NCBI RefSeq assembly: GCF_002095435.2
Contig: NZ_MJEJ02000039.1
Coordinates: 1-64,000 of the forward strand
Reading direction: 5' to 3'
DNA length: 64,000 bases
DNA from: Williamsia sp. 1138
GTDB taxonomy: Bacteria > Actinomycetota > Actinomycetes > Mycobacteriales > Mycobacteriaceae
How positions within the stretch are numbered: position 1 is the stretch's first letter; the number at the start of each line of letters is the position of its first letter. A model generated the notes under the pieces. It was given only the letters and a program-made list of their open reading frames with translations. It was not told the origin of the DNA and did no database searches. Made by a program: the position numbers and the translations under genes. Shown piece by piece: positions 1-64,000 of this stretch.

Positions 1-46
1 CCTCAGTGTGACTCTTGTGTTGCCGCTCTGGCGGTGGTTGGGTCCT

Positions 47-235
47 GATCACCTGGTGTTTGGCTCTTGATGGGCCTACCGGCATCACCATCAAAGGGTG
101 AGGTCTGGTCTCCAAAAGTTGTGCCAACACCAGGTGTGATGGACCGACCGATGTGGCTTGATAGGAGCGTGGCACCGCCCCCAACTGAGGATTGCCCACC
201 GGCCGGCCCAACCGTCCCTGTCCCTGTTTCTGAAT
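47..235 (+). ncRNA. Candidate IS110 bridge RNA region
   Basis: The left non-coding end can fold into nested stems. An outer stem pairs 50-64 with 123-136 (14 pairs, one bulged T). An inner 7-bp stem pairs 67-73 (TTGATGG) with 88-94 (CCATCAA). Inside the outer loop, CCAAAAG (112-118) is complementary to the right target CTTTTGG (1318-1324). Downstream of the stem, ATAGGAGC (161-168) is identical to the element's own right end (1309-1316). These match the expected right-target guide and left-donor guide of a bridge RNA. I did not find convincing left-target or right-donor guides, so exact RNA ends and the guide assignment stay tentative. Confidence 0.5.
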
Positions 236-250
236 CAGGAGGCAACCACC

Positions 251-1306
251 ATGGTTGTTGTTGGAGTCGATGTACACAAGTCCACTCACACATTCGTCGC
301 CGTCGATTCCGTCGGCAAGAAGCTAGGCCACCTCACCTCTGCGGCCACCACCGAAGGGCACCACACAGCGATCAACTGGGCACTCACCGAGTTCGGTGGC
401 GATCTGGTGTGGGGTATCGAGGACTGCCGGCAGATGTCGACCCGCCTCGAGCGCGACCTGCTCGGCGCCGGCCAGACCGCGGTGCGCGTACCCACCAAGT
501 TGATGGCCCAAGCCCGCTCCAGCGCTCGCACCCGCGGCAAGTCAGATCCCATCGACGCCCTGGCCGTGGCGCGAGCGGTACTACGCGAACCGGACCTGCC
601 CGCCGCTGGCGCCGACCCCCAATCCCGCGAGTTACGGCTCCTCGTCGACTACCGGGAAGTCGCTGTCGCCCAACGCACTGCGTCAATCAACCGACTGCTG
701 TGGCGGGTCCATGAGATCAATCCCGCCTACGCTCCCAAACCCCGGTCGCTGAGCATGAACAAGCACCAAAAAATACTCGCCACCCATCTCGCGAACCACA
801 CCAGCCTCCTCGCCGACATCGCCCGCGCGGAACTCGACGACATCATCTCGCTGACAGCCCGGATCAACAAGCTCGCCACCGAGATCGGCAAGCGAGTACG
901 CCAACTGGTGCCGACCTTGCTCGAGTTGCCCGGCTGTGCCGAACTGACCGCCGGCAAAATCGTCGGCGAAACCGCCGGCATCTCCCGCTTCCGCTCCGCC
1001 GACGCCTACGCCAGCTACGCCGGCACAGCACCCATCCCCGTCTGGTCCGGCAACAGCGCCGGCCGCGTGCGACTACCCCGACACGGCAACCGACAGCTCA
1101 ATACCGCACTGCACCGCATCGCCCTGACCCAAATCCGCCTCGAAGACTCCGACGGCTACACCTACTACCGCAACCGCCTCGCCGCCAACGACACCAAAAC
1201 TTCAGCCCTACGGTGCCTGCGACGACGACTCATCCGCACCGTCTACCAACGACTCACCACCGACGCCCACACGCACCCCGCACCGACCGAACAAGCCGCC
1301 GCTTGA
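251..1306 (+). CDS. IS110-family transposase (bridge-RNA-guided recombinase)
   Basis: A 351-residue transposase. The N-terminal RuvC-like domain begins VVGVDVHKSTH (first catalytic Asp), continues with GIEDCR (Glu) and KSDPIDA (two Asp), giving the DEDD set of IS110 enzymes. A central coiled region precedes the C-terminal Tnp_20 domain, with LLELPGCAELTAGKIVGE and the serine-containing block WSGNSAGR...RHGNRQLN that supplies the recombinase serine in this family. The ATG at 251 is preceded by AGGAGG at 237-242 with 8-nt spacing; an in-frame start at 158 is possible but would run through the structured left end. The gene looks intact, so the element may be active. Confidence 0.93.
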   Translation: MVVVGVDVHKSTHTFVAVDSVGKKLGHLTSAATTEGHHTAINWALTEFGGDLVWGIEDCRQMSTRLERDLLGAGQTAVRVPTKLMAQARSSARTRGKSDPIDALAVARAVLREPDLPAAGADPQSRELRLLVDYREVAVAQRTASINRLLWRVHEINPAYAPKPRSLSMNKHQKILATHLANHTSLLADIARAELDDIISLTARINKLATEIGKRVRQLVPTLLELPGCAELTAGKIVGETAGISRFRSADAYASYAGTAPIPVWSGNSAGRVRLPRHGNRQLNTALHRIALTQIRLEDSDGYTYYRNRLAANDTKTSALRCLRRRLIRTVYQRLTTDAHTHPAPTEQAAA

Positions 1307-1317
1307 CATAGGAGCAA

Positions 1318-1360
1318 CTTTTGGCGAACAAAAGCCCAGGTCGGCTCCGCCAGAACCACA
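1318..1360. repeat. Palindromic repeat family I, copy 1 (interrupted by IS110)
   Basis: Right part of an about 50-bp imperfect palindrome; its left 10 bases are at 37-46 on the other side of the IS. The rebuilt copy aligns with the reverse complement of 2310-2359 over nearly its whole length (shared blocks CTTTTGGCGAACAAAA and CCCAGGTCG) and more loosely with the reverse complement of 3477-3525. Together with the inverted copy at 2310-2359 it brackets the gene at 1439-2308. Confidence 0.8.
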
Positions 1361-1438
1361 CATCTTTGGGGGTCGGGGCTGTGGATAACCCGTTGATCGC
1401 AGGCCTGTCGTCTCCGGCGGTCCGGCCAGAATCGCCTT

Positions 1439-2308
1439 ATGGGGGATTTTCCGACGGGTCCGTTGCGGGTAGAGATGTTGTTGGCGATCATGTCGCGATA
1501 TCAGTTGCGCGAGAACTACCGTCTGCTGTTTCGCGGCGTATGGGTTCGAAAGGACCAGACAGTCGACTTCACGATGTCGAGCTACGCGGCCGCCCTGGCG
1601 TACCCGGGTAGCGACGTCAACTTGCCTGGGATCCTCTGCGGGTGGTCAGCTGCTGACCTCTGGGGTAACGCGTACCGTCCGGCCGATGCGCTTCCCGAGG
1701 TGATCGTCCCCATTGATGGACGACGGTTCCGTGGATTGACCGTGAGGCGGGTGCAACTCGAGGCGGACGAGTACACAGTGCTCGGCGACTCACTCGTGAC
1801 GACTCTTCCGCGAACCGCTATCGACCTCGGCCGCTTCAATTCACGAGATGACGCAGTGTCCGCCCTCGACTCGATGATCCGCGCACACCCCTCTCTCGTC
1901 GATGATGTCGAGCGCGTGCTGAAGAGGTGGGAACGGCACTGGGGGATCGGTAAAGCGATCACTGCGCTGAAACTCGCAGATCCGCTGTCGGAATCTCCGT
2001 GGGAGACACGGGTGAGGTTGATCCTCGTAGACGAGGATCTTCATGGATTTGTCCTGCAGCACGAGGTGATGTGCGGTAGGTATCGGCTTGACGCGGCGTG
2101 GCCGCATCTCAAGGTCGCTGTCGAATACGACGGAGAGCACCACCGATCTGCCGATCAGCATGCCCGGGACCTCGAACGCTGGAATCGCTTGCGCGCTGAG
2201 GGCTGGGTCGTGGTCACGGTGACCGCCTCCAACATCCGACGAGGACGCGACGAGTTCGTCGCTCAACTCCGCCGAGAACTGCTACTTCGCGGCTGGCTAC
2301 CCCGATGA
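1439..2308 (+). CDS. DUF559/Vsr-like endonuclease-domain protein (AbiEi-like architecture)
   Basis: A 289-residue protein. The N-terminal two-thirds resemble the winged-helix and adaptor part of AbiEi-type or DUF559 proteins of actinobacteria. The C-terminal part looks like a restriction-endonuclease fold: SPWETRVRL near residue 184, then RYRLDAAWPHLKVAVEYDG near 218-234, an HHR, and GWVVVTVTASNI. The conserved acidic residues (E in WETR, D in RLDAAW, E and D in EYDG) fit a PD-(D/E)XK-like active site. It stands alone between inverted palindromes (family I) and next to an IS110 element. Function is unknown; nuclease activity is inferred from residues only. It has a paralogue-like partner at 9870-10784. 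Confidence 0.8.
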   Translation: MGDFPTGPLRVEMLLAIMSRYQLRENYRLLFRGVWVRKDQTVDFTMSSYAAALAYPGSDVNLPGILCGWSAADLWGNAYRPADALPEVIVPIDGRRFRGLTVRRVQLEADEYTVLGDSLVTTLPRTAIDLGRFNSRDDAVSALDSMIRAHPSLVDDVERVLKRWERHWGIGKAITALKLADPLSESPWETRVRLILVDEDLHGFVLQHEVMCGRYRLDAAWPHLKVAVEYDGEHHRSADQHARDLERWNRLRAEGWVVVTVTASNIRRGRDEFVAQLRRELLLRGWLPR

Positions 2309-2309
2309 T

Positions 2310-2359
2310 GGGTTGGTTTGGCGGCCTCGACCTGGGGTTTTGTTCGCCAAAAGGACCCA
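2310..2359. repeat. Palindromic repeat family I, copy 2 (inverted)
   Basis: An intact copy lying two bases after the stop codon of the 1439-2308 gene, in opposite orientation to copy 1. Read on the minus strand it contains GGGTCCTTTTGGCGAAC and CCCCAGGTCG. It is the reference used to rebuild the IS110 target site. Confidence 0.8.
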
Positions 2360-2382
2360 CTTTCGGGGGCGGGGAGCTTCGT

Positions 2383-2427
2383 TGTCAATAAATGTTGACA
2401 CCAGGTCGCTGTCAGGGTAACTTGACA
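2383..2427 (+). promoter_or_regulatory. Promoter with two tandem TGTCAR-N6-TTGACA operators
   Basis: Two inverted-repeat sites are seen: TGTCAA-TAAATG-TTGACA (2383-2400) and TGTCAG-GGTAAC-TTGACA (2410-2427), with 27 bp between starts. The first TTGACA (2395-2400) also makes a -35 box, 17 bp from TAACTT (2418-2423). That places transcription start at about 2430, right at the GTG at 2431, which suggests a leaderless mRNA. The adjacent HTH protein is the obvious candidate repressor (inference). Confidence 0.6.
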
Positions 2428-2430
2428 ATC

Positions 2431-2646
2431 GTGCAAGACGAACAGAACGACATCACCACAGCAGTTGCAGATCGGGATCCGGCGAAAGGGCTGGCCGCGG
2501 TCAGGGCGCTGCGAACACTGGCGGACCGACTCGAAGATGTGCAGGTCGCAAACGCCCGGCAACAGGGCTGGAGCTGGCAGGCCATCGCCGACGTCCTCCA
2601 GGTGAGTCGACAAGCCGTGCACCAAAAACACTCACGCGGCGAGTAG
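2431..2646 (+). CDS. Small helix-turn-helix protein, partner of the Clp-N protein
   Basis: A 71-residue protein ending in a clear helix-turn-helix, GWSWQAIADVLQVSRQAVHQKH, resembling sigma-70 region 4/MerR-type recognition helices. Residues 15-45 form an amphipathic helix (RALRTLADRLEDVQVANARQQ). The GTG at 2431 is preferred because the promoter places the transcript start there; an ATG at 2392 would lie upstream of the -35 box. It precedes the Clp N-domain gene by 33 bases on the same strand, a pairing I know from other actinobacteria, where both are annotated without function. Likely an autoregulator acting on the tandem operators. Confidence 0.75.
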   Translation: MQDEQNDITTAVADRDPAKGLAAVRALRTLADRLEDVQVANARQQGWSWQAIADVLQVSRQAVHQKHSRGE

Positions 2647-2679
2647 CAATCCGCCGCTCATACACGGAAGCGGGACAAC

Positions 2680-3465
2680 ATGTTTCACCAGTTCACTCGC
2701 GAAAACAGGATGACCCTGGTTTTCGCTTATCAGGAGGCAGCCGACCTCGGGCACACCACTCTCGGCAATGATCACCTCATCCTTGGCATGCTCTGCAACG
2801 CCAGGACGTCGGTGTTCAACACACTCGGTGAGCAGGGGCTGACCCTCGCTCAGGCCCGTGAGGTGGTGCGTGAGTACCACGACTCCCACGAGGTCGACCC
2901 GGACAAAGAGCAGGTTGCCGAAGACAAGGACGCGCTCGCGGCCATCGGCATCGACCTCGACAAGGTTCGGGAGGCGGTGAAAACCGCATTCGGCGATGAC
3001 ATCACGGACAACTGGGGCAAACGCCGCGGTGGTCGGGGAGGACTCGGACGAGGTGGCCCAGGTGGCCGGGGCGGACCGGAAGGTCGCGGCGAACGTGGTC
3101 ACCGGCACGGGGGCCCGCGTGGTCGCCGGGGCGAGGGACCATGGGAGCGTCCGTCCGGAGACGGACCGTGGGAACGGCCCGAGGGCGACGACGGTGCTCC
3201 GTGGGAGCGCGGCGGCCCCTGGGAAGGCGGCCGTGGCCGCCGTGGACCGCGGGGCGGCGTACGCCGGCCACGGTTCTCCAAGGACGCGAAGACCGCGATC
3301 TCTCATGCAGCGCTCATCGCCCGCGATGCCGATCGCGAACTGATCGCAGAGGACGTCCTTCTCGGAATCCTCACGACCGGCGATGCCGCCTCCAAGGCGC
3401 TCATCGAATCGGTGACAACGGCCGAGGCAATCCGCGAAGCCGTTCAGCGGGCCGACGCCCAGTAG
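2680..3465 (+). CDS. Clp N-terminal-domain protein with Arg/Gly-rich linker
   Basis: A 261-residue protein with no AAA+ ATPase domain. Residues about 1-95 form one Clp N-domain (MFHQFTRENRMTLVFAYQEA, LGNDHLILGML). Residues about 200-261 form a second, truncated repeat (FSKDAKTAISHAALIARDAD, EDVLLGILTTGDAASKAL). Between them lies a low-complexity stretch of about 90 residues rich in RGG/GRGG and GPWERP repeats. Clp N-domains bind substrates or adaptors of ClpC-type unfoldases, so an adaptor or competitor role is plausible. The RGG linker is unusual and could bind nucleic acid or drive condensation. Part of a two-gene unit with the HTH gene upstream. Confidence 0.8.
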   Translation: MFHQFTRENRMTLVFAYQEAADLGHTTLGNDHLILGMLCNARTSVFNTLGEQGLTLAQAREVVREYHDSHEVDPDKEQVAEDKDALAAIGIDLDKVREAVKTAFGDDITDNWGKRRGGRGGLGRGGPGGRGGPEGRGERGHRHGGPRGRRGEGPWERPSGDGPWERPEGDDGAPWERGGPWEGGRGRRGPRGGVRRPRFSKDAKTAISHAALIARDADRELIAEDVLLGILTTGDAASKALIESVTTAEAIREAVQRADAQ

Positions 3466-3476
3466 CCTCCGAAAAT

Positions 3477-3525
3477 GGTGGGTTTTGGTGAGGGTGACCT
3501 GCGGGTTTGCGCGCCAGAACCCACC
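3477..3525. repeat. Palindromic repeat family I, copy 3
   Basis: GGTGGGTTTTGG (3477-3488) pairs with CCAGAACCCACC (3514-3525), 12 pairs with one G-T. It sits between the convergent Clp-N and menA genes, where it can also serve as a two-way terminator. It aligns loosely with copies 1 and 2 through the CAGGTC core and flanking GGCG/CAAA blocks. Confidence 0.6.
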
Positions 3526-3534
3526 AAGATCGGG

Positions 3535-4404
3535 CTAGGCCAGCAGGAGACCGATCGCGGTGCCGATGGACCAGAGAAGCATCGCGAGACCCGTCAGGGC
3601 AAGGGCTGGAATGAGTGCCGGTCCGCCGGCGCCACCCCGCACCGGTGCGTTGGCCTTGAACGCCAGCGGAGCCGCCACGAGCCCGAGCAGCGCCCACGGC
3701 GTCGCGGCGATCAACACCAATGACACGACCGACGGAACGATGACGAGGACCGCATGCAGAGTCCGGGTGTGCTTGTCGCCCAGTCGAACTGCCAGGGTGA
3801 TCTTGCCCGACTCTGTGTCGGTGGGGATGTCGCGCAGATTGTTGGCGACGAGAACCGCGCTGGAGTACGAGCCCACGGCGACCGCGGACAACAGTCCGAC
3901 CCAGTCGATGGTCTCGGCCTGGACGAACTGCGTACCGCACACCGCGACCAACCCGAAGAACACGAACACCGCGATCTCACCGAAGCCGCTGTACCCGTAC
4001 GGGTTACGGCCCCCGGTGTAAAACCAGGCCGCGGCGATGCATCCGAGCCCGACCAGGACCAGCCACCAGGCACTCGTCACCGCGAGAGCCAGGCCGGCGA
4101 TCCCGGCCACGGCGAAGGCGGCAATCGCCGCGGTCTTCACCGACCGCGGGGTCGCGACCTTCGACCCCACCAGCCGCATCGGCCCGACGCGGTCGTCGTC
4201 GGTACCGCGGATGCCGTCCGAGTAGTCGTTGGCGAAGTTCACGCCGATGATCAGCGCCACCGACACCACCAGTGCCAACACCGCCTTCCACCAGACGATG
4301 TCACCGAGCCAGCCGGCGGCGCCGGTGCCTGCGATGACGGGTGCGATCGCGTTGGGATAGGTACGAGGACGCGACCCTTCGAACCACTGCGCTGCTGAAG
4401 CCAT
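3535..4404 (-). CDS. menA: 1,4-dihydroxy-2-naphthoate polyprenyltransferase
   Basis: A 289-residue polytopic membrane protein of the UbiA superfamily that attaches the polyprenyl chain to 1,4-dihydroxy-2-naphthoate in menaquinone synthesis. The first Asp-rich motif [14 protein letters not shown] (residues about 65-78) and second motif [10 protein letters not shown] are intact, along with the opening [19 protein letters not shown] typical of MenA. About eight membrane segments are visible. The ATG at 4404 is chosen because the conserved N terminus begins there; an upstream in-frame start at 4509 would overlap the divergent regulator's promoter. menE and menB lie further along the window on the same strand. 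Confidence 0.95.
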
Positions 4405-4510
4405 GTGAGTATCCTTCCGCACGCGCATCCGGTGGCTGATCGCCGCACCCGATAGTGTGTAGAGACCATCCCCTGACCTGCAGAAACCACTCACCAGCAG
4501 CGAGGACACC

Positions 4511-7500
4511 GTGCCAGTTCAAGTAGCGCCGATCGTCGGACTACTCGGACCGGTGTCGATTGTGGATCGAAACGGGCAAATGCGACCCGTCCCCGGAATC
4601 CGCGCCCGGCGTCTGCTCGCCCTCCTCGCTCTCACTCCCGGCAGCCAACGCTCGCAGTCGGCGCTGATCGACGGCGTCTGGGGTGACGACCTCCCGCGGT
4701 CCCCGCAGTCGGCGCTACACACTCAGATCTCGCGGCTGCGGCCACTGCTGCCCGACGGCGCGATCGAAGCCGGCCCCTTGGGGTACCGATTGACCCTGCC
4801 CGCGGATGCGATCGATGTGTTCGCGGCACAATCCCTGCTGGCAGAAGGTTCGGGCGAGGCCCTGAGCGCGGCGTCGGTGTTGTGGCGCGGAGAGCCCGGC
4901 GACGATCTCGGCGACGACGACCTCGCTAGGACCGTCCGGCAGACCGCAGCCCGCATCTCAGACGACTTGGACGACCATCGGTCGCGAAAAGCACTGGCCG
5001 ACGGTGATTTCGAGACGGCACGGGCACTGGCCCAGACGCGATGTGCCGCCGACCCCCTGGACGAGGCGGCACACGCCACGCTGATCCGTGCGCTGTCGCA
5101 GCTGGGACGCGGTGGTGAGGCCCTGGCGGTGTTCGCCCGCCTGCGCCGGACGCTGTCGACCGAACTCGGTGCCGACCCCGGTCCCGAGCTGCTCGCACTC
5201 CATCAGGAAGTTCTCGAACAGAAGGGCCAGGGCGCCGCCGCATCGCGTCCGACGGTCAAAGCCGTCGGATTGTCGTCCGAACCGAATGCCCTCCTCGGCC
5301 GCGACCTCGATGTCCAGAACATCTGTGATCTGCTCAAGAAGTCCCGGGTGGTCACCGTGCAAGGACCCGGCGGCGCCGGAAAGACCCGCATAGCCAACCG
5401 AATCGGTCATCTGGTCGCCGAGGAGGCCGCGGCGGTCTATTTCGTCGAACTCGCGTCGGTGCGGGGGGACGACGATGTGTTGGCGGCGGTCGCGGCGACG
5501 CTCGGCGTCGGTGAGTCGGACGTCTCCGCGGGCGGTCGACCGAAGGCGGTCTATTCCGACCTGCGCACCCGTCTGGCTGATGCGCTGACCACCGACACCC
5601 TCGTGATCCTGGACAACTGCGAGCACGTCATCGACGCCGCCGCAGCAATCACGGCCGACCTGATCGCTGCCGTCGACACCGTTCGGGTGCTGACGACCAG
5701 TCGCTCGCCGCTGGCTCTCACCGCGGAGGCCGTCTACGAGCTGCCTCCGCTGCCTATCGACGAAACTGGCTCGGCGGCAACAGATCTCTTCGAGGCCAGG
5801 GCGCACGCCATTCGCCCTGGAGTGGTCACCGAAACCGCGCTGGTCGCGAAGCTCTGCCGGTCACTCGACGGCCTGCCCCTGGCCATCGAACTCGCGGCCG
5901 CGCGGGTGCGCACCCTGAGTGTTCAGGAGATCTACGTCGGCCTCAGCGCCCGGTTCTCCCTGTTACGGGGAGGTGGCCGGTCGTCGCCGACGCGGCACCG
6001 CACGTTGCATGCGGTGATCGAGTGGAGCTGGGCGCTGCTGGACGAACCTGCTCGAGTGGCTCTGCAACAGCTGTGCCGCTTTCCTGGCGGGTTCTCCCGT
6101 GAGGCCGCGGCCGCCGTGACGGGCCTGTCGGGCCCAGACCTCGACGACAACCTCGAGGCCCTGGTCAACCAGTCACTGCTCAGCGTGGTCGAAGCGGGAA
6201 CTGTCCGCTATCGCATGCTCGAGACCGTTCGCGAGTTCGGGGAGGAAAAGCTCGTCGCCGCAGGGATGAGCGACGTCATCGATGCGGCGATGACCCGTTG
6301 GGCCACCGACCATGCGCGCAACCTCCTGTCGCCGTTCCTCACCGGCAGGCAGGCGCTCGCGATGTCAGCGCTCGCCGCCGACAGCGACAATTTCGTTTGG
6401 GTCTTGCGGCGATCGCTCGATCCCGATCTGCCGCGTCGTCCGACCGGCTGGGCGCAGGCGGCGGTCACCATCTTCGCCGGGGTGGCGGGATTCTGGGCGG
6501 TGCGGGGATTGCACGCGGAGGTGGCGGCCTGGGGTCCACGCCTGGTGAATGCCCTCCACAACGCTCCGCAAGACTCTGCTGGGATGGATGATTCCGAGCG
6601 TGAGATCTGGCAGATGGCATACGTCTTCGCCGGTTCGCACATGTTGTTCGATCCCCACGATCTTCGGGCGCTGGCACGTGCGCGAGTGCGACTGCGGGAG
6701 CTGTATCGCAGCGACCGCTACCTGGACATGCCCATGGACTTCGTGTCGTCGATTGCGCTGAGCCGCAGTCCGATTTCGGCGATGCGATCGCTCGTTGCCG
6801 GCCGTGGTAGCGACAACGCACTCGTCCGCGCTGTGGCGGTGACACTGAGTTCGAACCTGCGTGAAAACCTGGGGGACCTCGACGGCGCGATGCGGGACGC
6901 ACAGACAACGTACGAGCTGGCCCGAGAGCGTGGTGACGAGTGGTCGATGGCGGTCGCGGAGATCGAGATCGGCGGCATACTCGGACAATCCGCCGACTAC
7001 GTCAGCGCTTCTCGTCACTACCGGGAAGCGGTGCAGACGCTCGCCGGCATCGGTGCCGACCAGGATAGCCGGCAGACGATGGGATACGTCGTCGGAGCGC
7101 TCATCGGCGACGGCCAACTCGAGGAGGCCAGGCGGACGTTCGACGATTTCGCTCGTGGGTGGCGGCCACGCGATCCTGATCCGCGCGAGCAACCAGAGAT
7201 TACCTCTGGAATATTGCTCTGCGCAGCGGAACTGGCGCATGCCGACGGTGACGCCCTCCTCGAGGTGGAGCTGTTCACCCGAGCTGCGAACTATCTGATC
7301 GCCGAACTGTCGTTCCCGAGGCAGGACCCGTCGGGCTGTCTGGCACTCTGTGCGGCGCTCGCAGGATTGGTTCGGGCAGACCACGTCGACGGCGTGGCCC
7401 CGCTCGTCGAGAGACTGCTGGAATACCTCGACTACATGTTCGGAAAGGTACAGGCAGCCGACATTCCGCAGGCCGGCTCGATGTCGTTGTGTCTGGGGGC

Positions 7501-7744
7501 TTTACTGTGTCTGCGCCAACCGGGCTCCGAGGATGGCGCACGGTTGCTCCTGCTGTCTCGCCGTCTCCGGGGCCGCCGTGACTATCCGGCGTTGCGCGAC
7601 CTCGACCGCGATGCCGCGGAGCTGTCCGGACTCTCGGCGCCGGTCTGGCAACGTATCGAAGCAGAGGTCGCGAACCACTCCCGGCGGCAGGCCTCCCGAG
7701 ACCTGGTCGAGATCACCAACAGAACTGTGCGCGAACAGTTTTGA
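4511..7744 (+). CDS. AfsR/SARP-like regulator: winged helix, BTAD, NB-ARC ATPase, TPR-like tail
   Basis: A 1077-residue transcription regulator. Residues about 8-95 form an OmpR-type winged helix ([28 protein letters not shown]), followed by a bacterial transcriptional activator domain to about 240. The NB-ARC/STAND ATPase follows, with Walker A GPGGAGKT near 285 and Walker [10 protein letters not shown] near 365, and the C terminus is helical repeats of TPR type. The GTG at 4511 is used. It is divergent from menA and convergent with the DrrAB-like exporter. Such proteins usually switch on secondary-metabolite or efflux genes on binding a ligand; the target here is unknown, with the neighbouring exporter a reasonable guess. 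Confidence 0.88.
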
Positions 7745-7754
7745 AGTAGACAAT

Positions 7755-7779
7755 CCCCGGCCAGACGATCTGGCCGGGG
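7755..7779. terminator. Bidirectional terminator hairpin
   Basis: A perfect 11-bp stem CCCCGGCCAGA / TCTGGCCGGGG with a 3-base loop, between the convergent regulator and exporter permease genes. There is no long T tract. Confidence 0.75.
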
Positions 7780-7795
7780 AGTGCCTTGTCCGGGT

Positions 7796-8620
7796 TCAGG
7801 CGTTGCGCATGTACGACTTCACGGTCAGTGGCGCAAAGATCGCGATGATGACCGCGGCACCGATCAGCGACCAGAGCACGTGGACACCGACATGCCCGTT
7901 GCTGGTGAGTTCGCGAACGGCGGTCACCAGATGCGAGACCGGGTTGACCTTGACGAAGGCCTGCATCCAGCCGGGCATCGTGCCAGGCGGCACGAAGGCG
8001 TTCGACATGAAGGTCAGCGGGAACAGGATGAGCATCGAAACGCCCTGCACAGCAGAGGCTTTCTTCATCAGCGTGCCCATGAGCGCGAAGATCCAGGACA
8101 CGGCGAAGCTGCACACGATCACGAGCAGCGTCGCGCCGAGGACGCCGAGCGGATCCGGTCGCCAGCCCATGGCGATGCCGACGACGAATGTGATGGTCGT
8201 GGCGATGAGATACCGGACGACGTCGGCGAGCAACGCGCCGGCCAGGGGGCTGATCCGGGCGATCGGTAGCGATCGGAAGCGGTCGAATACGCCCTTGTCC
8301 ATGTCCTCCCGGAGCTGGGTGCCCGTCACGATGCTGGTGACGATGACCGTCTGGACCAGGATGCCGGGAATGATGATCGGCAGGTAGTCATGGATGTTGC
8401 CTGCGATGGCGCCACCGAAGATGTAGGTGAACATCAAGGTGAAGATGATCGGTTGCAGGACAACGTCGAACAGCTGCTCGGGGTTGTGGCGGATCTTGAG
8501 CAGTCCGCGGTAGCCCATGGTGAACGATTGCGTGACCGCATCACGCACGCTGACGGTGCGCACGGGTGGGGTGAAGTCGGTGGGGGCGGTGGTGATGGGT
8601 TTGTCGATGACGGTGGTCAT
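7796..8620 (-). CDS. ABC-2 type exporter permease (DrrB-like)
   Basis: A 274-residue membrane subunit of an ABC-2 exporter. It has a cytoplasmic N terminus of about 45 residues followed by six membrane segments (LQPIIFTLMFTYIFGG, YLPIIIPGILVQTVIVTSIV and others). The conserved loop REDMDKGVFDRFRSLPIARISPL is the coupling region typical of the daunorubicin/doxorubicin DrrB group. It overlaps its ATPase gene by four bases (ATGA), so the pair is co-translated. Substrate unknown; drug or lipid export is usual for the family. Confidence 0.88.
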   Translation of the reverse strand: MTTVIDKPITTAPTDFTPPVRTVSVRDAVTQSFTMGYRGLLKIRHNPEQLFDVVLQPIIFTLMFTYIFGGAIAGNIHDYLPIIIPGILVQTVIVTSIVTGTQLREDMDKGVFDRFRSLPIARISPLAGALLADVVRYLIATTITFVVGIAMGWRPDPLGVLGATLLVIVCSFAVSWIFALMGTLMKKASAVQGVSMLILFPLTFMSNAFVPPGTMPGWMQAFVKVNPVSHLVTAVRELTSNGHVGVHVLWSLIGAAVIIAIFAPLTVKSYMRNA

Positions 8621-9603
8621 GCGGCTTGCTCCTCGGGAGTGGTCTCTGCAGCGGGTTTGCCGGTGATGGTGAGGAAGACCTCGTCGAGACTGGGCTTCTG
8701 GACGTTCATGCCCTCGATCTCGATCCCCTGCTCGCGCAACGCGATCAGGATGTCGGGCAGCAGATCGGGGCGGAGCATGGGGGCGGTGATCCGTCCGGCC
8801 TCCGCGCTGAGTGCGGCGGGCTCGGACAGGATCCGTTCGATGACCGCTGCGGCGGCCGGTGCTTGCGATTTGTCGGCCGGGGTGATCTGCAGGGTCGATG
8901 AGCCGACGGAGTTCTTGAGTTCGTCGGCGGTCCCGTCGGCGATGACACGGCCGTGGTCGATGACCGCGATACGGTCGGCGAGTTGGTCGGCCTCATCGAG
9001 GTACTGGGTGGTCAGCAGCACAGTGCTGCCACCGGCGACCAGGCGCCGGATGGTGTCCCACATCTGTGAGCGGGTCCGGGGGTCGAGGCCCGTGGTCGGC
9101 TCGTCCAAGAACAGCAGCGGCGGTGTCGCGATCAGGCTGGCCGCGAGGTCGAGTCGCCGGCGCATACCCCCGGAGAACTGTTTGAGAGGTCGCTTGGCGG
9201 CCTCGGTGAGTCCGAACTCTTCGAGCAGTTCGGTGGATCTGATGCGGGCGTCGCGGCGGGACTTGCCGAGCAGGCGCGCGAAGACGATCAGATTCTCGGT
9301 CGCCGAGAGGTCTTCGTCCACGGATGCGTATTGGCCGGTGACCCCGACCATCGACCGCACCGCGACCGAGTCGGTGGTCACGTCGTACCCGAAGATCTTC
9401 GCCGTGCCGGCATCAGGCTTGAGCAGCGTCGCCAGCATTTGCACGGTCGTTGTTTTCCCCGCGCCGTTGGGTCCGAGGACGCCGTACACCGATCCGGTGG
9501 GTACCACCAGGTCGACGCCGTCGACGGCCTTGGTGGAACCAAAGTGTTTGACCAATCCGCGAGCCTCGATGGCCGGCGCATCGGTGTGCAGTGGTGTGTT
9601 CAT
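8617..9603 (-). CDS. ABC exporter ATPase (DrrA-like)
   Basis: A 328-residue ATPase. Walker A GPNGAGKTTT, signature FSGGMRRRLD, Walker B LLFLDEPTTGLD and H-loop LLTTQYLDEAD (with Gln at the usual His, normal for DrrA-type proteins) are all present. The C-terminal extension of about 90 residues after the ATPase core, ending KPSLDEVFLTITGKPA, is the DrrA regulatory domain. It is the first gene of a two-gene operon with the permease. A palindrome centred about 48 bases upstream of the start is a likely operator. Confidence 0.9.
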   Translation of the reverse strand: MNTPLHTDAPAIEARGLVKHFGSTKAVDGVDLVVPTGSVYGVLGPNGAGKTTTVQMLATLLKPDAGTAKIFGYDVTTDSVAVRSMVGVTGQYASVDEDLSATENLIVFARLLGKSRRDARIRSTELLEEFGLTEAAKRPLKQFSGGMRRRLDLAASLIATPPLLFLDEPTTGLDPRTRSQMWDTIRRLVAGGSTVLLTTQYLDEADQLADRIAVIDHGRVIADGTADELKNSVGSSTLQITPADKSQAPAAAAVIERILSEPAALSAEAGRITAPMLRPDLLPDILIALREQGIEIEGMNVQKPSLDEVFLTITGKPAAETTPEEQAA

Positions 9604-9637
9604 GGAACACAGAGTGCGGGGCGTCGCTGTCGTGCCA

Positions 9638-9664
9638 CTGACAGTTGCTGTCGTGAACTGTCAG
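9638..9664. promoter_or_regulatory. Palindromic operator upstream of the DrrA-like gene
   Basis: CTGACAGTT (9638-9646) and AACTGTCAG (9656-9664) form a perfect 9-bp inverted repeat with a 9-base spacer, 34 bases upstream of the exporter start. This is the size and form of a dimeric repressor site. No repressor gene is adjacent. Confidence 0.5.
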
Positions 9665-9671
9665 CGGCCCG
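9644..9671. repeat. 28-bp direct repeat, copy 1
   Basis: A 28-base stretch beginning GTTGCTGTCGTG is repeated exactly at 10881-10908. The two copies bracket the DUF559-type gene and its palindromes. Copy 1 overlaps the exporter operator. Confidence 0.8.
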
Positions 9672-9701
9672 GTTCCGGGGCCATGGGAGTGCGGCCCCCA
9701 C

Positions 9702-9759
9702 CCACCCGTTTTCGCGCGGCCCACCCGTTGCTTTGACTGGAGGGTGCAAAAACGGGTGG
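9702..9759. repeat. Palindromic repeat family II, copy a (58 bp)
   Basis: Arms CCACCCGTTTT and AAAAACGGGTGG close an imperfect hairpin 58 bases long. The same 58-base unit is found at 10800, 10921 and 33520. This copy lies upstream of the DUF559-type gene at 9870. Confidence 0.8.
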
Positions 9760-9869
9760 AGAAAGGCGACTAACCCCGACCCGGTGGAGTTATCCACAGC
9801 CCGTGGATCCATCCACAGAGAGCCTCGACAAGCCTCTGTTCTGTCGGACCACGATCCCAATCTCGGGGC

Positions 9870-10784
9870 ATGACATTCCACGAAACCGGCCGTCTTCTGC
9901 GGAGGGCCGAGCTCCTTGCCGCCGGCACACTCAATGACCAAACTGTCCGCGCGGGGCTGAAGTCCGGTGCTCTGGAACGGCGCTGCGCGGGTGTTTATGC
10001 ACCGCCCAGCGAAGACTTGTCGAAGGACGACATCTACCTGGAACGGGTGCACGCGCGAGCGGGCAGATCCAGGGTCCGGGTCATCAGTCACGATTCGGCA
10101 GCGGCGGTGCACAACCTGGCGTTGCTGGACCAGGACTACCGGCGTGTGCATCTGACCGATCGCCGAGGTGGACGGATCACGCATGATCTGCATCTTCACG
10201 AGGCCGAGCTCGAGGCGGGAGAAATCACCGTCGTCGAGGGCCACCGGGTCACAACGATCGCGCACACGGTGGCAGACGTTGCCAGGGAAGGCAGCTTCTA
10301 CGAGGCGTTGGCGGTGTGTGATTGCGGCCTACGGAGCGGACTGCCTCAGGCAGGTCAGGACGAGATGTCGGAGCGCTTCCGAGGGTTCGTCGGAGGGGCG
10401 ATTCTGCGCGACGCGGTGTTGCTCGCGGACGGGCTGGCCGCCAATCCCGGAGAGTCGCTCAGCCGCGGCCTGATGCGCAGCTTCCCTGAGGTACCAAGAC
10501 CCAGATTGCAGCATCCGTTCTACGACGACGAGGGCCTGATCGGGTACGGCGACTTCGACTGGGAAGGCAGGGTCGTCGGCGAGTTCGACGGGTTGCACAA
10601 GTACCGCAAGTACCTGGGCCCGGGCGAGTCGATCGAAGAAGCGGTCATCCGCGAGAAACGTCGCGAAGACCGACTGCGGGCGCTGGGCATCCACGTCATG
10701 CGATGGACGTGGAAAGACCTGCAGGACGCGGTGCGGTTCCGGGCGCTGATCGCGCGCGGCCTACGGATGGGAGGCATGTTGTGA
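9870..10784 (+). CDS. DUF559/Vsr-like endonuclease-domain protein with AbiEi-like N terminus
   Basis: A 304-residue protein of the same type as 1439-2308. The N terminus is a winged helix (LLRRAELLAAGTLNDQTVRAGLKSG..RCAGVYAPP) like that of AbiEi antitoxin proteins. The C-terminal nuclease-like part has GESLSRGLMR (Glu), YGDFDWEGRVVGEFDG (Asp and Glu-x-Asp, residues about 226-240), KRREDRLRALG and HVMRWTWKDL, a plausible PD-(D/E)XK core. It is a single-gene unit framed by 58-bp palindromes and a 28-bp direct repeat on both sides, suggesting it arrived as a cassette. Biological role unknown; defence or stand-alone mobility are possibilities (inference). Confidence 0.82.
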   Translation: MTFHETGRLLRRAELLAAGTLNDQTVRAGLKSGALERRCAGVYAPPSEDLSKDDIYLERVHARAGRSRVRVISHDSAAAVHNLALLDQDYRRVHLTDRRGGRITHDLHLHEAELEAGEITVVEGHRVTTIAHTVADVAREGSFYEALAVCDCGLRSGLPQAGQDEMSERFRGFVGGAILRDAVLLADGLAANPGESLSRGLMRSFPEVPRPRLQHPFYDDEGLIGYGDFDWEGRVVGEFDGLHKYRKYLGPGESIEEAVIREKRREDRLRALGIHVMRWTWKDLQDAVRFRALIARGLRMGGML

Positions 10785-10799
10785 TCGACCCGCCCCCAC

Positions 10800-10857
10800 C
10801 CACCCGATTTTGCGCGGCCCACCCGTTGTTTTGACTGGAGGGTGCAAAAACGGGTGG
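10800..10857. repeat. Palindromic repeat family II, copy b (58 bp)
   Basis: Lies 15 bases after the stop of the DUF559-type gene. It is nearly identical to copy a, including the loop segment TTTGACTGGAGGGTGC. Arms are CCACCCGATTTT and AAAAACGGGTGG. Confidence 0.8.
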
Positions 10858-10880
10858 GGGAGGGCCGTGGTGCTCCCACG

Positions 10881-10908
10881 GTTGCTGTCGTGAACTGTCA
10901 GCGGCCCG
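10881..10908. repeat. 28-bp direct repeat, copy 2
   Basis: Exact copy of 9644-9671 in the same orientation. Here only the right half of the exporter operator palindrome is preserved, so this copy looks like a duplicated fragment of the exporter promoter. Confidence 0.8.
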
Positions 10909-10920
10909 CCAGCCCCTCAC

Positions 10921-10978
10921 CCACCCGAATTCGCACCGTCCACCGACAATGTCCGGTGGGCGGCGCAAAAACGGGTGG
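10921..10978. repeat. Palindromic repeat family II, copy c (58 bp)
   Basis: Same length as the other copies. It has an extra inner palindrome CCACCG...CGGTGG and the arm GGTGGGCGGCGCAAAAACGG, which resembles copy d more than a and b. The rest of 10979-11074 shows no recognisable feature. Confidence 0.78.
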
Positions 10979-11074
10979 GCGCAGCCGTCCACACGACCCA
11001 TCAACGGTCCCTCGACCCCGACAGCTATCGCAATATCGGTACCCCTCAACACCGGTGTTGCAGATAACTCAGGG

Positions 11075-11335
11075 CTAGAGCTCGTCCAGATCGATGTGGC
11101 CGTCTTGCAATGCCCGGGCGAGCAGGGCGGCTTTGGTGTTCGCGGGCCGGCCGATCGCCGCGTACTTCAGGCGGATCCGGTTCACATGAGTGCTGACCGT
11201 CGCCGAAGAGATGAATAGCGCGGTCGCGACGTCCGACTTCGAATCGCGCATCACCCATTCGCGCAAGATCTGGATCTCCCGGGCGGTCAGAGCTGGTGCC
11301 GGCAACGGCTCAGAAGCATTGAAAGCGCAACTCAT
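11075..11335 (-). CDS. Receiver-less LuxR-type DNA-binding protein
   Basis: An 86-residue protein that is little more than a LuxR/GerE helix-turn-helix: LTAREIQILREWVMRDSKSD, then SSATVSTHVNRIRLKYAAIG. The tail GRPANTKAALLARALQDG matches the C-terminal part of the response regulators at 13720 and 53067 (GRPAPTKTELYKRALEDG). There is no phosphorylation domain. It is the last gene of signalling module 1. The ATG at 11335 is the start closest to the domain; an upstream start at 11461 is in frame but would overlap the preceding gene. It may be a trimmed response regulator retained as a constitutive or competing DNA binder. Confidence 0.7.
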   Translation of the reverse strand: MSCAFNASEPLPAPALTAREIQILREWVMRDSKSDVATALFISSATVSTHVNRIRLKYAAIGRPANTKAALLARALQDGHIDLDEL

Positions 11336-11399
11336 TGGTTTGTGGCAACTCCTAGACAGACCGACGTTTGTCGGCCGCGTCGTGACCAGACGCTTAAAA

Positions 11400-12542
11400 T
11401 TACACTTCAGCGTCACTTCTTTGGTAGCCGTCTCTTGTGGTGACACCAGTACCGGGGTCATGGTTAGCGCGCAAAAACAAATGCGGGGTGTTGCGTCCAG
11501 GATGTTCGGCGTCCGAGTGTCTTTCGACCAAACCCTTCTTCTCGATGCGGATTCTCTCGGTCCCTGAGCTGCCGCTTCGGTAGACGGTCACCACGTGATC
11601 TCGGCCGGCTGGGAGCACCCGGAGACGCACGTGTCCATCGCGGGCGTCGTGCAGGGCGGCCGTCACCACGACTCGGACCCAGGTGCGCATTTCCTCGTAC
11701 GCGCCGTCCAGTCCGCCGTCGTCGATCATCGTCACCTCGACTCCGCGGGCGCGTGCCTCCCGCGCCGCGGCAGCGGTCTCCGGGCTCACCAGCGCAGCAG
11801 CGCGGAGCTGATCGCGCAGATGCCCCTCCAACAGTTCGCAGTCCTGCCGTTCGGTGGCGGTCAGCGGAACCCCCGTCGCGATGCGCATGAGCAGCGGTCG
11901 CGCCAGCTCATCGAGCTCGGCCAGCCGAGCATTACGCTCCTGAGCTGCAGCGGTGATCATCGACGCGTCAGCTGCACGCTGTCTGGCCTGGGCACGGAAC
12001 AGCAGGATCGTGCGCGTTGTCTTGCGGATGGCAAGCGCGATCAGGGTCACGGGCAGCAACGCACCGGCGTTGTACAGCGGGACCTGCGCACCCGCCCACA
12101 GGCCCTGGTCGGTCGCCGCCGCCCACCAGGCGTGGACGCCGGCGGACGCGGCAACGCTCAGCCAGGCGGGCAGAATGCGCCCTCGCAAACACATGAACAC
12201 GTAGATCAAGGTGGCGTAGCCCGAGATCCAGACCTGATTCGACGTGGTCAGCGGCACCGGCACCACCGACAGCAGGATGGCAGCGGATACCGGAGGCGCC
12301 ATGGCCATCAGAATCGCGGGGGCCAGCGGCAACGGATCGTGTGGCACCGCCACCAGCGCGATCGTGGCAGCTGCCATGATCAGGACGACGATCACCACCG
12401 GCCACCGCGGGGAGATCCCGTCGACGCTCAACGCCGCACCCAACGTCATGGCGACGACGACCGCGCCGATGATCACCCGGGTCGCCAGAGTTCGGAGCCC
12501 CAGGATGTCTCTGACGTCCGCCGGGTCGGAGAAAGACGTCAC
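11400..12542 (-). CDS. Kinase-like membrane partner, module 1 (no acceptor His)
   Basis: A 380-residue protein with six predicted membrane helices (residues about 20-190), then a cytoplasmic coiled region QERNARLAELDELARPLLMR at the position of a dimerisation helix, but without the HD of a histidine kinase. Conserved blocks shared with the proteins at 50798 and 54312 are DILGLRT at the N terminus, LLEGHLRDQLRA, ARGVEVTMIDDGGL and LRVLPAGRD. No N, G1 or G2 ATP-binding boxes are visible. It overlaps the true kinase gene by four bases, so both are co-translated, which suggests a complex. The C terminus is about 50 residues longer than in its paralogues. Function inferred as sensor or modulator. 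Confidence 0.72.
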   Translation of the reverse strand: MTSFSDPADVRDILGLRTLATRVIIGAVVVAMTLGAALSVDGISPRWPVVIVVLIMAAATIALVAVPHDPLPLAPAILMAMAPPVSAAILLSVVPVPLTTSNQVWISGYATLIYVFMCLRGRILPAWLSVAASAGVHAWWAAATDQGLWAGAQVPLYNAGALLPVTLIALAIRKTTRTILLFRAQARQRAADASMITAAAQERNARLAELDELARPLLMRIATGVPLTATERQDCELLEGHLRDQLRAAALVSPETAAAAREARARGVEVTMIDDGGLDGAYEEMRTWVRVVVTAALHDARDGHVRLRVLPAGRDHVVTVYRSGSSGTERIRIEKKGLVERHSDAEHPGRNTPHLFLRANHDPGTGVTTRDGYQRSDAEV

Positions 12543-13753
12543 GGGCGCTTCCAGCTCAGGGACACCGTGGTACCCGCGCCGGGTGAGGCTGTGATCTCGG
12601 CCTTTCCGCCCGGTAGTTGCTCCATTCGGCCGCGGATACTGACGGCCAGGCCGAGACGGTTTCCGGGTACGGACTTCGGGTTGAAGCCGACTCCATCGTC
12701 GGATACCGACACCCGGAGGACATCGTTGTCGGCAGCGACATCCACCCTGCGGCGGGCGTCCGGGCCGGCGTGCCGAACACTGTTTCGCAAGGCTTCGGCG
12801 GCGGCGGCCGACATCGTCCGGACGACGTCACCCGGGTACCGCTGGTCGCTGATGTCGGGCGCTATGGATGCGTGCACGCGTACGGCGTCATCGATTTCTC
12901 CGGTGGCGCCTCTGAACTCGGCGAGAGCGGTCTCGATTCCGAACTCGGTCGCGACGTTCGCGCCGGATGCCAGGACGTCGAGTTTGTCCACGGTCTCGAC
13001 CGCTTGGCGGACCAGCGCCTCGGACATCGGCAGTCGGGCGGCTGCGAGCAGGGTCGACATGACTCCGTCGTGGGTCAGTGCGTCGAATCGAGAGCGTTCA
13101 CCAGCGCGAGCGACGGAGGCCGCGGCTTCCGCTGCGGCTCGCACGGACCGCTTGCGGGTGGCATCGAGAATGCGACCGGATCGCATCGCGGCCACCACGA
13201 CTGCGTAGGGCATCGCCGAAAGGCAGAAGCTCCAGGCGATCTCGGTCATCACGGAGCTGTCGTACGCCGGTGTCCGCACCGCTTCGTTGACGAACTGAAC
13301 GGAGATGACCACGTAGGCGAGATACGGCAATGACCAGCGCATCCGCAATATCAATGCTGCTGTGGCTGCGACGAATCCGTTGAACTGGGTGAACCACATC
13401 CCGTGGCCGGCATCGAGCTGATCGCCGTTCCACACCAGCGGCCACGTCGCAATCGTGAGGCCGTAGCCGATGACGAGGACGGTTGCTGCCCACCGGATCC
13501 TCTCGATGTCAGGGCGCTGGAACGACGTGGCGAACATGACCGCTGCCGAGCCGTAGATGGACAGCACTGACGCGGCGGTCCACCAGACCGGGACCACATC
13601 GGTGGACATCGCTATCGCTCCCGACAGGCCGACCGCGCTCAGCAGGTACGCGACCGCGAGGTAGCGGCAGAACTGACGAAAGATGTTGTCGGCTGCGCTG
13701 CCGTCGGGAGAATCGGCCCTCAGCGCCGGAACAACCGCGGTATCGGCAGCCAT
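12539..13753 (-). CDS. Sensor histidine kinase, module 1 (HPK7/NarX-like)
   Basis: A 404-residue membrane kinase. Six hydrophobic segments occupy residues about 25-190, followed by the phospho-acceptor helix SRFDALTHDGVMSTLLAAA (His near residue 228 followed by Asp). The HATPase domain has N-box AAEALRNSVRHAG, G1 DDGVGFNPKSV and G2 NRLGLAVSIRGRM. This should phosphorylate the response regulator encoded just upstream, whose reading frame overlaps this one by 34 bases. No extracellular sensing domain is present, so the signal is probably read within the membrane. The start is uncertain because the GGAGG lies directly against the ATG at 13753. Confidence 0.85.
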   Translation of the reverse strand: MAADTAVVPALRADSPDGSAADNIFRQFCRYLAVAYLLSAVGLSGAIAMSTDVVPVWWTAASVLSIYGSAAVMFATSFQRPDIERIRWAATVLVIGYGLTIATWPLVWNGDQLDAGHGMWFTQFNGFVAATAALILRMRWSLPYLAYVVISVQFVNEAVRTPAYDSSVMTEIAWSFCLSAMPYAVVVAAMRSGRILDATRKRSVRAAAEAAASVARAGERSRFDALTHDGVMSTLLAAARLPMSEALVRQAVETVDKLDVLASGANVATEFGIETALAEFRGATGEIDDAVRVHASIAPDISDQRYPGDVVRTMSAAAAEALRNSVRHAGPDARRRVDVAADNDVLRVSVSDDGVGFNPKSVPGNRLGLAVSIRGRMEQLPGGKAEITASPGAGTTVSLSWKRP

Positions 13754-14388
13754 CCATCCTCCAGGGCGCGTTTGTAGAGTTCGGTCTTGGTCGGGGCAGG
13801 GCGGCCCGCGTCAGCATATTTACGGCGTATCCGGGCGAGGTAGGCGTTCACGGTCTCCGTGGACAAGCCGGTGATCTGACCGACCCGGGCGGCCTGCTCG
13901 CCGGAGGCGTACAGCTCGAGGATTTCGCGCTGTCGCGGGCTCAGGGCAACTGTTGCGATGTCGGGGTCGGCATCGATCGCGGCAGCCCAGTCCATGGTGG
14001 CGACCGTGTCACCGTCGGCGGCCCGCCGGATGGCCTCGACCAGTTCGGTGTTGCGCGCGGACTTACGGACGATCCCCTGCACACCTGCGCTGAGTGCGGA
14101 GCGAACGAGATCGGGGTAGTCGGCGGTGGTGAACACCAGCACCTTGATGCCGAGCGCGTGCAGTTGCTCGGCGTTGGCCTTCGGCGAGGAACCGTCTTCC
14201 AGTCTGAGGTCGAGTACGACCAGATCGATGTCCGTGGTGATCGCGAGCAGGGCGTCCACGGTCGCCGCGCCGGCGACCAGAGTCAGCCCCTCGGCTTCGT
14301 CGATGATCGTTTCGATTCCCTTGAGCTGGGATTCGAAGTCCTCGACCACACCGATTCTGCGTAGACCTCCCGCAGCGCCGTCGGTCAT
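13720..14388 (-). CDS. NarL/LuxR-family response regulator, module 1
   Basis: A 222-residue regulator. The receiver domain has VVEDF (acidic pocket), the phospho-acceptor Asp60 in DLVVLDLRLEDG and the conserved Lys in IVRKS. The C-terminal LuxR helix-turn-helix is LSPRQREILELYASGEQ..LSTETVNAYLARIRRKYADAG. The start at 14388 is chosen for the AGGCGG just upstream and because it gives a receiver of normal length; an in-frame start at 14421 would add 11 residues. First gene of module 1, ahead of its kinase, the kinase-like partner and the small LuxR protein. Confidence 0.87.
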   Translation of the reverse strand: MTDGAAGGLRRIGVVEDFESQLKGIETIIDEAEGLTLVAGAATVDALLAITTDIDLVVLDLRLEDGSSPKANAEQLHALGIKVLVFTTADYPDLVRSALSAGVQGIVRKSARNTELVEAIRRAADGDTVATMDWAAAIDADPDIATVALSPRQREILELYASGEQAARVGQITGLSTETVNAYLARIRRKYADAGRPAPTKTELYKRALEDGWLPIPRLFRR

Positions 14389-14556
14389 CGTTCCGCCTGT
14401 GGCTGGACGGTAATCGGGCATTCCATGTCGTAATCCTGACGTATGCAGCAGCTGATTCGCCGGTGAACCTCTTTACGTAAGCAAATCTTGATCGCCCACG
14501 CGGTGCGTGTTGTTACAGCTCACGGCGATGTTCGACGAATTCGGTGTGCTCCGAAT

Positions 14557-15705
14557 TCAGCTCAGCAACGTGCGCAGCGCTGCTCGGTCCACCTTGCCCG
14601 GGCCGCGGCGGGGAAGTTCGTCGACGAAAAACACGTCGCGCGGCACGGCGGTGCGATCGAGGGTACGGGCGACCGCGGCTCTGACCGACTCGGCCGTCGG
14701 GCTCGCGCCGGGCGCCGCCACCACTGCCGCCGCCACCTTCTCGCCGAGGCGCTCGTCGGGCAACCCGAACACCGCGCAGTCATCGATCGCGGGGTCGCTG
14801 AGAATCGCGGCCTCGACCACTTGGGGCACGATCGTCAGCCCGCCGGAGCTGATCGCCTCGTCGGTTCGCCCGACGATGGCGAGAACACCGTCCGACGTGA
14901 ACTCTCCGAGGTCGTCGGTGCGAAACCATCCGGGCTCGGCGAAGGCGGGATGATCGGGGCGGCCCCGGTAACCGGAGGCGACCATCGGGCCACCGAGCAC
15001 CACCCGTCCCGGACGACCGCCGTCGACCCTGATCCGCGTGCCGGACAACGGAACGCCGTCGTACACGCATCCACCGCACGTCTCGCTCATCCCATACGTC
15101 CCGACGATGGGGACGCCTGCAGCAGTTGCTCTCTCGCGTAGCCGGAGCGGGGTCGCCGCCCCGCCCACCAAGACGGCGTCGACCTCCCGCAGAGCACTGA
15201 CGGCGCCTGGATGTTCGAGCACTTTGACCAGTTGGGTCGGTACCAGCGATGTGTAGCGCCGGGTCGACGCCATCGACTCGAGTGCGCGGACCAAGTCGGC
15301 GGGATCGAATCCGTGGGAGACGTCGATGGTGGTGGGCTCGACGCCGGCGCGCAGACTGCGGAGCAACACCTGCAGTCCGGCGATGTGGTGCGGCGGTAGG
15401 GCGAGGAGCCAACCCCCGGGCCCGCCGAGGTGCGCGTGGGTCGCGTCGATCGACGCGGTCACCGACGCCGCCGAATGCTGTGCGCCCTTGGGTGTTCCGG
15501 TGGTTCCCGACGTCGCGATCACCAGCGCGATGTCGGGGTCGATGGGCTCGCCGACCCCGAGTGCATTGCTCAGTCTGGCGGTCTCGGCGGGATCCGACAG
15601 AGGCACCGGCGCAAAGCTCGCCGAGCCGTCGAGCAGCTGGTGCAGTGCCCCCAGATCAGGTGCGACGGCCGACAGGGGGAGTGGTTGCAGCGTTCTGCTG
15701 CTCAC
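14557..15705 (-). CDS. menE: o-succinylbenzoate-CoA ligase
   Basis: A 382-residue AMP-forming acyl-CoA ligase that activates o-succinylbenzoate in menaquinone synthesis. The P-loop-like motif ATSGTTGTPKGA, the GTYGMSETCGG block and FRTDDLGEF are all visible, and the C-terminal lysine region RRGPGKVDRAALR is intact. It is shorter than generic acyl-CoA synthetases, as usual for actinobacterial MenE. It starts with GTG and overlaps the DUF3349 gene by four bases, so it is the last gene of the pitA operon. The same order is known at Rv0542c-Rv0545c. Confidence 0.93.
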   Translation of the reverse strand: MSSRTLQPLPLSAVAPDLGALHQLLDGSASFAPVPLSDPAETARLSNALGVGEPIDPDIALVIATSGTTGTPKGAQHSAASVTASIDATHAHLGGPGGWLLALPPHHIAGLQVLLRSLRAGVEPTTIDVSHGFDPADLVRALESMASTRRYTSLVPTQLVKVLEHPGAVSALREVDAVLVGGAATPLRLRERATAAGVPIVGTYGMSETCGGCVYDGVPLSGTRIRVDGGRPGRVVLGGPMVASGYRGRPDHPAFAEPGWFRTDDLGEFTSDGVLAIVGRTDEAISSGGLTIVPQVVEAAILSDPAIDDCAVFGLPDERLGEKVAAAVVAAPGASPTAESVRAAVARTLDRTAVPRDVFFVDELPRRGPGKVDRAALRTLLS

Positions 15706-16058
15706 TCCGGTGCTTGCGCCGGCGGGTTCTCCGGGGGCGGGTCGAGGGGGTTGGGATCGAAGGGCCAGCCCTTGGCCTCGAGATGCTTACGGATTCGCGA
15801 GACGTCGGCTTCGAACGGCAGTTCGTCGGTCACCTTCGTGATCAGGACGCCCGCGTCGATGGAGGTGATGGGTTCGGGGCCGTCGTCGGTCACCTGGCCA
15901 CTGTGGATCAGCTGCCGGGAGACGGACTTGACCTCTTCCTCCGACAACTGCCTCCGCAGCAGCGCGACCAGCGGCACGTAGTCGCCGGACGGCACCCCGT
16001 TCGGATATCCCTCGCGCAACCAGTTCACGACTCTCATCAGGAATTGTGGACGGTCCAT
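15702..16058 (-). CDS. DUF3349 protein
   Basis: A 118-residue cytoplasmic protein of the DUF3349 family, matching the Rv0543c position in the mycobacterial menE operon. Visible blocks are FLMRVVNWLREGYPNGVP, DYVPLVALLRRQLSEEEV and ITKVTDELPFEADVSRIRKH, followed by a proline-rich end. The ATG at 16058 has GGAAGG upstream; an in-frame start at 16088 is less likely. Function unknown. It overlaps menE and follows a small membrane protein gene, so it is translated with the menaquinone/phosphate operon. Confidence 0.88.
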   Translation of the reverse strand: MDRPQFLMRVVNWLREGYPNGVPSGDYVPLVALLRRQLSEEEVKSVSRQLIHSGQVTDDGPEPITSIDAGVLITKVTDELPFEADVSRIRKHLEAKGWPFDPNPLDPPPENPPAQAPE

Positions 16059-16136
16059 TTTCGCGCCCTTCCAGCTATGAGGCGTCACCGATCGGCCACT
16101 TCCAGACCAGATCGAGTTCGTTCGATGATACTGCGG

Positions 16137-16418
16137 TCAGCTCTTGACAAAGGGGAACAGGTCGACACCGAAGTAGTAGTCGATGGTGCCGCGGGTGATC
16201 CACAGGATGCCGATCACGATCACCGCCGCGATGATCGCAAACAGCAGGTACGCAATACCTTTGAGTCCCGGGTTCGGTGCGGTGACGGTGCCGTCTGCAG
16301 TCGACTCCCCTGAGCCGGCCGAGTGCAGCCGGATTCCGATGGCGAAGATGGCGGGAAGTCCGGCGCCGAGGAGCAGGCCGACTACGAGAACTTTGAAGAT
16401 CGCTTCGACGGTCTCCAT
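16137..16418 (-). CDS. Small two-helix membrane protein (Rv0544c-like position)
   Basis: A 93-residue protein with hydrophobic segments at residues about 7-28 (IFKVLVVGLLLGAGLPAIFA) and 53-76 (IAYLLFAIIAAVIVIGILWI). Its gene starts three bases after the pitA stop codon, so it is almost certainly co-translated with the phosphate transporter. Its place between pitA and DUF3349 is the same as in mycobacteria. It may be an accessory subunit of PitA; no enzyme motif is present. Confidence 0.8.
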   Translation of the reverse strand: METVEAIFKVLVVGLLLGAGLPAIFAIGIRLHSAGSGESTADGTVTAPNPGLKGIAYLLFAIIAAVIVIGILWITRGTIDYYFGVDLFPFVKS

Positions 16419-16421
16419 GGG

Positions 16422-17654
16422 TCAGACCCCTTCTTTTTCTTTGTATGCGGCGGCGACGTCGGCCGGGATGACGCTTCCGGTGGTTTCGTCCCAATCGGCG
16501 TTGACGTTGTTGCTGTCGACCTTCTGCAGCTGGGCGCGGTAGTACATGAAGCCCGAGGCCGCGACGAGGATCACGAAGATCACGATCGCGCCGGCGGCAC
16601 CACCGGTGAGGTTGGCGATGAAGAACGAGATCGCACCCACCAGTGCGGCGGCCGGCAGTGTGAAGATCCACGCGGTGGCCATGCGGCCGGCGACCGACCA
16701 GCGGACGGTCGCGCCCTTCTTGCCGACGCCTGATCCGAGGATCGAGCCGGTGGCGACCTGGGTGGTCGACAGGGCCATGCCGGCCGCGCTGGAGGTCAGG
16801 ATGATGGCGGCGGACGACGCTTCGGCGGCCATGCCCTGCGGGGATTCGATCTCGACGAGTCCCTTGCCGAGGGTGCGGATGATGCGCCATCCGCCGAGGT
16901 AGGTACCGAGGGCGATCGCTCCGGCGCAGCTGAAGACGATCCAGAACGGCAGGCCGTGCTCGACGCTGCCTGCACTGAGGTGCCCGCTGGCGATCATCGC
17001 CATGGCGATCACACCCATCGTCTTCTGGGCGTCACCGGTGCCGTGGGCGAGCGCGACCAACGAGGCAGAGGCGATCTGGCCGACCCGAAAACCCTGTGCC
17101 TTCTTGTTCTCGGCGACCTTCTTGGTCAGCGCGTAGATGATGTACGTACCGGTTGCCGCCACGATGCAGGCGATGATCGGGGCCATCAGACCGGGGATGA
17201 GGATCTTCTTGGTCAGCCCCTCCCAGTTGACACCGGAAGTGCCCAGCGCGGCGATGCCGGCGCCGATGAGACCACCGAAGAGTGCGTGCGAGGAACTCGA
17301 GGGCAGACCGAACAGCCAGGTGAAGAGGTTCCAGAGGATGCCGCCGACGAGGCCGGCGAAGATGATGATCATCGCCTTCTGCGCGTCCAGGCCGCCGATG
17401 AGACTGCCCGCGTCGTCGCCGGAGGTCTGCTGGATCTTCAGCACGTCCTTGGTGATGGTCGCTGCGACCTCCACCGAGAGGAACGCTCCGACAAGGTTCA
17501 GAAGTGCCGCGATGGTGACCGCGGTCTTGGGCTTGAGGGCTCCGGTCGCAATGGACGTCGCCATTGCATTTCCGGTGTCGTGGAAGCCATTTGTGAAGTC
17601 AAATCCCAATGCCGTGATGACCAACAGCACGAGAATCAACATTTCTGCGCTCAT
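16422..17654 (-). CDS. pitA: Inorganic phosphate transporter, PiT family
   Basis: A 410-residue polytopic transporter that takes up phosphate with protons or metal-phosphate. The duplicated PiT signatures are present: GFDFTNGFHDTGNAMATSI near the N terminus and LVALAHGTGDAQKTMGVIA in the second half, with about ten membrane helices. The start at 17654 fits the first membrane helix; an in-frame extension to 17738 would add an Arg-rich leader unlike the family. First gene of the operon pitA, small membrane protein, DUF3349, menE. It is divergent from the F420-type oxidoreductase gene. Confidence 0.93.
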   Translation of the reverse strand: MSAEMLILVLLVITALGFDFTNGFHDTGNAMATSIATGALKPKTAVTIAALLNLVGAFLSVEVAATITKDVLKIQQTSGDDAGSLIGGLDAQKAMIIIFAGLVGGILWNLFTWLFGLPSSSSHALFGGLIGAGIAALGTSGVNWEGLTKKILIPGLMAPIIACIVAATGTYIIYALTKKVAENKKAQGFRVGQIASASLVALAHGTGDAQKTMGVIAMAMIASGHLSAGSVEHGLPFWIVFSCAGAIALGTYLGGWRIIRTLGKGLVEIESPQGMAAEASSAAIILTSSAAGMALSTTQVATGSILGSGVGKKGATVRWSVAGRMATAWIFTLPAAALVGAISFFIANLTGGAAGAIVIFVILVAASGFMYYRAQLQKVDSNNVNADWDETTGSVIPADVAAAYKEKEGV

Positions 17655-17865
17655 AGATAAGATTCTGAGCGCCACCTGAGGATTCTGTCTAAACGGACAT
17701 AGGGCGAATCGCCAGCGTGACCTGGCTTTTTCGTTCACAAGCCGGGGCTGTTCATCAACTGTTCATGTAGCGTCCGCCGATCGGCCACGCGGGCGAAGCT
17801 GCTTCGCCAGCCATATGAAACACTTTGCATACACGATCGCAGTGACGCGAACCTCTGGAGGACAC

Positions 17866-18918
17866 ATGAAAATCGGCATGGCCATCAACTACGCGGGCGA
17901 TTTCGCGGAGACGATCAACAACCTCGTCGATTTCGAAAATGTTGGGCTCGACCGCATCACGGTGCCCGAGGCATACAGCTTCGACGCCGTCAGTCAGCTC
18001 GGATACATCGCCGCCAAGACCTCCAAGCTGGAGCTGGCGACCGGCATCCTGCCGATGTACTCGCGCACGCCCACCAATCTCGCGATGACCGCCGCAGGAC
18101 TCGACTACATCTCCGGCGGCCGCTTCGTGCTGGGTATCGGGGCGTCGGGACCGCAGGTGATCGAGGGATTCCACGGTGTGAAGTACGACGCGCCGGTCGG
18201 CCGCGCCCGCGAGAACGCGGAGATCTGCCGCATGGTGTGGCGCCGTGAGCGCACCGAGTACCAGGGCAAGTACTACAAGCTGCCGTTCACCAAGGAAGAC
18301 GGCGGCACCGGACTGGGCAAGCCGCTGAAGATCATCAATCACCCCGTGCGCGAGCGTATCCCGATGCTGCTGGCCGCCATCGGACCGAAGAACGTCGAGC
18401 TCGCCGCAGAACTCTTCGAAGAGTGGCAGCCCATCCTCTTCCACCCCGAGCACCTGGCGACCGCATTCGGCGACGCCCTGGACAAGGGCAACGCCAAACG
18501 CGATCCGTCGCTCGGCACACTGGGTATCTCCGTGCACGCCACGACGCTCATCTCCGACGACAAGGACGAGCAGCGCAACGCGCTCAACCTGGTCAAGCAC
18601 CACGCCGCGCTGTACATCGGCGGCATGGGTGCCCGGGGCAAGAACTTCTACAACGACCTCGCCGTCCGGTACGGCTACGAAGAAGCTGCCAAGAAGGTCC
18701 AGGACCTCTACCTGGACGGCCAGAAGGCCGAAGCCGCCGAAGCGATCCCGGACGAGCTCGCCGCGGGCATGTCCCTGATCGGCTCGAAGAGCTACGTCGC
18801 CGAACGCCTCACCGCGTTCAAGGACGTCGGCCTGTCCACCCTCCTCGTCGCCTCCGCCGCTCAAGGCCACGAAGCCCAGGTCGACCAGATCCGCCAGCTG
18901 AAAGAGCTCGTCGCCTAG
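17866..18918 (+). CDS. LLM-class F420-dependent oxidoreductase
   Basis: A 350-residue TIM-barrel enzyme of the luciferase-like monooxygenase superfamily. The N terminus MKIGMAINYAGDFAETINN, the LATGILPMYSRTPTNLAMTA strand and GGRFVLGIGASGPQVIEGFHG are typical of the coenzyme-F420-dependent subgroup of mycobacteria. GGAGG at 17857-17861 fixes the ATG at 17866. It is a single gene, divergent from pitA and convergent (18-base gap) with the ABC exporter. Substrate unknown. Confidence 0.87.
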   Translation: MKIGMAINYAGDFAETINNLVDFENVGLDRITVPEAYSFDAVSQLGYIAAKTSKLELATGILPMYSRTPTNLAMTAAGLDYISGGRFVLGIGASGPQVIEGFHGVKYDAPVGRARENAEICRMVWRRERTEYQGKYYKLPFTKEDGGTGLGKPLKIINHPVRERIPMLLAAIGPKNVELAAELFEEWQPILFHPEHLATAFGDALDKGNAKRDPSLGTLGISVHATTLISDDKDEQRNALNLVKHHAALYIGGMGARGKNFYNDLAVRYGYEEAAKKVQDLYLDGQKAEAAEAIPDELAAGMSLIGSKSYVAERLTAFKDVGLSTLLVASAAQGHEAQVDQIRQLKELVA

Positions 18919-18936
18919 GTCTTCTGCGAGCGAGAG

Positions 18937-20811
18937 CTACTCGAACTGGGATTTGTACATCACCGCGTACTTGCCTCCGCGGGCGAGGAGTTCGTCGTGG
19001 GTGCCCTGTTCGGTGACGACGCCGTCTTCGACGACGGCGATGGAGTCGGCCTCGCGGATGGTCGAGAGGCGATGAGCCACAACGATCGTGGTCGTGCGTT
19101 TCTTCAGGGTCTCGAGGGCTCGGGCGATCAGCAGCTCCGTCCGGGAGTCGACGGCGCTTGTCGCCTCGTCGAGAACCAGGATCCGGGGATGGCCGACCAT
19201 GGCCCTGGCGATCGTGATGAGTTGCATCTGGCCCTCGCTCAGGCTCCCACCGTCATGCCCGATGACAGTGTCGAAGCCGTCGGGCAGAGAGTCGACGAAA
19301 TGCTGGACATGGCTATCTCGAGCGGCGGCTTCGACGTCGGCGCGGGTGGCGCCTGGATGTCCGAACGCGATGTTGTCGGCGATGGTGCCGCTGAACAGCC
19401 AGCGGTCCTGGGTGACGATGGCCGTCTGACTCCGGATTGCTGCGCGGGGGCCCGATTCGATCGGAACGCCATCGACCCTGATCGACCCCGACGACGGATC
19501 ATAGAGACGCAGAAGCAGATTGGTCAGCGTCGTTTTTCCGGCGCCGGTGGGGCCGACGACTGCCACGGTCGCGCCTGACGGTACGTGGAGCGTCAATTCG
19601 TTGATGACGTTGACCACCTGCTCCTCACCTGTCGAGGAGCGGCGGTAGCCGAATCGGACCTTGTCGAAATCGATCTCGGGTGGAAAGGAATGCCTGCCGA
19701 ACGTCATCAACATCGGTTCGTCGACGGCCGGCGCATCCTCGACGGGCTCGCTGAGCAGTGCGCGGATTCGGCCGAGCGACACCAGCCCCGACTGCAGCGA
19801 TGCGATCATTGCTGTCAGCTCGTTTACCGGTTGGCTGAACATCCGCGAGAAGGAGACGAACGCCTGGACCTGGCCAACTGTGAGCGAACCCGTCAGGACC
19901 TGCAGCGCGCCGACGATGGCGACCGAGAGATAACCGAACGAGGTGATCGCCTGCAGGACGGGGGAGATCGACCCGGCGAACGACTGGGCGGTACGGGAGG
20001 ATCGGGCGAGGTCGGCGGTGATCTCCTCGAATTCCTCGCGGGCGCGGGTCTGTGCACCGTAGACACGGAGAGTGTGTATCTGGGGGTAGCTCTCGTCGAT
20101 GTGTCCGGTCAGTCGACTCGTCGCGTCCCACTGTTTCTGGAAGTGGGGTCTCGCGCGTTTCGCGATCAGGACGCCGGCGACAACGATCACCGGCAGCGTT
20201 GCCAGGACGACCAGCGTCAGCTTCCACGAGATCACCGGCATGACGACCAGCAAAGCGAGCAACGTCAGTACAGCCGTGGGGAGCTTGACGAACAGCGGGG
20301 AGAAGATCGACGACACGTTGTCGACGTCGCTGGTGACCTTTGTCAGCATCTGCCCGCGGCCGGCCGCGCCGAAGTAGGCGACCGGCATGCGGTGGACGTG
20401 CGCCTCGATGTCGGCGCGTAGTCGATACATCGCGCGTTGGGTGATGTTGTTGATCGTCCGGGCCTGGATCCAGGTACCCAGCGGACCGAGCCCGTCCAGG
20501 ACGACGAGCAGTGTGAACAGCAGCCACACTGATCTGAAGTCGACGCCCGCGCCGGGAACAGCGCCGGCCCCTTGCACCACATCGGCGAACGTGCCCCGCC
20601 CCTCGGCTCGAAGTTGCGACACCGCTTCGGCATTGGTGAGACCGTCCGGCAGGGTCATGCTGATCGCGCCCGCGAACAGTTGGTTGATGATCGCTGCCAA
20701 CACCAGTGGCCCGGCGATCAGGACGAGAACGTTGACGGACGCGAGCGCGCCGACTCCCCAGAGCTTCCGGCGCTCACCGGTGAGTCTGCTCAATAACCAT
20801 GTGAGAGTCAT
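18937..20811 (-). CDS. ABC exporter subunit with canonical ATP site (heterodimer partner)
   Basis: A 624-residue fused membrane-plus-ATPase subunit. The six-helix exporter domain (residues about 1-345) contains an extracytoplasmic insertion after the first two helices. The ATPase has Walker A GPTGAGKTTL, a shifted signature LSEGQMQLITIARA, Walker B ILVLDEATSAVDS with the catalytic Glu, and H-loop VVAHRLSTI. Together with the partner upstream it makes one complete and one degenerate ATP site, as in TM287/288- or BmrCD-type exporters. It overlaps the partner by four bases. Substrate unknown; drug, lipid or peptide export is possible. Confidence 0.9.
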   Translation of the reverse strand: MTLTWLLSRLTGERRKLWGVGALASVNVLVLIAGPLVLAAIINQLFAGAISMTLPDGLTNAEAVSQLRAEGRGTFADVVQGAGAVPGAGVDFRSVWLLFTLLVVLDGLGPLGTWIQARTINNITQRAMYRLRADIEAHVHRMPVAYFGAAGRGQMLTKVTSDVDNVSSIFSPLFVKLPTAVLTLLALLVVMPVISWKLTLVVLATLPVIVVAGVLIAKRARPHFQKQWDATSRLTGHIDESYPQIHTLRVYGAQTRAREEFEEITADLARSSRTAQSFAGSISPVLQAITSFGYLSVAIVGALQVLTGSLTVGQVQAFVSFSRMFSQPVNELTAMIASLQSGLVSLGRIRALLSEPVEDAPAVDEPMLMTFGRHSFPPEIDFDKVRFGYRRSSTGEEQVVNVINELTLHVPSGATVAVVGPTGAGKTTLTNLLLRLYDPSSGSIRVDGVPIESGPRAAIRSQTAIVTQDRWLFSGTIADNIAFGHPGATRADVEAAARDSHVQHFVDSLPDGFDTVIGHDGGSLSEGQMQLITIARAMVGHPRILVLDEATSAVDSRTELLIARALETLKKRTTTIVVAHRLSTIREADSIAVVEDGVVTEQGTHDELLARGGKYAVMYKSQFE

Positions 20812-22553
20812 CGGAGCGCGGCTTGCGACTCGAGGATCTCGCGGTAGGTGGGGCTGCTGGTCGACAGTTCGCGATGTGTTCCCCGGGCCTCGATGCGGCC
20901 GTCGGTCAGCACGACGATGGTGTCGGCGCCGGCGGCGGACGAGACCCGCTGGGCAGTCATCACCACCGTCACGTCGGGAAGTGCCTCCCGGAGACGACGC
21001 GAGATGTTGCTCTCGGTCTCGGGGTCGAGCGCAGAGAACGGGTCGTCGAGTAAAAGCAACCGCGGATCGGCGACGAGCGCCTGGGCCAGCGCCAGTCGTT
21101 GGCGCTGGCCACCGGAAAGGTTCTTGCCGCTGTGGTGGACCTCTTGGTCCAGGCCCTGTTCGTGGCGGAACACGAAGTCGTCGGCACAGGCGATCTCGAG
21201 GGCGGATCGCAGGTCTGCCTCGGAGGCCTCCGGGCGACCGAGCCTCAGGTTGGATTCCAGCGTTCCCGAGAGCAGAGCCGGCACCTGGGCCACATAGGAC
21301 ATGCCGTCGTAAAGGTCGTCCCGGCGGCGATCACGGACGTCGATGCCGTCGACGAGCACCCGGCCCGCGCTGACGTCGGAGAACCGGGGGATCAGGCTCA
21401 GCAGCGAGCTCTTGCCGTCACCGGTGCCGCCTAGGATGACGGTGGTGGTGCCCGGAGCGCAGACCAGGTCGACGCCGGAGAGGATCGCCTTCGCCGCGCC
21501 GGGATACCGGAACTCGACCCCTTGGAGTTCGACGGATCCGCGCCGCGATCCCGGGGTGTGCGGCGACGCCGGGTCCTGAACCGTCGGCACGGTCTCCAAG
21601 ACCTCGCGGATACGCCGAGCGCTGACCTGGGCGCGAGGAAGAACTGCGACCATTGCGGCTCCGAGCGACAGCCCAGCAAGGATCTGCGTCAGGTAACCGA
21701 CGAACGCGATGATCTCGCCGACCTCCATCGACCCCTTGCCAACCAGAATCGCGCCGACCCCGATGACCGCGGCAGCACCGAAGTTGGAGATGACGAGAAC
21801 GCTGGGCAGCAAGACGGCCTGCAGGGATCCGATGCGACGGGCGGTCGCGGTGAGGTCGGTGTTCGCCGCGCCGAAGCGGTCGGACTCCAGCTGTTCGCGG
21901 CCGAAAGATCTGATGACCGCGATTCCTGCCAGCTGTTCGCGGAGCACCCGGCCGACTCGATCGATGGAGGTCTGGAGAATCGCGTAATTGGGGATGAGTT
22001 TACGAACGATGAGTACGACGGTTGCGGTGAGGCACGATGCCGAGAGCACGACGAGCGGGGCGAGTTGGATGTTCGCACTCAGTGCGAATACTGTCCCGCC
22101 GACCACCAGCAGGGGAGCCGTTGCGAGCACTGTCATGGTCATGAAGACCGCAGTTTGTAGCTGACTGGTGTCATTGGTCGAGCGGGTGATGAGGGACGGT
22201 ACTCCGAATCGCCGCAGGTCGGAATCGGAGAAGTCCTGTACACGGGAGTAGGTGTCGTTGCGGATTTCGCGTCCGATACCGGTAGATATCCGGGATCCGA
22301 CAATTGTCGCCGACACGGAAGCCAGCAGATTGAGGCCGGCGAGGCCGAGCATCGTGATGCCGATGGCGACGATCGCGTCGACATCTGCATTCGCAATCCC
22401 CTCGTCGACGATGCGGCCATTCAGATTCGGAAGAAGCAACATCGTGACGACGGACGTCAATTGCAAGATGAGCAGTACAGACAACGAAAGACGGTACCTG
22501 CGGATATGAGGCAGCAGGACCGTCCTGAGGGATCTGTCTTTGGATGTATTCAT
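20808..22553 (-). CDS. ABC exporter subunit with degenerate ATP site (heterodimer partner)
   Basis: A 581-residue membrane-plus-ATPase subunit. Walker A GGTGDGKSS and signature LSGGQRQRLALAQA are normal. Walker B is LLLLDDPFSALD, with Asp instead of the catalytic Glu, and the switch position reads MTAQRVS with Gln instead of His. This is the signature of the degenerate half of heterodimeric exporters. The ATG at 22553 is used because a longer form (22643) only adds a basic leader. A terminator-like hairpin and a 39-residue peptide gene lie directly upstream on the same strand. Confidence 0.9.
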   Translation of the reverse strand: MNTSKDRSLRTVLLPHIRRYRLSLSVLLILQLTSVVTMLLLPNLNGRIVDEGIANADVDAIVAIGITMLGLAGLNLLASVSATIVGSRISTGIGREIRNDTYSRVQDFSDSDLRRFGVPSLITRSTNDTSQLQTAVFMTMTVLATAPLLVVGGTVFALSANIQLAPLVVLSASCLTATVVLIVRKLIPNYAILQTSIDRVGRVLREQLAGIAVIRSFGREQLESDRFGAANTDLTATARRIGSLQAVLLPSVLVISNFGAAAVIGVGAILVGKGSMEVGEIIAFVGYLTQILAGLSLGAAMVAVLPRAQVSARRIREVLETVPTVQDPASPHTPGSRRGSVELQGVEFRYPGAAKAILSGVDLVCAPGTTTVILGGTGDGKSSLLSLIPRFSDVSAGRVLVDGIDVRDRRRDDLYDGMSYVAQVPALLSGTLESNLRLGRPEASEADLRSALEIACADDFVFRHEQGLDQEVHHSGKNLSGGQRQRLALAQALVADPRLLLLDDPFSALDPETESNISRRLREALPDVTVVMTAQRVSSAAGADTIVVLTDGRIEARGTHRELSTSSPTYREILESQAALR

Positions 22554-22687
22554 ATCCGGTTCGCGTCCCTGGAGACCGTCGCGGCGGCCATTGGGTTTCT
22601 GCGATGCCGGGAGTGCTGGATCAGGTTGGCTTCTCCTCCGCAAGGTCGAACGTGCTGGAGATCAGGCTAGTTGACTCCATCAAACCG

Positions 22688-22720
22688 AACTCCGGAGCGC
22701 GATGTACGCGCTCCGGAGTT
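22688..22720. terminator. Strong hairpin between peptide gene and ABC exporter
   Basis: A perfect 13-bp stem AACTCCGGAGCGC / GCGCTCCGGAGTT with a 7-base loop, 15 bases after the stop of the 39-residue peptide gene and upstream of the exporter. It may be a terminator or a partial attenuator that lets the peptide be made in excess over the exporter. Confidence 0.7.
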
Positions 22721-22734
22721 GAGGCTCACACGAC

Positions 22735-22854
22735 TTAGCCTGCAGGGACCTCGGGTGTCTCGGGGGTCTCGCTGCTGCCGCCACCCAGGAACTGGGTCAG
22801 CAACGCGACGATGGTTCCCAAGCCGATTTCAGAGGACAGATCAGATGATGCCAT
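22735..22854 (-). CDS. 39-residue amphipathic peptide
   Basis: ATG at 22854 preceded by AAGGAG with 8-base spacing. The product begins MASSDLSSEIGLGTIVALL, continues TQFLGGG and ends in an acidic, proline-containing tail SSETPETPEVPAG. The middle is a short hydrophobic/amphipathic helix and the N terminus is serine-rich. It resembles in size and style the small alpha-helical channel peptides (PorA/PorH type) of mycolic-acid bacteria, but I recognise no clear homologue. It is followed by a hairpin and the heterodimeric ABC exporter on the same strand, and a mycoloyltransferase gene is divergent from it. Confidence 0.6.
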   Translation of the reverse strand: MASSDLSSEIGLGTIVALLTQFLGGGSSETPETPEVPAG

Positions 22855-23362
22855 GTGTGGATCTCCTTATTTGTAGGTTTCTCTTGCACATCTGGCACGG
22901 GCTTGCTTCGGGGCTCGAACTCTATAAACGCTTCCCCGACCAATCGAGCCAAACTCACACTCGCATTTATTTGGCTCTCTGTCACCCCTTACTCGCAATT
23001 TTCTCGCGTTTCCGTCGGGGAATAGACATGGTTCTGCCCAAATTGGACAACTGTGTCCAAGCCTGTTTTCCCAGGTAAGGACCTACTTGAGGGCTCGGTT
23101 ATACGTCCGTGATTCGCTCGGGCGAATGTAAAATTCGCTGTGGGTTATAGGCGTCGAGCGCGGGATTGCAGTGAATCGGAGGTTATCGAAGAGTTTTTCC
23201 AGGATTCACGTGTAAATCCGTGGCGTATCGGGTAACGGTCACCGCCTTGTAGCGCGAATGAACTACGGCGCGATCGGGACGCGGTGGCCGACATTCGCGA
23301 CGTCACCTGATCGATACCCCCGCAAATGGCTGGAAGACTTTCTGCGTGAGCGGTTTCCCGCT
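22855..23362. other. Divergent intergenic region, no firm gene
   Basis: About 500 bases separating the 39-residue peptide gene and the mycoloyltransferase gene. Composition is more A/T-rich than the surroundings. TATAGA on the minus strand (22922-22927) could be a -10 box for the peptide. Open frames crossing it lack ribosome-binding sites and coding bias. I see nothing else. Confidence 0.4.
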
Positions 23363-24421
23363 ATGGTTCGCTTCGTGACCCGAATCTCGGCAACAATGCC
23401 GTCCCGAACGATCCGAGCCGCTCTTGCCGCGACGCTGACCTCCGTGGTCGCCGCCTCGACGCTGCTGGTGTCGAGCCCCGCAACAGCAGATGAGCTTCCG
23501 AAGGTCGGGATCACCTCGCCGGGTGGGTCCTCGTTGGTCAGCGTGAACGAGTCGGGTCCGCAGCAGCTCGAGATCGTGGTGCATTCGGCGTCGATGGACC
23601 GCGACATCCCCATCTCGGTTCTGCTGCCGAAAGACCGGTCTGTTCCGCGGCCCACGCTCTACCTGCTGAACGGGGCCGGTGGCGGCGAGGACGCCGCGAA
23701 CTGGCAGGCCAAGACCGACATCGTGGGCTTCTTCAAGAACAAGAACGTCAACGTGATCACCCCGAACTCCGGCGCGTTCAGTTACTACACCGACTGGCAA
23801 GCGGACGACCCGGAGCTCGGCCGTAACAAGTGGTCGACGTTCCTCGGCAAAGAGCTGCCGCCGATCATCGACGAGGCGCTCGACACCAACGGTCGTAACT
23901 CGATCGCCGGCATCTCGTCGTCGGCCACGTCGGTGCTGAATCTCGCGATCGAGCACCAGGGTCTGTATCAGTCCGTAGGTTCGTACAGCGGCTGTGCATC
24001 GACCGCCAGCCAGCTCGGCGAGACGTACATCAGGATCACCGTCGAAGGGCGAGGGGGCGGCGACGCCACCAACATGTGGGGCCCGTACGGCGGTCCGGGC
24101 TGGATCGCCAACGACGCGATCATCAACGCCCCGAAGCTGCGTGGTCAGACGCTCTACATCTCGAACGCCACGGGTCTGCCGGGTCAGTACGACAGCCTGG
24201 CCTACACCAAGGATCCGGCAAGCCTTGCTGACCAGATCATCCTCGGCGGCGGCATCGAAGCTGCGACCGGAGTCTGCACTGCACTGCTGGTCGATCGCCT
24301 GAACCGGTTGAACATCCCTGCGACCTATGACTTCCCGCCCGCAGGAACCCACTCGTGGCACTACTGGGAAGACCAGCTGCACAAGTCGTGGCCGACCTTG
24401 GCAAAACCGCTCGGTCTCTGA
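23363..24421 (+). CDS. Secreted mycoloyltransferase (antigen 85-like esterase)
   Basis: A 352-residue exported alpha/beta hydrolase. The signal peptide (IRAALAATLTSVVAASTLL..ATA) is followed by the mature domain. The nucleophile elbow reads AGISSSATSVLNLA (central Ser) and the C terminus has the GTHSWHYWEDQLHKSWP block carrying the catalytic His, both hallmarks of trehalose mycolyltransferases. The enzyme transfers mycolic acids to trehalose, arabinogalactan or, in corynebacteria (MytC), to small proteins. The start is uncertain among 23363, 23375 (GTG) and 23396. A strong terminator follows. Small peptide genes lie on both sides. Confidence 0.9.
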   Translation: MVRFVTRISATMPSRTIRAALAATLTSVVAASTLLVSSPATADELPKVGITSPGGSSLVSVNESGPQQLEIVVHSASMDRDIPISVLLPKDRSVPRPTLYLLNGAGGGEDAANWQAKTDIVGFFKNKNVNVITPNSGAFSYYTDWQADDPELGRNKWSTFLGKELPPIIDEALDTNGRNSIAGISSSATSVLNLAIEHQGLYQSVGSYSGCASTASQLGETYIRITVEGRGGGDATNMWGPYGGPGWIANDAIINAPKLRGQTLYISNATGLPGQYDSLAYTKDPASLADQIILGGGIEAATGVCTALLVDRLNRLNIPATYDFPPAGTHSWHYWEDQLHKSWPTLAKPLGL

Positions 24422-24431
24422 CCCGTGACAT

Positions 24432-24464
24432 GAAAACGCCCCCGGTGCTGCCGGGGGCGTTTTC
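24432..24464. terminator. Bidirectional intrinsic terminator
   Basis: A perfect 14-bp stem GAAAACGCCCCCGG / CCGGGGGCGTTTTC with a 5-base loop, flanked by A and T runs so it works on both strands. It serves the mycoloyltransferase gene and the opposing 22-residue peptide gene. Confidence 0.9.
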
Positions 24465-24482
24465 GTTGGGATGTGGGGGTGT

Positions 24483-24551
24483 CTAACCCGCCATCATGCC
24501 CATCAAAAAGGTGAGGATTTCCAGGATATCGATCTCGAAGGTGGAGGTCAT
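24483..24551 (-). CDS. 22-residue amphipathic peptide
   Basis: ATG at 24551 with GAAGGA five bases upstream and a strong terminator directly after the stop. The product starts MTSTFEIDILEILTFLMG and ends MMAG: acidic and hydrophobic residues alternate as in an amphipathic helix. It is too short for any domain. The combination of ribosome-binding site, terminator and helical pattern supports a real gene. It may belong with the 39- and 23-residue peptides of this window. Confidence 0.5.
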   Translation of the reverse strand: MTSTFEIDILEILTFLMGMMAG

Positions 24552-24763
24552 GAGTGTCCTTCCGTCGCGCGACACATTTGGAGAATCTAGCCGTCCGGGT
24601 CCGCTCCGGATGCTCGAAGCCTTTGAGTCAACCCGATTTCAAGGATTGCAGCCGGCTCGCCTGGACGGTAAAGATTCAACGAATTCATTACCACTATTCA
24701 TGACTTTGGCATTGTTCGGTGTCAGGTCTTCGCCCAGTATTCAACCGCGTCAGGGTCCAGGAA

Positions 24764-24839
24764 ATCTGCTCCACTTCTAGGAATCTGCTCCGCTTCCAGA
24801 GCCCTGGAAGTGGAGCATCTGTCTGGAAGTGGAGCAGAT
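24764..24839. repeat. Palindromic repeat family III, copy a (76 bp)
   Basis: Two direct units of ATCTGCTCCACTTC followed by two inverted units GAAGTGGAGCAGAT, forming a nested hairpin. A second 76-base copy is at 57850. It lies downstream of menB, between menB and the 22-residue peptide gene. The rest of 24552-24858 shows no other feature. Confidence 0.8.
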
Positions 24840-24858
24840 CAGTGTGCGAGAGGGCCGG

Positions 24859-25794
24859 TCAGTAGTAGAACGGGTAGTCGTCCCAGTCGGGTGACCGCTT
24901 TTCCAGGAACGCGTCGCGGCCTTCGACGGCTTCGTCGGTCATGTAGGCCAGCCGGGTGGCTTCACCTGCGAAGACCTGCTGACCCATCAACCCGTCGTCG
25001 GTGAGGTTGAACGCGAACTTGAGCATGCGCTGCGCTGTCGGCGACTTGCCGTTGATGGTCTTGCCCCATTCGATGGCGGTCGTCTCGAGATCGCCGTGGT
25101 CGACCACCTCGTTGACCGCGCCCATGCGCTGCATCGCTTCGGCGTCATAGGCGCGGCCGAGGAAGAAGATCTCGCGAGCGTTCTTCTGACCGACCTGCTT
25201 GGCGAGGTAGGCGCTGCCGTAGCCGGCGTCGAACGACCCGACGTCGGCGTCGGTCTGCTTGAAACGGGCTTCCTGGCGGGACGCGAGGGTCAGGTCGCAG
25301 ACCACATGCAGTGAGTGACCCCCGCCGGCGGCCCAGCCGTTGACCACGGCGATGACGACCTTCGGCATGGTCCGGATCAGCCGCTGGACCTCGAGGATGT
25401 GCAGTCGACCGCCCTCGGCCTTGACCCGCGCGGAGTCGACGGTCTCCGCGGTGTCCCCGCCTGCGTATTGGTACCCCGAGCGCCCGCGGATGCGCTGGTC
25501 GCCGCCACTGCAGAACGCCCAGCCGCCGTCCTTCTCGCTGGGGCCGTTGCCGGTCAGCAGCACCACCCCGACATCGGGTGTGCGACGGGCGTGGTCGAGC
25601 GTCCGGTACAGCTCGTCGACGGTGTGCGGCCGGAACGCGTTGCGCACCTCGGGGCGATCGAACGCGATCCGCACGATGCCGTGCGCGCGCCCGGATCCGG
25701 AATGCCGGTGGTAGGTGATGTCGGTCAGATCGTCGAAGCCGGCAACCGGTTGCCACTGCGTCGGATCGAAGGGCTGCTCTACAGATGCGCTCAT
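24859..25794 (-). CDS. menB: 1,4-dihydroxy-2-naphthoyl-CoA synthase
   Basis: A 311-residue crotonase-fold enzyme that closes the second naphthoquinone ring from o-succinylbenzoyl-CoA. The MenB-specific blocks FCSGGDQRIRGRSGYQYAGG, VNGWAAGGGHSLHVVCDLTL, KQTDADVGSFDAGYGSAYLA and the C-terminal KRSPDWDDYPFYY are all present, which separates it from ordinary enoyl-CoA hydratases. The gene lies 40 bases downstream of a GGDEF gene on the same strand. With menA and menE it gives three menaquinone genes in the window. Confidence 0.95.
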   Translation of the reverse strand: MSASVEQPFDPTQWQPVAGFDDLTDITYHRHSGSGRAHGIVRIAFDRPEVRNAFRPHTVDELYRTLDHARRTPDVGVVLLTGNGPSEKDGGWAFCSGGDQRIRGRSGYQYAGGDTAETVDSARVKAEGGRLHILEVQRLIRTMPKVVIAVVNGWAAGGGHSLHVVCDLTLASRQEARFKQTDADVGSFDAGYGSAYLAKQVGQKNAREIFFLGRAYDAEAMQRMGAVNEVVDHGDLETTAIEWGKTINGKSPTAQRMLKFAFNLTDDGLMGQQVFAGEATRLAYMTDEAVEGRDAFLEKRSPDWDDYPFYY

Positions 25795-25834
25795 GGTTTC
25801 CGAGCCTAGTGGCCTGAGTCAGAAGTCCTGGGCG

Positions 25835-26884
25835 TCAGGAGTCTTGCTGCGCACCACCGCTGCGTTTGGCCCGCTTGATCCGGTAGAGATCGGCATCCGC
25901 TTCGGCGAGGAGATCGGAGATGGTGGAGATCGCCGCCAAACCGGTTGCCGACCCGACGCTGGCGTCGCTGGGGCCGCGGCGGATGCCCTCGACGATTTTG
26001 GCTGCAGGCATCGGTCGATTGCCTTCGAGGCAGGCCGCGAATTCGTCGCCGCCGAGACGCGCGAACACGGCGTCCTCGGGCATCAGTGCCCGCCACTGCC
26101 GGGCGTAGTCGATCAGCTGCTCGTCACCGAACTGATGCCCGAACTCGTCGTTGACGGCTTTGAAGTCGTCGATGTCCAAGGCCACGATGGTGATGGTGGT
26201 CTGCGCTGCTCGGGCGCGCGACAGCTGCTCCGCGGTGGCGATCTCCCACCCGGCGCGATTGAGCAGCCCGGTCAGCGGGTCGGTGCACGCGATGGTGATC
26301 AGCGCCCGAGTCATCAGGCCGAAGGATTCGGCGGCACCGACGATCGCGACCACGAAGACGACGTAGGTCACTGCCGACTTCTGCGCGGGCGCGACTGCCA
26401 GAGCGACGACGGCCGCGGCGCTCAGCACGCCGATCAGGACGCGGGCGCGGTCGGTTCGATAGAAGGCGATCAGGTACATCGCCAGGAACATGACGGCGAT
26501 CAGGCACAGGAACTCGGCGGCGGCGAGTTCGTGGAACGCCATCACCGCTGGTGTGGCGATCATCGCCGCAGCGATCGCCGGCGCGAGGTTGGTCGGCGTC
26601 CGCGCGAGGTAGAGGAAGCCGAAGAAGCCCGACACCACCGCGATGATCCCGCCGGTGGGGTTGGACAGTTCGACATTGTTGGTGCGTAGCGGGAAGAAGG
26701 TGAGCAGGACGCCCGCCGCGTACAGAAACGTGGTCGCGGCCAGGTAGATGCGCAGTACGCGAATCTGCTGCCGTCGCAGCATCTGACCGGTGGTGCCTCG
26801 GACGAGACTGAACCGGTTCACGGCAGGACTCGATTTGGCGTGGTCGAGCCGGGTAGTCGCCGCACCGGCACCAGTATTGTCCAC
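25835..26884 (-). CDS. Membrane-bound GGDEF diguanylate cyclase
   Basis: A 349-residue protein. Six membrane helices occupy residues about 45-205, followed by a GGDEF domain: DPLTGLLNRAGWE near 212, ALDIDDFKAVNDEFGH, and an intact LGGDEFA active-site loop near 285. It should make cyclic-di-GMP at the membrane. No RxxD inhibitory site is seen immediately before the GGDEF loop. No EAL domain is present. Divergent from the thioesterase gene. The signal sensed is unknown. Confidence 0.87.
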   Translation of the reverse strand: MDNTGAGAATTRLDHAKSSPAVNRFSLVRGTTGQMLRRQQIRVLRIYLAATTFLYAAGVLLTFFPLRTNNVELSNPTGGIIAVVSGFFGFLYLARTPTNLAPAIAAAMIATPAVMAFHELAAAEFLCLIAVMFLAMYLIAFYRTDRARVLIGVLSAAAVVALAVAPAQKSAVTYVVFVVAIVGAAESFGLMTRALITIACTDPLTGLLNRAGWEIATAEQLSRARAAQTTITIVALDIDDFKAVNDEFGHQFGDEQLIDYARQWRALMPEDAVFARLGGDEFAACLEGNRPMPAAKIVEGIRRGPSDASVGSATGLAAISTISDLLAEADADLYRIKRAKRSGGAQQDS

Positions 26885-26955
26885 CTGGCGGTGGGAGGCG
26901 GGGGTTTGTTGCGCTGGTACCGCGTCACGCGAGGTCAGGGGCTGTCGATAGTGTC

Positions 26956-27633
26956 ATGAGAATGAGTCAAGACAGTCCGCTTGAGAAGACGGCCGGGTCG
27001 TTTGCGACGGACACGACGCAAGAGGCCCACCACGAGGGCGGATTCCGGCCTGACTTCGACATCGATCTGACGCGCGGCGGACCCCGGTACGGGGAGTTCA
27101 TCGAAGAGGTCCGGACGTTCATGGACCGGGTCAAGGCGGCGCTGCCGTCCGAGGAGCTCGTGGCCGAGGTCATCGATGAACTCAAGGTGCTCAACAAGAA
27201 GCTGGACGAGGTCGCCATCGACGAGTGGCGGGCGCCGTCCGGCGGACGGATCGACCTGCCCGCCCGCGGCAACATCACGCTGCCTCCGTACGAGGTCGAC
27301 GAGGCCGGCGACGAGGGCGTACGTGCCCGGCTGACGTTCCGTCGCTACCACCTGGGTGGCAACAATGCGGCCCATGGTGGACAAGTGGCCGTCGCGTTCG
27401 ATGACCTGATGGGCATGGCCGGTGCGCTGGGCTCCAAAGGCATCACCCGGACCGCCTATCTGACCGTGAACTACCGTGCGATCACTCCGCTGAACACCGA
27501 GCTGAAGCTTCGGTCCTGGGTCGACCGGATGGATGGTCGAAAGGTCTTCTTGCGGGCGACATTGCACAACGGTGACACCCTGTGCGCCGAGGCGGACGGG
27601 CTGTTCATCAAGCTCAATCCCGGCCAGCCCTGA
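26956..27633 (+). CDS. PaaI-type hotdog-fold thioesterase
   Basis: A 225-residue protein. The C-terminal half is a hotdog thioesterase domain: YHLGGNNAAHGGQVAVAFDDLMG, then TAYLTVNYRAITPLNTELKLR and EADGLFIKL. The N-terminal half (about 90 residues) contains a helical, charged region, FIEEVRTFMDRVKAALPSEE. Acyl-CoA substrates are expected. Its proximity to menB raises the possibility that it hydrolyses DHNA-CoA, a step without a settled enzyme in this group, but nothing in the sequence proves it. It ends flush with the convergent small membrane protein gene. Confidence 0.82.
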   Translation: MRMSQDSPLEKTAGSFATDTTQEAHHEGGFRPDFDIDLTRGGPRYGEFIEEVRTFMDRVKAALPSEELVAEVIDELKVLNKKLDEVAIDEWRAPSGGRIDLPARGNITLPPYEVDEAGDEGVRARLTFRRYHLGGNNAAHGGQVAVAFDDLMGMAGALGSKGITRTAYLTVNYRAITPLNTELKLRSWVDRMDGRKVFLRATLHNGDTLCAEADGLFIKLNPGQP

Positions 27634-27900
27634 TCACCAGCGCCTGCGCTTGCGCAACGCCCACACGGCAATACAGATACCGGCAACGCTGAGCAGGTCG
27701 GATTCGGTGAGCCCGTTTTCCGGGGTGAACGACAGGATCACGCCACCCTCGATCGGCCCGTTGAACAACACCCACAAGATGGATACGCCGATCAAGACGC
27801 AGGCCGCGGGCCTGCTCGGTCTGGCGAGGGTCCATGCTCCGCAGACGAACAGCAGATTCAGCAGCACCAGGCCATGGAAGAGAGTGGTCGGGAGCATCAT
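27634..27900 (-). CDS. Small membrane protein, three helices
   Basis: An 88-residue protein with hydrophobic segments LFHGLVLLNLLFVCGAW, AACVLIGVSILWVLFNG and LLSVAGICIAVWAL, ending in a basic tail RKRRRW. The ATG at 27900 has GGA just upstream; a longer frame to 27996 would run through Arg-rich, unlikely coding. Its stop abuts that of the thioesterase. Function unknown. Confidence 0.65.
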   Translation of the reverse strand: MMLPTTLFHGLVLLNLLFVCGAWTLARPSRPAACVLIGVSILWVLFNGPIEGGVILSFTPENGLTESDLLSVAGICIAVWALRKRRRW

Positions 27901-28061
27901 TCCAGTATGGAGTCGGTTCGGACGTGGCCTCGTTCTCCGGCGGGTGATGCTCACCACTGGTCGCCTCCCTTGGCCGGCGGCCGTCGAACGACCCACCCTG
28001 GACTGCCTTTACTAGGATATGCAACTATGTGAGACGCCCGGGAGTCGAGCATTGGAGAGAC

Positions 28062-29141
28062 ATGTCAGACGAGAGCAACGTCCTCGTTCGCACCGAAGGC
28101 CGGATCGGGCGCCTCACGCTCAACCGGCCGAAGGCCATCAACGCGCTGACCCACGACATGGTGGTCGACATCCATGCTGCCCTCGAGAAGTGGGCGGATG
28201 ACGACGCCGTCGAGGCCGTCCTGCTCGACGGCGCGGGCGAACGCGGCCTCTGCGCCGGCGGGGACATCGTTGCCATTCACCGCGACGCCTCGGTGTCCGA
28301 CGACCTCGAGCAGGCACTCGCGACCCCGTCCGGTGTCTTCTGGCGCGACGAGTACATCCTCAACGCTTACATCTCGCACTACCCGAAGCCCTACATCGCG
28401 TTGATGGACGGCATCGTCATGGGCGGCGGCGTCGGTGTTTCGGCGCACGCCAACACCCGCATCGTCACCGATCGCACCCGGATGGCCATGCCCGAGGTCG
28501 GGATCGGCTTCTCCCCGGATGTGGGTGGCACCCATCTGCTCGCGAATGCACCTGGCGAATTGGGGACCTACCTGGCCCTGACGGCCGCCAACATCAACGG
28601 CGCGGACGCCATCGCGATCGGTTTCGCCGATCATTACCTGCCGGCGGACCAGATTCCCGCGTTCGTCGAGGCCCTGACCGGGTCCGCCGCTGCGGTCTCA
28701 GACGTCATCGCGGACTTCACCATCGCGCCCCCCGAGGCCGAACTGCTCGCCAAGCAGCACTGGATCGACGAGGCCTTCGCCTTCGACACCGCGGTTCAGA
28801 TCGTCGAACACCTGCGCGGACGGGACGATCCCGATGCCCGCGCGGCTGCCGACGTGGTGGCCGCCAAATCGCCGACGTCCGTGGAGGTGACCTTGCGTTC
28901 GCTGCGGTCGATCACCCCCGACACCACCTTGGAGTCCGCACTGCAGAACGAATTCCGGGTGTCGATCCACTTCCTGGTCCACCCAGAGCTCGCCGAGGGC
29001 ATCCGCGCCCAGGTGATCGACAAGGACCGCCAACCCAAGTGGTCGCCGCCGACGCTGAGCGACGTCGACCCCGCTGTGGTCGAGGGCTTCTTCGCGCCAC
29101 TGCCCGACGACCTCACCCTGACGAATGGAGCCCAGTCATGA
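28062..29141 (+). CDS. 3-hydroxyisobutyryl-CoA hydrolase
   Basis: A 359-residue crotonase-superfamily enzyme of valine catabolism that releases 3-hydroxyisobutyrate from its CoA ester. [61 protein letters not shown] and the C-terminal [20 protein letters not shown] are characteristic of this subgroup. GGAGAG sits upstream of the ATG at 28062. It overlaps the enoyl-CoA hydratase gene by four bases, the same pairing as echA9-echA8 in M. tuberculosis. Confidence 0.9.
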
Positions 29142-29914
29142 CCACCTTCGAGACCATCACCACCGAGCAGCGGGGCCGCGTAGGGATCATCACCCTGAAC
29201 CGCCCGAAGGCCCTGAACGCGTTGAACTCCCAGCTGATGGCAGAGGTCGTCTCGGCCGCACAGGCCTACGACACCGATCAGTCGGTCGGCGCCATCGTCA
29301 TCACCGGATCCGAGCGTGCCTTCGCCGCCGGCGCCGACATCAAGGAGATGTCGGAGAAGACCTATGTCGACATGCTCTCGGAAGATTTCTTCAGCGCCTG
29401 GGGACACCTCGTCGAGGTGCGTACGCCGGTGATCGCGGCTGTCGCGGGCTTCGCCCTCGGCGGTGGCTGTGAACTCGCGATGATGTGCGACATCATCATC
29501 GCCGCAGAGAACGCGGTGTTCGGTCAGCCCGAGATCAACCTCGGTGTGATCCCGGGAATCGGTGGGTCGCAACGACTCACCCGTGCGATCGGTAAGGCGA
29601 AGGCGATGGACATGGTGCTCACCGGCCGCCGGATGAAGGTCGACGAGGCCGAGCGCGCCGGGCTGGTCTCGAGGGTCGTCCCGACCGAGACGTACCTCGA
29701 GGACGCGATCGCCGTCGCCACCACCATCTCCGAACTGTCGCTGCCGATCACGATTCTCGCGAAGCAGGCCGTGAACCGTTCGCAAGAGGTGAGCCTGGCC
29801 GAGGGAATCCTGTTCGAGCGCCGGGTGTTCCACTCAACATTCGCAACCGACGATCAGACCGAGGGCATGGCCGCGTTCGTCGAGAAGCGGGATGCGAACT
29901 TCTCGCACCGCTAG
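29138..29914 (+). CDS. Enoyl-CoA hydratase
   Basis: A 258-residue crotonase-fold enoyl-CoA hydratase. It carries [11 protein letters not shown] (oxyanion hole), [19 protein letters not shown] with the first catalytic Glu region, and [20 protein letters not shown] with the second Glu. It is co-translated with the hydrolase through an ATGA overlap and probably acts in valine or short-chain acyl-CoA breakdown. It ends four bases from the stop of the convergent metalloprotease gene. Confidence 0.92.
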
Positions 29915-29918
29915 AGCG

Positions 29919-32900
29919 TCACTCCAGGGCGCGAAAGGGCTCGCTGTCTGAGGGTGCAGCGCCGAAATCACCGAGGAAATAGGCTCGCAGTACGCCGAAC
30001 TCGGCGTCGAGGGCTTGGCGGAATCCGACGCTGAACCGGCCGTTGCGGACGGAACCCTCGGCGGTGACACGGTCTCCGATAGGGTCGATGATGCCGTCTT
30101 CGTTGCACTCACTCGCCACGACGACGACCTTTCCATCCGGTTCGCCGTCGCCGTCGCCTATCCACCGGACGCTGCCGGTGGTGTAGGCGAATGTGCCTTC
30201 ATCGATGACGGTTTCGGTCGCTCGGCCGGATCCAACACCGATGGCCGCGCCGCCGGTGAGCGTCGGGGCCCCGCAGTCGGAGGAGAACGGGCGTTCGGCC
30301 CAGCCCTCGACACTGATCTTGTTGTCGTCGGCCCAGAGCAGTTCGGTCATGTGACGCTCGGCTTCAGGGAACCCGTACAGGGCTTCGTCGAAGACTTCGA
30401 TCGTCCTGCGGCCACCCGCCGGAACCCTCAACCAGGTGTGGTCGATGAACACCCGGTGATATGGATGTGTCTGTCGCACAACGGCTTGCACGATTGTGGA
30501 TTCCTCGAACGGGTTTGCCAGCGCGATCTGGGCGACCGCCCGCGTCGACGGTGACGCCGAAGCCGAAACGAAACGGGTGTAGTTCGAGCGTGCCTCGTTG
30601 TTGTAGATGTTCGTCTCCACCACCCCGGCGATCGCAGGATCCTGGTAGAGCCGGATACGCACGACGATGCAGTAGTGACCCGTCTGTGATGTCGGCGACC
30701 AGCCGGCGGAGAACTCGGTCGTCGAACCCGGCGCGATGTCGTGAGTGTCGCTGCCCAGCGGGATCATCGGACCGTCGCCGGTGGTGAACTCGATCGCGAA
30801 GAAGTCTACGACAACGCCTTTGCACAACAGGTCGCCGCTGTTACGGACCTTCGCGACGATGGTGTTCGGATTGCCCACCCATGGGGTGTTGAACCACCGT
30901 CCGGGATCGGCCAGAGACTTCGCGTTTCGCACCTCGATGTCCGGGCTCTGCCAGTCGGGTCCACCGGTCCACGGGCGGATGCCGGGATCGGGTCTGCCGT
31001 CTGCAGCGTATTTGACGGTCACCACCGCGCTGTCGGCACTGGTGGATGTGACGCGGACCTGGAGCGCCTTGTGAGTGGCGGGGTCGACGTCGTCGAAGTC
31101 GAAGGTGCTGTCGAGAATGGGACCGTCACCGTCGGCGTCCTTGTCCACGAACATGATCGGTGGTCGTGAGTTGGGGGTGACGAACGCATCCGAGGTCACG
31201 TCGGTGAGCACGACCCGCCGATCGTCGGGTATCCCGTCGGAGATCTGGGTGGGTTGTGTTGCCCGGTACTCGACGTAGGTGTTCCAACCATCGGCCAACC
31301 GGATCTCGATACCGCGCACCCGGCCAGGGGGCGGCGCCCCCAATTCGGCTGCATGGAGGGTGATGGTGTCATTGACCGCGCCTTGCCCGACGAAGTTGTA
31401 GAGCTTGAGATGACCTGCCTGGACCCAACCCATGCGCATTCGGTTGGACAGCGAGTAGTGCGGGAGGGTGTCGCGGCTGCCGCCCATCATGTCCCAGTCG
31501 GTCACGAGCCGCGACGTCACGTTGGGCGTGTACGACGGGAAGTTGTACAGGTCTGGCAGACCGAGCGTGTGTCCGATCTCGTGCGAGACCGTACTGTGCA
31601 GCTGTCGGCCGTCCTGGGTGGCGAAGTCCGGTGGGGCGAAGATGTAGCCGAACTGCCGCTGGTCTTTCGCGGCGTTGGTCCCCGCGAGAAACGACTGCGA
31701 CGAGTTCGCATGCGGCCATACGAAACGGCGATCGCCGACACCGGGAGCGTCCGGTGAGAACGGGACCATGAGCAGGACATCGATGTTGCCGAAGTCGGCG
31801 GTGGTCAACAGCCCGTCGGTGATGGTCCGGCTGACGATCGTCTGCACCGTCGCACCCATCGACGACCACCTGGCGTCGATGACCGTCCCTGCGCTGTCCT
31901 TCTTTTGGGCAAAGTAGTTCGTCCAACCGTTCGGCAGGGTGACGGGACCGTAGACCTGATTGTTGTACGCCTGGATGGTCAGTCCGCGTCCGGTGGCGGA
32001 ATCCCATTGCGACAGTTCTTCGTAGTAGTGGCGCGCGGAGCGGGTCTTGCCGCCGAAGGCGACACCGTCCTGCACCTCGTCGAGGATCGCTTTCCGTGCG
32101 GCCGCAAGCGGACCCGCGGCGGTGGGGTAGGCGCCATCCGAGGTATTGACCATGAGGACCAATACGCGCCAGCGTCCGTTGCGGGCCTGCGTCCCGAGGT
32201 TCTGCGGTGCGTTCGGTCCGCCACCCCAATCACCTGCGGGACGGGGCTGGCTCTCGCCCTGCAGCATTCGTGACGGGCCGTGATCAGGGTCGTGCCACTC
32301 GTCGGTGACCTCGAAAGGCACCCGATCGAGTTCAGTGCCGGTGCTGGTCTCCACCATGGCGACCTCGAAACGTCCGAGGAGACCGCCTGCTGTCAGCATC
32401 GGCACCTTCTTGCCGCCGGTGATGGTCGAGGTGTTGGACACCAGCGCGGCATCCGGGTCGCCGTCGACCACGAAGGTGACGTCGTCGTCGGTCAGCGCCG
32501 AACCGGTCAGGTCGTAGTGGAGCTGTACCCAGGAACCTATGAACAATGGTGCGGATGGCGCCACCAGGCGCGGTCGGCTCTGCAGATCGGCGAGGCTGTC
32601 GGCGACTGCGAGACCATTTGCGGTGACCAGTAGAAAGCGCCCGTCGTCGAGGGCGTGCATTTCGACGATGGCGCCATCGAGGTCGGGGGTGTCGGTGGCG
32701 CAGGTCTTGATCGAGCCGTTGTCGATGCGGTGCACCGAGACGCGGTCGGCCGCCGGATGGGCGACGACCAGCTGCTGTCCGTCCGCGCTGACCGTGACGT
32801 GTCCGGTGGGCAGCAACCCGCCGACGACGCCCTGGGCGGCACCGGTGACGAGCTTCAACAGCCGTCCCTCGCCTGCCGTGGTTGCCGCTGCCCAGACGTC

Positions 32901-33335
32901 GCGCCCTGTCGAACACACGCCGGTGAGGCCAGGGGGGTCGGCGAGAACTCGTCGCTGACCGTCGCTGAGCCGGATGGCCAGTACCTCCGACGTAGGCTCC
33001 GACACCACCACTGCATGTCCGCGTCCGCTGACTGGTGTTGTGGCAGCGACCTGTCCGAGATCCTGGCCGAGGCTCGCGACCGTTGTGGACGTGTCGGGAT
33101 CGTCGACAGCGACGGACAGGATGCTCCCGTCCTCCATGGCTATCAACAGTTCGGTGCGATCGCCACTGAGCGTGAGGCCGCTCGCTGGGGTGTTGAGTGA
33201 CAGATGCCTGTCCAGGGAGCCGCCCGCCACGTCGTACGAAGCGATGCCGTCGGCGTCGACGGCCCAGATCACTCCTCGGTCGACGTCGTGGACCGCGGCG
33301 ATCGCTCCGTTGAGCGCGCCGAGTCGCGTGATCAT
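29919..33335 (-). CDS. Beta-propeller/M6-like zinc metalloprotease fusion
   Basis: A 1138-residue protein. Residues about 1-270 are a repeat-built beta-propeller (VIWAVDADGIASYDVAGG, LTLSGDRTELLIAM, VTVSADGQQLVVAHP). A linker domain follows, and then a metalloprotease core with HEIGHTLGLPD near residue 585 (HExxHxxGxxD zinc site) and a downstream DWDMMGGS turn, as in M6/immune-inhibitor-A-like peptidases. The last 350 residues are beta-sandwich-like. No signal peptide is visible at MITRLGALNGAIAAV, which is odd for this family. The start overlaps an 11-codon leader ORF, so translation is probably coupled. Confidence 0.78.
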   Translation of the reverse strand: MITRLGALNGAIAAVHDVDRGVIWAVDADGIASYDVAGGSLDRHLSLNTPASGLTLSGDRTELLIAMEDGSILSVAVDDPDTSTTVASLGQDLGQVAATTPVSGRGHAVVVSEPTSEVLAIRLSDGQRRVLADPPGLTGVCSTGRDVWAAATTAGEGRLLKLVTGAAQGVVGGLLPTGHVTVSADGQQLVVAHPAADRVSVHRIDNGSIKTCATDTPDLDGAIVEMHALDDGRFLLVTANGLAVADSLADLQSRPRLVAPSAPLFIGSWVQLHYDLTGSALTDDDVTFVVDGDPDAALVSNTSTITGGKKVPMLTAGGLLGRFEVAMVETSTGTELDRVPFEVTDEWHDPDHGPSRMLQGESQPRPAGDWGGGPNAPQNLGTQARNGRWRVLVLMVNTSDGAYPTAAGPLAAARKAILDEVQDGVAFGGKTRSARHYYEELSQWDSATGRGLTIQAYNNQVYGPVTLPNGWTNYFAQKKDSAGTVIDARWSSMGATVQTIVSRTITDGLLTTADFGNIDVLLMVPFSPDAPGVGDRRFVWPHANSSQSFLAGTNAAKDQRQFGYIFAPPDFATQDGRQLHSTVSHEIGHTLGLPDLYNFPSYTPNVTSRLVTDWDMMGGSRDTLPHYSLSNRMRMGWVQAGHLKLYNFVGQGAVNDTITLHAAELGAPPPGRVRGIEIRLADGWNTYVEYRATQPTQISDGIPDDRRVVLTDVTSDAFVTPNSRPPIMFVDKDADGDGPILDSTFDFDDVDPATHKALQVRVTSTSADSAVVTVKYAADGRPDPGIRPWTGGPDWQSPDIEVRNAKSLADPGRWFNTPWVGNPNTIVAKVRNSGDLLCKGVVVDFFAIEFTTGDGPMIPLGSDTHDIAPGSTTEFSAGWSPTSQTGHYCIVVRIRLYQDPAIAGVVETNIYNNEARSNYTRFVSASASPSTRAVAQIALANPFEESTIVQAVVRQTHPYHRVFIDHTWLRVPAGGRRTIEVFDEALYGFPEAERHMTELLWADDNKISVEGWAERPFSSDCGAPTLTGGAAIGVGSGRATETVIDEGTFAYTTGSVRWIGDGDGEPDGKVVVVASECNEDGIIDPIGDRVTAEGSVRNGRFSVGFRQALDAEFGVLRAYFLGDFGAAPSDSEPFRALE

Positions 33336-33367
33336 TTCGCGGCCTGTGAATCGGTGTGCGTGAACAT
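33332..33367 (-). CDS. 11-residue leader peptide upstream of the metalloprotease gene
   Basis: ATG at 33367 with a strong GGAGG seven bases away encodes MFTHTDSQAAK. Its TGA overlaps the ATG of the 1138-residue gene (ATGA). The large gene has no ribosome-binding site of its own, so coupling through this leader is likely. It could also be a relic of a longer N terminus lost by frameshift. Confidence 0.5.
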   Translation of the reverse strand: MFTHTDSQAAK

Positions 33368-33519
33368 GGTTGCCTCCTGCTACGACTGCTCCGGAAATCG
33401 GGACAGCCTCAACATTCGGCTCCTGCGCTTCGATTGACGTGAGTAGTCGACTACCCGACTTTCATCAAAGGCGTACGCGCACGTCGTGCACTTTTGTCTG
33501 AGTACCGGTACGCCTCCAC

Positions 33520-33577
33520 CCACCCGTTTTTGCACCGCCCACCTGAAAAAACCGGTGGGCGGCGCGAAAACGGGTGG
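33520..33577. repeat. Palindromic repeat family II, copy d (58 bp)
   Basis: Arms CCACCCGTTTTTGC and GCGAAAACGGGTGG, inner arms CCGCCCACC and GGTGGGCGG. Same length as the copies around 9.7-11 kb, but with no nuclease gene nearby. It lies between the divergent metalloprotease leader and the end of the secreted-protein gene. Confidence 0.8.
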
Positions 33578-33605
33578 GGGAGTGGCTGGGTAGCCGGCGG
33601 GACGA

Positions 33606-34220
33606 CTACGGCGTCGCGTAGGTCTCCCACAGTTCGCCGACGATGTCGACAACCTCGGGAGGCAAGCAGATGTCTCCGAAGCAGGCCTCGGCCGGTGGTT
33701 CGACGGGTGCGACGGGCTCGACGGAAGGCGCGGTGCTCGGCGCCGTACCCGGCAACACCAGGCGAGAGGGCTCTGCGGTCGCGTTCGGGCCGACGGGCGT
33801 GGGTGTGCCCCACTGTTCGGCGCCCTCGCCGAGCGGGACTTCGGAGCAGCCCCAGAACAGGTCGTAGGTGCCGTCGGGCAAGGTCGCGGACCCGTCCGGG
33901 CCGGTCTCAGTGAACAGCTTCAGCGGAACTGTCTTGGTCGAGCCGGGCTGGATGACCGCGCTCAACGTCTCAGGATTGGTGTAGCCGAACACCGGCTTCG
34001 TGTCCGCGGTGACGGCGGTATCTGCCGGCAGTCCGTACAGATTGCAGCCGATGAGAGATCCGGATCCGTTTGTGATCGTCACGGTGGCGTTGCTTCCCGT
34101 GACCGTCGGACTGATGGAGACATCGCCCGGGGCTGCGTGCGCGAACGCGGGGAACATCAACAGGGCAGCAGCGCAACCGGATACGACTCCAGCTGTGCGC
34201 CGTGCAATTCGAGCCGTCAT
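33606..34220 (-). CDS. Secreted protein with Cys-containing C-terminal tail
   Basis: A 204-residue exported protein. The signal peptide runs from MTARIARRTAGVVSG to AFAHA before APGDV. The mature part is beta-rich (ISPTVTGSNATVTITNGSG, a free Cys in GCNLYGLP, DGTYDLFWGCSEVP), then Pro/Thr-rich. Near the end is ACFGDICLPPEVVD, loosely like the CxGxVCLxPG tails of the proteins at 57947 and 58984. The ATG at 34220 is used because the signal peptide starts there. No enzyme motif; probably a cell-envelope protein. Confidence 0.7.
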   Translation of the reverse strand: MTARIARRTAGVVSGCAAALLMFPAFAHAAPGDVSISPTVTGSNATVTITNGSGSLIGCNLYGLPADTAVTADTKPVFGYTNPETLSAVIQPGSTKTVPLKLFTETGPDGSATLPDGTYDLFWGCSEVPLGEGAEQWGTPTPVGPNATAEPSRLVLPGTAPSTAPSVEPVAPVEPPAEACFGDICLPPEVVDIVGELWETYATP

Positions 34221-34421
34221 GGATGACCAAGCCTTTCGACAGTGATGCCCGAGTGCAGGGTGCACCCGATGATGATCGTCACGGTCACTTTAAGGCAGTG
34301 CATGCCTTCCCGCAATTCGAAAAGATGCGGGTCAGCACCCAGACCTGGTGGTTTGACCCGCTGGGTTCGGGGGCAACCTGCCCGTGCCCTCAGGTATGTA
34401 CCGCTCACTCAGGAGAGTCCG

Positions 34422-34922
34422 ATGTCGACAGATGCCATTGTCATCCTCAAGGACGACCATAAAGCAATCAAGAAGCTGTTCAAGGAGTTTCGTGATGCCG
34501 GTCCCGATGCGAAGAAGAAGAAGGCCGACACCGTCGCCAAGATCATCGAAGCGTTGACGGTTCACACGTACATCGAGAACGAGGTCATGTACCCCGCGGT
34601 CCGCAAAGCGGTGCCGGACGTCGAGGACGACATCCTGGAGTCGTACGAAGAGCACCATGTCGCCGATCTGCTGGTCATGGAACTCGTCACCATGACCCCC
34701 GACGATGAGCGGTTCGATGCCAAGACCACTGTCCTCATCGAGAACGTGGAGCATCACATCGAGGAAGAGGAAGCCGAATGGTTTCCGGAAGTCCGAAAGA
34801 CACTGGGTCGCAAAGAACTCCAGCGCATCGGTGAACAGCTGCTCGAGTCGCGGGCCAAGGCGCCGCACTCGCCTGCGCAACCGTCGGCGTTGAAGAAGAC
34901 CATCGACGCCGTCATCAAGTAG
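34422..34922 (+). CDS. Hemerythrin HHE-domain protein
   Basis: A 166-residue four-helix protein expected to bind a di-iron centre. Iron ligands are visible as DDH (residue 13), a VHTYIENEVMYP block (HxxxE), EEHH in the third helix and EHHIEEEEAEWFP (HxxxE) in the fourth. AGGAGAG at 34411-34417 fixes the ATG at 34422. Such proteins in actinobacteria are linked to oxygen, nitric oxide or oxidative stress. Single gene, convergent with the next one at a distance of 19 bases. Confidence 0.9.
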   Translation: MSTDAIVILKDDHKAIKKLFKEFRDAGPDAKKKKADTVAKIIEALTVHTYIENEVMYPAVRKAVPDVEDDILESYEEHHVADLLVMELVTMTPDDERFDAKTTVLIENVEHHIEEEEAEWFPEVRKTLGRKELQRIGEQLLESRAKAPHSPAQPSALKKTIDAVIK

Positions 34923-34941
34923 GCCGCTCGAAGCCCGCCGG

Positions 34942-36156
34942 TCAGCTCGAAGGCGCAGCGTCGGGGACGCTGGAGTCCACATCCTCGGACTCATCCGACG
35001 TCTGCGCAGGTGCACCCGTCGGGGCCGCAGGCGTGGTGGTTCGCGTCGGCGGCGTATAGATCGGAGGCGGCGTGTAGACAGGCCGTGTCGATGTTTCCCG
35101 GTCGGTCGTGGCGGGAGGGCGGCCCAGGTCAGGGGTGTTCTGCCGCCGAGTCGTCGAGTCCGGGGTGGTCGCGGGTGGAAGTGACTCCGTGGTCGTGGAG
35201 GTGGGAGTCTGCGCGGTCGGAGGGTCACTGGTGACCGTGTGTGAGGACATGCGGCCTGTGGACGGTACCTGCGGGATCCTGCTGGTCGACGGCGGAGGGT
35301 CGGCGGCCGTGGATGTAGAGGTGACGGGCAGGCTCGAATCGGAGAGTGTGGGTGCTCTCTTGTCGGGGTGCTGGGCCACGGCAACCGCGAGACCACCGGC
35401 GAGCAGAACGGCGGAAAGGCCCACAACAGCGACTGCGAGGCGGGATGGTCGAGTCTTCGGAGACCTCCCGTGCGCAGGCATGGGCTGCTCGCGTCCGGCC
35501 ACCAACGCGGCGCCGAACGCAACGCTGTACCGGCCACCGACGTCCCGGACCGGCAGTCCCGACGCGCGGGACATCTCCTCGATGACGCCGGGGATCTCTG
35601 CACCTGCTCCGGCCGCGACGATGACGTCGACCCCGAGGTCGACGACAGGTAGTGCCGCCATGGCGTCGGCCAGGGCGTCGGCACCCGCTCGCTCGTATGC
35701 CGGTAGGCGTGCGCTCGGAGCCTGCGCGGTGTCGATGACGGTTCCCGCTGCCGGGTCGATCAACATGAGGGGTGCGGTGGTCTCGGGTCGTCCCTGGTGA
35801 TCGAGAAGCTCTACCACCAGGGGGTTGGCGCCTGGGAACTGCGACGACACGGCGGCGGCGAGCGCCGGCGTCGAGGAGATGATGGTCGCGTGGGCGAGCC
35901 AGGCGGGAGCGCTGACCTGGAGGGCGCGATCGGTGAGCAGAATCTGGACCGTTGGGTCGGTGCACGCCACGGCAACGCGCTGGGCCGGAACGGGCGCCGA
36001 GTCCACCAGGCGGTCGAGATGGTCCGGCAGGGCGGCGTCAACCGCAGGAAGTGCGACTCTGTTTCTGGCGACCACTTCGTGGGTCACGGCGTCGATGAGC
36101 AAGAGCGTGATCTCGGTACCGGTGATCGCGAGGCCCAGGGTGTGCCCTTGGCTCAT
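34942..36156 (-). CDS. Membrane protein with actin-fold-like N domain and Pro/Ser/Thr-rich tail
   Basis: A 404-residue protein. Residues about 1-225 look like a cytoplasmic ribonuclease-H/actin-type fold (LGLAITGTEITLLLIDAVTH, and VDVIVAAGAGAEIPGVIEEM before GGRYSVAFGAALVAG, resembling the Hsp70/FtsA family end). One membrane helix follows (LAVAVVGLSAVLLAGGLAVAV), and then about 130 residues rich in Pro, Ser and Thr that should lie outside the membrane. I do not recognise a named family with confidence; similar proteins are annotated as hypothetical in mycobacteria. Divergent from the TetR gene. Confidence 0.65.
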   Translation of the reverse strand: MSQGHTLGLAITGTEITLLLIDAVTHEVVARNRVALPAVDAALPDHLDRLVDSAPVPAQRVAVACTDPTVQILLTDRALQVSAPAWLAHATIISSTPALAAAVSSQFPGANPLVVELLDHQGRPETTAPLMLIDPAAGTVIDTAQAPSARLPAYERAGADALADAMAALPVVDLGVDVIVAAGAGAEIPGVIEEMSRASGLPVRDVGGRYSVAFGAALVAGREQPMPAHGRSPKTRPSRLAVAVVGLSAVLLAGGLAVAVAQHPDKRAPTLSDSSLPVTSTSTAADPPPSTSRIPQVPSTGRMSSHTVTSDPPTAQTPTSTTTESLPPATTPDSTTRRQNTPDLGRPPATTDRETSTRPVYTPPPIYTPPTRTTTPAAPTGAPAQTSDESEDVDSSVPDAAPSS

Positions 36157-36356
36157 GCTGCTCCGCCTCCGCGATTATTGATCGTCTCTGTCATTTGTGA
36201 GCCAGAGTTTCTCTCTTGCGTTGTGTCTGAACGTAATTCGTGAGCATATGGAATTCGGACGGGTGGCGTTCGTGTGAGCTGCACTACTCGACAACGAGCA
36301 GTTGCTAAACCTTTTAGGCATAAGTATCCTCATATTAGGTGAACGGGAGGATGCCT

Positions 36357-36923
36357 ATGCCACGCGTGGGTTTGACCAGCGAACGTCTGGTGCGGGCAGG
36401 TGCAGAGCTTGCCGACGAGGTCGGGTTCGACCAGGTGACGGCCTCGGAGCTGGCCAGACGGTTCGACGTCAAGGTCGCCAGTCTGTACTCACATCTCAAG
36501 AACACCCAGGAGCTGAAGACCGGGATTGCGCTACTGGCGTTGGACGAGCTCGCCGAGCGGGCGTCTGACGCGCTGGCCGGGCGGGCGGGCAAAGACGCGT
36601 TGGTCGCCTTCGCCAACTCCTATCGTGACTACTCGCGCGATCATCCCGGCCGATACGCTGCCACCCAGTTCCGTCTCGATGCGGAGGCCGCTGCCGCGAG
36701 TGCCGGCGTCAAACACGCTCAGATGATGCGGGCGATCCTTCGGGGCTACGACCTTTCCGGAGATGAACAAACGCACGCGGTTCGTCTGCTGGGCAGCGTC
36801 TTTCATGGATACGCGAGTCTCGAGGCGGCCGGTGGATTCAGCCATAGTGCTCCTGACTCGCAGACGTCCTGGACCGCAATTCTCGATACCCTCGATGCCC
36901 TGCTACAGAATTGGCCACGATGA
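36357..36923 (+). CDS. TetR-family transcription regulator
   Basis: A 188-residue repressor. The N-terminal helix-turn-helix reads LVRAGAELADEVGFDQVTAS then RRFDVKVASLYSHLKNTQEL, and the C-terminal half resembles the WHG ligand domain (YAATQFRLDAEA, RLLGSVFHGYASLEAAGGF). GGGAGG six bases before the ATG at 36357 supports that start over in-frame GTG 36339 and ATG 36351. It overlaps the SGNH hydrolase gene by four bases and so probably controls that operon. Confidence 0.87.
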   Translation: MPRVGLTSERLVRAGAELADEVGFDQVTASELARRFDVKVASLYSHLKNTQELKTGIALLALDELAERASDALAGRAGKDALVAFANSYRDYSRDHPGRYAATQFRLDAEAAAASAGVKHAQMMRAILRGYDLSGDEQTHAVRLLGSVFHGYASLEAAGGFSHSAPDSQTSWTAILDTLDALLQNWPR

Positions 36924-38173
36924 ACCCGACCACCACAACGCCCATCACCGCGGGCCTCCTGCGCGGCGCGGCCGATATCGAGCACACGTCGAATGGTGTG
37001 CTCGTGCATCGCCTGCCGGTGGGTGCCCGCAGGCAACTCGCCGACCCTCAGTTGGCGATGGCCGAATCACAACCCGCGGGTGTGCGACTGGCCTTTCGGA
37101 CCGCCGCGACGGTGATCGAGCTGGATGTGCTCTCGACCAAGCGTCACTTCACCGGCCTGCCACCGCGTCCTGACGGAGTGTTCGAGCTGTTCATCGGCGG
37201 AGAACAGGCCGGTCGAGCGATCGCGACGGCCGGCACCACCATCACCGTCGACATGGCTGCGGGCTCGGTCGATCAACAGCCGGGACCGGTGAGCACTCTC
37301 GAGTTCGGTGACCTCGGTGCCCGAATCAAAGACGTCGAGATCTGGTTGCCACACAACGAAAATGTCGAACTCGTCGCGCTGCGCACCGATGCCGTCGTCG
37401 AACCGGCGATGGACACACCGCGCCCGGTCTGGGTGCACTACGGCAGTTCGATCAGCCAGGGATCCGGGGCCCATACTCCGAGCACCACCTGGCCCGCGAT
37501 CGCCGCAGCCGCAGGCGGCTCCGAACTCGTCAACCTCGGATTCTCCGGTGGTGCGATGCTGGATCTGTTCGTCGCGCGCGCCATTCGGGATACCCGTGCC
37601 GATGTCATCAGCCTCAAGATCGGCATCAACATCGTCAACGCCGATCTGATGCGGCTACGGGCCTTCACCGCCGCGGTCCACGGCTTTCTCGACACCATCC
37701 GCGACGGCCACCCCGACACCCCGATACTGGTGGTGTCGCCGATCTACTGCGCGATCCACGAGGACACCCCGGGGCCAGGCGCCTTCGACCCCGGTGCGTT
37801 CGCCGACGGGCGGGTGCAGTTCCGTGCCACCGGTGACCCGGCGGAGACCGCGGCCGGGAAGCTGACGCTGACCGTGATCAGGGACGAGCTCTCCCGCATC
37901 GTCGCCCAACGGGTCGACGACGACCGGAACCTCCACTACCTCGACGGACGAGAGCTGTACGGAGAAAACGACTTCGCGGAACTCCCATTGCCGGATCAAC
38001 TGCATCCCGACGCGGCGACCCACGAGCGGATCGGGCGCCGGTTCGCGGCCGCGGTGGCGAACCTCAGACTCCTACCACCGCCCGCCGGCGAGCCGGGACA
38101 AGAGGGAAGACCTGTTCGGCGATGCGGGCGAGTTCCTCATGTGCCGGCGAACACTGGATCAACAACAGCGTGA
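36920..38173 (+). CDS. SGNH/GDSL-type hydrolase
   Basis: A 417-residue esterase-like enzyme. Residues about 20-160 form a beta-sandwich N domain. The SGNH hydrolase domain follows: block I VHYGSSISQGSG (nucleophile Ser), block II NLGFSGGAML (Gly), block III KIGINIVNA (Asn) and the C-terminal DQLHPDAATHERIG with the Asp-x-x-His pair. The ATG at 36920 is coupled to the TetR stop codon. The last 36 codons run antisense into the end of the flavin monooxygenase gene at 38064, an unusually long tail overlap. Substrate unknown. Confidence 0.85.
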   Translation: MNPTTTTPITAGLLRGAADIEHTSNGVLVHRLPVGARRQLADPQLAMAESQPAGVRLAFRTAATVIELDVLSTKRHFTGLPPRPDGVFELFIGGEQAGRAIATAGTTITVDMAAGSVDQQPGPVSTLEFGDLGARIKDVEIWLPHNENVELVALRTDAVVEPAMDTPRPVWVHYGSSISQGSGAHTPSTTWPAIAAAAGGSELVNLGFSGGAMLDLFVARAIRDTRADVISLKIGINIVNADLMRLRAFTAAVHGFLDTIRDGHPDTPILVVSPIYCAIHEDTPGPGAFDPGAFADGRVQFRATGDPAETAAGKLTLTVIRDELSRIVAQRVDDDRNLHYLDGRELYGENDFAELPLPDQLHPDAATHERIGRRFAAAVANLRLLPPPAGEPGQEGRPVRRCGRVPHVPANTGSTTA

Positions 38174-39131
38174 CACCGGCTTCCTGGTAGGCGTTGATCT
38201 TCTCGGCGACCTGCTCGGGAGTGCCGACCAGGTCGGGACGCAGGCCCCGGGTCCCGACGGAGTACTCGCGCTTGGACACCTCGACGTCGAGCTCGGAGTT
38301 CGCGACGAACTCCTCGAACGATGCGTAGCCCGGCGACGTCGGGTCGATGGTGGTGATGCGATCGAGTTCGGCACGCGCTTCCTTCTCGGTGTCGCGGACG
38401 ATGATGAACGTCGACATCCCGAACTCGGCCATGTCGCGCTGATGGATTCGCTGTGATCGCAGGTTCATGTCGGCGATCTTCACGCGGGCTTCCTCCACGG
38501 TGCCGCCGTGCAGCACGTACGAGTCCGCGAACATGGCGATCGACTCGCGACCACTCTCGCTCTCGCCGCCGGCGAAGATCGGCGGGTGCTCGGCAGGCTT
38601 GGGGGACAGGATCGAATCCTGGATCGAGAAGTGTCCACCTTCGTAGGTGAACGGGGTGTGTTCCCAGAGGCCCCGCAGGATGTCGACGAATTCGGTTGCC
38701 TGTGTGTAGCGTTCGTCATGCCGGGTGAACTTGCCGCCGTACTGGCGGGCCTCTTCTTCCCACCATGCTGCGACGACGTTGAGCGAGAAACGTGCGGCGC
38801 CCTCGGCGGTCAGCCCGGCGATGTCAGTGATGGTCGCCGACTCCTTCGCGGTGACTGCGGGCAGGTGGAAGCCTGGGCGCACGGCCGTCATCACCCGGAG
38901 CTGCTGCGTGACAGCGAGTATGGCGGTCGACAATGACCATGCTTCGAGGCTGGGTGCCTCGACACCCTTGCGGTCATTGAGGTACAGCTCCGGGACGAGA
39001 GTCGTGTGGTAGCCGAGTCGATCGGCAAGCGTCGACAGGTTCTTGATGTAGTCCCAGGTCGCAGGCATACCTTCGTCGCCGACATTGCGCAGGAATCCAC
39101 CGTAGATGGGTGTCCAGTAACCGAAATCCAT
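38064..39131 (-). CDS. FMN-dependent monooxygenase, dimethylsulfone monooxygenase (SfnG)-like
   Basis: A 355-residue luciferase-like flavin monooxygenase. MDFGYWTPIYGGFLRNV, RLGYHTTLVPELYLNDRKG, MTAVRPGFHLPAVTAKESATI and RFSLNVVAAWWEEEARQYGG match the SfnG/alkanesulfonate monooxygenase group, which uses FMNH2 to split carbon-sulfur bonds. The gene begins one base after the sulfhydrylase stop codon, with its GGAGGA site inside that gene, so the two are co-translated and probably share a sulfur-assimilation role. Confidence 0.82.
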   Translation of the reverse strand: MDFGYWTPIYGGFLRNVGDEGMPATWDYIKNLSTLADRLGYHTTLVPELYLNDRKGVEAPSLEAWSLSTAILAVTQQLRVMTAVRPGFHLPAVTAKESATITDIAGLTAEGAARFSLNVVAAWWEEEARQYGGKFTRHDERYTQATEFVDILRGLWEHTPFTYEGGHFSIQDSILSPKPAEHPPIFAGGESESGRESIAMFADSYVLHGGTVEEARVKIADMNLRSQRIHQRDMAEFGMSTFIIVRDTEKEARAELDRITTIDPTSPGYASFEEFVANSELDVEVSKREYSVGTRGLRPDLVGTPEQVAEKINAYQEAGVTLLLIQCSPAHEELARIAEQVFPLVPARRRAVVGV

Positions 39132-39132
39132 G

Positions 39133-40431
39133 TCAATCCTCCAAGAGTGCGTCGAGCGAGATACGTAGGTCCTCGACGAGGTCTGCGGTGGTCTCCAGGC
39201 CGATCGAGAGGCGAATTGTCAGGTAGCCGAAGCCGGCCTGCTCCAACTGCTCGTCGCTCAGGTGGCTGTGGGTGGTGGTGGCGGGGTGCACCACCAACGA
39301 TCGGGCGTCGCCGATGTTCGCGACGATGGCGAACAGTTGCAGCGAATCGACGAACTTGTCGACCAGGGACTCGTCGACCTTCAGATCGAACGAGAAGACC
39401 GACCCGGGTCCCTTGGGCAGATAGCGCTGGGCAGCCGAATGCCACTGATTGCCCACGAGCCCCGGATAGTTCACGCGAGATACCGCCGAGTGTGCGTCGA
39501 GGAACTCGGCGATCACCGTGGCCGAGCGCACCTGACGCTCGAGCCGCAGATCGAGGGTTTCGAGCCCCTGCAACAGTTGGAAGGAGTTGAACGGCGACAG
39601 CGCGGGCCCGAGGTCGTGGACCACCTTGGTCTTCGCATAGACCAGATAGGCGCTGCGCTCGCGGCCGAACTCCTCCCACAGCACGATGTCGCCGACCCGT
39701 TTGTACGGTTCGGTGAACTGCGGCCAGCGCTGTGGATCTGCCCCATAGTCGAAGGTGCCGAGGTCGACGATCACGCCGCCCAGGGACGTTCCGTGCCCGC
39801 CGATGAACTTGGTTGCCGAGTAGACGACGATGTCGGCGCCGAAATCCTTGGGCCGCTGTAGATAAGGCGTCGCGATGGTGTTGTCGACGATCAGTGGTAC
39901 CCCGACGTCGTGCGCGACGTCGGCCACGGCCTCGACATCCAGCACGGAGGCAACGGGATTGCCGATGGTCTCCGCGAAAAATGCCCGCGTCTCGGGGCGC
40001 GCCGCCGATCGCCAGGCGTCCAGGTCGTCCTGATCGACGAGCGTGACCTCGATGCCGAAGTCGGCGAACGTGTCGGTCAGCAGATCCACGGTGCCGCCGT
40101 ACAACTGGCGGGCCGCCACGATGTGCTGACCGTGTTTGACCAGTGTGAGCAGCGACACAGCGACCGCGGACTGCCCGGACCCGGTGGCCAGCGCGGCGAC
40201 ACCGCCGTCGAGTTCGGCCATCCGTTGTTCGAACACCGTCTGGGTGGGGTTGCCGGTGCGGCTGTACAGGTTGCCTTTTCGCCGCAGCGAGAAGATGTCC
40301 CGGGCCGCCTCGAAGCTACCGAAGTCGTAGGCAACCGACTGGTAGATCGGTGGGACCGCGGTGTTCTGGGCAACTCCCGGTTGGTATCCGGCTCGCACCG
40401 CGCTGGTGGCGAAACCTGGGATCTGGGACAT
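39133..40431 (-). CDS. O-acetylhomoserine sulfhydrylase (Cys/Met metabolism PLP enzyme)
   Basis: A 432-residue PLP enzyme of the Cys/Met metabolism family. SRTGNPTQTVFEQRMAELDG, the GSGQSAVAVSLL phosphate-binding region and the Schiff-base lysine in VYSATKFIGGHG identify it. The length and the insert around GTFDYGADPQRWPQFTEPYK fit O-acetylhomoserine sulfhydrylases (MetY type), which fix sulfide or methanethiol into homocysteine or methionine. It is the first gene of a two-gene operon and divergent from the hydrolase-MocR operon; the intergenic region carries likely operators. Confidence 0.9.
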   Translation of the reverse strand: MSQIPGFATSAVRAGYQPGVAQNTAVPPIYQSVAYDFGSFEAARDIFSLRRKGNLYSRTGNPTQTVFEQRMAELDGGVAALATGSGQSAVAVSLLTLVKHGQHIVAARQLYGGTVDLLTDTFADFGIEVTLVDQDDLDAWRSAARPETRAFFAETIGNPVASVLDVEAVADVAHDVGVPLIVDNTIATPYLQRPKDFGADIVVYSATKFIGGHGTSLGGVIVDLGTFDYGADPQRWPQFTEPYKRVGDIVLWEEFGRERSAYLVYAKTKVVHDLGPALSPFNSFQLLQGLETLDLRLERQVRSATVIAEFLDAHSAVSRVNYPGLVGNQWHSAAQRYLPKGPGSVFSFDLKVDESLVDKFVDSLQLFAIVANIGDARSLVVHPATTTHSHLSDEQLEQAGFGYLTIRLSIGLETTADLVEDLRISLDALLED

Positions 40432-40452
40432 CGAGAGTCAAGCCTTTCGTCA

Positions 40453-40531
40453 GACAAAAGCAGATTATGTTCCGAACAAACACCATCGGAGAGCCATTTG
40501 CACGACTTTTGTTCTGCGTGAGCTTTTGTCT
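40453..40531. promoter_or_regulatory. Divergent control region of the sulfur cluster
   Basis: Two sets of sites are visible. An inverted pair AGACAAAAGC (40453-40462) and GCTTTTGTCT (40522-40531) lies 59 bases apart. TATGTTCCGAAC (40467-40478) recurs with one change at 42703-42714 upstream of the next monooxygenase gene. The region separates the sulfhydrylase gene from the hydrolase-MocR operon. Binding by the MocR protein is my inference. Confidence 0.5.
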
Positions 40532-40600
40532 TGTTCGTCCCGACCGCGTGAGCGACAGTGACCTGACAACCTGCGGAGACAACCTCGAGTAAGGACATCT

Positions 40601-41296
40601 GTGAGCATCGACTGGCTGGAACCCGAAGCAACCGTGCGAGGCTCGGTGGTCGTCATCACCGGTCGCGGTGAGCACGCCGGGGTGTACGGCCGATTCGCGC
40701 GCAGGATCGCCGTCGACGGGTACCGGGTCACCGTGGCCGAGGGCGGCAGTGGTGCGGCGCTCGCAGCGATCGACGCCGCGCAGGCCTCGTTGCCGGTGGT
40801 CGTCGTCGGTTCGGACACCGGCGCCTCGGAAGCGCTGACGGTGGCGGCGGCGCGGCCGGTGGTCACCGGGGTGGTGGCTGCCGGACTACTCACCGACACC
40901 GCAGTTGCGCCGGGGGATGACTGGGACGGCGAACTGGAGATCCGGTCTGCCTGTCCGGTCCACCGGGGTGTCCTCGACTCGGACGCCGTGGACAGGGGCG
41001 CACTGGCGATCCCGGCAACAGCGGTGACGGCAGAAGTGCTCGCCGCCAACACCGTTCCGACCTTGGTCGTGCACGGCTCGGCTGACGTCGTCAGCGCCGC
41101 TGACCAGGTACGCCGACTGGCGCAAGAGCTCCCCGAGGGCCGGATCGTGATCGTCAACGACGGGCGCCACGACATTCTCAACGACGTTTCGCATCGCTCG
41201 GTGGCCGCTGAGATCGTGCAGTTCCTCGAACGACTGAGGTTGCCGGGCGCACCCGACATCATCACCCGCATCCCAGCCGGCGTGCTCACGGGATGA
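40601..41296 (+). CDS. Alpha/beta hydrolase with Asp at the nucleophile elbow
   Basis: A 231-residue alpha/beta hydrolase. The opening strand SVVVITGRGEHAGVYGRFAR carries the oxyanion region. The nucleophile elbow reads VVVGSDTGASEAL, so the usual Ser position is Asp (G-S-D-T-G), as in dehalogenase-like or fluoroacetate-type enzymes. The acid is probably Asp in LVVHGSADVV and the base His in NDGRHDIL. The start is GTG at 40601. It overlaps the MocR gene by four bases and lies in the sulfur cluster. Hydrolysis of a thioester, ester or halide is possible; substrate not known. Confidence 0.75.
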   Translation: MSIDWLEPEATVRGSVVVITGRGEHAGVYGRFARRIAVDGYRVTVAEGGSGAALAAIDAAQASLPVVVVGSDTGASEALTVAAARPVVTGVVAAGLLTDTAVAPGDDWDGELEIRSACPVHRGVLDSDAVDRGALAIPATAVTAEVLAANTVPTLVVHGSADVVSAADQVRRLAQELPEGRIVIVNDGRHDILNDVSHRSVAAEIVQFLERLRLPGAPDIITRIPAGVLTG

Positions 41297-42666
41297 CGAC
41301 GAAGACCCCGGTGTCACCCGAGGCCGACACCATCGCCCCAGAGTGGCTCGGCGAGAGGATCGTTGGTCGCGCCAACCTCGCCGACGCGGTCGCCGAGCTG
41401 ATCAGATCCGGGGAGATCGCGGTGGGGGACCGGCTGCCGACCGTGCGTTCGCTGGCCAAGTCCACGGAGTTGACCGTGGGTGCCATCGTCCACGCGTGGG
41501 GGCAACTGCAGGATCAAGGGTTTGTCCAGACCCGGAGGCGCGGCGGAACGGTGGTGCTTCCGCCTCGAGACAGTGTGCCCGAGAGGGGAATCGCGGACTG
41601 GCGTGGTGTCGACCTCGCGCAGAATGCGCCCGACCTCGCATTGCAGCCATCGCTGGCGGACGCACTGTTGTCGAGTCTGGGCGCCGAGACCCTGAATGTT
41701 TTCGGCCGGGAGTTGATGACCAAGCGATTGCAGCAGGCGGTCGAGCGCAGTTGGCCGTTCGAGCCGCAGGCCTGGGCGACCGCCGGCGGTGGTACCGAGG
41801 CCTTGCTGCTCGCCGTCGAGGCCGCGGCCCCGCCCGGGTCCACGATCGCAGTCGACGAACCGCTGGGTCCCGGTGTGCTGGATACGATTCGGGATCTCGG
41901 TCTTCATGCGATAGGCGTGGGTGCCGACGCGGACGGGCCGTGCCCTGACGACCTCGAGGCGGCGTTGGCCGCAGGTGCGGTTGCTTTTGTGTTCCAGCCC
42001 GGTGCCCCGTTTGCCGTCGACCATGTGGTCACCGCGCAGCGAACTGCGCACCTTGCACGCGTTCTCGCAGCTCATCCTGGCGTCTGGATCATCGAGGACG
42101 ATTCGATCGGGCCGCTCGAGTCGGCTGATCTTCCCTCGATGGGCAGTGCGTTGCCCGATCGCGTCGTACGGATTCGCAGCTACTGCAAGGCCTATGGCAT
42201 CGACGTCCGCACGTCGGTGCTGGGCGGATCCCGTGAGTTGATCGAGACGGCGATGCGGTTGCGGAGCCACGGTGTCGGATCGAACAGCCGAATACTGCAG
42301 GACACCCTCGCGTACCTGATCAAGAGCGAGGACGCCGAGCGCGCAGTCCGGCTGGCCCAGGAGCGCTACGCCGCCCGTCGCACCGCACTGATCGAGGCTC
42401 TCGTGGTCCGAGACATCGATGCACGCGCGGGCGCCAACGGTCTCGTGGTGTGGGTCACAGTCTCCGACGAGACCGCTGCACTCGTGGCTCTTGCCCGGCA
42501 GGGGATCTCGGTAGGCGCCGGTTCGCGTTCGTTTGTCGAGCCGCGTGGACGCAACCTGTTACGTATCTCGGCGACCCAATTGCCCGACGACACAGAGGGA
42601 ATCGGTCAACTGGCCGATCTGGTTGCGGTCGCGGTGGTCGAGTCGGCACGAGAGTTCTTCGACTGA
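41293..42666 (+). CDS. MocR-type regulator (GntR winged helix + aminotransferase fold)
   Basis: A 457-residue regulator. Residues about 25-95 are a GntR winged helix (LADAVAELIRSGEIAVGDRL..TVRSLAKSTELTVGAIVHAWG). The rest is a fold-type-I aminotransferase domain with a PLP lysine in RIRSYCKAYGID. MocR proteins use PLP or an aldimine as ligand and typically control neighbouring genes. Here it lies between the divergent sulfhydrylase operon and the monooxygenase-ABC operon, and a shared TATGTTYCGAAC motif is found at both. It overlaps the hydrolase gene upstream. Confidence 0.88.
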   Translation: MTTKTPVSPEADTIAPEWLGERIVGRANLADAVAELIRSGEIAVGDRLPTVRSLAKSTELTVGAIVHAWGQLQDQGFVQTRRRGGTVVLPPRDSVPERGIADWRGVDLAQNAPDLALQPSLADALLSSLGAETLNVFGRELMTKRLQQAVERSWPFEPQAWATAGGGTEALLLAVEAAAPPGSTIAVDEPLGPGVLDTIRDLGLHAIGVGADADGPCPDDLEAALAAGAVAFVFQPGAPFAVDHVVTAQRTAHLARVLAAHPGVWIIEDDSIGPLESADLPSMGSALPDRVVRIRSYCKAYGIDVRTSVLGGSRELIETAMRLRSHGVGSNSRILQDTLAYLIKSEDAERAVRLAQERYAARRTALIEALVVRDIDARAGANGLVVWVTVSDETAALVALARQGISVGAGSRSFVEPRGRNLLRISATQLPDDTEGIGQLADLVAVAVVESAREFFD

Positions 42667-42702
42667 CCAACTATGTTCTGTGGCCTTCGCGCAACAAACG
42701 AA

Positions 42703-42714
42703 TATGTTTCGAAC
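42703..42714. promoter_or_regulatory. Candidate MocR operator (second copy)
   Basis: TATGTTTCGAAC, one mismatch from the 40467-40478 site, about 100 bases before the monooxygenase start. A related TATGTTCTG lies at 42672. This is consistent with one regulator acting on both promoters of the sulfur cluster. Confidence 0.45.
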
Positions 42715-42813
42715 CGCAGAGAATCTAACCCTCTTCGAGCCCGTATTTGTTCCATACACTTCCACGCAATACGGGCAAACAAACTCCCGACGCGTTCACA
42801 AAGGAGCACTTCC

Positions 42814-44199
42814 ATGACCACCAAGCGGCAACTCAAGCTGGGGGCGGTTCTCACCCCGACCGGTGGCCCGGGTCATCCCTACACGTGGCTCGACCCGGAA
42901 CTGCCCGGTGACGCAAGTGTCGACATCGACTGGTACATCAAGTACGCGCGCATCGCCGAGGAGGCCAAGTTCGACCTGGTCTTCATCGTGGACAGCCAGT
43001 TCATCACCCCGGACTCACCGCCCCACTACCTCAATCGGCTCGAGCCGTTGACCCTGCTCTCGGCGCTGGCCGTGGCCACCGAGAACATCGGTCTCGTCGG
43101 CACGCTGACCACCTCGTTCAACCAGCCGTTCAACGTGGCCCGGCGTTTCGCGTCCCTCGACCTCATCAGCCGTGGCCGCGCGGGCTGGAACGTGGTCACC
43201 AGCGGTGATTCGGGAACTGCCGGCAACTACAGTCTCGACGAGCACTACGACTACGCCACCCGGTACGGCAAAGCCAGCGAGCACGTCGAGGTCGTGAAGG
43301 CACTCTGGGATTCGTACGAGGACGATGCCTTCCCGCGGAACAAGGAAACAAAAGAGTTCCTCGACCCGAGCAAGCTGCACACCCTGAACCATCGCGGTGA
43401 GTACTTCTCCGTCGTGGGGCCACTCAACATCGAGCGGTCACAGCAGGGCCAACCGGTGATCTTCCAGGCGGGTGATTCCGAGCAGGGTCGCGATCTCGGA
43501 GCGCAGATCGCCGACGGAATCTTCACGCATGCACCGAGTTTCGAGGCAGGTGCCGCGTTCTACGCTGACATCAAGGGCCGGGCTGCCGCGCTCGGTCGGA
43601 ATCCCGACGACATCGTGATCCTGCCCGGTGTCGCGGTGACCGTCGGTGACACCGACGAGGATGCTCGTGAGATCGAACGTGCGACCCAGCTGGCGGACAA
43701 CAACTTCGACAAGTCGCTCAACGAGTTCGGTCGCCCGTTCGGCTGGCACGACTTCCGGCAGTACGATCTGGATGCCCCGTTCCCCGTCGAGGCTCTCAAG
43801 TCTGCCGAGAACAGCTTCTATACCCAGGCCAAGAAGATCACCGAGCTCGCCGTCGAGCGGGGATTGACGTTGCGCCAGACGGTCGAGGCCCTCAGCTCAC
43901 CCAGACTGTCGCCCTTCACCGGGAGCGCCGAAACCGTCGCCGACGAACTGCAGCGGTGGCTCGACGGCCGCGCACTCGACGGCATCAACATCCACATCGG
44001 CCATCCCGCGCAGTTCCGCCGGTTCGTCGACGAGGTGCTGCCCATCCTGCGCGAACGCGGTGTGGTCCGAAAGGACTACGAGGGAACCACGTTGCGCGAC
44101 AATCTCGGACTGCCCTTCATCGAGAACCGCCACACCAAGGCGCAGCGCGACGGGGTGGCGCTCGCGCCGCTTCCCGGTGCCCTCGCCCCCAGCATCTGA
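42814..44199 (+). CDS. FMN-dependent monooxygenase (NtaA/SnaA/DszA family) 1
   Basis: A 461-residue flavin monooxygenase of the NtaA/SnaA/DszA family, enzymes that use FMNH2 from a separate reductase. WYIKYARIAEEAKFDLVFIVDSQ, RLEPLTLLSALAVATENIGLVGT, SFNQPFNVARRFASLDLISRGRAGWN and SLDEHYDYATRYGKASEHVEV are the family blocks. AAGGAG at 42801-42806 fixes the ATG. DszA-type members oxidise organosulfur rings, and others cleave N- or S-linked side chains. First gene of a seven-gene operon with an ABC importer, so it probably works on an imported substrate. Its paralogue closes the operon. Confidence 0.87.
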   Translation: MTTKRQLKLGAVLTPTGGPGHPYTWLDPELPGDASVDIDWYIKYARIAEEAKFDLVFIVDSQFITPDSPPHYLNRLEPLTLLSALAVATENIGLVGTLTTSFNQPFNVARRFASLDLISRGRAGWNVVTSGDSGTAGNYSLDEHYDYATRYGKASEHVEVVKALWDSYEDDAFPRNKETKEFLDPSKLHTLNHRGEYFSVVGPLNIERSQQGQPVIFQAGDSEQGRDLGAQIADGIFTHAPSFEAGAAFYADIKGRAAALGRNPDDIVILPGVAVTVGDTDEDAREIERATQLADNNFDKSLNEFGRPFGWHDFRQYDLDAPFPVEALKSAENSFYTQAKKITELAVERGLTLRQTVEALSSPRLSPFTGSAETVADELQRWLDGRALDGINIHIGHPAQFRRFVDEVLPILRERGVVRKDYEGTTLRDNLGLPFIENRHTKAQRDGVALAPLPGALAPSI

Positions 44200-44236
44200 A
44201 CACACACCCCAACCATTTCCTTTTCAGGAGTTCTCA

Positions 44237-45766
44237 GTGAGCAAGAAGAGTCGGCGTTCCGCCGGCATCGTAGTACTCGGATTGATCGTCGCGCTGATCG
44301 CGACCGCCTGTGGCGGCGGTAGCAGCAGCAGTTCCGGCGCATCCGAGGTCAAGTGGGCATTCAGCCTGCCCACGTCGTGGGATCCGGTGACGAGCCGAAC
44401 CGGCAACGACATCAACACCATCAGCCTGGCGTACGCCTCGCTCACCCGCCTCGACGAGAACGGCAATGTCGAACCGTCGCTGGCCGAGAGCTGGGAGTAC
44501 AACGCCGACGGCACCGCTGTCACCTTCAAGCTGCGTGACGGACTGACCTTCACCGACGGCACCCCGCTGGACGCCGAGGCGGTCAAGGCCTTCTTCGAAC
44601 GCGGTAAGACGCAGGAGGATTCGTTCCTCAAGGATCAGTTGGACGATGTCGTCGGCGCGACGGTCATCAGTCCCACCGAGGTGACGCTGAACCTGTCCCG
44701 TCCCGACTACCAGATCCCGTATCTCGTCGCCGGACGCACCGGTGCCATCTCGAGCCCCGCTGCCGCGGCCGACACCCAGAAGTTGAGCGTGTGGCCCGTG
44801 GGCGCCGGACCGTTCAAGATCACCGACTTCGTCGCGGAGGATCACGCGTACTTCGTGAAGAACCCGGACTACTGGGACGCCGAGAACATCAACATCGAGA
44901 ACTTCCAGCTCAGTGTTGCTCCCGACCCGGCCACGCTGGTCGCCGGTGTGCAATCCGGTTCGATCGACTTCGCGACTCTGCCTGCACTGCAGGCGAAAGA
45001 AGCCGAAGCGGCCGGCCTGGACGTCACGGTCAAACCGTCGCTCGCCGCGAACAACGTGTCCATCAACTTGAACAAGGCACCGTTCGACAACCCGAAGGTG
45101 GTCGAGGCGTTCCGGCACGCCTTCGACCGGCAGGCTTTCGTCGACGTCATCACCGGCGGCCTGGGCAGCACGACGAGCCAGCCGTTCCCCGAGGGCTACC
45201 TCGCTTTCAATCCAGAGATCGAGAGCCAGTGGAGCTATGACCCCGAGAAGGCGAAGAGCCTGCTGCAGGAGGCCGGGTACGGACCCGGTGAGCTGACGAT
45301 CGCCATCACCGCGCAGTCGATCGCGACAAACCGCGCGGAACTGGCTCAGGCACAGCTGAAGAAGATCGGCGTGGAGTCCACGATCGACGTGGTCCCGCCC
45401 GGCTCGTCCACCTGGCAGAGCGAGGTCTACATCGCGAAGAACCCGCAGCTGGCCACCGACGGCACCATCGGCCGTGAGTCGCCGGTGCAGAACCTGCTCG
45501 CCACGTACGGCGCCGAGGGCATCATGAACCTCAGCGGTCCGCACGCCTCTCCGGAGTTCGTGGCCGCACTCGACCTGGTGCGTGCGACCCCGCTCGAGGA
45601 TCCGCAGTACAAGCCGCGGCTGTGGGCAGCTGTCAAGGCAGGCGTCGACCAGTCGCCGAGCAACTACCTGTTCAGCAACCCGTGGATCATCGTCTCGAAT
45701 CCGAAGCTGAAGGACCTCAACATCCTTCCGTCCCAGGTGCGTTGGGAAGGCGTCACGGTCTCATGA
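44237..45766 (+). CDS. ABC importer substrate-binding lipoprotein (peptide/nickel type)
   Basis: A 509-residue exported lipoprotein of the SBP_bac_5 family. The signal peptide GIVVLGLIVALIATACGGG has a lipobox with Cys before a Ser-rich linker. The mature part shows LAYASLTRLDENGNVEPSLAESWE, FKLRDGLTFTDGTPLDAEAVK and GPFKITDFV. GTG at 44237 follows CAGGAG. It delivers the substrate to the DppBC-like permeases encoded next. Given the flanking monooxygenases, the ligand may be an organosulfur compound rather than a peptide (inference). Confidence 0.9.
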   Translation: MSKKSRRSAGIVVLGLIVALIATACGGGSSSSSGASEVKWAFSLPTSWDPVTSRTGNDINTISLAYASLTRLDENGNVEPSLAESWEYNADGTAVTFKLRDGLTFTDGTPLDAEAVKAFFERGKTQEDSFLKDQLDDVVGATVISPTEVTLNLSRPDYQIPYLVAGRTGAISSPAAAADTQKLSVWPVGAGPFKITDFVAEDHAYFVKNPDYWDAENINIENFQLSVAPDPATLVAGVQSGSIDFATLPALQAKEAEAAGLDVTVKPSLAANNVSINLNKAPFDNPKVVEAFRHAFDRQAFVDVITGGLGSTTSQPFPEGYLAFNPEIESQWSYDPEKAKSLLQEAGYGPGELTIAITAQSIATNRAELAQAQLKKIGVESTIDVVPPGSSTWQSEVYIAKNPQLATDGTIGRESPVQNLLATYGAEGIMNLSGPHASPEFVAALDLVRATPLEDPQYKPRLWAAVKAGVDQSPSNYLFSNPWIIVSNPKLKDLNILPSQVRWEGVTVS

Positions 45767-46809
45767 CGGTCTCCACGGTCAAAACGGGGCGCTCCGCGGC
45801 CACACCCGCCCGCACCGAGGGGGTTTCGACCCTCCCGGTGTGGCCGGCGCGGCTGTGTGCGACGCTGCGGGTGGTGGTCGGCACCGTTTTGATCGTGGTC
45901 CCGGTCTTTCTCTTCTCAACCCTCATCACCTTTCTCCTCGGCGCCACCAGCGGACTGAACCCCGCCGCCGGTATCGCCGGTGACTCCGCCACCCCGGAGA
46001 CCATCGCGAGGATCAACGCCGAGTTCGGGCTGGACAAGCCGATCTGGCAGCAGTACCTCGACTGGATGGGCTCCATGCTCACCGGTGACCTGGGTGTGTC
46101 GTGGTTCAGCAAGATCCCGGTCAGCGAGCTGATCGGGCAGCGGCTGGCCGTGAGCGCGTCCATCGCCGGCCTGGCCCTGGTCATCGGGCTCGTGTTCGGA
46201 ATCGGACTCGGCTTGCTGGCCGCGGTGTACCGGGGCAGCATCTTCGACCGCGCGGTCACTGCTTACACCTCGGTGGTCTCGACGCTGCCGCCGTTTGTCA
46301 TCTCCATCGGCCTGATCCTGGTCTTCAGCGTCTGGCTCGGCTGGCTCCCTTCCGCCGGATACGTTCCGCTGGAGGAGGATCCGGGACGCTGGCTCATGTT
46401 GATCATCATGCCCGCGGTCGCGCTGAGCATGGATGTCATCGCCGACATCGCCCGGCAGCTCCGGACCGGCCTCGTCGCAGAGCTCGAGCAGGACTATGTC
46501 GTCGGAGCCGTGGTGCGCGGCATCAGTCCCAGGCGCATCCTGTTCGTCCACGCCCTGCGTAACGGCGCCGGCCCGGCCCTGGCGATCCTCGGTATGAAGA
46601 TCCCGACCCTCATCGGCGGTGCGGTCGTCATGGAGACCATGTTCTCGATGCCCGGATTCGGCCGGCTGGCAGCCGATTCCGCGCTGCGCGGTGACGTGCC
46701 GATCGTGCAGGGAGCCCTGGTCGTGGCGATCGTGTTCGTCCTCGTGTGCAACCTGGTCGTCAACGTGGTGCTCGGCACCCTGCAGCCCGCAGCGAAACGA
46801 AGGGAGTGA
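45763..46809 (+). CDS. ABC importer permease (DppB-like)
   Basis: A 348-residue membrane subunit with six helices and the binding-protein-dependent transport motif EQDYVVGAVVRGISPRRILFV (EAA loop). A long periplasmic segment after the first helix contains NAEFGLDKPIWQQYLDWMGS, typical of DppB/OppB. It overlaps the binding-protein gene by four bases. Confidence 0.9.
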   Translation: MTVSTVKTGRSAATPARTEGVSTLPVWPARLCATLRVVVGTVLIVVPVFLFSTLITFLLGATSGLNPAAGIAGDSATPETIARINAEFGLDKPIWQQYLDWMGSMLTGDLGVSWFSKIPVSELIGQRLAVSASIAGLALVIGLVFGIGLGLLAAVYRGSIFDRAVTAYTSVVSTLPPFVISIGLILVFSVWLGWLPSAGYVPLEEDPGRWLMLIIMPAVALSMDVIADIARQLRTGLVAELEQDYVVGAVVRGISPRRILFVHALRNGAGPALAILGMKIPTLIGGAVVMETMFSMPGFGRLAADSALRGDVPIVQGALVVAIVFVLVCNLVVNVVLGTLQPAAKRRE

Positions 46810-46813
46810 GCGG

Positions 46814-47689
46814 ATGTTCACAGCAATCCTGCGGTATCGGTCCGCGCAGCTCGCACTGGCAGTTCTCGGCATAGTCGTACTACTGGCCATCTTCGGGCCC
46901 TGGCTGGCGCCGTTCGACCCACTCGAGCAAGACAGCACCGCCATCCTCTCCGGCCCCAGCGCACAGCACTGGCTCGGCACCGACAATGTGGGCCGCGACG
47001 TCTTCAGCCGACTGCTCGCCGGCTCCACGGTCTCGGTGCTCTCGGCGTTGCAGTCCGTGCTCGTCGGGTTCCTCCTCGGCGTCATACCCGGATTCCTCTC
47101 GGTCTATTTGGGCCGCGGGGTCGAGTGGTTCACGTTGCGACTCATGGACGCTCTGATCACGCTGCCGTTCCTGGTGTTCGCGGTGGCGATGACAGCCCTG
47201 CTCGGCAACGGGCTGACCCAGGCGATGTTCGCCGTCGGCATCCTGATCGCGCCCGCGTTCTATCGCGTCACCCGTGCAGCGGCCTTGACTGTCGCCAACT
47301 CGCAGTACGTCGAGGCCGCCGCATTGATGGGAGCCACCACGCGGTGGATCGTGCTGCGCCACGCGGTCCGCAAAGTGGCTCCCGCGGTGGGGGTCACGTT
47401 CGCCACCATGACCGGCGCCAGCCTGGTGATCGTGTCGTCGCTGACCTTCCTCGGCATCGGTGTCGTCCCGCCTGATCCCACGTGGGGCGGGCTGCTGGCC
47501 GGTGGACTGCAGTTCCTGTACCAGGCGCCCTGGTCACCGGTCGTCCCCGCGCTGCTGATCGTTGCGACCGTCTGGGCGCTCAACGCCATCGCCGACGCCG
47601 TGCGCGATGCGTCCAGCACCTCGCGCCGCAGGCCGAGCCCTGACAAGCAGGACCAGAACAGACAGGAGAAGATCGCCGATGTCGTCTGA
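46814..47689 (+). CDS. ABC importer permease (DppC-like)
   Basis: A 291-residue membrane subunit. The N-terminal segment LALAVLGIVVLLAIFGPWLAPF with HWLGTDNVGRDVFSRLLAGS is the DppC/OppC signature, and the EAA loop reads SQYVEAAALMGATTRWIVLR. It lies four bases after dppB-like and overlaps the next ATPase gene by 11 bases. Confidence 0.9.
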   Translation: MFTAILRYRSAQLALAVLGIVVLLAIFGPWLAPFDPLEQDSTAILSGPSAQHWLGTDNVGRDVFSRLLAGSTVSVLSALQSVLVGFLLGVIPGFLSVYLGRGVEWFTLRLMDALITLPFLVFAVAMTALLGNGLTQAMFAVGILIAPAFYRVTRAAALTVANSQYVEAAALMGATTRWIVLRHAVRKVAPAVGVTFATMTGASLVIVSSLTFLGIGVVPPDPTWGGLLAGGLQFLYQAPWSPVVPALLIVATVWALNAIADAVRDASSTSRRRPSPDKQDQNRQEKIADVV

Positions 47690-48542
47690 CACCTTGGATC
47701 TCACCAAGAGCGCTGCCGTCACCCGCAGGGAGCCGGTGCTGACGGTGTCGGATCTGCACATCTCGCTGACCGACGGCACCGAGTTCGTCCGAGGCGTCGA
47801 CTTCGTCCTCAACCGCGGCGGCGCACTCGGCATCGTCGGTGAATCCGGCAGCGGTAAGTCGTTGACGTGCCGGGCAACGCTGGGGATCCTCGCCGCAGGC
47901 GTGGAGGTGACGAAGGGATCGATCGAGTTCGACGGCATCGAACTGACAGCGCTCGGCGCCAAGGAATGGCGACCGCTGCGAGGGACCCGGATCTCTGCGG
48001 TCTTCCAGGACCCGGCGGCCTACCTGAACCCGTCCATCCGGGTGGGCGAGCAGCTCGCAGAAGCACTGCGGTCGACCGTCGGACTCTCACGCAAAGAAGC
48101 CAAGGTCCGTGCTGTGGAGTTATTCGCGAAAATGGGCCTGCGAGAGCCGGCCTCGGTCTACCGGCAGTATCCCTATGAACTCTCTGGCGGCATGCTGCAG
48201 CGCGTGGTCATCGCCATCGCGGTGTCTGCGGAGCCCGAGTTGCTCATCGCCGACGAGGCGACCACGGCGCTCGATGTCACCGTGCAGGCCGCCGTGCTCG
48301 ACCTCATCGATGATCTGCGTATCGAGCTCGGTCTGGCGTTGGTCCTGGTCTCGCATGATCTGGCGGTGGTCGCGCAGGTGTGTGACGACGTCATCGTCAT
48401 GCGCGACGGTGTGGTTGTCGAGGCGGGTCCGGCCGAGCGCTTGCTGAGAGAACCTCGCCACGACTACACCCGGCAGCTCGTGGACAACCACCGCGACTAT
48501 GGCCTCGAAACAATTCTGGAGAAGGAGATCGCCGGTGTCTGA
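47679..48542 (+). CDS. ABC importer ATPase 1 (DppD-like)
   Basis: A 287-residue ATPase. Walker A GESGSGKSLT, signature LSGGMLQRVVIAIA, Walker B LLIADEATTALDVT and H-loop LVSHDLAVV are intact. The oligopeptide-transporter C-terminal motif around REPRHDYTRQLV is present, though this protein is shorter than usual DppD and lacks the Cys-rich end. It overlaps neighbours on both sides, supporting one operon. Confidence 0.9.
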   Translation: MSSDTLDLTKSAAVTRREPVLTVSDLHISLTDGTEFVRGVDFVLNRGGALGIVGESGSGKSLTCRATLGILAAGVEVTKGSIEFDGIELTALGAKEWRPLRGTRISAVFQDPAAYLNPSIRVGEQLAEALRSTVGLSRKEAKVRAVELFAKMGLREPASVYRQYPYELSGGMLQRVVIAIAVSAEPELLIADEATTALDVTVQAAVLDLIDDLRIELGLALVLVSHDLAVVAQVCDDVIVMRDGVVVEAGPAERLLREPRHDYTRQLVDNHRDYGLETILEKEIAGV

Positions 48543-49383
48543 TCACACGCCACTGCTGCGGCTGACCGACGTCCGGGTCGAGCGGGGCAGCAGGGCCGCG
48601 CGCAAGCAGATCCTGCACGGTGTCGACTTGCACATCAACGCCGGTGAGAAGCTGGGCCTCATCGGCGAAAGCGGTTCGGGCAAGACCACGTTGGCTCGTA
48701 CGGTCCTCGGGTTGATTCCGCCGACCACCGGAACCATCGAGCTGAGTGGCAAACGCATCGACGGGCTCGGGAAGTCGGAGTTACGCAAGCACCGGCTGTC
48801 CGGCGCCGTGCAGTATGTCTTCCAGGACCCACTGCTCAGTCTCGACCCGGAGATCGAGGTCGGGGTCTCCATCGGAGAGGGCCTGGCGGTCCGGGGCGGC
48901 TATGACCGGGCCGAGATCAGCCGGCGGGTCGACGATGTACTCGACAGTGTCGACCTCGACCGGAGCATCGCGAGTCGCTTACCCGCGGAACTGTCGGGAG
49001 GACAACGCCAACGGGTGGCGATCGCGCGGGCAATCATCCTTGATCCGTCGTTGTTGCTGCTCGATGAACCCGTCAGCGCGCTGGACTCGGTCCACCGCAT
49101 CCAGATCCTCAAACTCCTCGACGAGCTGGGTCGCGCGCGAAACCTCGCACAGCTCTTCATCTCGCACGATCTGGGTGCGGTCGCAGCACTGGTCGACCGG
49201 ATCGCTGTCATGTACCAGGGCGAGATCGTCGAGGTCGGTGAGACCGCGCGGGTCATCAAAGACCCGCAGCACCCGTACACCGCGCTGCTGATCGGCTCGG
49301 CACCAACCATGTCCGGTGGAACGGCGAGCCGGGAACGCCGTCGCGAACTCCGTCGCGCCCTGGCGGAAGCGACCGCCGCATGA
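48535..49383 (+). CDS. ABC importer ATPase 2 (DppF-like)
   Basis: A 282-residue ATPase. Walker A GESGSGKTTL, signature LSGGQRQRVAIARA, Walker B LLLLDEPVSALDS and H-loop FISHDLGAV are intact, with the closing DPQHPYTALLIGSAPT motif of peptide transporters. The GTG at 48535 overlaps the preceding stop by eight bases and has GGAGAAGGAG upstream. It overlaps the next monooxygenase gene by four bases. Confidence 0.9.
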   Translation: MSDHTPLLRLTDVRVERGSRAARKQILHGVDLHINAGEKLGLIGESGSGKTTLARTVLGLIPPTTGTIELSGKRIDGLGKSELRKHRLSGAVQYVFQDPLLSLDPEIEVGVSIGEGLAVRGGYDRAEISRRVDDVLDSVDLDRSIASRLPAELSGGQRQRVAIARAIILDPSLLLLDEPVSALDSVHRIQILKLLDELGRARNLAQLFISHDLGAVAALVDRIAVMYQGEIVEVGETARVIKDPQHPYTALLIGSAPTMSGGTASRERRRELRRALAEATAA

Positions 49384-50711
49384 CCGACCGACACCTCGTA
49401 CTCGGCGCCGTGCTGATCGGTGTCGGTGATGCGAACGGGGCAGGTTTGTGGCGTCATCCCGACGTCCCCACCACTGCGAGCATCGACATCGACTGGTACA
49501 TCAAGCAGGCGCGGGAGGCCGAGGAGGCGAGGTTCGACTTCGTGTTCGTGGTCGACAGTCAGTACATCGACGCAGGTTTTCCGCCGCACCACCTGAATCG
49601 GCTCGAACCGCTGACCCTGCTGTCCGCGGTGGCGGTCTCCACCGAACGTATCGGCGTGGTGGCCACCGTCAGCACCACCTACAGCGAGCCGTGGGACATC
49701 GCCCGCAGGGTTGCCTCCCTCGATCTGATCAGTCGCGGACGGGCGGCGTGGAACATCGTCACCAGTCAGGATCCGGGGACCGCAGGCAATTTCAGCCGCA
49801 GCGAGCACGGCGACTACGCGACGCGATACCGGCGCGCGAGCGAGAGCGTCGATGTGGTGACCGGCTTGTGGAATTCCTACGAGGACGACGCGTTCTCCAC
49901 CGACAAGTCCGCGGAGCGTTTCCTCGATCCCGCGAAACAGCATCGCCTCGACCATGTCGGTGAGTTCTTCTCGGTGACAGGGCCTTTGAATGTTCAGCGC
50001 TCGCCCCAGGGACAGCCCGTACTCATCCAGGCGGGTACCTCCGACGACGGTCGCAACCTCAGCGCAGAGGTGGCCGAGATCGTGTTCAGCTTCGAACCGA
50101 CGGTTGAGGCTGCCGCACAGCTCAAAGCCGACATCCTGAAGCGGTCCGAGAAGTACAACCGCGATCCCGACGATCTGCTGTTCGTGCCGGGGCTCAGTGT
50201 GTTCATCCGGGACACCGACGAGGAGGCTCAGCAGGCTCTCGACGCTGCCCACGACACCTATCCGACCGATCGTCTCCTGTCGCAGATCAAACGGATCTTT
50301 GGTGACCGCAGCTTCGCAGACTTCGATCTGGATGAGCCGTTCCCCGACATCGACCCGACCACTCCCGAATCTTTGTCCGGTGCTGTAGCTCTCGCCGCAC
50401 GTGCCCGGGAGAACGGGTGGACGCTGCGCCAGACGTTGCGCAGCATGATCGACCATTGGGCATGGTTCGTCGGATCGCCGGTCACCGTCGCCGACGAGAT
50501 CGAGCGCTGGTATCGCAGTGGTGCCGTGGACGGATTCAACCTGTTCGTGCAGGACCCGTCGGACTGGTACCGCTTTCGCACCGAAGTGGTGCCGATCCTC
50601 GTCGAACGTGGTGTCGCCCGCGCCGACTACTCATCCGACACTCTGCGTGGACACCTGGGACTGGACGTCCCCGCCAACCGGTACGCCGTGGCTCGCACCT
50701 CCAGCCCCTGA
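49380..50711 (+). CDS. FMN-dependent monooxygenase (NtaA/SnaA/DszA family) 2
   Basis: A 443-residue paralogue of the enzyme at 42814. Shared blocks include DIDWYIKQAREAEEARFDFV, RLEPLTLLSAVAVSTERIGVV, YSEPWDIARRVASLDLISRG and SRSEHGDYATRYRRASESVDVV. It is translated together with the ATPase gene (ATGA). Two different members of one flavin monooxygenase family framing a single importer suggest successive or parallel oxidation of one class of imported substrate. No flavin reductase gene is in the operon, so FMNH2 must come from elsewhere. Confidence 0.87.
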   Translation: MTDRHLVLGAVLIGVGDANGAGLWRHPDVPTTASIDIDWYIKQAREAEEARFDFVFVVDSQYIDAGFPPHHLNRLEPLTLLSAVAVSTERIGVVATVSTTYSEPWDIARRVASLDLISRGRAAWNIVTSQDPGTAGNFSRSEHGDYATRYRRASESVDVVTGLWNSYEDDAFSTDKSAERFLDPAKQHRLDHVGEFFSVTGPLNVQRSPQGQPVLIQAGTSDDGRNLSAEVAEIVFSFEPTVEAAAQLKADILKRSEKYNRDPDDLLFVPGLSVFIRDTDEEAQQALDAAHDTYPTDRLLSQIKRIFGDRSFADFDLDEPFPDIDPTTPESLSGAVALAARARENGWTLRQTLRSMIDHWAWFVGSPVTVADEIERWYRSGAVDGFNLFVQDPSDWYRFRTEVVPILVERGVARADYSSDTLRGHLGLDVPANRYAVARTSSP

Positions 50712-50774
50712 CCTAACTGCCGCCGACCGTGCCCTAACTCCCGCCGATCGTGCCCTGACTCCCGCCGACCGTGC
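50712..50774. repeat. Three tandem 21-bp repeats with a downstream inverted copy
   Basis: Three units of the type CCTAACTCCCGCCGACCGTGC start at 50712, 50733 and 50754. The 13 bases GCCGATCGTGCCC of unit 2 (50743-50755) are repeated in inverted form at 50822-50834, inside the end of the opposing gene. The arrangement sits between two convergent genes and can form alternative hairpins, probably acting as a terminator. Confidence 0.65.
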
Positions 50775-50797
50775 CAGAAACTGCTGTCACGCTGCAC

Positions 50798-51874
50798 CTA
50801 TGGCCCACTCGATGTCGACAAGGGCACGATCGGCACGCTCGGCGAGGGGTTAGTGAGGTGACCTTCGGGTCCGTATTCGAGGCGGGTGACGCACTCCGCT
50901 GTGCTGTACAGAATCGTGAGCAGGGTGTCGCGGTGCGGTGGTAGTACGCGGATCGTCAGAGTCCCGCTGTTGGCGCCGTCGAGGGCATCGCGGACATTGT
51001 CCAGCAGGCGATCTCGCACTGACGCGGGCTTCCCGACGAGCCCACCATCATCGAGCATCACCACTTCGACTCCGCGGGAACGGGTTGCATCGATGGCGTC
51101 CCCGATCGCAGGTGTGGCCAGCGCGGGTGCCCGCAATGTGTCGCGGAGGTGGGCTTCGAGAAGTCTGGCTGTGAGCCGGTCATCTGCGGTGAGAGGATCG
51201 CCTCCGGCTAGACGCTCCAGAAGTGGCCGAGCGACGTCGTCGAGCTGCGCCAACCTGCGGTCACGCTCTTCGAGCACGGCCTTGTCTGCAGCTTCAGCGG
51301 CGACCCGAAGCGTGGCCTGCTCACGAAGTTCGAAGACCCGGCGGGAGGCAGGCCGGATCTTCCACGCGAAGAACGTTGCCATGAGCAGCGGCGCCAGCTT
51401 GACCACCGACAGCTGCAGACCTTCCACGTAACCGATTCCCATTTGCTGCCCCCACAGCATGTGGGATCCCAGGATGGCGATCATTCCGATCCATGCCCAC
51501 CCTGCCCGGCCCCGCACGCACATATAGATATAGATGGCGAGTGCCGCCCACGACGGCCATAGCTGCAGGCCCGAGATCGGCGGGTCTACCTGGTACAGAA
51601 CGAGGTTCATCGCCACCACACCGGCGGCGGTCAGAGCGACGGTGATCGGAATCGGTAGCGGGTCTCCCCTCACCGTGATGAGCGCTACTGCCGCCAGGCT
51701 CATGATGAGCCACGCGGTGAGCTCGTACCAGATGCTTCCAGGTGGGCTGGTGTTCACGGCGATCAGCGCGTAGGTGGCGACGAATGCTCCGACGAGCAGC
51801 CTGGCCGCGCTGGTTCTGAACCCGAGTACCTCGTCAATGTCGGGTGTTGTCTTGTCGATCACGGGATCGGCCAT
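50798..51874 (-). CDS. Kinase-like membrane partner, module 2 (no acceptor His)
   Basis: A 358-residue paralogue of the proteins at 11400 and 54312. The N terminus has DEVLGFRTSAARLLVGAFV, and six helices run to about residue 175. The cytoplasmic helix EERDRRLAQLDDVARPLLERLAG corresponds to a kinase dimerisation helix without His. LLEAHLRDTLRA, TRSRGVEVVMLDD and IRVLPPHRD are shared with the paralogues. ATP-binding boxes are missing. It overlaps the kinase gene by 16 bases, exactly as in module 3, so a fixed ratio of the two proteins seems important. Confidence 0.75.
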   Translation of the reverse strand: MADPVIDKTTPDIDEVLGFRTSAARLLVGAFVATYALIAVNTSPPGSIWYELTAWLIMSLAAVALITVRGDPLPIPITVALTAAGVVAMNLVLYQVDPPISGLQLWPSWAALAIYIYMCVRGRAGWAWIGMIAILGSHMLWGQQMGIGYVEGLQLSVVKLAPLLMATFFAWKIRPASRRVFELREQATLRVAAEAADKAVLEERDRRLAQLDDVARPLLERLAGGDPLTADDRLTARLLEAHLRDTLRAPALATPAIGDAIDATRSRGVEVVMLDDGGLVGKPASVRDRLLDNVRDALDGANSGTLTIRVLPPHRDTLLTILYSTAECVTRLEYGPEGHLTNPSPSVPIVPLSTSSGP

Positions 51875-53070
51875 TCGAGGTGCACGCGTGTCCCCGATCC
51901 CGGGCTGCTCTGTACATCTGCGAAGCCGTCGGTCAGGCGCCGCATGCGGCCAACGATGCTGACCGCGATGCCGAGACGATTCGGAGCGACGGCTTTCGGG
52001 TCGAAACCATCACCGTTGTCGACCACGTCGACAGTCAGCAGGGCACCGGAAAGCTCCACCGTCACGGTCCGACAGGCATTGCTACCCGCGTGTAAGCGAC
52101 TGTTTCGCAGGGCCTCCGACAGGGCAGATCCGACCGCGCGCACGCCGTCCGCAGGAAGTTTCTCGAGTGCGCTGCCTTCGACGTGATGTACGTCGAAGGT
52201 GGCACGGTCGTCTGCGTCAGCGGCCGCAGACCGCAGGTGTGTAATCGCTTCGTCGGTGGAGAACATCGGGTGTAGCGGTGGAGGAGAATGCAGCGCGTCG
52301 AGTTCGGCCAGCGTCGATTGGGCGAGCGGGCCGACGACGGTCGTTGGCTGGTCACGGCTCGCGGCAAGAAGCGATGCCAACACGTTGTCGTGGACCAAGG
52401 CATCAAAGCGTTCGCTCTCCACCCTGCGCGCGTGCTGCGCCGATGCGCTCCCCGCAGCTTGATGCGACATCGCGGTGGTGGAATCTAGTAGTCGTCCAGT
52501 ACGTATCGCCATTGCGGCTCCGCCTACGAACAGGGTGCAGAACATGGTCGCGAAGGCGATGTCGGTGAGCAACATCCCGAACGAGGAGCCGCCGCGGGCA
52601 GCGGCCGTGATCGCCATGACACTGGTGCAGCTCACGACCATGTAAAGGAAAGCTGCCCAGATCGGCCAGGCGATGATCGCTGCCAGGCTCGCCAGCCCAG
52701 GAAAGGATGCCAGCCAGAACGCGTCGCCCGCAGCGAGATCGGGGCCTTCCCAGGCATAGGGCCATACGGCTGCGGCGAGCAAGAATGCCAGCGCTGCGGT
52801 CGCTGCCCCTGCCCTCATGAGTCGGACATCGGACCGGAAGGACAAAACACCGGGAAGTACGCCGAGGCCGAACACCGCGATCACGGTGGGCGGGGTCCAC
52901 CAGGGGGCCATCCGGGCCGATTCGCTGGCGATCGACGGCATCAGCAGTGCGAGATAAGCGACGTAACCAACGCTTACCAGACGGGCCACCAGACGCAGTA
53001 TTCGATCGACATTGTCCCCGCTGGCAGGCACCACAGGTGGGATGACCCGCCGAGATAGCGGGATGCTCAT
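51859..53070 (-). CDS. Sensor histidine kinase, module 2 (HPK7/NarX-like)
   Basis: A 403-residue membrane kinase. Helices span residues about 25-190, with VDRILRLVARLVSVGYVAYLA as the first. The acceptor helix is SERFDALVHDNVLASLLAAS (His near 226). The HATPase domain has SEALRNSRLHAG, DNGDGFDPKAV and NRLGIAVSIVGRM. It overlaps the response regulator gene by four bases and the kinase-like partner gene by 16. Most similar in the window to the module 3 kinase, so modules 2 and 3 look like a recent tandem duplication. Confidence 0.86.
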   Translation of the reverse strand: MSIPLSRRVIPPVVPASGDNVDRILRLVARLVSVGYVAYLALLMPSIASESARMAPWWTPPTVIAVFGLGVLPGVLSFRSDVRLMRAGAATAALAFLLAAAVWPYAWEGPDLAAGDAFWLASFPGLASLAAIIAWPIWAAFLYMVVSCTSVMAITAAARGGSSFGMLLTDIAFATMFCTLFVGGAAMAIRTGRLLDSTTAMSHQAAGSASAQHARRVESERFDALVHDNVLASLLAASRDQPTTVVGPLAQSTLAELDALHSPPPLHPMFSTDEAITHLRSAAADADDRATFDVHHVEGSALEKLPADGVRAVGSALSEALRNSRLHAGSNACRTVTVELSGALLTVDVVDNGDGFDPKAVAPNRLGIAVSIVGRMRRLTDGFADVQSSPGSGTRVHLEWPIP

Positions 53071-53720
53071 CGACTGGGGTGTTCGGGCATCGGGAGGAGT
53101 CCGTCTTCGACGGCACGCTGATACAACTCCACCTTCGAACCGGCGGGGCGGCCGGCCTGGGCGTATTTGATCCGGATCCGGGCGAGATAGTCGTTGACCG
53201 TGTTCGGCGACAAACCGGTCATCCGGGCCACCCGATCGGCTTGTTCACCTGATGCATACAGAGCCAGAACGTCTCGCTGGCGCGGACTGAGTTCGACGTC
53301 TGCGAGCCCGGGGTCGCCGTCAATCGCTGCGGCCCACTCGGTGGTCACCACCTGGCGTCCTTCGGCGGCCGCGGAGATGGCTGCGATCACGACGTCCGTC
53401 GGCTCCGACTTCCGCACGACGCCCAGCACACCGGCTTTGGCGGCTTGGCGGACCAGGTACGGGTTCTCGGCTCCGGTGAAGACCAACGCCTCGAGACCAG
53501 CAGCACGCAATTGCTCGACGTTGGCGGAAGGGGAGGACCCATCCGACAGTCTCAGGTCGAGCAGGACGAGATCGAGGTCAAGACCTTGGTCGAGCAGATC
53601 GGTGACTGTTCCCGCGGTCGCTACGACCTCGAGATGAGGATGGTCGGCCATCATCGCCCGGAGGCCCAGCACCACTGATGAGTGGTCTTCGATGACACCG
53701 ACTCTCCTCATGGAACTCAT
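53067..53720 (-). CDS. NarL/LuxR-family response regulator, module 2
   Basis: A 217-residue regulator beginning MSSMRRVGVIEDHSSVV, with phospho-acceptor Asp55 in DLVLLDLRLSDG and Lys in VVRKSE. The LuxR helix-turn-helix is LSPRQRDVLALYASGEQ..LSPNTVNDYLARIRIKYAQAG. AAAGGGCGG lies upstream of the ATG at 53720; an open extension to 53849 has no support. It is the only response regulator in the run of six signalling genes from 56680 to 50798, so it may serve two kinases. Confidence 0.87.
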   Translation of the reverse strand: MSSMRRVGVIEDHSSVVLGLRAMMADHPHLEVVATAGTVTDLLDQGLDLDLVLLDLRLSDGSSPSANVEQLRAAGLEALVFTGAENPYLVRQAAKAGVLGVVRKSEPTDVVIAAISAAAEGRQVVTTEWAAAIDGDPGLADVELSPRQRDVLALYASGEQADRVARMTGLSPNTVNDYLARIRIKYAQAGRPAGSKVELYQRAVEDGLLPMPEHPSR

Positions 53721-53925
53721 GCACCGCCCTTTCGTCGTGCGTTGATCATCCAGCATCGCAGGACAGCGTGTGTGTCTGACGCCACGCCCGCAGGCGGCGA
53801 CCACGCTGTAAGACATCGCACGAACGGCCACGGCAGCGGCCGTGCTCAAAGCGTGTCGATTGAACTCTCAGCGACATCGCCACTCGGATGCACATCGGCG
53901 AAACCCGGCGCGGCATTACAGAGGG

Positions 53926-54249
53926 CTACGAATACAGCCCGGTCTTGAAACCGTCGATGACCTTTCGCATCGCTTTACGGTCGCGGATGCGCATCAATTC
54001 TTCATGTAAGGGCGTTGACTTCAGTACCACCACCGAGACGTTTACCGTCCTGTCAGGAGCCGGCGGCGAAACGACGGTACGTACCGACCAGCCGAGAATA
54101 CGGCCGACCCGGCGCCCGGCCGACCGAACTTCCTGAACGCGAGCGGTGTCGGCTGCCTCGCAGCGGGCAAGATACTGGCCACTTACTCGCAACGATGCCT
54201 CGATAGACGACAGCAGCGATTGCGCACGACTTTCGGGAATTGCTTTCAC
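53926..54249 (-). CDS. Hypothetical 107-residue protein between modules 2 and 3
   Basis: A protein I do not recognise. The N-terminal half is helical and basic (SLLSSIEASLRVSGQYLARC, ADTARVQEVRSAGRRVGRIL). A beta-strand-like middle follows (TVNVSVVVLKSTP) and the end is charged and helical (HEELMRIRDRKAMRKVIDGF). No membrane segment, signal peptide or Cys pairs. It lies 62 bases after the module 3 partner gene and about 205 bases before the module 2 response regulator, on the same strand. The 53721-53925 gap shows no other gene. Confidence 0.6.
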   Translation of the reverse strand: MKAIPESRAQSLLSSIEASLRVSGQYLARCEAADTARVQEVRSAGRRVGRILGWSVRTVVSPPAPDRTVNVSVVVLKSTPLHEELMRIRDRKAMRKVIDGFKTGLYS

Positions 54250-54311
54250 CTACGCGCTCCTCATGGCGAACGACCTATGAACTCGCGTCCCCCGACGACA
54301 GTTCCCTACCG

Positions 54312-55391
54312 TCAATCGTGCCAAAATACTTCCGGATGAGGTGTAGCTCGAATAGGTGAATCACGGCGGATCAGCTCCCCATCGACACGGAATTCGAGGC
54401 GACTGAGTGTGTCGGGCGTCCGGTGGACGATAGTGAGCACCGCCTGGCGTCGTGGCGGGAGGACGCGAATCGTCACCGTGCCGGAATCGGCGGCGGCGAG
54501 AGTGTCGAGGACACGGTCCAGTAGTTGGTCTCGTAGGTCGGCGGGAACGTCGTCGAGTCCGTGGTCGTCGAGCATCACCACTTCCACTCCGCGCGACCGT
54601 GCTCGGTTGGCCGCGCGGCTGATTGCAGGTGTCGTCAGTGTTGGCGCTCGAAGTGTGTCGCGTAGGTGCGCTTCGAGTAGTCCTGCTGCTGTGCGGTCGT
54701 CGTCGGTCAGGGAGCCGTAGCCCGCCATGCGCTCTAGCAGTGGCCGGGTGAGTTCGTCGAGCTGGGTGAGTCTGTGGTCGCGCTCGTCGAGAACGGCCGC
54801 GTCGGCCGCTTCGGCCTCGGCACGGACAGTGGTTTGTCTGCGTAGCGCGAAAATGTTCTGGGCAGCGGGGCGGATCGTCCACCCGAAGAAGGTCGCGGTC
54901 ACGAGCGGTGCGAAGTTTATTACCGACAGTTGCAGCCCTGTCACGTATCCCATGCCGGTCCGCTGTGCCCACAGCACGTAGCTCGCGAGAACCGCGAGCA
55001 TGCCTATCCATGCCCAGGTCGTCCGGCCGCGCACGCACATGTAGGTATAGATGGCGGTGACCGCCGACAGCGGCCACAGCTGCAGTCCCGAGACCGGCGG
55101 GTGGACCGCCAAGAGAATCACGTTCATGGCAACGACACCGGACGCGGTCAGAGCGACAGTAAACAGCATCGGTAGTGGGTCGCCTCGGACCACGATGAGC
55201 GCGATAGCGGCCACGCTGACGATGAACCACGCGGTGAGTTCGTACCAAAGGCTCCCGGGTGGGCCGCCTGTCGTGGCGATCAGTGCGTATGTGCCGACGA
55301 AGGCAGCGACGAGTATCCGTGCGGCTGTCGTTCGGAGGCCGAGCATTTCGCGGACGTCTGACGCGTTGGCATTGTTCAAGTAAGCGTCCAC
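54312..55391 (-). CDS. Kinase-like membrane partner, module 3 (no acceptor His)
   Basis: A 359-residue paralogue, closest to the module 2 partner. It begins with DVREMLGLRTTAARILVAAFV, has six helices, the helix DERDHRLTQLDELTRPLLERM without His, LLEAHLRDTLRA, RSRGVEVVMLDDHGLDD and IRVLPPRRQAVL. The ATP-binding boxes are absent. It overlaps the kinase gene by 16 bases. Conservation of the HLRD, RGVEV and RVLPP blocks in three diverged copies argues that the degenerate domain has a job, for example inhibiting or tuning the active kinase (inference). Confidence 0.75.
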   Translation of the reverse strand: MDAYLNNANASDVREMLGLRTTAARILVAAFVGTYALIATTGGPPGSLWYELTAWFIVSVAAIALIVVRGDPLPMLFTVALTASGVVAMNVILLAVHPPVSGLQLWPLSAVTAIYTYMCVRGRTTWAWIGMLAVLASYVLWAQRTGMGYVTGLQLSVINFAPLVTATFFGWTIRPAAQNIFALRRQTTVRAEAEAADAAVLDERDHRLTQLDELTRPLLERMAGYGSLTDDDRTAAGLLEAHLRDTLRAPTLTTPAISRAANRARSRGVEVVMLDDHGLDDVPADLRDQLLDRVLDTLAAADSGTVTIRVLPPRRQAVLTIVHRTPDTLSRLEFRVDGELIRRDSPIRATPHPEVFWHD

Positions 55392-56680
55392 TCGAGGTGG
55401 ATTCGTGTGCCGATACCAGGTTTGCTCTCTACAGAGGCTGAGCCACCCGGCAATCCTCGCATGCGGCCGACGATACTGACGGTGATACCCAGTCGGTGCG
55501 GTGCGATGGAGGTGGGATCGAACCCGATCCCATCGTCTGTCACCTCAATGCTCAGGGCATGCTCGGAAACGTGCACCGTCACGGCGCGCACGGCGTCGGA
55601 GCCGGCGTGTAAAACGCTGTTGCGCAGTGCTTCCGCAACTGCAGATCCCATGGTTCGTACGCCGTCTGCCGGCAGCGTCTGCGGACCGGTCATGCCGTTC
55701 GGCAGGATGTCGAATGTCGCCTGGTCATCGGCGTGGGCCGCCGCAGCCCGGAGGTGCGCGATCGCTTCTCTGACGGCGAAGAGTTCATCAGGCCCACCGT
55801 GGGTGTTGAGCGGGTCGAGACCGGCGAGCGCGGCCCGGGCCAGCGGGCCGACAAGGTACTGGGGCTGGCCACGAGCGGCCGCGAGCAAGGCCGACAGAAC
55901 GCTGTCGTGGATCAATGCGTCGATTCGTTCGCGTTCGACCGTTCGCGCGCGCTGTGCCGCGGCTGATGCGGCGGCCCGGTGGGACGATTCAGTGGTGGAA
56001 TCGAGTAGCTTTCCGGTGCGAATCGCCATCGCCGCTCCTCCGACGAAAAGTGTGCAGAACATTATCGCGAAAGCGATTTCGGTGGGGAGCATCGCTACGG
56101 ACGATCCGCCGCGAGCGACAGTGGTGATCGCCATCACGCCGACGCAGCCCGAGATGAGGTGAACGAGGGTCAGCCAGACCGGCCACCCGATGATCGCGGT
56201 CAAGCTTGCCAGTCCAGGGAAAGCGGCAAGCCAGAACGCGTCACCTGCGGCAAGGTCTGGACCGTTCCAGGCGAGCGGCCAGGTGGCAATCGACAGCAGA
56301 AAAGCCAGGGCAGCGGCCCCTGCGCAAAGGCGCATCGGCCGAGTATCAGACCTGAATGACAACACTCCGGGCAGGAAACCGAGGCCGAAAACGGTGACCA
56401 CCGTCAGCGGTGTCCACCAGGGGTCCAGGCGCGCCGATTTAACGATGATAGGTGGCAACAGGAAGACGAGGTAAGCAACGTATCCGACACTGACGAGCCG
56501 AGCGAGCATGCGCAGGATCCGGTCGAGGTTCTCGGTGATGCCTGGTGAGTCGGTCGTTCTGGCCCAAGGACGCGTCGACACGGGAATTCGGGCAGATGGA
56601 AGGGCGTCGTGCAGCGTCTCCGGTGCCGGATCGACGGATGAACGGTCGTCGACCACGGAGACTTTTCTCGTCGCGCTCAT
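55376..56680 (-). CDS. Sensor histidine kinase, module 3, with response-regulator remnant at N terminus
   Basis: A 434-residue membrane kinase. The acceptor helix is RERIDALIHDSVLSALLAAA (His near 258). The HATPase domain has AEALRNSVLHAG, DDGIGFDPTSI and HRLGITVSIVGRM. The first about 30 residues, MSATRKVSVVDDRSSV..., match the start of the module 2 response regulator (MSSMRRVGVIEDHSSV) in protein and DNA, and the normal kinase N terminus resumes at about ARIPVST. This points to an in-frame deletion that removed the response regulator and fused its start to the kinase. GGAAAGGGATC precedes the ATG at 56680. Confidence 0.83.
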   Translation of the reverse strand: MSATRKVSVVDDRSSVDPAPETLHDALPSARIPVSTRPWARTTDSPGITENLDRILRMLARLVSVGYVAYLVFLLPPIIVKSARLDPWWTPLTVVTVFGLGFLPGVLSFRSDTRPMRLCAGAAALAFLLSIATWPLAWNGPDLAAGDAFWLAAFPGLASLTAIIGWPVWLTLVHLISGCVGVMAITTVARGGSSVAMLPTEIAFAIMFCTLFVGGAAMAIRTGKLLDSTTESSHRAAASAAAQRARTVERERIDALIHDSVLSALLAAARGQPQYLVGPLARAALAGLDPLNTHGGPDELFAVREAIAHLRAAAAHADDQATFDILPNGMTGPQTLPADGVRTMGSAVAEALRNSVLHAGSDAVRAVTVHVSEHALSIEVTDDGIGFDPTSIAPHRLGITVSIVGRMRGLPGGSASVESKPGIGTRIHLEWTLT

Positions 56681-56866
56681 GATCCCTTTCCTGCCTGACC
56701 CTGCAGCGATCATGCCTTATCGCGATCACCTCGGCCGGGCCTTATCAGCGGAGCTCATGACTGCAGACAGTGCGGTCGATTTCAGGATGTGGGCCACGGT
56801 CTGCATCGCTACGAACCAATAGTGCTGTGCGGCAGTACGTCCCAACAGAAAATGTCTGGAAAACAC

Positions 56867-56893
56867 TTGGCACTCGGACGGCTGGAGTGCTAA
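56867..56893 (+). promoter_or_regulatory. CIRCE element and promoter of the Hsp20 gene
   Basis: TTGGCACTC-N9-GAGTGCTAA matches the HrcA operator CIRCE with a single change (TTGG for TTAG). The left arm also supplies a -35-like TTGGCA and the right arm runs into TAAAAAT, a plausible -10. The gene should be repressed by HrcA and induced by heat. Confidence 0.88.
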
Positions 56894-56965
56894 AAATGTA
56901 GTGCACAGTGATTGGTAGCCCGCCAACCGGTGGCGGGCAGCGAGTGACGTAGGAGGTGGGTTGCT

Positions 56966-57403
56966 GTGCTTCGTTTTGATCCTTTCGGTGATGTGGATGC
57001 GTTGACCCGCGGGTTGCTGCAATCGGCGGGATCGTCTCGAACTCCTCGGTTCATGCCGATGGACCTGTGCAAACTCGACGGTCACTATCTGCTGACCGCT
57101 GATCTACCCGGCGTCGATCCGGGATCGGTGGACGTCAGCGTGGACAACGGGGTGCTGACTCTCGCGGCGCAGCGCACTGCCCGCTCGGAAGACGGCGTCC
57201 AGTGGCTGACCAACGAACGGCCCTTCGGAAGTTATCGTCGGCAGCTGTCTCTCGGCGACGGAATCGACGCGGCAGGCATCACTGCGCGCTACGACAACGG
57301 TGTTCTGTCGGTCACGATCCCGATCGCGGAGAAGGCCAAGCCGCGTCGCGTCGAGATCGAACATTCTGACCGTCAGCAGTCCATCGAGGCTGCTGCCGGC
57401 TGA
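56966..57403 (+). CDS. Small heat shock protein, Hsp20/alpha-crystallin family
   Basis: A 145-residue holdase chaperone. The alpha-crystallin domain runs from about residue 30 (MDLCKLDGHYLLTADLPGVDPG) to 125 (ITARYDNGVLSVTIPIAEKAKPRRVEI), with the A-x-x-x-n-GvL motif and the PFGSYRRQLSL block. The short N-terminal arm MLRFDPFGDVDALTRGLL is typical. GTG at 56966 is preceded by AGGAGG (56951-56956). A CIRCE site lies upstream and a strong terminator downstream, so it is a single-gene heat-shock unit. Confidence 0.93.
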   Translation: MLRFDPFGDVDALTRGLLQSAGSSRTPRFMPMDLCKLDGHYLLTADLPGVDPGSVDVSVDNGVLTLAAQRTARSEDGVQWLTNERPFGSYRRQLSLGDGIDAAGITARYDNGVLSVTIPIAEKAKPRRVEIEHSDRQQSIEAAAG

Positions 57404-57447
57404 TCCGGTCTGAGTCCGAAAGTGGCCCGGTGACCGGGCCCGTCCAT

Positions 57448-57487
57448 GTGGTGTCGCCCAGCGCTTGTCCTGGGCGGCACCACTTTT
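57448..57487 (+). terminator. Intrinsic terminator of the Hsp20 gene
   Basis: A 14-bp stem GTGGTGTCGCCCAG / CTGGGCGGCACCAC (one G-T pair), loop of eight, followed by TTTT. Confidence 0.9.
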
Positions 57488-57568
57488 CGATGCTGACCAG
57501 GAATACCGAGCGTCACGTCGTCGTTGTCTGACGCGAACAAGTGACTCGACGTCAGAAAGGAGACAACA

Positions 57569-57730
57569 ATGCCCTACCTTCCCTCGACACTGTCGTGGAC
57601 GTCATCGGTTGCCGTTGGTGATGCCCGGCCCCGTGACGACGAGCCGAGCCCCGGGTTGTGGGGATGGCTGACCTGCTTGACAGTGCTCGGCGCGTTCGCC
57701 GCGGCGTTGGTCTTCGGCGTGCCGCAGTGA
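57569..57730 (+). CDS. 53-residue single-helix membrane protein
   Basis: ATG at 57569 follows AAAGGAG with good spacing. The product begins MPYLPSTLSWTSSVAVGDAR, has an acidic middle (PRDDEPSPG) and ends in one membrane helix (WGWLTCLTVLGAFAAALVFG). Its stop overlaps the next ATG (TGATG), so a second small ORF is translationally coupled. No family recognised. Confidence 0.6.
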   Translation: MPYLPSTLSWTSSVAVGDARPRDDEPSPGLWGWLTCLTVLGAFAAALVFGVPQ

Positions 57731-58038
57731 TGCAGATGGCGCTGGTAGACATGACTTCTGAGCTGAATCGACCGGCGTCCCCGCAGTGGTGGGAGCGAGT
57801 TCGACGCGTCGTCGCGGCTGACAGATTGCTGGGGTTGCCAGGTCTGGCCAGCTGCTCCACTTCCAGGAATCTGCTCCACTTCCAGAAAGCTGGAAGTGGA
57901 GCAGATTTCTACAAGTGGAGCAGATTGCGGGCGGTGCACTCCCGGGTCAGCTACTCCCGAAGCTACCGGGACCCAGGCAGACCGAGCCTCCGCACGGTGC
58001 TGGTGGGCCTTGGGTGCTGGAGGCGGCAATCGCGGTGA
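57730..58038 (+). CDS. Small ORF coupled to 57569 and invaded by repeat family III
   Basis: The start overlaps the preceding stop codon. The first about 40 residues, MQMALVDMTSELNRPASPQW then WERVRRVVAADRLLGLPGLA, look like normal coding with actinobacterial codon use. From about residue 41 the frame reads through the 76-bp palindrome (CSTSRNLLHFQKAGSG) and then antisense to the next gene's end. The original C terminus was probably lost when the repeat inserted. Possibly a broken gene. Confidence 0.35.
   Translation: MQMALVDMTSELNRPASPQWWERVRRVVAADRLLGLPGLASCSTSRNLLHFQKAGSGADFYKWSRLRAVHSRVSYSRSYRDPGRPSLRTVLVGLGCWRRQSR
57850..57925. repeat. Palindromic repeat family III, copy b (76 bp)
   Basis: Second copy of the nested palindrome found at 24764-24839, with the same length and the same order of two direct and two inverted CTGCTCCACTTCC-type units. 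It interrupts the small ORF at 57730 and lies 21 bases beyond the stop of the opposing secreted-protein gene. Confidence 0.8.
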
Positions 58039-58858
58039 GATTTCCGAGGTTGTCGGCGACAACGGTTGTCGTGCCGCCAGTTCGCGGGACCGAGACGACC
58101 TTCGAGCCGTAGTGCTCAGCGATGTACAAGGTGTTGCCGACCGCGGTGAGCCCTGTCGCACTGAACAGGCCGTCGACGACCAGAGTGGGTTGTCCGCCAC
58201 CGACCGGTAGTGAGACCACGCGATCGGTGAGGGACACGTAAATCACGTTGCCAGACAATGCAACTCCAGTTGTTCCGCCATTGAACTCGGCGAGCACTGT
58301 GGGCTGGCCGCCGCTGGTCGGAACCGACACAACCCGCTGCGCGCCCGACTCGCCGATGTACAGCGTTTCGCCCGACACCGCGATCGGCCCGGGAGCGTCG
58401 AGACCCTCGGCAACGACGCGAGGGGTGCCGCCGGTGGTCGGGATGGCAAGGATCCGGCCTGCGTTGGATTCGACGACGAAGAGCGTCCCACCGGATTCGG
58501 CCACGCCGATCGGCAGGTCGAGACCATCGGCAACGGTGGTGAGCTGACCGCCTGCAGCTGGAATCGAAAGGACACTGCCCCGAGGGTCGGTGGTGAAGAG
58601 AGTGCCGTCGACGAAAGTCATGTCGTTGGTGAGTGTGCCCTCGGCGAGCGTGGTCACTGCTCCACCGGTATGCGGCAACGAAAACACTCGATTGGGTTCG
58701 AGGCCCGCCAGATACAGCGTCACTGTGGGTGCGGCGACAGCCGTGGGTGTGGAGCCCAGGGCCCCGACAGCGAGTATCGCTGCGGTAGCGATTGCACTCC
58801 ACGTGCGCCATCTGCGCAATGGCCTCGTCCCAGTGCCGGTCTCGCTTGTCGCGCTCAT
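57947..58858 (-). CDS. Secreted beta-propeller protein with CxGSVCLxPGxFGSS tail
   Basis: A 303-residue exported protein. After the signal peptide (WSAIATAAILAVGALGSTPTAVAA) it is a series of about six 40-residue propeller repeats of NHL/SMP30 style: GVAESGGTLFVVESNAGRIL, PIAVSGETLYIGESGAQRVV and so on. The end reads PCGGSVCLGPGSFGSS. The ATG at 58858 is favoured by GAGGTGG upstream over the in-frame ATG at 58873. The tail is shared with the next gene, pointing to a common envelope destination. No catalytic residues identified. Confidence 0.78.
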   Translation of the reverse strand: MSATSETGTGTRPLRRWRTWSAIATAAILAVGALGSTPTAVAAPTVTLYLAGLEPNRVFSLPHTGGAVTTLAEGTLTNDMTFVDGTLFTTDPRGSVLSIPAAGGQLTTVADGLDLPIGVAESGGTLFVVESNAGRILAIPTTGGTPRVVAEGLDAPGPIAVSGETLYIGESGAQRVVSVPTSGGQPTVLAEFNGGTTGVALSGNVIYVSLTDRVVSLPVGGGQPTLVVDGLFSATGLTAVGNTLYIAEHYGSKVVSVPRTGGTTTVVADNLGNLTAIAASSTQGPPAPCGGSVCLGPGSFGSS

Positions 58859-58983
58859 CGCGGGCCACCTCATCGTCTGATCAGCAAGAACTCTCCGACA
58901 TCAAGGTGGCAGGAATATTCATTAGAGTCAAGGCACTATCAAAATCTGCCGATGCTGAAGGGGGCCGGTCGGCTGGATGTTGT

Positions 58984-59955
58984 TCAGCTGCTGCCGAACA
59001 TCCCGGGTGTCAGGCACACCGATCCGCTGCACGGGGGTGTTGGTGGTGCTGTGGATGTGAAGGTGATGGTGACCAATGGAGTGGCGCCGCGGGCGGCGAG
59101 CGTCGGTCCGGGGCCGTCGGGGTCGAGCGAGGAACCACCGCCGCCGCCGACGTAGCCGCTTCCGCCTCCGCCGTACAGTCCGCCACCACCGCCACCACCG
59201 AAGCCGAGGTTGTAGCTTGCGCCTCCCTGACCCAGCGCGCCCGGGGCGCCGTCGTCACCACCGGCACCGCCGCTGGTCGCAGTACCCGCCTGCCCTCCGG
59301 TGAGGTTGCGCAAATTGGGGCCCGCGCTACCGGCGTCTCCGCCGGGGGCCGGCACGGCTCCTCCTGCTCCGCCGCCGCCGGCAGCGATTACCCTCCGGGA
59401 CTGCAGATCGCGGCCTGCGGTGCGAACGTCGGACGCGCCACCGCCGCTTCCTGTTCCGTCGAAGCCACTGTCGTCGGAATGGAACCATCCACCTTGTCCG
59501 CCGCCGTTGAATCCTCCGGGGGATCGTTCGAGGACAACGTTGCTCTGGCTGCCGTCACCACCGACAAACGCGTACACGGTCGGTTCCGTGACGGCAATCG
59601 CGGAGGTGACGACAGCGCCCACCCCGCCGTCGGAGTGGAAGGTCTCCCCGGTGAGTTGGTTGTACGCGTCAGCGTCACCACCAGACCCGCCGACGGCCGT
59701 GACGGTGATGGAGGTGATGCCGTCGGGCAGAGTCAGTTCGTGCTCACCCGCGGTGTCGAACGTGCAGGTGACGAGGTTGCTGCCGATCGGCTGTACGCAT
59801 TCGCTCGGCAGCGGTGCCGCGGATGCGGTGGGCGCTGAAGCCAGGGCCGCGACAGTTCCAACTACGCAGGCGGCCACCACACTGCGGTGGCGCCACGCTC
59901 GGCTCGGTCGAGCAGGTGAAGGATGTGGTTCGACATCAGTCGGCAATCGTGACAT
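58984..59955 (-). CDS. Secreted glycine-rich protein with CxGSVCLxPGxFGSS tail
   Basis: A 323-residue exported protein. The signal peptide SVVAACVVGTVAALASAPTASA is followed by a beta-domain with one Cys pair (ECVQPIGSNLVTCTFDTAGE) and a long glycine-rich region with GGGG runs, similar to the glycine-rich domains fused to bacterial surface proteins. The end reads PCSGSVCLTPGMFGSS, almost the same as the protein at 57947. TAGGAG precedes the ATG. Probably a cell-surface structural or adhesive protein. Confidence 0.75.
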   Translation of the reverse strand: MSRLPTDVEPHPSPARPSRAWRHRSVVAACVVGTVAALASAPTASAAPLPSECVQPIGSNLVTCTFDTAGEHELTLPDGITSITVTAVGGSGGDADAYNQLTGETFHSDGGVGAVVTSAIAVTEPTVYAFVGGDGSQSNVVLERSPGGFNGGGQGGWFHSDDSGFDGTGSGGGASDVRTAGRDLQSRRVIAAGGGGAGGAVPAPGGDAGSAGPNLRNLTGGQAGTATSGGAGGDDGAPGALGQGGASYNLGFGGGGGGGLYGGGGSGYVGGGGGSSLDPDGPGPTLAARGATPLVTITFTSTAPPTPPCSGSVCLTPGMFGSS

Positions 59956-60112
59956 CCGCGTGGCTCCTATTCGTTGAAGTATGACGCTAACAGAATTAGG
60001 GTTTTGCGCGAGTAGATGCGTGAAAAGAGGTGGGGTAGGGCGCGGTCAGCATCTGCCCACGCCTCCTCGGCAGGTGCGGCTGTAGATACTCGGTCCCTCG
60101 TAGGCTGAGCGG

Positions 60113-60973
60113 ATGAGAACACCATCGTGGTCGGAACTGGTCGGGCGCAACGTCGCTGCGAGTGCGTTGTCATTGTCGGGGTCGTTGCGTGTTTCCGGAA
60201 AGAACAGGCAGGACGAACCGTTCGACGAGCGCTTCGATTTCTGGCACGGCGGCGGTGGGCAGTGGCGTATCGAGCGTGACGGCACGGTGGTCTACCTTGC
60301 GTCGGCCGACGGGACGTTGACGGTGCTCGTCGACGGCGAGATGCGGCGTCAGCCCTCGGGCCACATCCGGATGGCCTGGGTGGGTTCCATGTTCAGTCCT
60401 CTCGATCTTCTCGGTGAAGAGTCGCTCCTGAGAAAGATGAGTACGCGCATGCGGGCTTCGCGTGAGGCCGAAGCCATCGAGAACGATGGTCGGGCAACGT
60501 GGTCCACAGAGTTGGTGACCCCGAAAGGTGACGACACCATCGAACTCGCTTTTGACGACGCCACCGGAATCCTCGTCCTGCTGCGTAGCCCGAAGGGCGG
60601 CCTCTTGCAGGTCACCAACCTGGCGGTTTACGACCAGATCGAAAGCGAACGTTTCACCTGGGATGGCCCTGTTGTCGACGCAGAGTCCGGCAGAAATGAT
60701 CCGCGGGCCCAGGCTGCCAATCGAATTGAGATTCTGAGCGCGCTGGTCAGTGCGCTCGAGCGGCCGCAGGAACTGCTGCGTGCCGTCGCCGGCACGGCTG
60801 ACCACCAGCAGGCCAGGACGGCAGTCGTCGACCTCCTCGGCGTGAGCGACACCGGCGCCGACGCTGTCCTCTCCATGCAGGTCCGGCGCTTCGGTAGTGC
60901 CGAGGTGGACAAGATCCAGCGGGAGCTGGCCGAACTGCGTCAGCACACCGAGCACCCGTCCGTCGATCAGTGA
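60113..60973 (+). CDS. LolA-like domain fused to a GyrA-type helical tail
   Basis: A 286-residue protein without signal peptide. Residues about 40-200 are beta-rich and resemble lipoprotein-carrier folds (WRIERDGTVVYLASADGTLT, IELAFDDATGILVLLRSP). Residues about 205-282 (RIEILSALVSALERPQELLR, VVDLLGVSDTGADAVLSMQV, RRFGSAEVDKIQRELAELRQ) follow the pattern of the helical C-gate region of DNA gyrase A (xxILEGL..A, F.LSE.QA.AIL.M.L.RLT..E..KI). A tail of this kind without any gyrase core is unusual and could be a dimerisation device. Function unknown. Confidence 0.65.
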   Translation: MRTPSWSELVGRNVAASALSLSGSLRVSGKNRQDEPFDERFDFWHGGGGQWRIERDGTVVYLASADGTLTVLVDGEMRRQPSGHIRMAWVGSMFSPLDLLGEESLLRKMSTRMRASREAEAIENDGRATWSTELVTPKGDDTIELAFDDATGILVLLRSPKGGLLQVTNLAVYDQIESERFTWDGPVVDAESGRNDPRAQAANRIEILSALVSALERPQELLRAVAGTADHQQARTAVVDLLGVSDTGADAVLSMQVRRFGSAEVDKIQRELAELRQHTEHPSVDQ

Positions 60974-60995
60974 ACCTGGTGCGCTCGCGCAAGCA

Positions 60996-61553
60996 TTAAC
61001 GAGAGACGCTGTAGCGCAGATACATCCATCCAGAAGCAGGGTAGGCCCGGTGCTCTTCCAACGTCAGATCGAGGCGCCGATCGGGTGCATAGAACGACTT
61101 GCCGCCGCCCACCATGGTGGGTACGACGAACAGCTCGATCTCGTCGATCAAGTCCATCAGCGACGCCGCCAAGCGGGCGCCGCCGACGCTCAGCGTGCCG
61201 TCGGTCTCCGACTTGAGGCGCTGGACTTCGGCGTGGGCGTCCGCGCTGCGCACGAGCCGGCAACCGTCGGGCACCGAGTCCAGCGTGTCGGAGAAGACGA
61301 TCCGAGGTGTATCGGTATATGCGCGTGCAAACTCCGCCTCGACCTCACCGCCGTCGGCACGCTCGGGGTCGGTCCAGAACTCCTCCATCATTTCGTACAG
61401 CCCGCGTCCGAGTAGGTATGCCGAGGTGTTCTTGGCCTGACGATTGGCGACTCGGTGTACCTCCTCGTCCGGAGCTGAGAAGTCGATACTTCCGGCCGGG
61501 TCCTCGATGTATCCGTCCAGTGAGACATGCATGCCGTAGGTCAAGATCCCCAT
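60996..61553 (-). CDS. Dihydrofolate-reductase-family (RibD C-terminal) protein
   Basis: A 185-residue RibD_C/DHFR-like protein. The opening GILTYGMHVSLDGYIEDPAG, the YLLGRGLYEMMEEFW block and the closing SVGGARLAASLMDLIDEIEL then VVPTMVGGGKSFY are the family signatures. GAAGGAG before the ATG at 61553 sets the start. Such proteins are NADPH-dependent reductases of uncertain substrate, often stand-alone in actinobacteria. Confidence 0.87.
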   Translation of the reverse strand: MGILTYGMHVSLDGYIEDPAGSIDFSAPDEEVHRVANRQAKNTSAYLLGRGLYEMMEEFWTDPERADGGEVEAEFARAYTDTPRIVFSDTLDSVPDGCRLVRSADAHAEVQRLKSETDGTLSVGGARLAASLMDLIDEIELFVVPTMVGGGKSFYAPDRRLDLTLEEHRAYPASGWMYLRYSVSR

Positions 61554-61765
61554 GTCGCTCCTTCGTCGGGTGGTCACTGATGTAGACCGCTGGCAGCCGT
61601 CGGACTCATCGGTGCCGACCTGTCTCGACGGCTGACCGCATTGACCGTTTCCAATTGAACCAAGTGAACCGCACCACAAGTCGGTTCATGGTTCGGTCGC
61701 TACAGGATAAAGTTCGTGCGCGTAGGTAATTGCCGCGCAACCACAAAAGGAATCGGGGATTCACA

Positions 61766-61837
61766 GTGGGATCAGTTGGAACAATCATCGGCATCTACCA
61801 GCTCTACAAATTTCTCTCAGACCTTGGTCTGATCTGA
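61766..61837 (+). CDS. 23-residue amphipathic peptide (tentative)
   Basis: GTG at 61766 with GGGGA seven bases upstream encodes a peptide that begins GSVGTIIGIYQLYKFLSD after the start residue and ends LGLI. The GTI..L..FL pattern is like that in the 39-residue peptide at 22735 (GTIVALLTQFLGG). It stands alone in a divergent region between the RibD-like gene and the next one. Short length makes this uncertain. Confidence 0.35.
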   Translation: MGSVGTIIGIYQLYKFLSDLGLI

Positions 61838-61948
61838 TCATCTCTGCGTGACGAGGAGACCCCGCCGGCCGCGGCGGATTGGTCGTAGGTCAGCGGGGAC
61901 TTCTTCATCAGCGGATTCGGTTCGGGTACAGACTGATTCGTCTGCGGG

Positions 61949-62977
61949 TCAGCGTGAGCCGGTGTCGTCGTTCCACGGCGCAAGGGGAGGTGTTCCGGAC
62001 ACGGGCTCCTCTGGGTGCAGCAACCGTTGCAACATGGCCAGTGATTCGGCGGCGAGATCGCCGAGGACGATACCGACGACCCAGTCGAATTCCCCTGCCG
62101 TCCATGCGTGGACGACGGGGATGTCCCACCCGAGGAACCACTCGTCGGTCGAGCGCCGTCGCCGCGCCAGGCGCCCCAGGGGCCACTCACCGATGGCGGC
62201 ATCGAACGACCCGTCCTCCTCGTGTGAACGAAGCAGGTGCATGTTGAGGTCGAGGGTGATGGGGATCGCGAGATCGCGGCTGGTGACGTGCTCACGGAAC
62301 CAGTTGTGCTGCTCGTCTTTACGGATGCCCACGCTCGGCGTTTGCATTGAGTGGAAATCACCCCGCCGGAGAAACTCAGACGTTCCGATCTCGCCGGTCC
62401 AGACGAACATCGCCGGATCGATCGGGATGCCGGCGGTGAACTCGATGAAGCTGACAGCGGTTCCGGCAGCGTCGACGCGCTGTTGCAGGACCGCGCCTGT
62501 GCGTTGATCCACGGTCAATTGCCGGGCGTAGGGCTCCTTATCGCGGGGCGGGGCCAGTTCAACCGACCAACACGGCCTCCCCAGATACTCGATGTCCCTG
62601 ATCGGTCCCGTCGGCGTCGTCCAGCGGCCACCGACCCAGTCTCCGGCCGAGCGCGTGACAAGCAGTTCTTTGCCGGGCCCGATGAACGACATCTCCCGAG
62701 CCGCACCACGCAGCGGCAGTTCTTCGTGGCGGGCAAACCGCCAGACAGTCTGGCCGTCGGTCATCACGACCAGGTCGCCGGCCACCGTCTCCACCCGGAC
62801 TTTTGGCCCATCTCGCCACACTTGCAGGTCGTCGACACCCGAGACGTAGACGGGTGCGATGTCGCCCATGTGGCCGTAGAGGCCGCCCTGGACCTCTCCC
62901 GATCGGGAGATGACTCCCTGGATGGGCGCATGCGGGCCGTCGACCATCGTCTTGAGAACTTCGATCCACGCAGTCAT
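61949..62977 (-). CDS. LolA-like outer-domain protein, hypothetical
   Basis: A 342-residue protein without a clear signal peptide. The middle (VYVSGVDDLQVWRDGPKVRV, GDLVVMTDGQTVWRF, WSVELAPPRDKEPYARQLTV, QRTGAVLQQRV) has the strand pattern of LolA/LppX-like lipoprotein-carrier folds and resembles the N domain of the protein at 60113. The C-terminal part (residues about 230-320) is helical and tryptophan-rich (WFLGWDIPVVHAWTAGEFDW). Function unknown; the two genes may be related in role. Confidence 0.6.
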   Translation of the reverse strand: MTAWIEVLKTMVDGPHAPIQGVISRSGEVQGGLYGHMGDIAPVYVSGVDDLQVWRDGPKVRVETVAGDLVVMTDGQTVWRFARHEELPLRGAAREMSFIGPGKELLVTRSAGDWVGGRWTTPTGPIRDIEYLGRPCWSVELAPPRDKEPYARQLTVDQRTGAVLQQRVDAAGTAVSFIEFTAGIPIDPAMFVWTGEIGTSEFLRRGDFHSMQTPSVGIRKDEQHNWFREHVTSRDLAIPITLDLNMHLLRSHEEDGSFDAAIGEWPLGRLARRRRSTDEWFLGWDIPVVHAWTAGEFDWVVGIVLGDLAAESLAMLQRLLHPEEPVSGTPPLAPWNDDTGSR

Positions 62978-63092
62978 GAATCAACCGTGACACAAGCTGA
63001 GCGCGGTGGCAGTCGGTCGGTAAAGTATTCGGAGTCAACTGTTCCCGCGTAGTGCAGGTCCGCCGCGTCGGATTGTCTGCGAGACTGCATCC

Positions 63093-64000
63093 ATGGTGAA
63101 GCAGCTGGTGGCGCCTGCCGCCGTAGCGGTCGGCGGATTCGTTGCCGTTGTCGTACTTCTGACGCGACTCGGTGGCGGTAGCCTACTTTTCGACCACCAG
63201 GACCCGTGGCGGGCGTTGATCGAGGGCGACACGGCGTGCGCCGCACTGGCCGCCGTGATCGCTGTGGTCGTCAGCGCCGCGGTGCGTGATCGCGGCATTG
63301 CGGTCGTCCTTGGCGGCGCCGGTCTCGTGATATTCGGTGCGATAGCTTTAATTGACACGTCGGCGACCTGGTCGAGTTATGGCCTTGCGGTGGCCAGCGG
63401 GTTGGTGGTCGCTGCGGCGGGATCTGAGGCCGCCCGCGGCGCGAACCGAAGTGCGTTGCAGGCCTCGTTCATCGGGGGAGCGCTGGCCGGTGTATTCCTG
63501 GCCAGACCGCTCGATCAATACCGTCCGCGGTCCGGGTACCTTGGCGACGACGTCCCGGTCGGCACCCCCGCGGACTGGCCCCTCGTCATCGGTGCCACGG
63601 TCGCCCTCTTGTTGCTGGCCGCGTCCTGGTTCACGGCTTCGAAGAGTTCTGCCGATGACTCACGCGCTTCCAGGGTGCATACGGGCCGCGCCCTGGGGCT
63701 GGGGATTGCGATACCGGTTGCGTCGGTGCTGCTGTGGTGGTGGTTCATCTCGACTGAGGTCCTCGCCGACGATGCTGATCTCGGTACCAGTACATGGTGG
63801 TACGGAATCCTGCTGTTGCCTCTAGTCATCGGTGGGGTGTTGTGGCTGCCCGGACGGGACGGTCTGGTCCTGGCCGCCGTGCTCGCCACAGTGGCCGCAG
63901 CGGCCACTGTGCCCAAGTGGCAGGGATCATGGCCTGTGCTCGTGGTATTCGTCGTCCTGATCATCGGCGGGATATGGACCGGACGCCGCATGCCGCACCC
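63093..64000 (+). CDS. Polytopic membrane protein, cut by the window end
   Basis: An open frame from ATG 63093 to the last base with no stop. It starts MVKQLVAPAAVAVGGFVAVV and contains about eight hydrophobic helices (AALAAVIAVVVSAAV, LVIGATVALLLLAASW, LVVFVVLIIGGIWTG), a Gly/Ala-rich membrane pattern with few charged residues between helices. No enzymatic motif is visible. It is divergent from the LolA-like gene. Confidence 0.7.
   Translation, partial: MVKQLVAPAAVAVGGFVAVVVLLTRLGGGSLLFDHQDPWRALIEGDTACAALAAVIAVVVSAAVRDRGIAVVLGGAGLVIFGAIALIDTSATWSSYGLAVASGLVVAAAGSEAARGANRSALQASFIGGALAGVFLARPLDQYRPRSGYLGDDVPVGTPADWPLVIGATVALLLLAASWFTASKSSADDSRASRVHTGRALGLGIAIPVASVLLWWWFISTEVLADDADLGTSTWWYGILLLPLVIGGVLWLPGRDGLVLAAVLATVAAAATVPKWQGSWPVLVVFVVLIIGGIWTGRRMPH

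Follow-up and report, generated by a model that had tools for sequence, protein, structure and literature searches.

Two genes of Williamsia sp. 1138 belong to a family which we read, with a probability of roughly 0.6, as site-specific DNA-binding nucleases that mostly have their own recognition sequence flanking the gene, in a partnership resembling that of REP palindromes and RAYT proteins and built on another fold. Both genes are found in the window, by which we mean the whole stretch of 64,000 nucleotides that was analysed (contig NZ_MJEJ02000039.1, positions 1 to 64,000), together with the following features.

251–1306, + strand: IS110-family transposase gene (NCBIfam transpos_IS110, 183.9 bits, cut-off 140)
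1318–1371, unstranded: family I palindrome upstream of gene I, outer arm gone (inverted repeat)
1379–1389, − strand: GTTATCCACAG box between this palindrome and gene I (from the sequence)
1439–2308, + strand: gene I, AbiEi-like / DUF559 PD-(D/E)XK nuclease, 289 aa (Pfam DUF559, hhalign)
2300–2368, unstranded: family I palindrome downstream of gene I, overlapping the stop codon (inverted repeat)
9641–9671, + strand: 31-nt direct repeat, copy 1 (copy 2 at 10878–10908, 97% identical)
9702–9759, unstranded: family II palindrome upstream of gene II, 58 nt
9790–9818, + strand: TTATCCACAG ... CCATCCACAG pair with a 19-nt offset, between the upstream palindrome and gene II (from the sequence)
9870–10784, + strand: gene II, AbiEi-like / PD-(D/E)XK nuclease, 304 aa (PADLOC, AlphaFold, residues)
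10800–10857, unstranded: family II palindrome downstream of gene II, 58 nt
10921–10978, unstranded: extra family II palindrome adjoining the unit, 58 nt (present in genome G002, not in G001 or G007)
33520–33577, unstranded: solo family II palindrome, intergenic, 58 nt

An earlier note on this DNA had placed each gene between palindromes of its own family, and this is confirmed: gene I is enclosed by the inverted family I arms 1318–1371 and 2300–2353 (54 nt, 81% complementary), and gene II by the family II copies 9702–9759 and 10800–10857. Upstream of gene I, the IS110 element has inserted into the outer arm of the family I palindrome, and this arm has been lost; the palindrome is intact in the orthologues of G001 (L172) and G002 (L171), and a full-length form of it is found upstream of the G003 gene (L190). 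Boxes of the GTTATCCACAG kind are enriched upstream of family genes. The 28-bp direct repeat that had been described around gene II does exist, being 31 nt long; as its second copy is missing in G002 (W. soli), it is probably a local duplication outside the unit. The same absence, seen at this one locus, led us to reject it as a target-site duplication, a trait of DNA transposons. No tRNA was found in the window.

Genes I and II are members of one family with an AbiEi-like DNA-binding front and a PD-(D/E)XK nuclease back, an architecture already proposed for both and now supported by profiles, hhalign and AlphaFold. The C-terminal part of gene I matches Pfam DUF559 with 33 bits (cut-off 20.6) and MTES_1575 with 35.2, slightly under the cut-off of 38.2, and its residues 29–286 align with the gene II family (hhalign, probability 99.2, E 2.2e-19). 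Gene II has no match in Pfam, even at E 1; its residues 22–160 are AbiEi-like (PADLOC, E 2.1e-16) and its nuclease part is visible both from the alignment with gene I and in its AlphaFold model (pLDDT 93.1), with strands 212–219, 222–231 and 235–239 and the catalytic E, D and E-x-D residues on the core sheet. Within the group A3, Pfam AbiEi_4 matches 32 of 58 relatives, gene II not among them, and DUF559 at E 0.01 matches none of the 58, gene II included. Residues E195, D228, E238, D240 and R265 (gene II numbering) are each shared by 153 or 154 of the 154 members, and the conserved E, D and E-x-D agree with the PD-(D/E)XK pattern; from these residues and the model, the members are likely DNA-cutting enzymes. 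A comparison with the PDB by sequence gave no significant match, and in PHROGs three families of unknown function matched, with one member each. This little-studied family counts at least 8 members in the genome of this Williamsia and is present in 89 of 298 Actinomycetota genomes; two proteins (C21:17829 and C51:300648) were left out of it on account of their other DUF559 architectures.

The arrangement seen in the window is general in the family. Of 76 relatives, 55 have one repeat of 33–115 nt on both sides of the gene, as does 1 of 504 other ORFs; in a stricter test, which used 250-nt flanks and controls restricted to ORFs with intergenic DNA on both sides, this holds for 51 of 76 relatives against 0 of 75 controls. 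A flanking repeat is likewise present in 66 of 86 relatives of a second sample, partly overlapping the first, and in 17 of 29 cases phylum-wide; a matched one is absent in 21/76 and 20/86 relatives of the first and second samples. Counts from a four-motif detector (upstream score at least 36: 74/153 targets, 6/126 controls; downstream: 74/150 and 12/126) were set aside, because the flanks of neighbouring genes carry the same palindromes and thus contaminate the controls. The subfamilies share the plan of the repeat, a motif occurring twice at a 19-nt offset and then twice inverted, and differ in its sequence; of 107 copies, 83 show the offset, compared with 4 after shuffling, and the family II palindrome can be read as 24+10+24 nt. 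The upstream palindrome lies at a median of 90 nt before the start codon (quartiles 75–109 nt) and the downstream one at a median of 5 nt past the stop, so that the genomes compared show a unit of palindrome, about 90 nt, ORF, about 5 nt and palindrome.

The nuclease subfamily had been expected to be tied to a repeat type, and the comparison of gene pairs bears this out. The same palindrome accompanies 34/34 pairs at 80% protein identity or more, 13/30 at 70–80%, 11/158 at 50–60% and 1/3196 below 40%, in counts of pairs which, like the other pair counts given here, are not phylogenetically independent. When three specificities are compared, the proteins differ most at residues 1–30, 46–60, 166–180 and 286–300, whereas the catalytic segment 226–240 hardly varies (0.03). 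These comparisons show that the palindrome type follows the protein, enzyme and palindrome having changed together as matched pairs.

Palindrome copies are also dispersed in the genomes. In the three Williamsia genomes that have gene II, 51, 42 and 6 family II half-sites were counted; the remaining six Williamsia genomes have 4, 0, 0, 0, 1 and 0, and a further 32 genomes have 1 altogether, in line with the prediction that palindromes would be rarer where the gene is missing. Copies of two other palindrome families likewise track the cognate gene, with one gene-bearing genome having only 1, and G003 has two cognate genes and few copies (6 and 1 half-sites). For the three families counted, the dispersed copies evidently go with their cognate gene between genomes. 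The nuclease may, as had been suggested, maintain or spread its palindrome; many solo copies are old, as 27 of 34 solo sites have a counterpart in G002, and recent, rampant movement is not supported on the same count. Between G000 and G002, in the halves not needed for detection, the motif diverges at 13/399 positions and the other palindrome positions at 63/325, with 484/3017 in the flanks; orthologous family II sites have kept their half-site motifs, whereas their other positions have not been conserved. The palindromes are mainly intergenic, 5 of 18 copies falling within an ORF according to a simple ORF caller, and of the 18 copies listed six follow a neighbour's stop codon by 6–23 nt, two of these being placed between convergent genes. 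To regard the solo palindromes as mere empty sites of the unit is not supported, since no palindrome is left at the empty gene II locus in G001 and G007; the solo copy at 33520–33577 is kept in G001. Decay after gene loss was counted in samples that are too small (motif 7/128 in the gene-less G001, 9/126 in G003).

The mechanism that we propose for such a partnership is as follows. The AbiEi-like N-terminal half, a winged helix-turn-helix, would read half-sites of ~24 nt as double-stranded DNA, with two protein molecules per palindrome, as AbiEi does with its two 23-bp operator repeats; from the upstream palindrome the protein would repress its own promoter. The PD-(D/E)XK domain would nick or cut at or beside the bound palindrome, and repair or rejoining of the break could flip the unit, at times removing or replacing it, and could seed and correct palindrome copies elsewhere.

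Of 28 loci, 11 have the palindrome-gene-palindrome unit in both orientations; one of the 11 (L056/L104) has no palindrome by the score used. None of 133 pairs has inverted flank blocks. The point of switching falls within the palindromes in five close pairs, which come from two loci. Inversion is slow, as 0/35 same-locus pairs are inverted at 90% protein identity or more and 16/26, mostly from one locus, at 70–80%; a single locus is the source of 15 inverted pairs out of 33. Of the 63 gene pairs with at least 60% protein identity, 52 have a common flank and the same orientation, and some supposed cassettes at new places, from a plus-strand comparison, turned out to have been inverted in place. 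These two-orientation units had been missed by the earlier note. The unit could also be inverted by ordinary recombination between both palindromes, with no part played by the nuclease.

A more specific reading, which we put forward tentatively, makes the nuclease the recombinase of its own unit, which would synapse both palindromes, cut within them and rejoin either way. If true, the unit would be a one-gene cassette, invertible and slowly mobile, with a PD-(D/E)XK enzyme as its driver, the dispersed palindromes would be by-products or later docking sites of it, and the joint change of palindrome and DNA-reading domain would yield many orthogonal specificities. We consider it somewhat doubtful that the nuclease merely binds and that host enzymes recombine, or template-switch between, similar palindromes, giving flips and spread: the two copies of the unit are indeed similar palindromic repeats of 33–115 nt, inversion is slow and the breakpoints fall within the palindromes, but short, imperfect copies flank the gene, palindrome number tracks the presence of the gene, and the active-site residues are kept almost throughout the 154 members.

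It is rather unlikely that the palindromes are operators only, the AbiEi-like domain autorepressing, the dispersed copies forming a regulon and the nuclease having other targets, e.g. phage DNA. AbiEi proteins do repress their own promoters via 23-bp inverted repeats (in the parts of PMC7319586 considered here), and the position of the upstream copy and the conserved half-site motifs at orthologous solo sites agree with such a role; however, it does not account for a second copy right behind the stop codon, for copies just past the stops of neighbours and between convergent genes, or for units that lie in opposite orientations and have their breakpoints in the palindromes.

As to the form in which the palindrome is recognised, the arms of 24 family II copies, the one family compared in this way, have no net pairing covariation: over 17 variable position pairs the mean pairing is 0.58 observed and 0.58 expected. 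This favours, for family II, recognition as double-stranded DNA rather than as hairpins, and the RAYT-like role that had been suggested for the nuclease is partly supported, as regards the partnership with a palindrome, and is not supported, in this family, as regards hairpin-based recognition. Transcription terminators or mRNA hairpins surrounding small genes by chance are very improbable, for although six copies from the window fold stably as single strands, some copies are located past stop codons and a few inner family II positions pair somewhat above expectation (positions 27/32: 0.50 vs 0.33), there is no net pairing excess, a sequence-specific motif is conserved on both arms, copies are found upstream of the gene too and a given sequence is tied to a given protein subfamily.

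Our preferred reading, a site-specific nuclease family partnered with its own palindromes, finds its closest likeness in the REP/REPIN-RAYT systems. In the parts of PMC3116915 considered, a genome has several gene types, each single-copy beside its own palindrome type, the palindromes are dispersed in extragenic space and the gene phylogeny mostly follows the species, as here. RAYTs are described there as Y1 transposases, distant relatives of IS200/IS605, whereas in the present family a PD-(D/E)XK nuclease is joined to an AbiEi-like domain; its profile matches are AbiEi-like and DUF559, and none is to a Y1 (HUH) transposase. REPINs are described in the same source as hairpin-forming, in contrast to the lack of net family II covariation and the motifs conserved at a 19-nt offset found here, and the gene inversion seen here is not part of the RAYT account in those sections. 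No earlier description of a nuclease/palindrome partnership was found in the literature searched, as the earlier note had supposed, nor any enzyme assigned to such palindromes in this phylum.

In AbiE, according to the sections of PMC7319586 considered, an operator consists of two 23-bp inverted repeats, and no protein but the cognate one binds it; the N-terminal half of our family matches AbiEi profiles, and the 24+10+24 nt of family II may be compared with these operators. Unlike in AbiE as described there, a nuclease is fused on and the palindromes flank the gene and are dispersed; no AbiEii nucleotidyltransferase toxin gene was recognised by eye among the ORFs beside genes I and II. Caulobacter VsrA has a nuclease domain of the same DUF559 / PD-(D/E)XK type; it is linked to a cytosine methyltransferase, and the strings 'palindrom' and 'AbiEi' do not occur in the text of PMC12907096. 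With many natural protein/DNA-site pairs available, the AbiEi-like recognition code becomes directly testable, and so does the dispersal of bacterial palindromes with an enzyme of ordinary fold. These results suggest a possible role for a common, unexplained class of nuclease-like genes and, compared with RAYTs, would be a second case of the REP/RAYT logic, apparently an independent one.

We have analyzed the two predicted nuclease genes of the window, which corresponds to the initial 64 kb of a contig of 158,662 bases in an actinobacterial genome (G000) of 6.08 Mb and 54 contigs, and observed that both exist and that both are bracketed by palindromes, as had been claimed in an earlier note.

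1439-2308, forward strand: gene I, AbiEi-like front and PD-(D/E)XK nuclease back, between family I palindromes
9870-10784, forward strand: gene II, of the same two-part build, between family II palindromes

A DUF559 nuclease domain is present in gene I, as inferred from a profile search, and gene II alone matches no Pfam family; residues 22-160 of the latter match the PADLOC AbiEi profiles (E 2.1e-16), Pfam AbiEi_4 is matched by 32 of the 58 family members in alignment A3, and a profile comparison relates gene I to the family of gene II, the alignment spanning residues 29-286 (E 2.2e-19). The closest named relative of gene II, with 90% identity, is found in Williamsia soli. Its AlphaFold model is confident (pLDDT 93.1, pTM 0.89) and predicts a small N-terminal helix-strand domain (residues 12-44), which may be read as a winged helix, and a sheet-helix core at the C-terminus (residues 212-279). 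Residues E195, D228, E238, D240 and R265 are conserved in 153 or 154 of 154 family members, as the predicted PD-(D/E)XK active site would need.

A search of G000 with gene II as query recovers, besides the query, five relatives that are close and two that are distant, gene I being among the latter, while a family profile search gives 10 matches, at least 8 of them placed. Matched repeats on both sides are found in 6 of the 7 judgeable genes among the eight listed, the seventh judged lying near the end of contig C53 and the eighth being cut by the end of contig C14, and the repeat sequence varies from gene to gene. The family occurs in 89 of 298 Actinomycetota genomes at E <= 1e-20, G000 counted. 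Bracketing was assessed in three partly overlapping samples of relatives, some genes being present in two. In the first (best 80 relatives from named genomes, 76 judgeable), matching flank sequence, defined by a local alignment score of at least 20 between the two 400-nt flanks, is present in 55 of 76 relatives versus 1 of 504 other ORFs of the same loci (Fisher 3e-58, kinship ignored); with 250-nt flanks and control genes flanked on either side by 60 nt or more of intergenic DNA and not adjoining the target, the figures are 51 of 76 versus 0 of 75. The second sample, 80 of the best-scoring profile matches outside G000 (one partial match skipped) plus the eight of G000, has matched flanking repeats in 66 of 86 judgeable genes, the first two samples together amounting to 168 loci and 154 distinct genes. 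The third, 29 of 30 loci from a phylum-wide search (the thirtieth belongs to G000), has them in 17 of 29, one of the 17 being of low complexity. Two short family genes of W. soli (L180 and L181; 212 and 202 aa), whose match starts only at profile positions 115 and 122, still have matched flanking repeats.

The upstream copy lies a median of 90 nt ahead of the start codon (interquartile range 75-109) and the downstream copy 5 nt past the stop (2-13), as determined for 65 of the 66 bracketed genes of the second sample. The matched repeats, 33-115 nt long in the first sample, are mostly imperfect palindromes with unrelated sequences, in which visual inspection reveals a common plan: a 7-10 nt motif, repeated 19 nt on, and then both inverted. 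Matching a 9-nt window to itself at lag 19 (at least 7 of 9 identities) gives a self-match in 83 of 107 palindrome copies versus 4 of 107 in one shuffle of each copy, other lags never rising above 18 of 107. One subfamily (C17:92248 in G000; L031, L169, L170, L206, L210) has tandem 21-nt repeats instead of a single palindrome: forward arrays stand upstream in 8 of 9 loci and reversed arrays upstream in none of the 9, reversed copies stand downstream at 7 of 9 (at least 3 copies at six; one of the seven also has a forward copy there), and 1 of 9 fits neither arrangement by the pattern used. The stretch between the upstream palindrome and the gene often contains a TTRTCCACAG-like box, single or paired at 19 nt, which we take to resemble DnaA boxes; TCCACAG is found in 74 of 166 upstream regions of family genes, some duplicates included, versus 8 of 523 controls, and a TCCACA pair at the 19-nt offset in 30 of 166 versus 0 of 523. 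The box pair at 9790-9818 of the window has the same 19-nt offset as the palindrome motifs.

The association of nuclease subfamily with repeat type, raised in the earlier note, is borne out by a pairwise comparison of 98 proteins less than 98.5% identical: a palindrome is shared in 34 of 34 pairs at 80% identity or above, 13 of 30 at 70-80%, 10 of 47 at 60-70%, 11 of 158 at 50-60%, 10 of 1288 at 40-50% and 1 of 3196 below 40%. This steep fall indicates that recognition changes fast, the protein and both flanking copies changing jointly. When nine proteins representing three specificities are compared, identity drops most (by 0.26-0.33) in residues 1-30 (resting on eight proteins, as one begins late), 46-60, 166-180 and 286-300, and by just 0.03 in the catalytic segment 226-240, a distribution which points to the N-terminal domain as the palindrome reader, without proof.

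In what concerns the form in which the palindrome is read, family II would consist of double-stranded motifs rather than hairpins. Within 24 copies, retrieved with a pattern requiring the outer motif and TT/AA on each arm, there is no net pairing excess over 17 variable position pairs (mean 0.58 observed versus 0.58 expected from base composition); some positions pair less than expected (8/51, 0.46 versus 0.60) and others more (27/32, 0.50 versus 0.33). The inner motif and GC are nearly invariant though left free by the pattern. Some copies of other palindrome families are near-perfect palindromes. Between orthologous family II copies of G000 and G002 (W. soli), 41 of 860 motif positions differ, along with 158 of 702 other palindrome positions and 484 of 3017 flank positions; since the sites were found by their own motif, divergence was recounted on 25 halves whose partner alone reveals the site, giving 13 of 399 for motif positions and 63 of 325 for other palindrome positions. 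Such low motif divergence indicates that half-sites are constrained or repeatedly corrected. A reading of family II as 24+10+24 nt is possible, which resembles the AbiEi operator: AbiEi binds a pair of 23-bp inverted repeats with 3 bp between them, its M. tuberculosis relative binds four with 13-bp gaps, and each binds its own repeats only (PMC7319586).

Copies are also dispersed through the genomes. With gene presence judged among the profile matches listed, sample 2 and, for gene II, the locus itself, exact-pattern family II half-sites number 51, 42 and 6 in the Williamsia bearing gene II (G000, G002, G003) versus 4, 0, 0, 0, 1 and 0 in six without it, a count of the kind proposed in the earlier note; 32 genomes of other genera have none, save one with 1. 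The CGCGCCA family numbers 12, 8 and 7 with the gene and 1, 0, 1, 2, 1 and 1 without, four of the six gene-less genomes carrying a relative of the gene at the same locus with a different motif, and the GCTCCAC family 7, 9 and 1 with and 1, 1, 0, 0, 0 and 0 without. Of the 34 family II loci examined in G000, flank homology to a palindrome locus links 27 to G002, 5 to G001 and 5 to G003, and thus most copies are old. Among 18 copies listed, 6 lie 6-23 nt past a stop codon and 5 inside an ORF by a simple ORF caller. One solo site tracked has the palindrome in G000 and G002, diverged in G003, no palindrome in G001 and unrelated DNA in G007. A palindrome-like stretch of CCTCCGGTT type adjoins a family II palindrome at L022, to the right of position 1558 (near 186,110 of G000:C28); this type is that of genes L165-L168 from other Williamsia and of none of the eight listed genes of G000. 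Solo palindromes at G000:C17:52714-52772 and G000:C35:154648-154706 are of the type bracketing the gene at C26:156027, their outer motif CCACCCGTT being common with family II and their inside different.

G002 and G003 carry the gene II unit of the window at the corresponding position, and G001 and G007 lack it, the bordering homologous blocks there being 39 and 47 bp apart. Comparison of flanks on both strands evidences opposite gene orientations between species at many loci, a new observation: 133 pairs of distinct genes with both flanks shared (28 loci, 11 with both orientations) comprise 100 of same and 33 of opposite orientation, a single locus accounting for 15 of the 33, and none of the 133 has an inverted flank block of at least 200 nt. 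Breakpoints were analyzed in 18 of the 33 inverted pairs, five of which, from two loci, have the change-over inside the palindromes:

L027/L153
L147/L153
L028/L152
L028/L154
L148/L152

In these five, collinear flank homology runs up to the palindrome inner edge, located 91-93 nt ahead of the start and 2-6 nt past the stop, and the inverted block stops near the outer edges, which places the change-over within the palindromes, those of L152 and L154 scoring 15 and 14, below threshold. Edges are blurred or elsewhere in the other 13, and L056/L104 has no palindrome by the score used. Inverted pairs amount to 0 of 35 at 90% protein identity or above, indicating that inversion is slow, 1 of 11 at 80-90%, 16 of 26 at 70-80% (most from one locus) and 11 of 39 at 60-70%; for the more diverged, a swap for another, opposite-facing unit is as possible as inversion. 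The downstream flank of L173 (G022, another genus) matches, reversed, the upstream flank of the gene II unit, from which this place may hold a family gene beyond Williamsia. At 251-1317 of the window an IS110-family element interrupts the upstream palindrome of family I in its outer arm, a site uninterrupted in G001 and G002; the contig begins within this element, the left end being out of view. IS621-type elements insert in REP sequences, which this insertion recalls.

We propose that the N-terminal half likely binds its own palindrome, which would probably repress its own gene, and that the nuclease domain would act on the bound palindrome or close to it; breaks at this place, once they are rejoined or repaired, would flip the unit, and the same breaks may copy the palindrome. 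Passive recombination, instead of nuclease action, is the less probable cause, and we favour nuclease breaks for both flipping and copying at roughly two to one. No title or abstract start among the papers retrieved by full-text searches of CC-licensed PubMed Central, a collection outside which fall most subscription papers and all preprints, ties DUF559- or AbiEi-type nucleases to flanking palindromes. In respect to known systems, the family works like a REP/RAYT system, from which it is set apart by its fold and, as far as tested, by its recognition.
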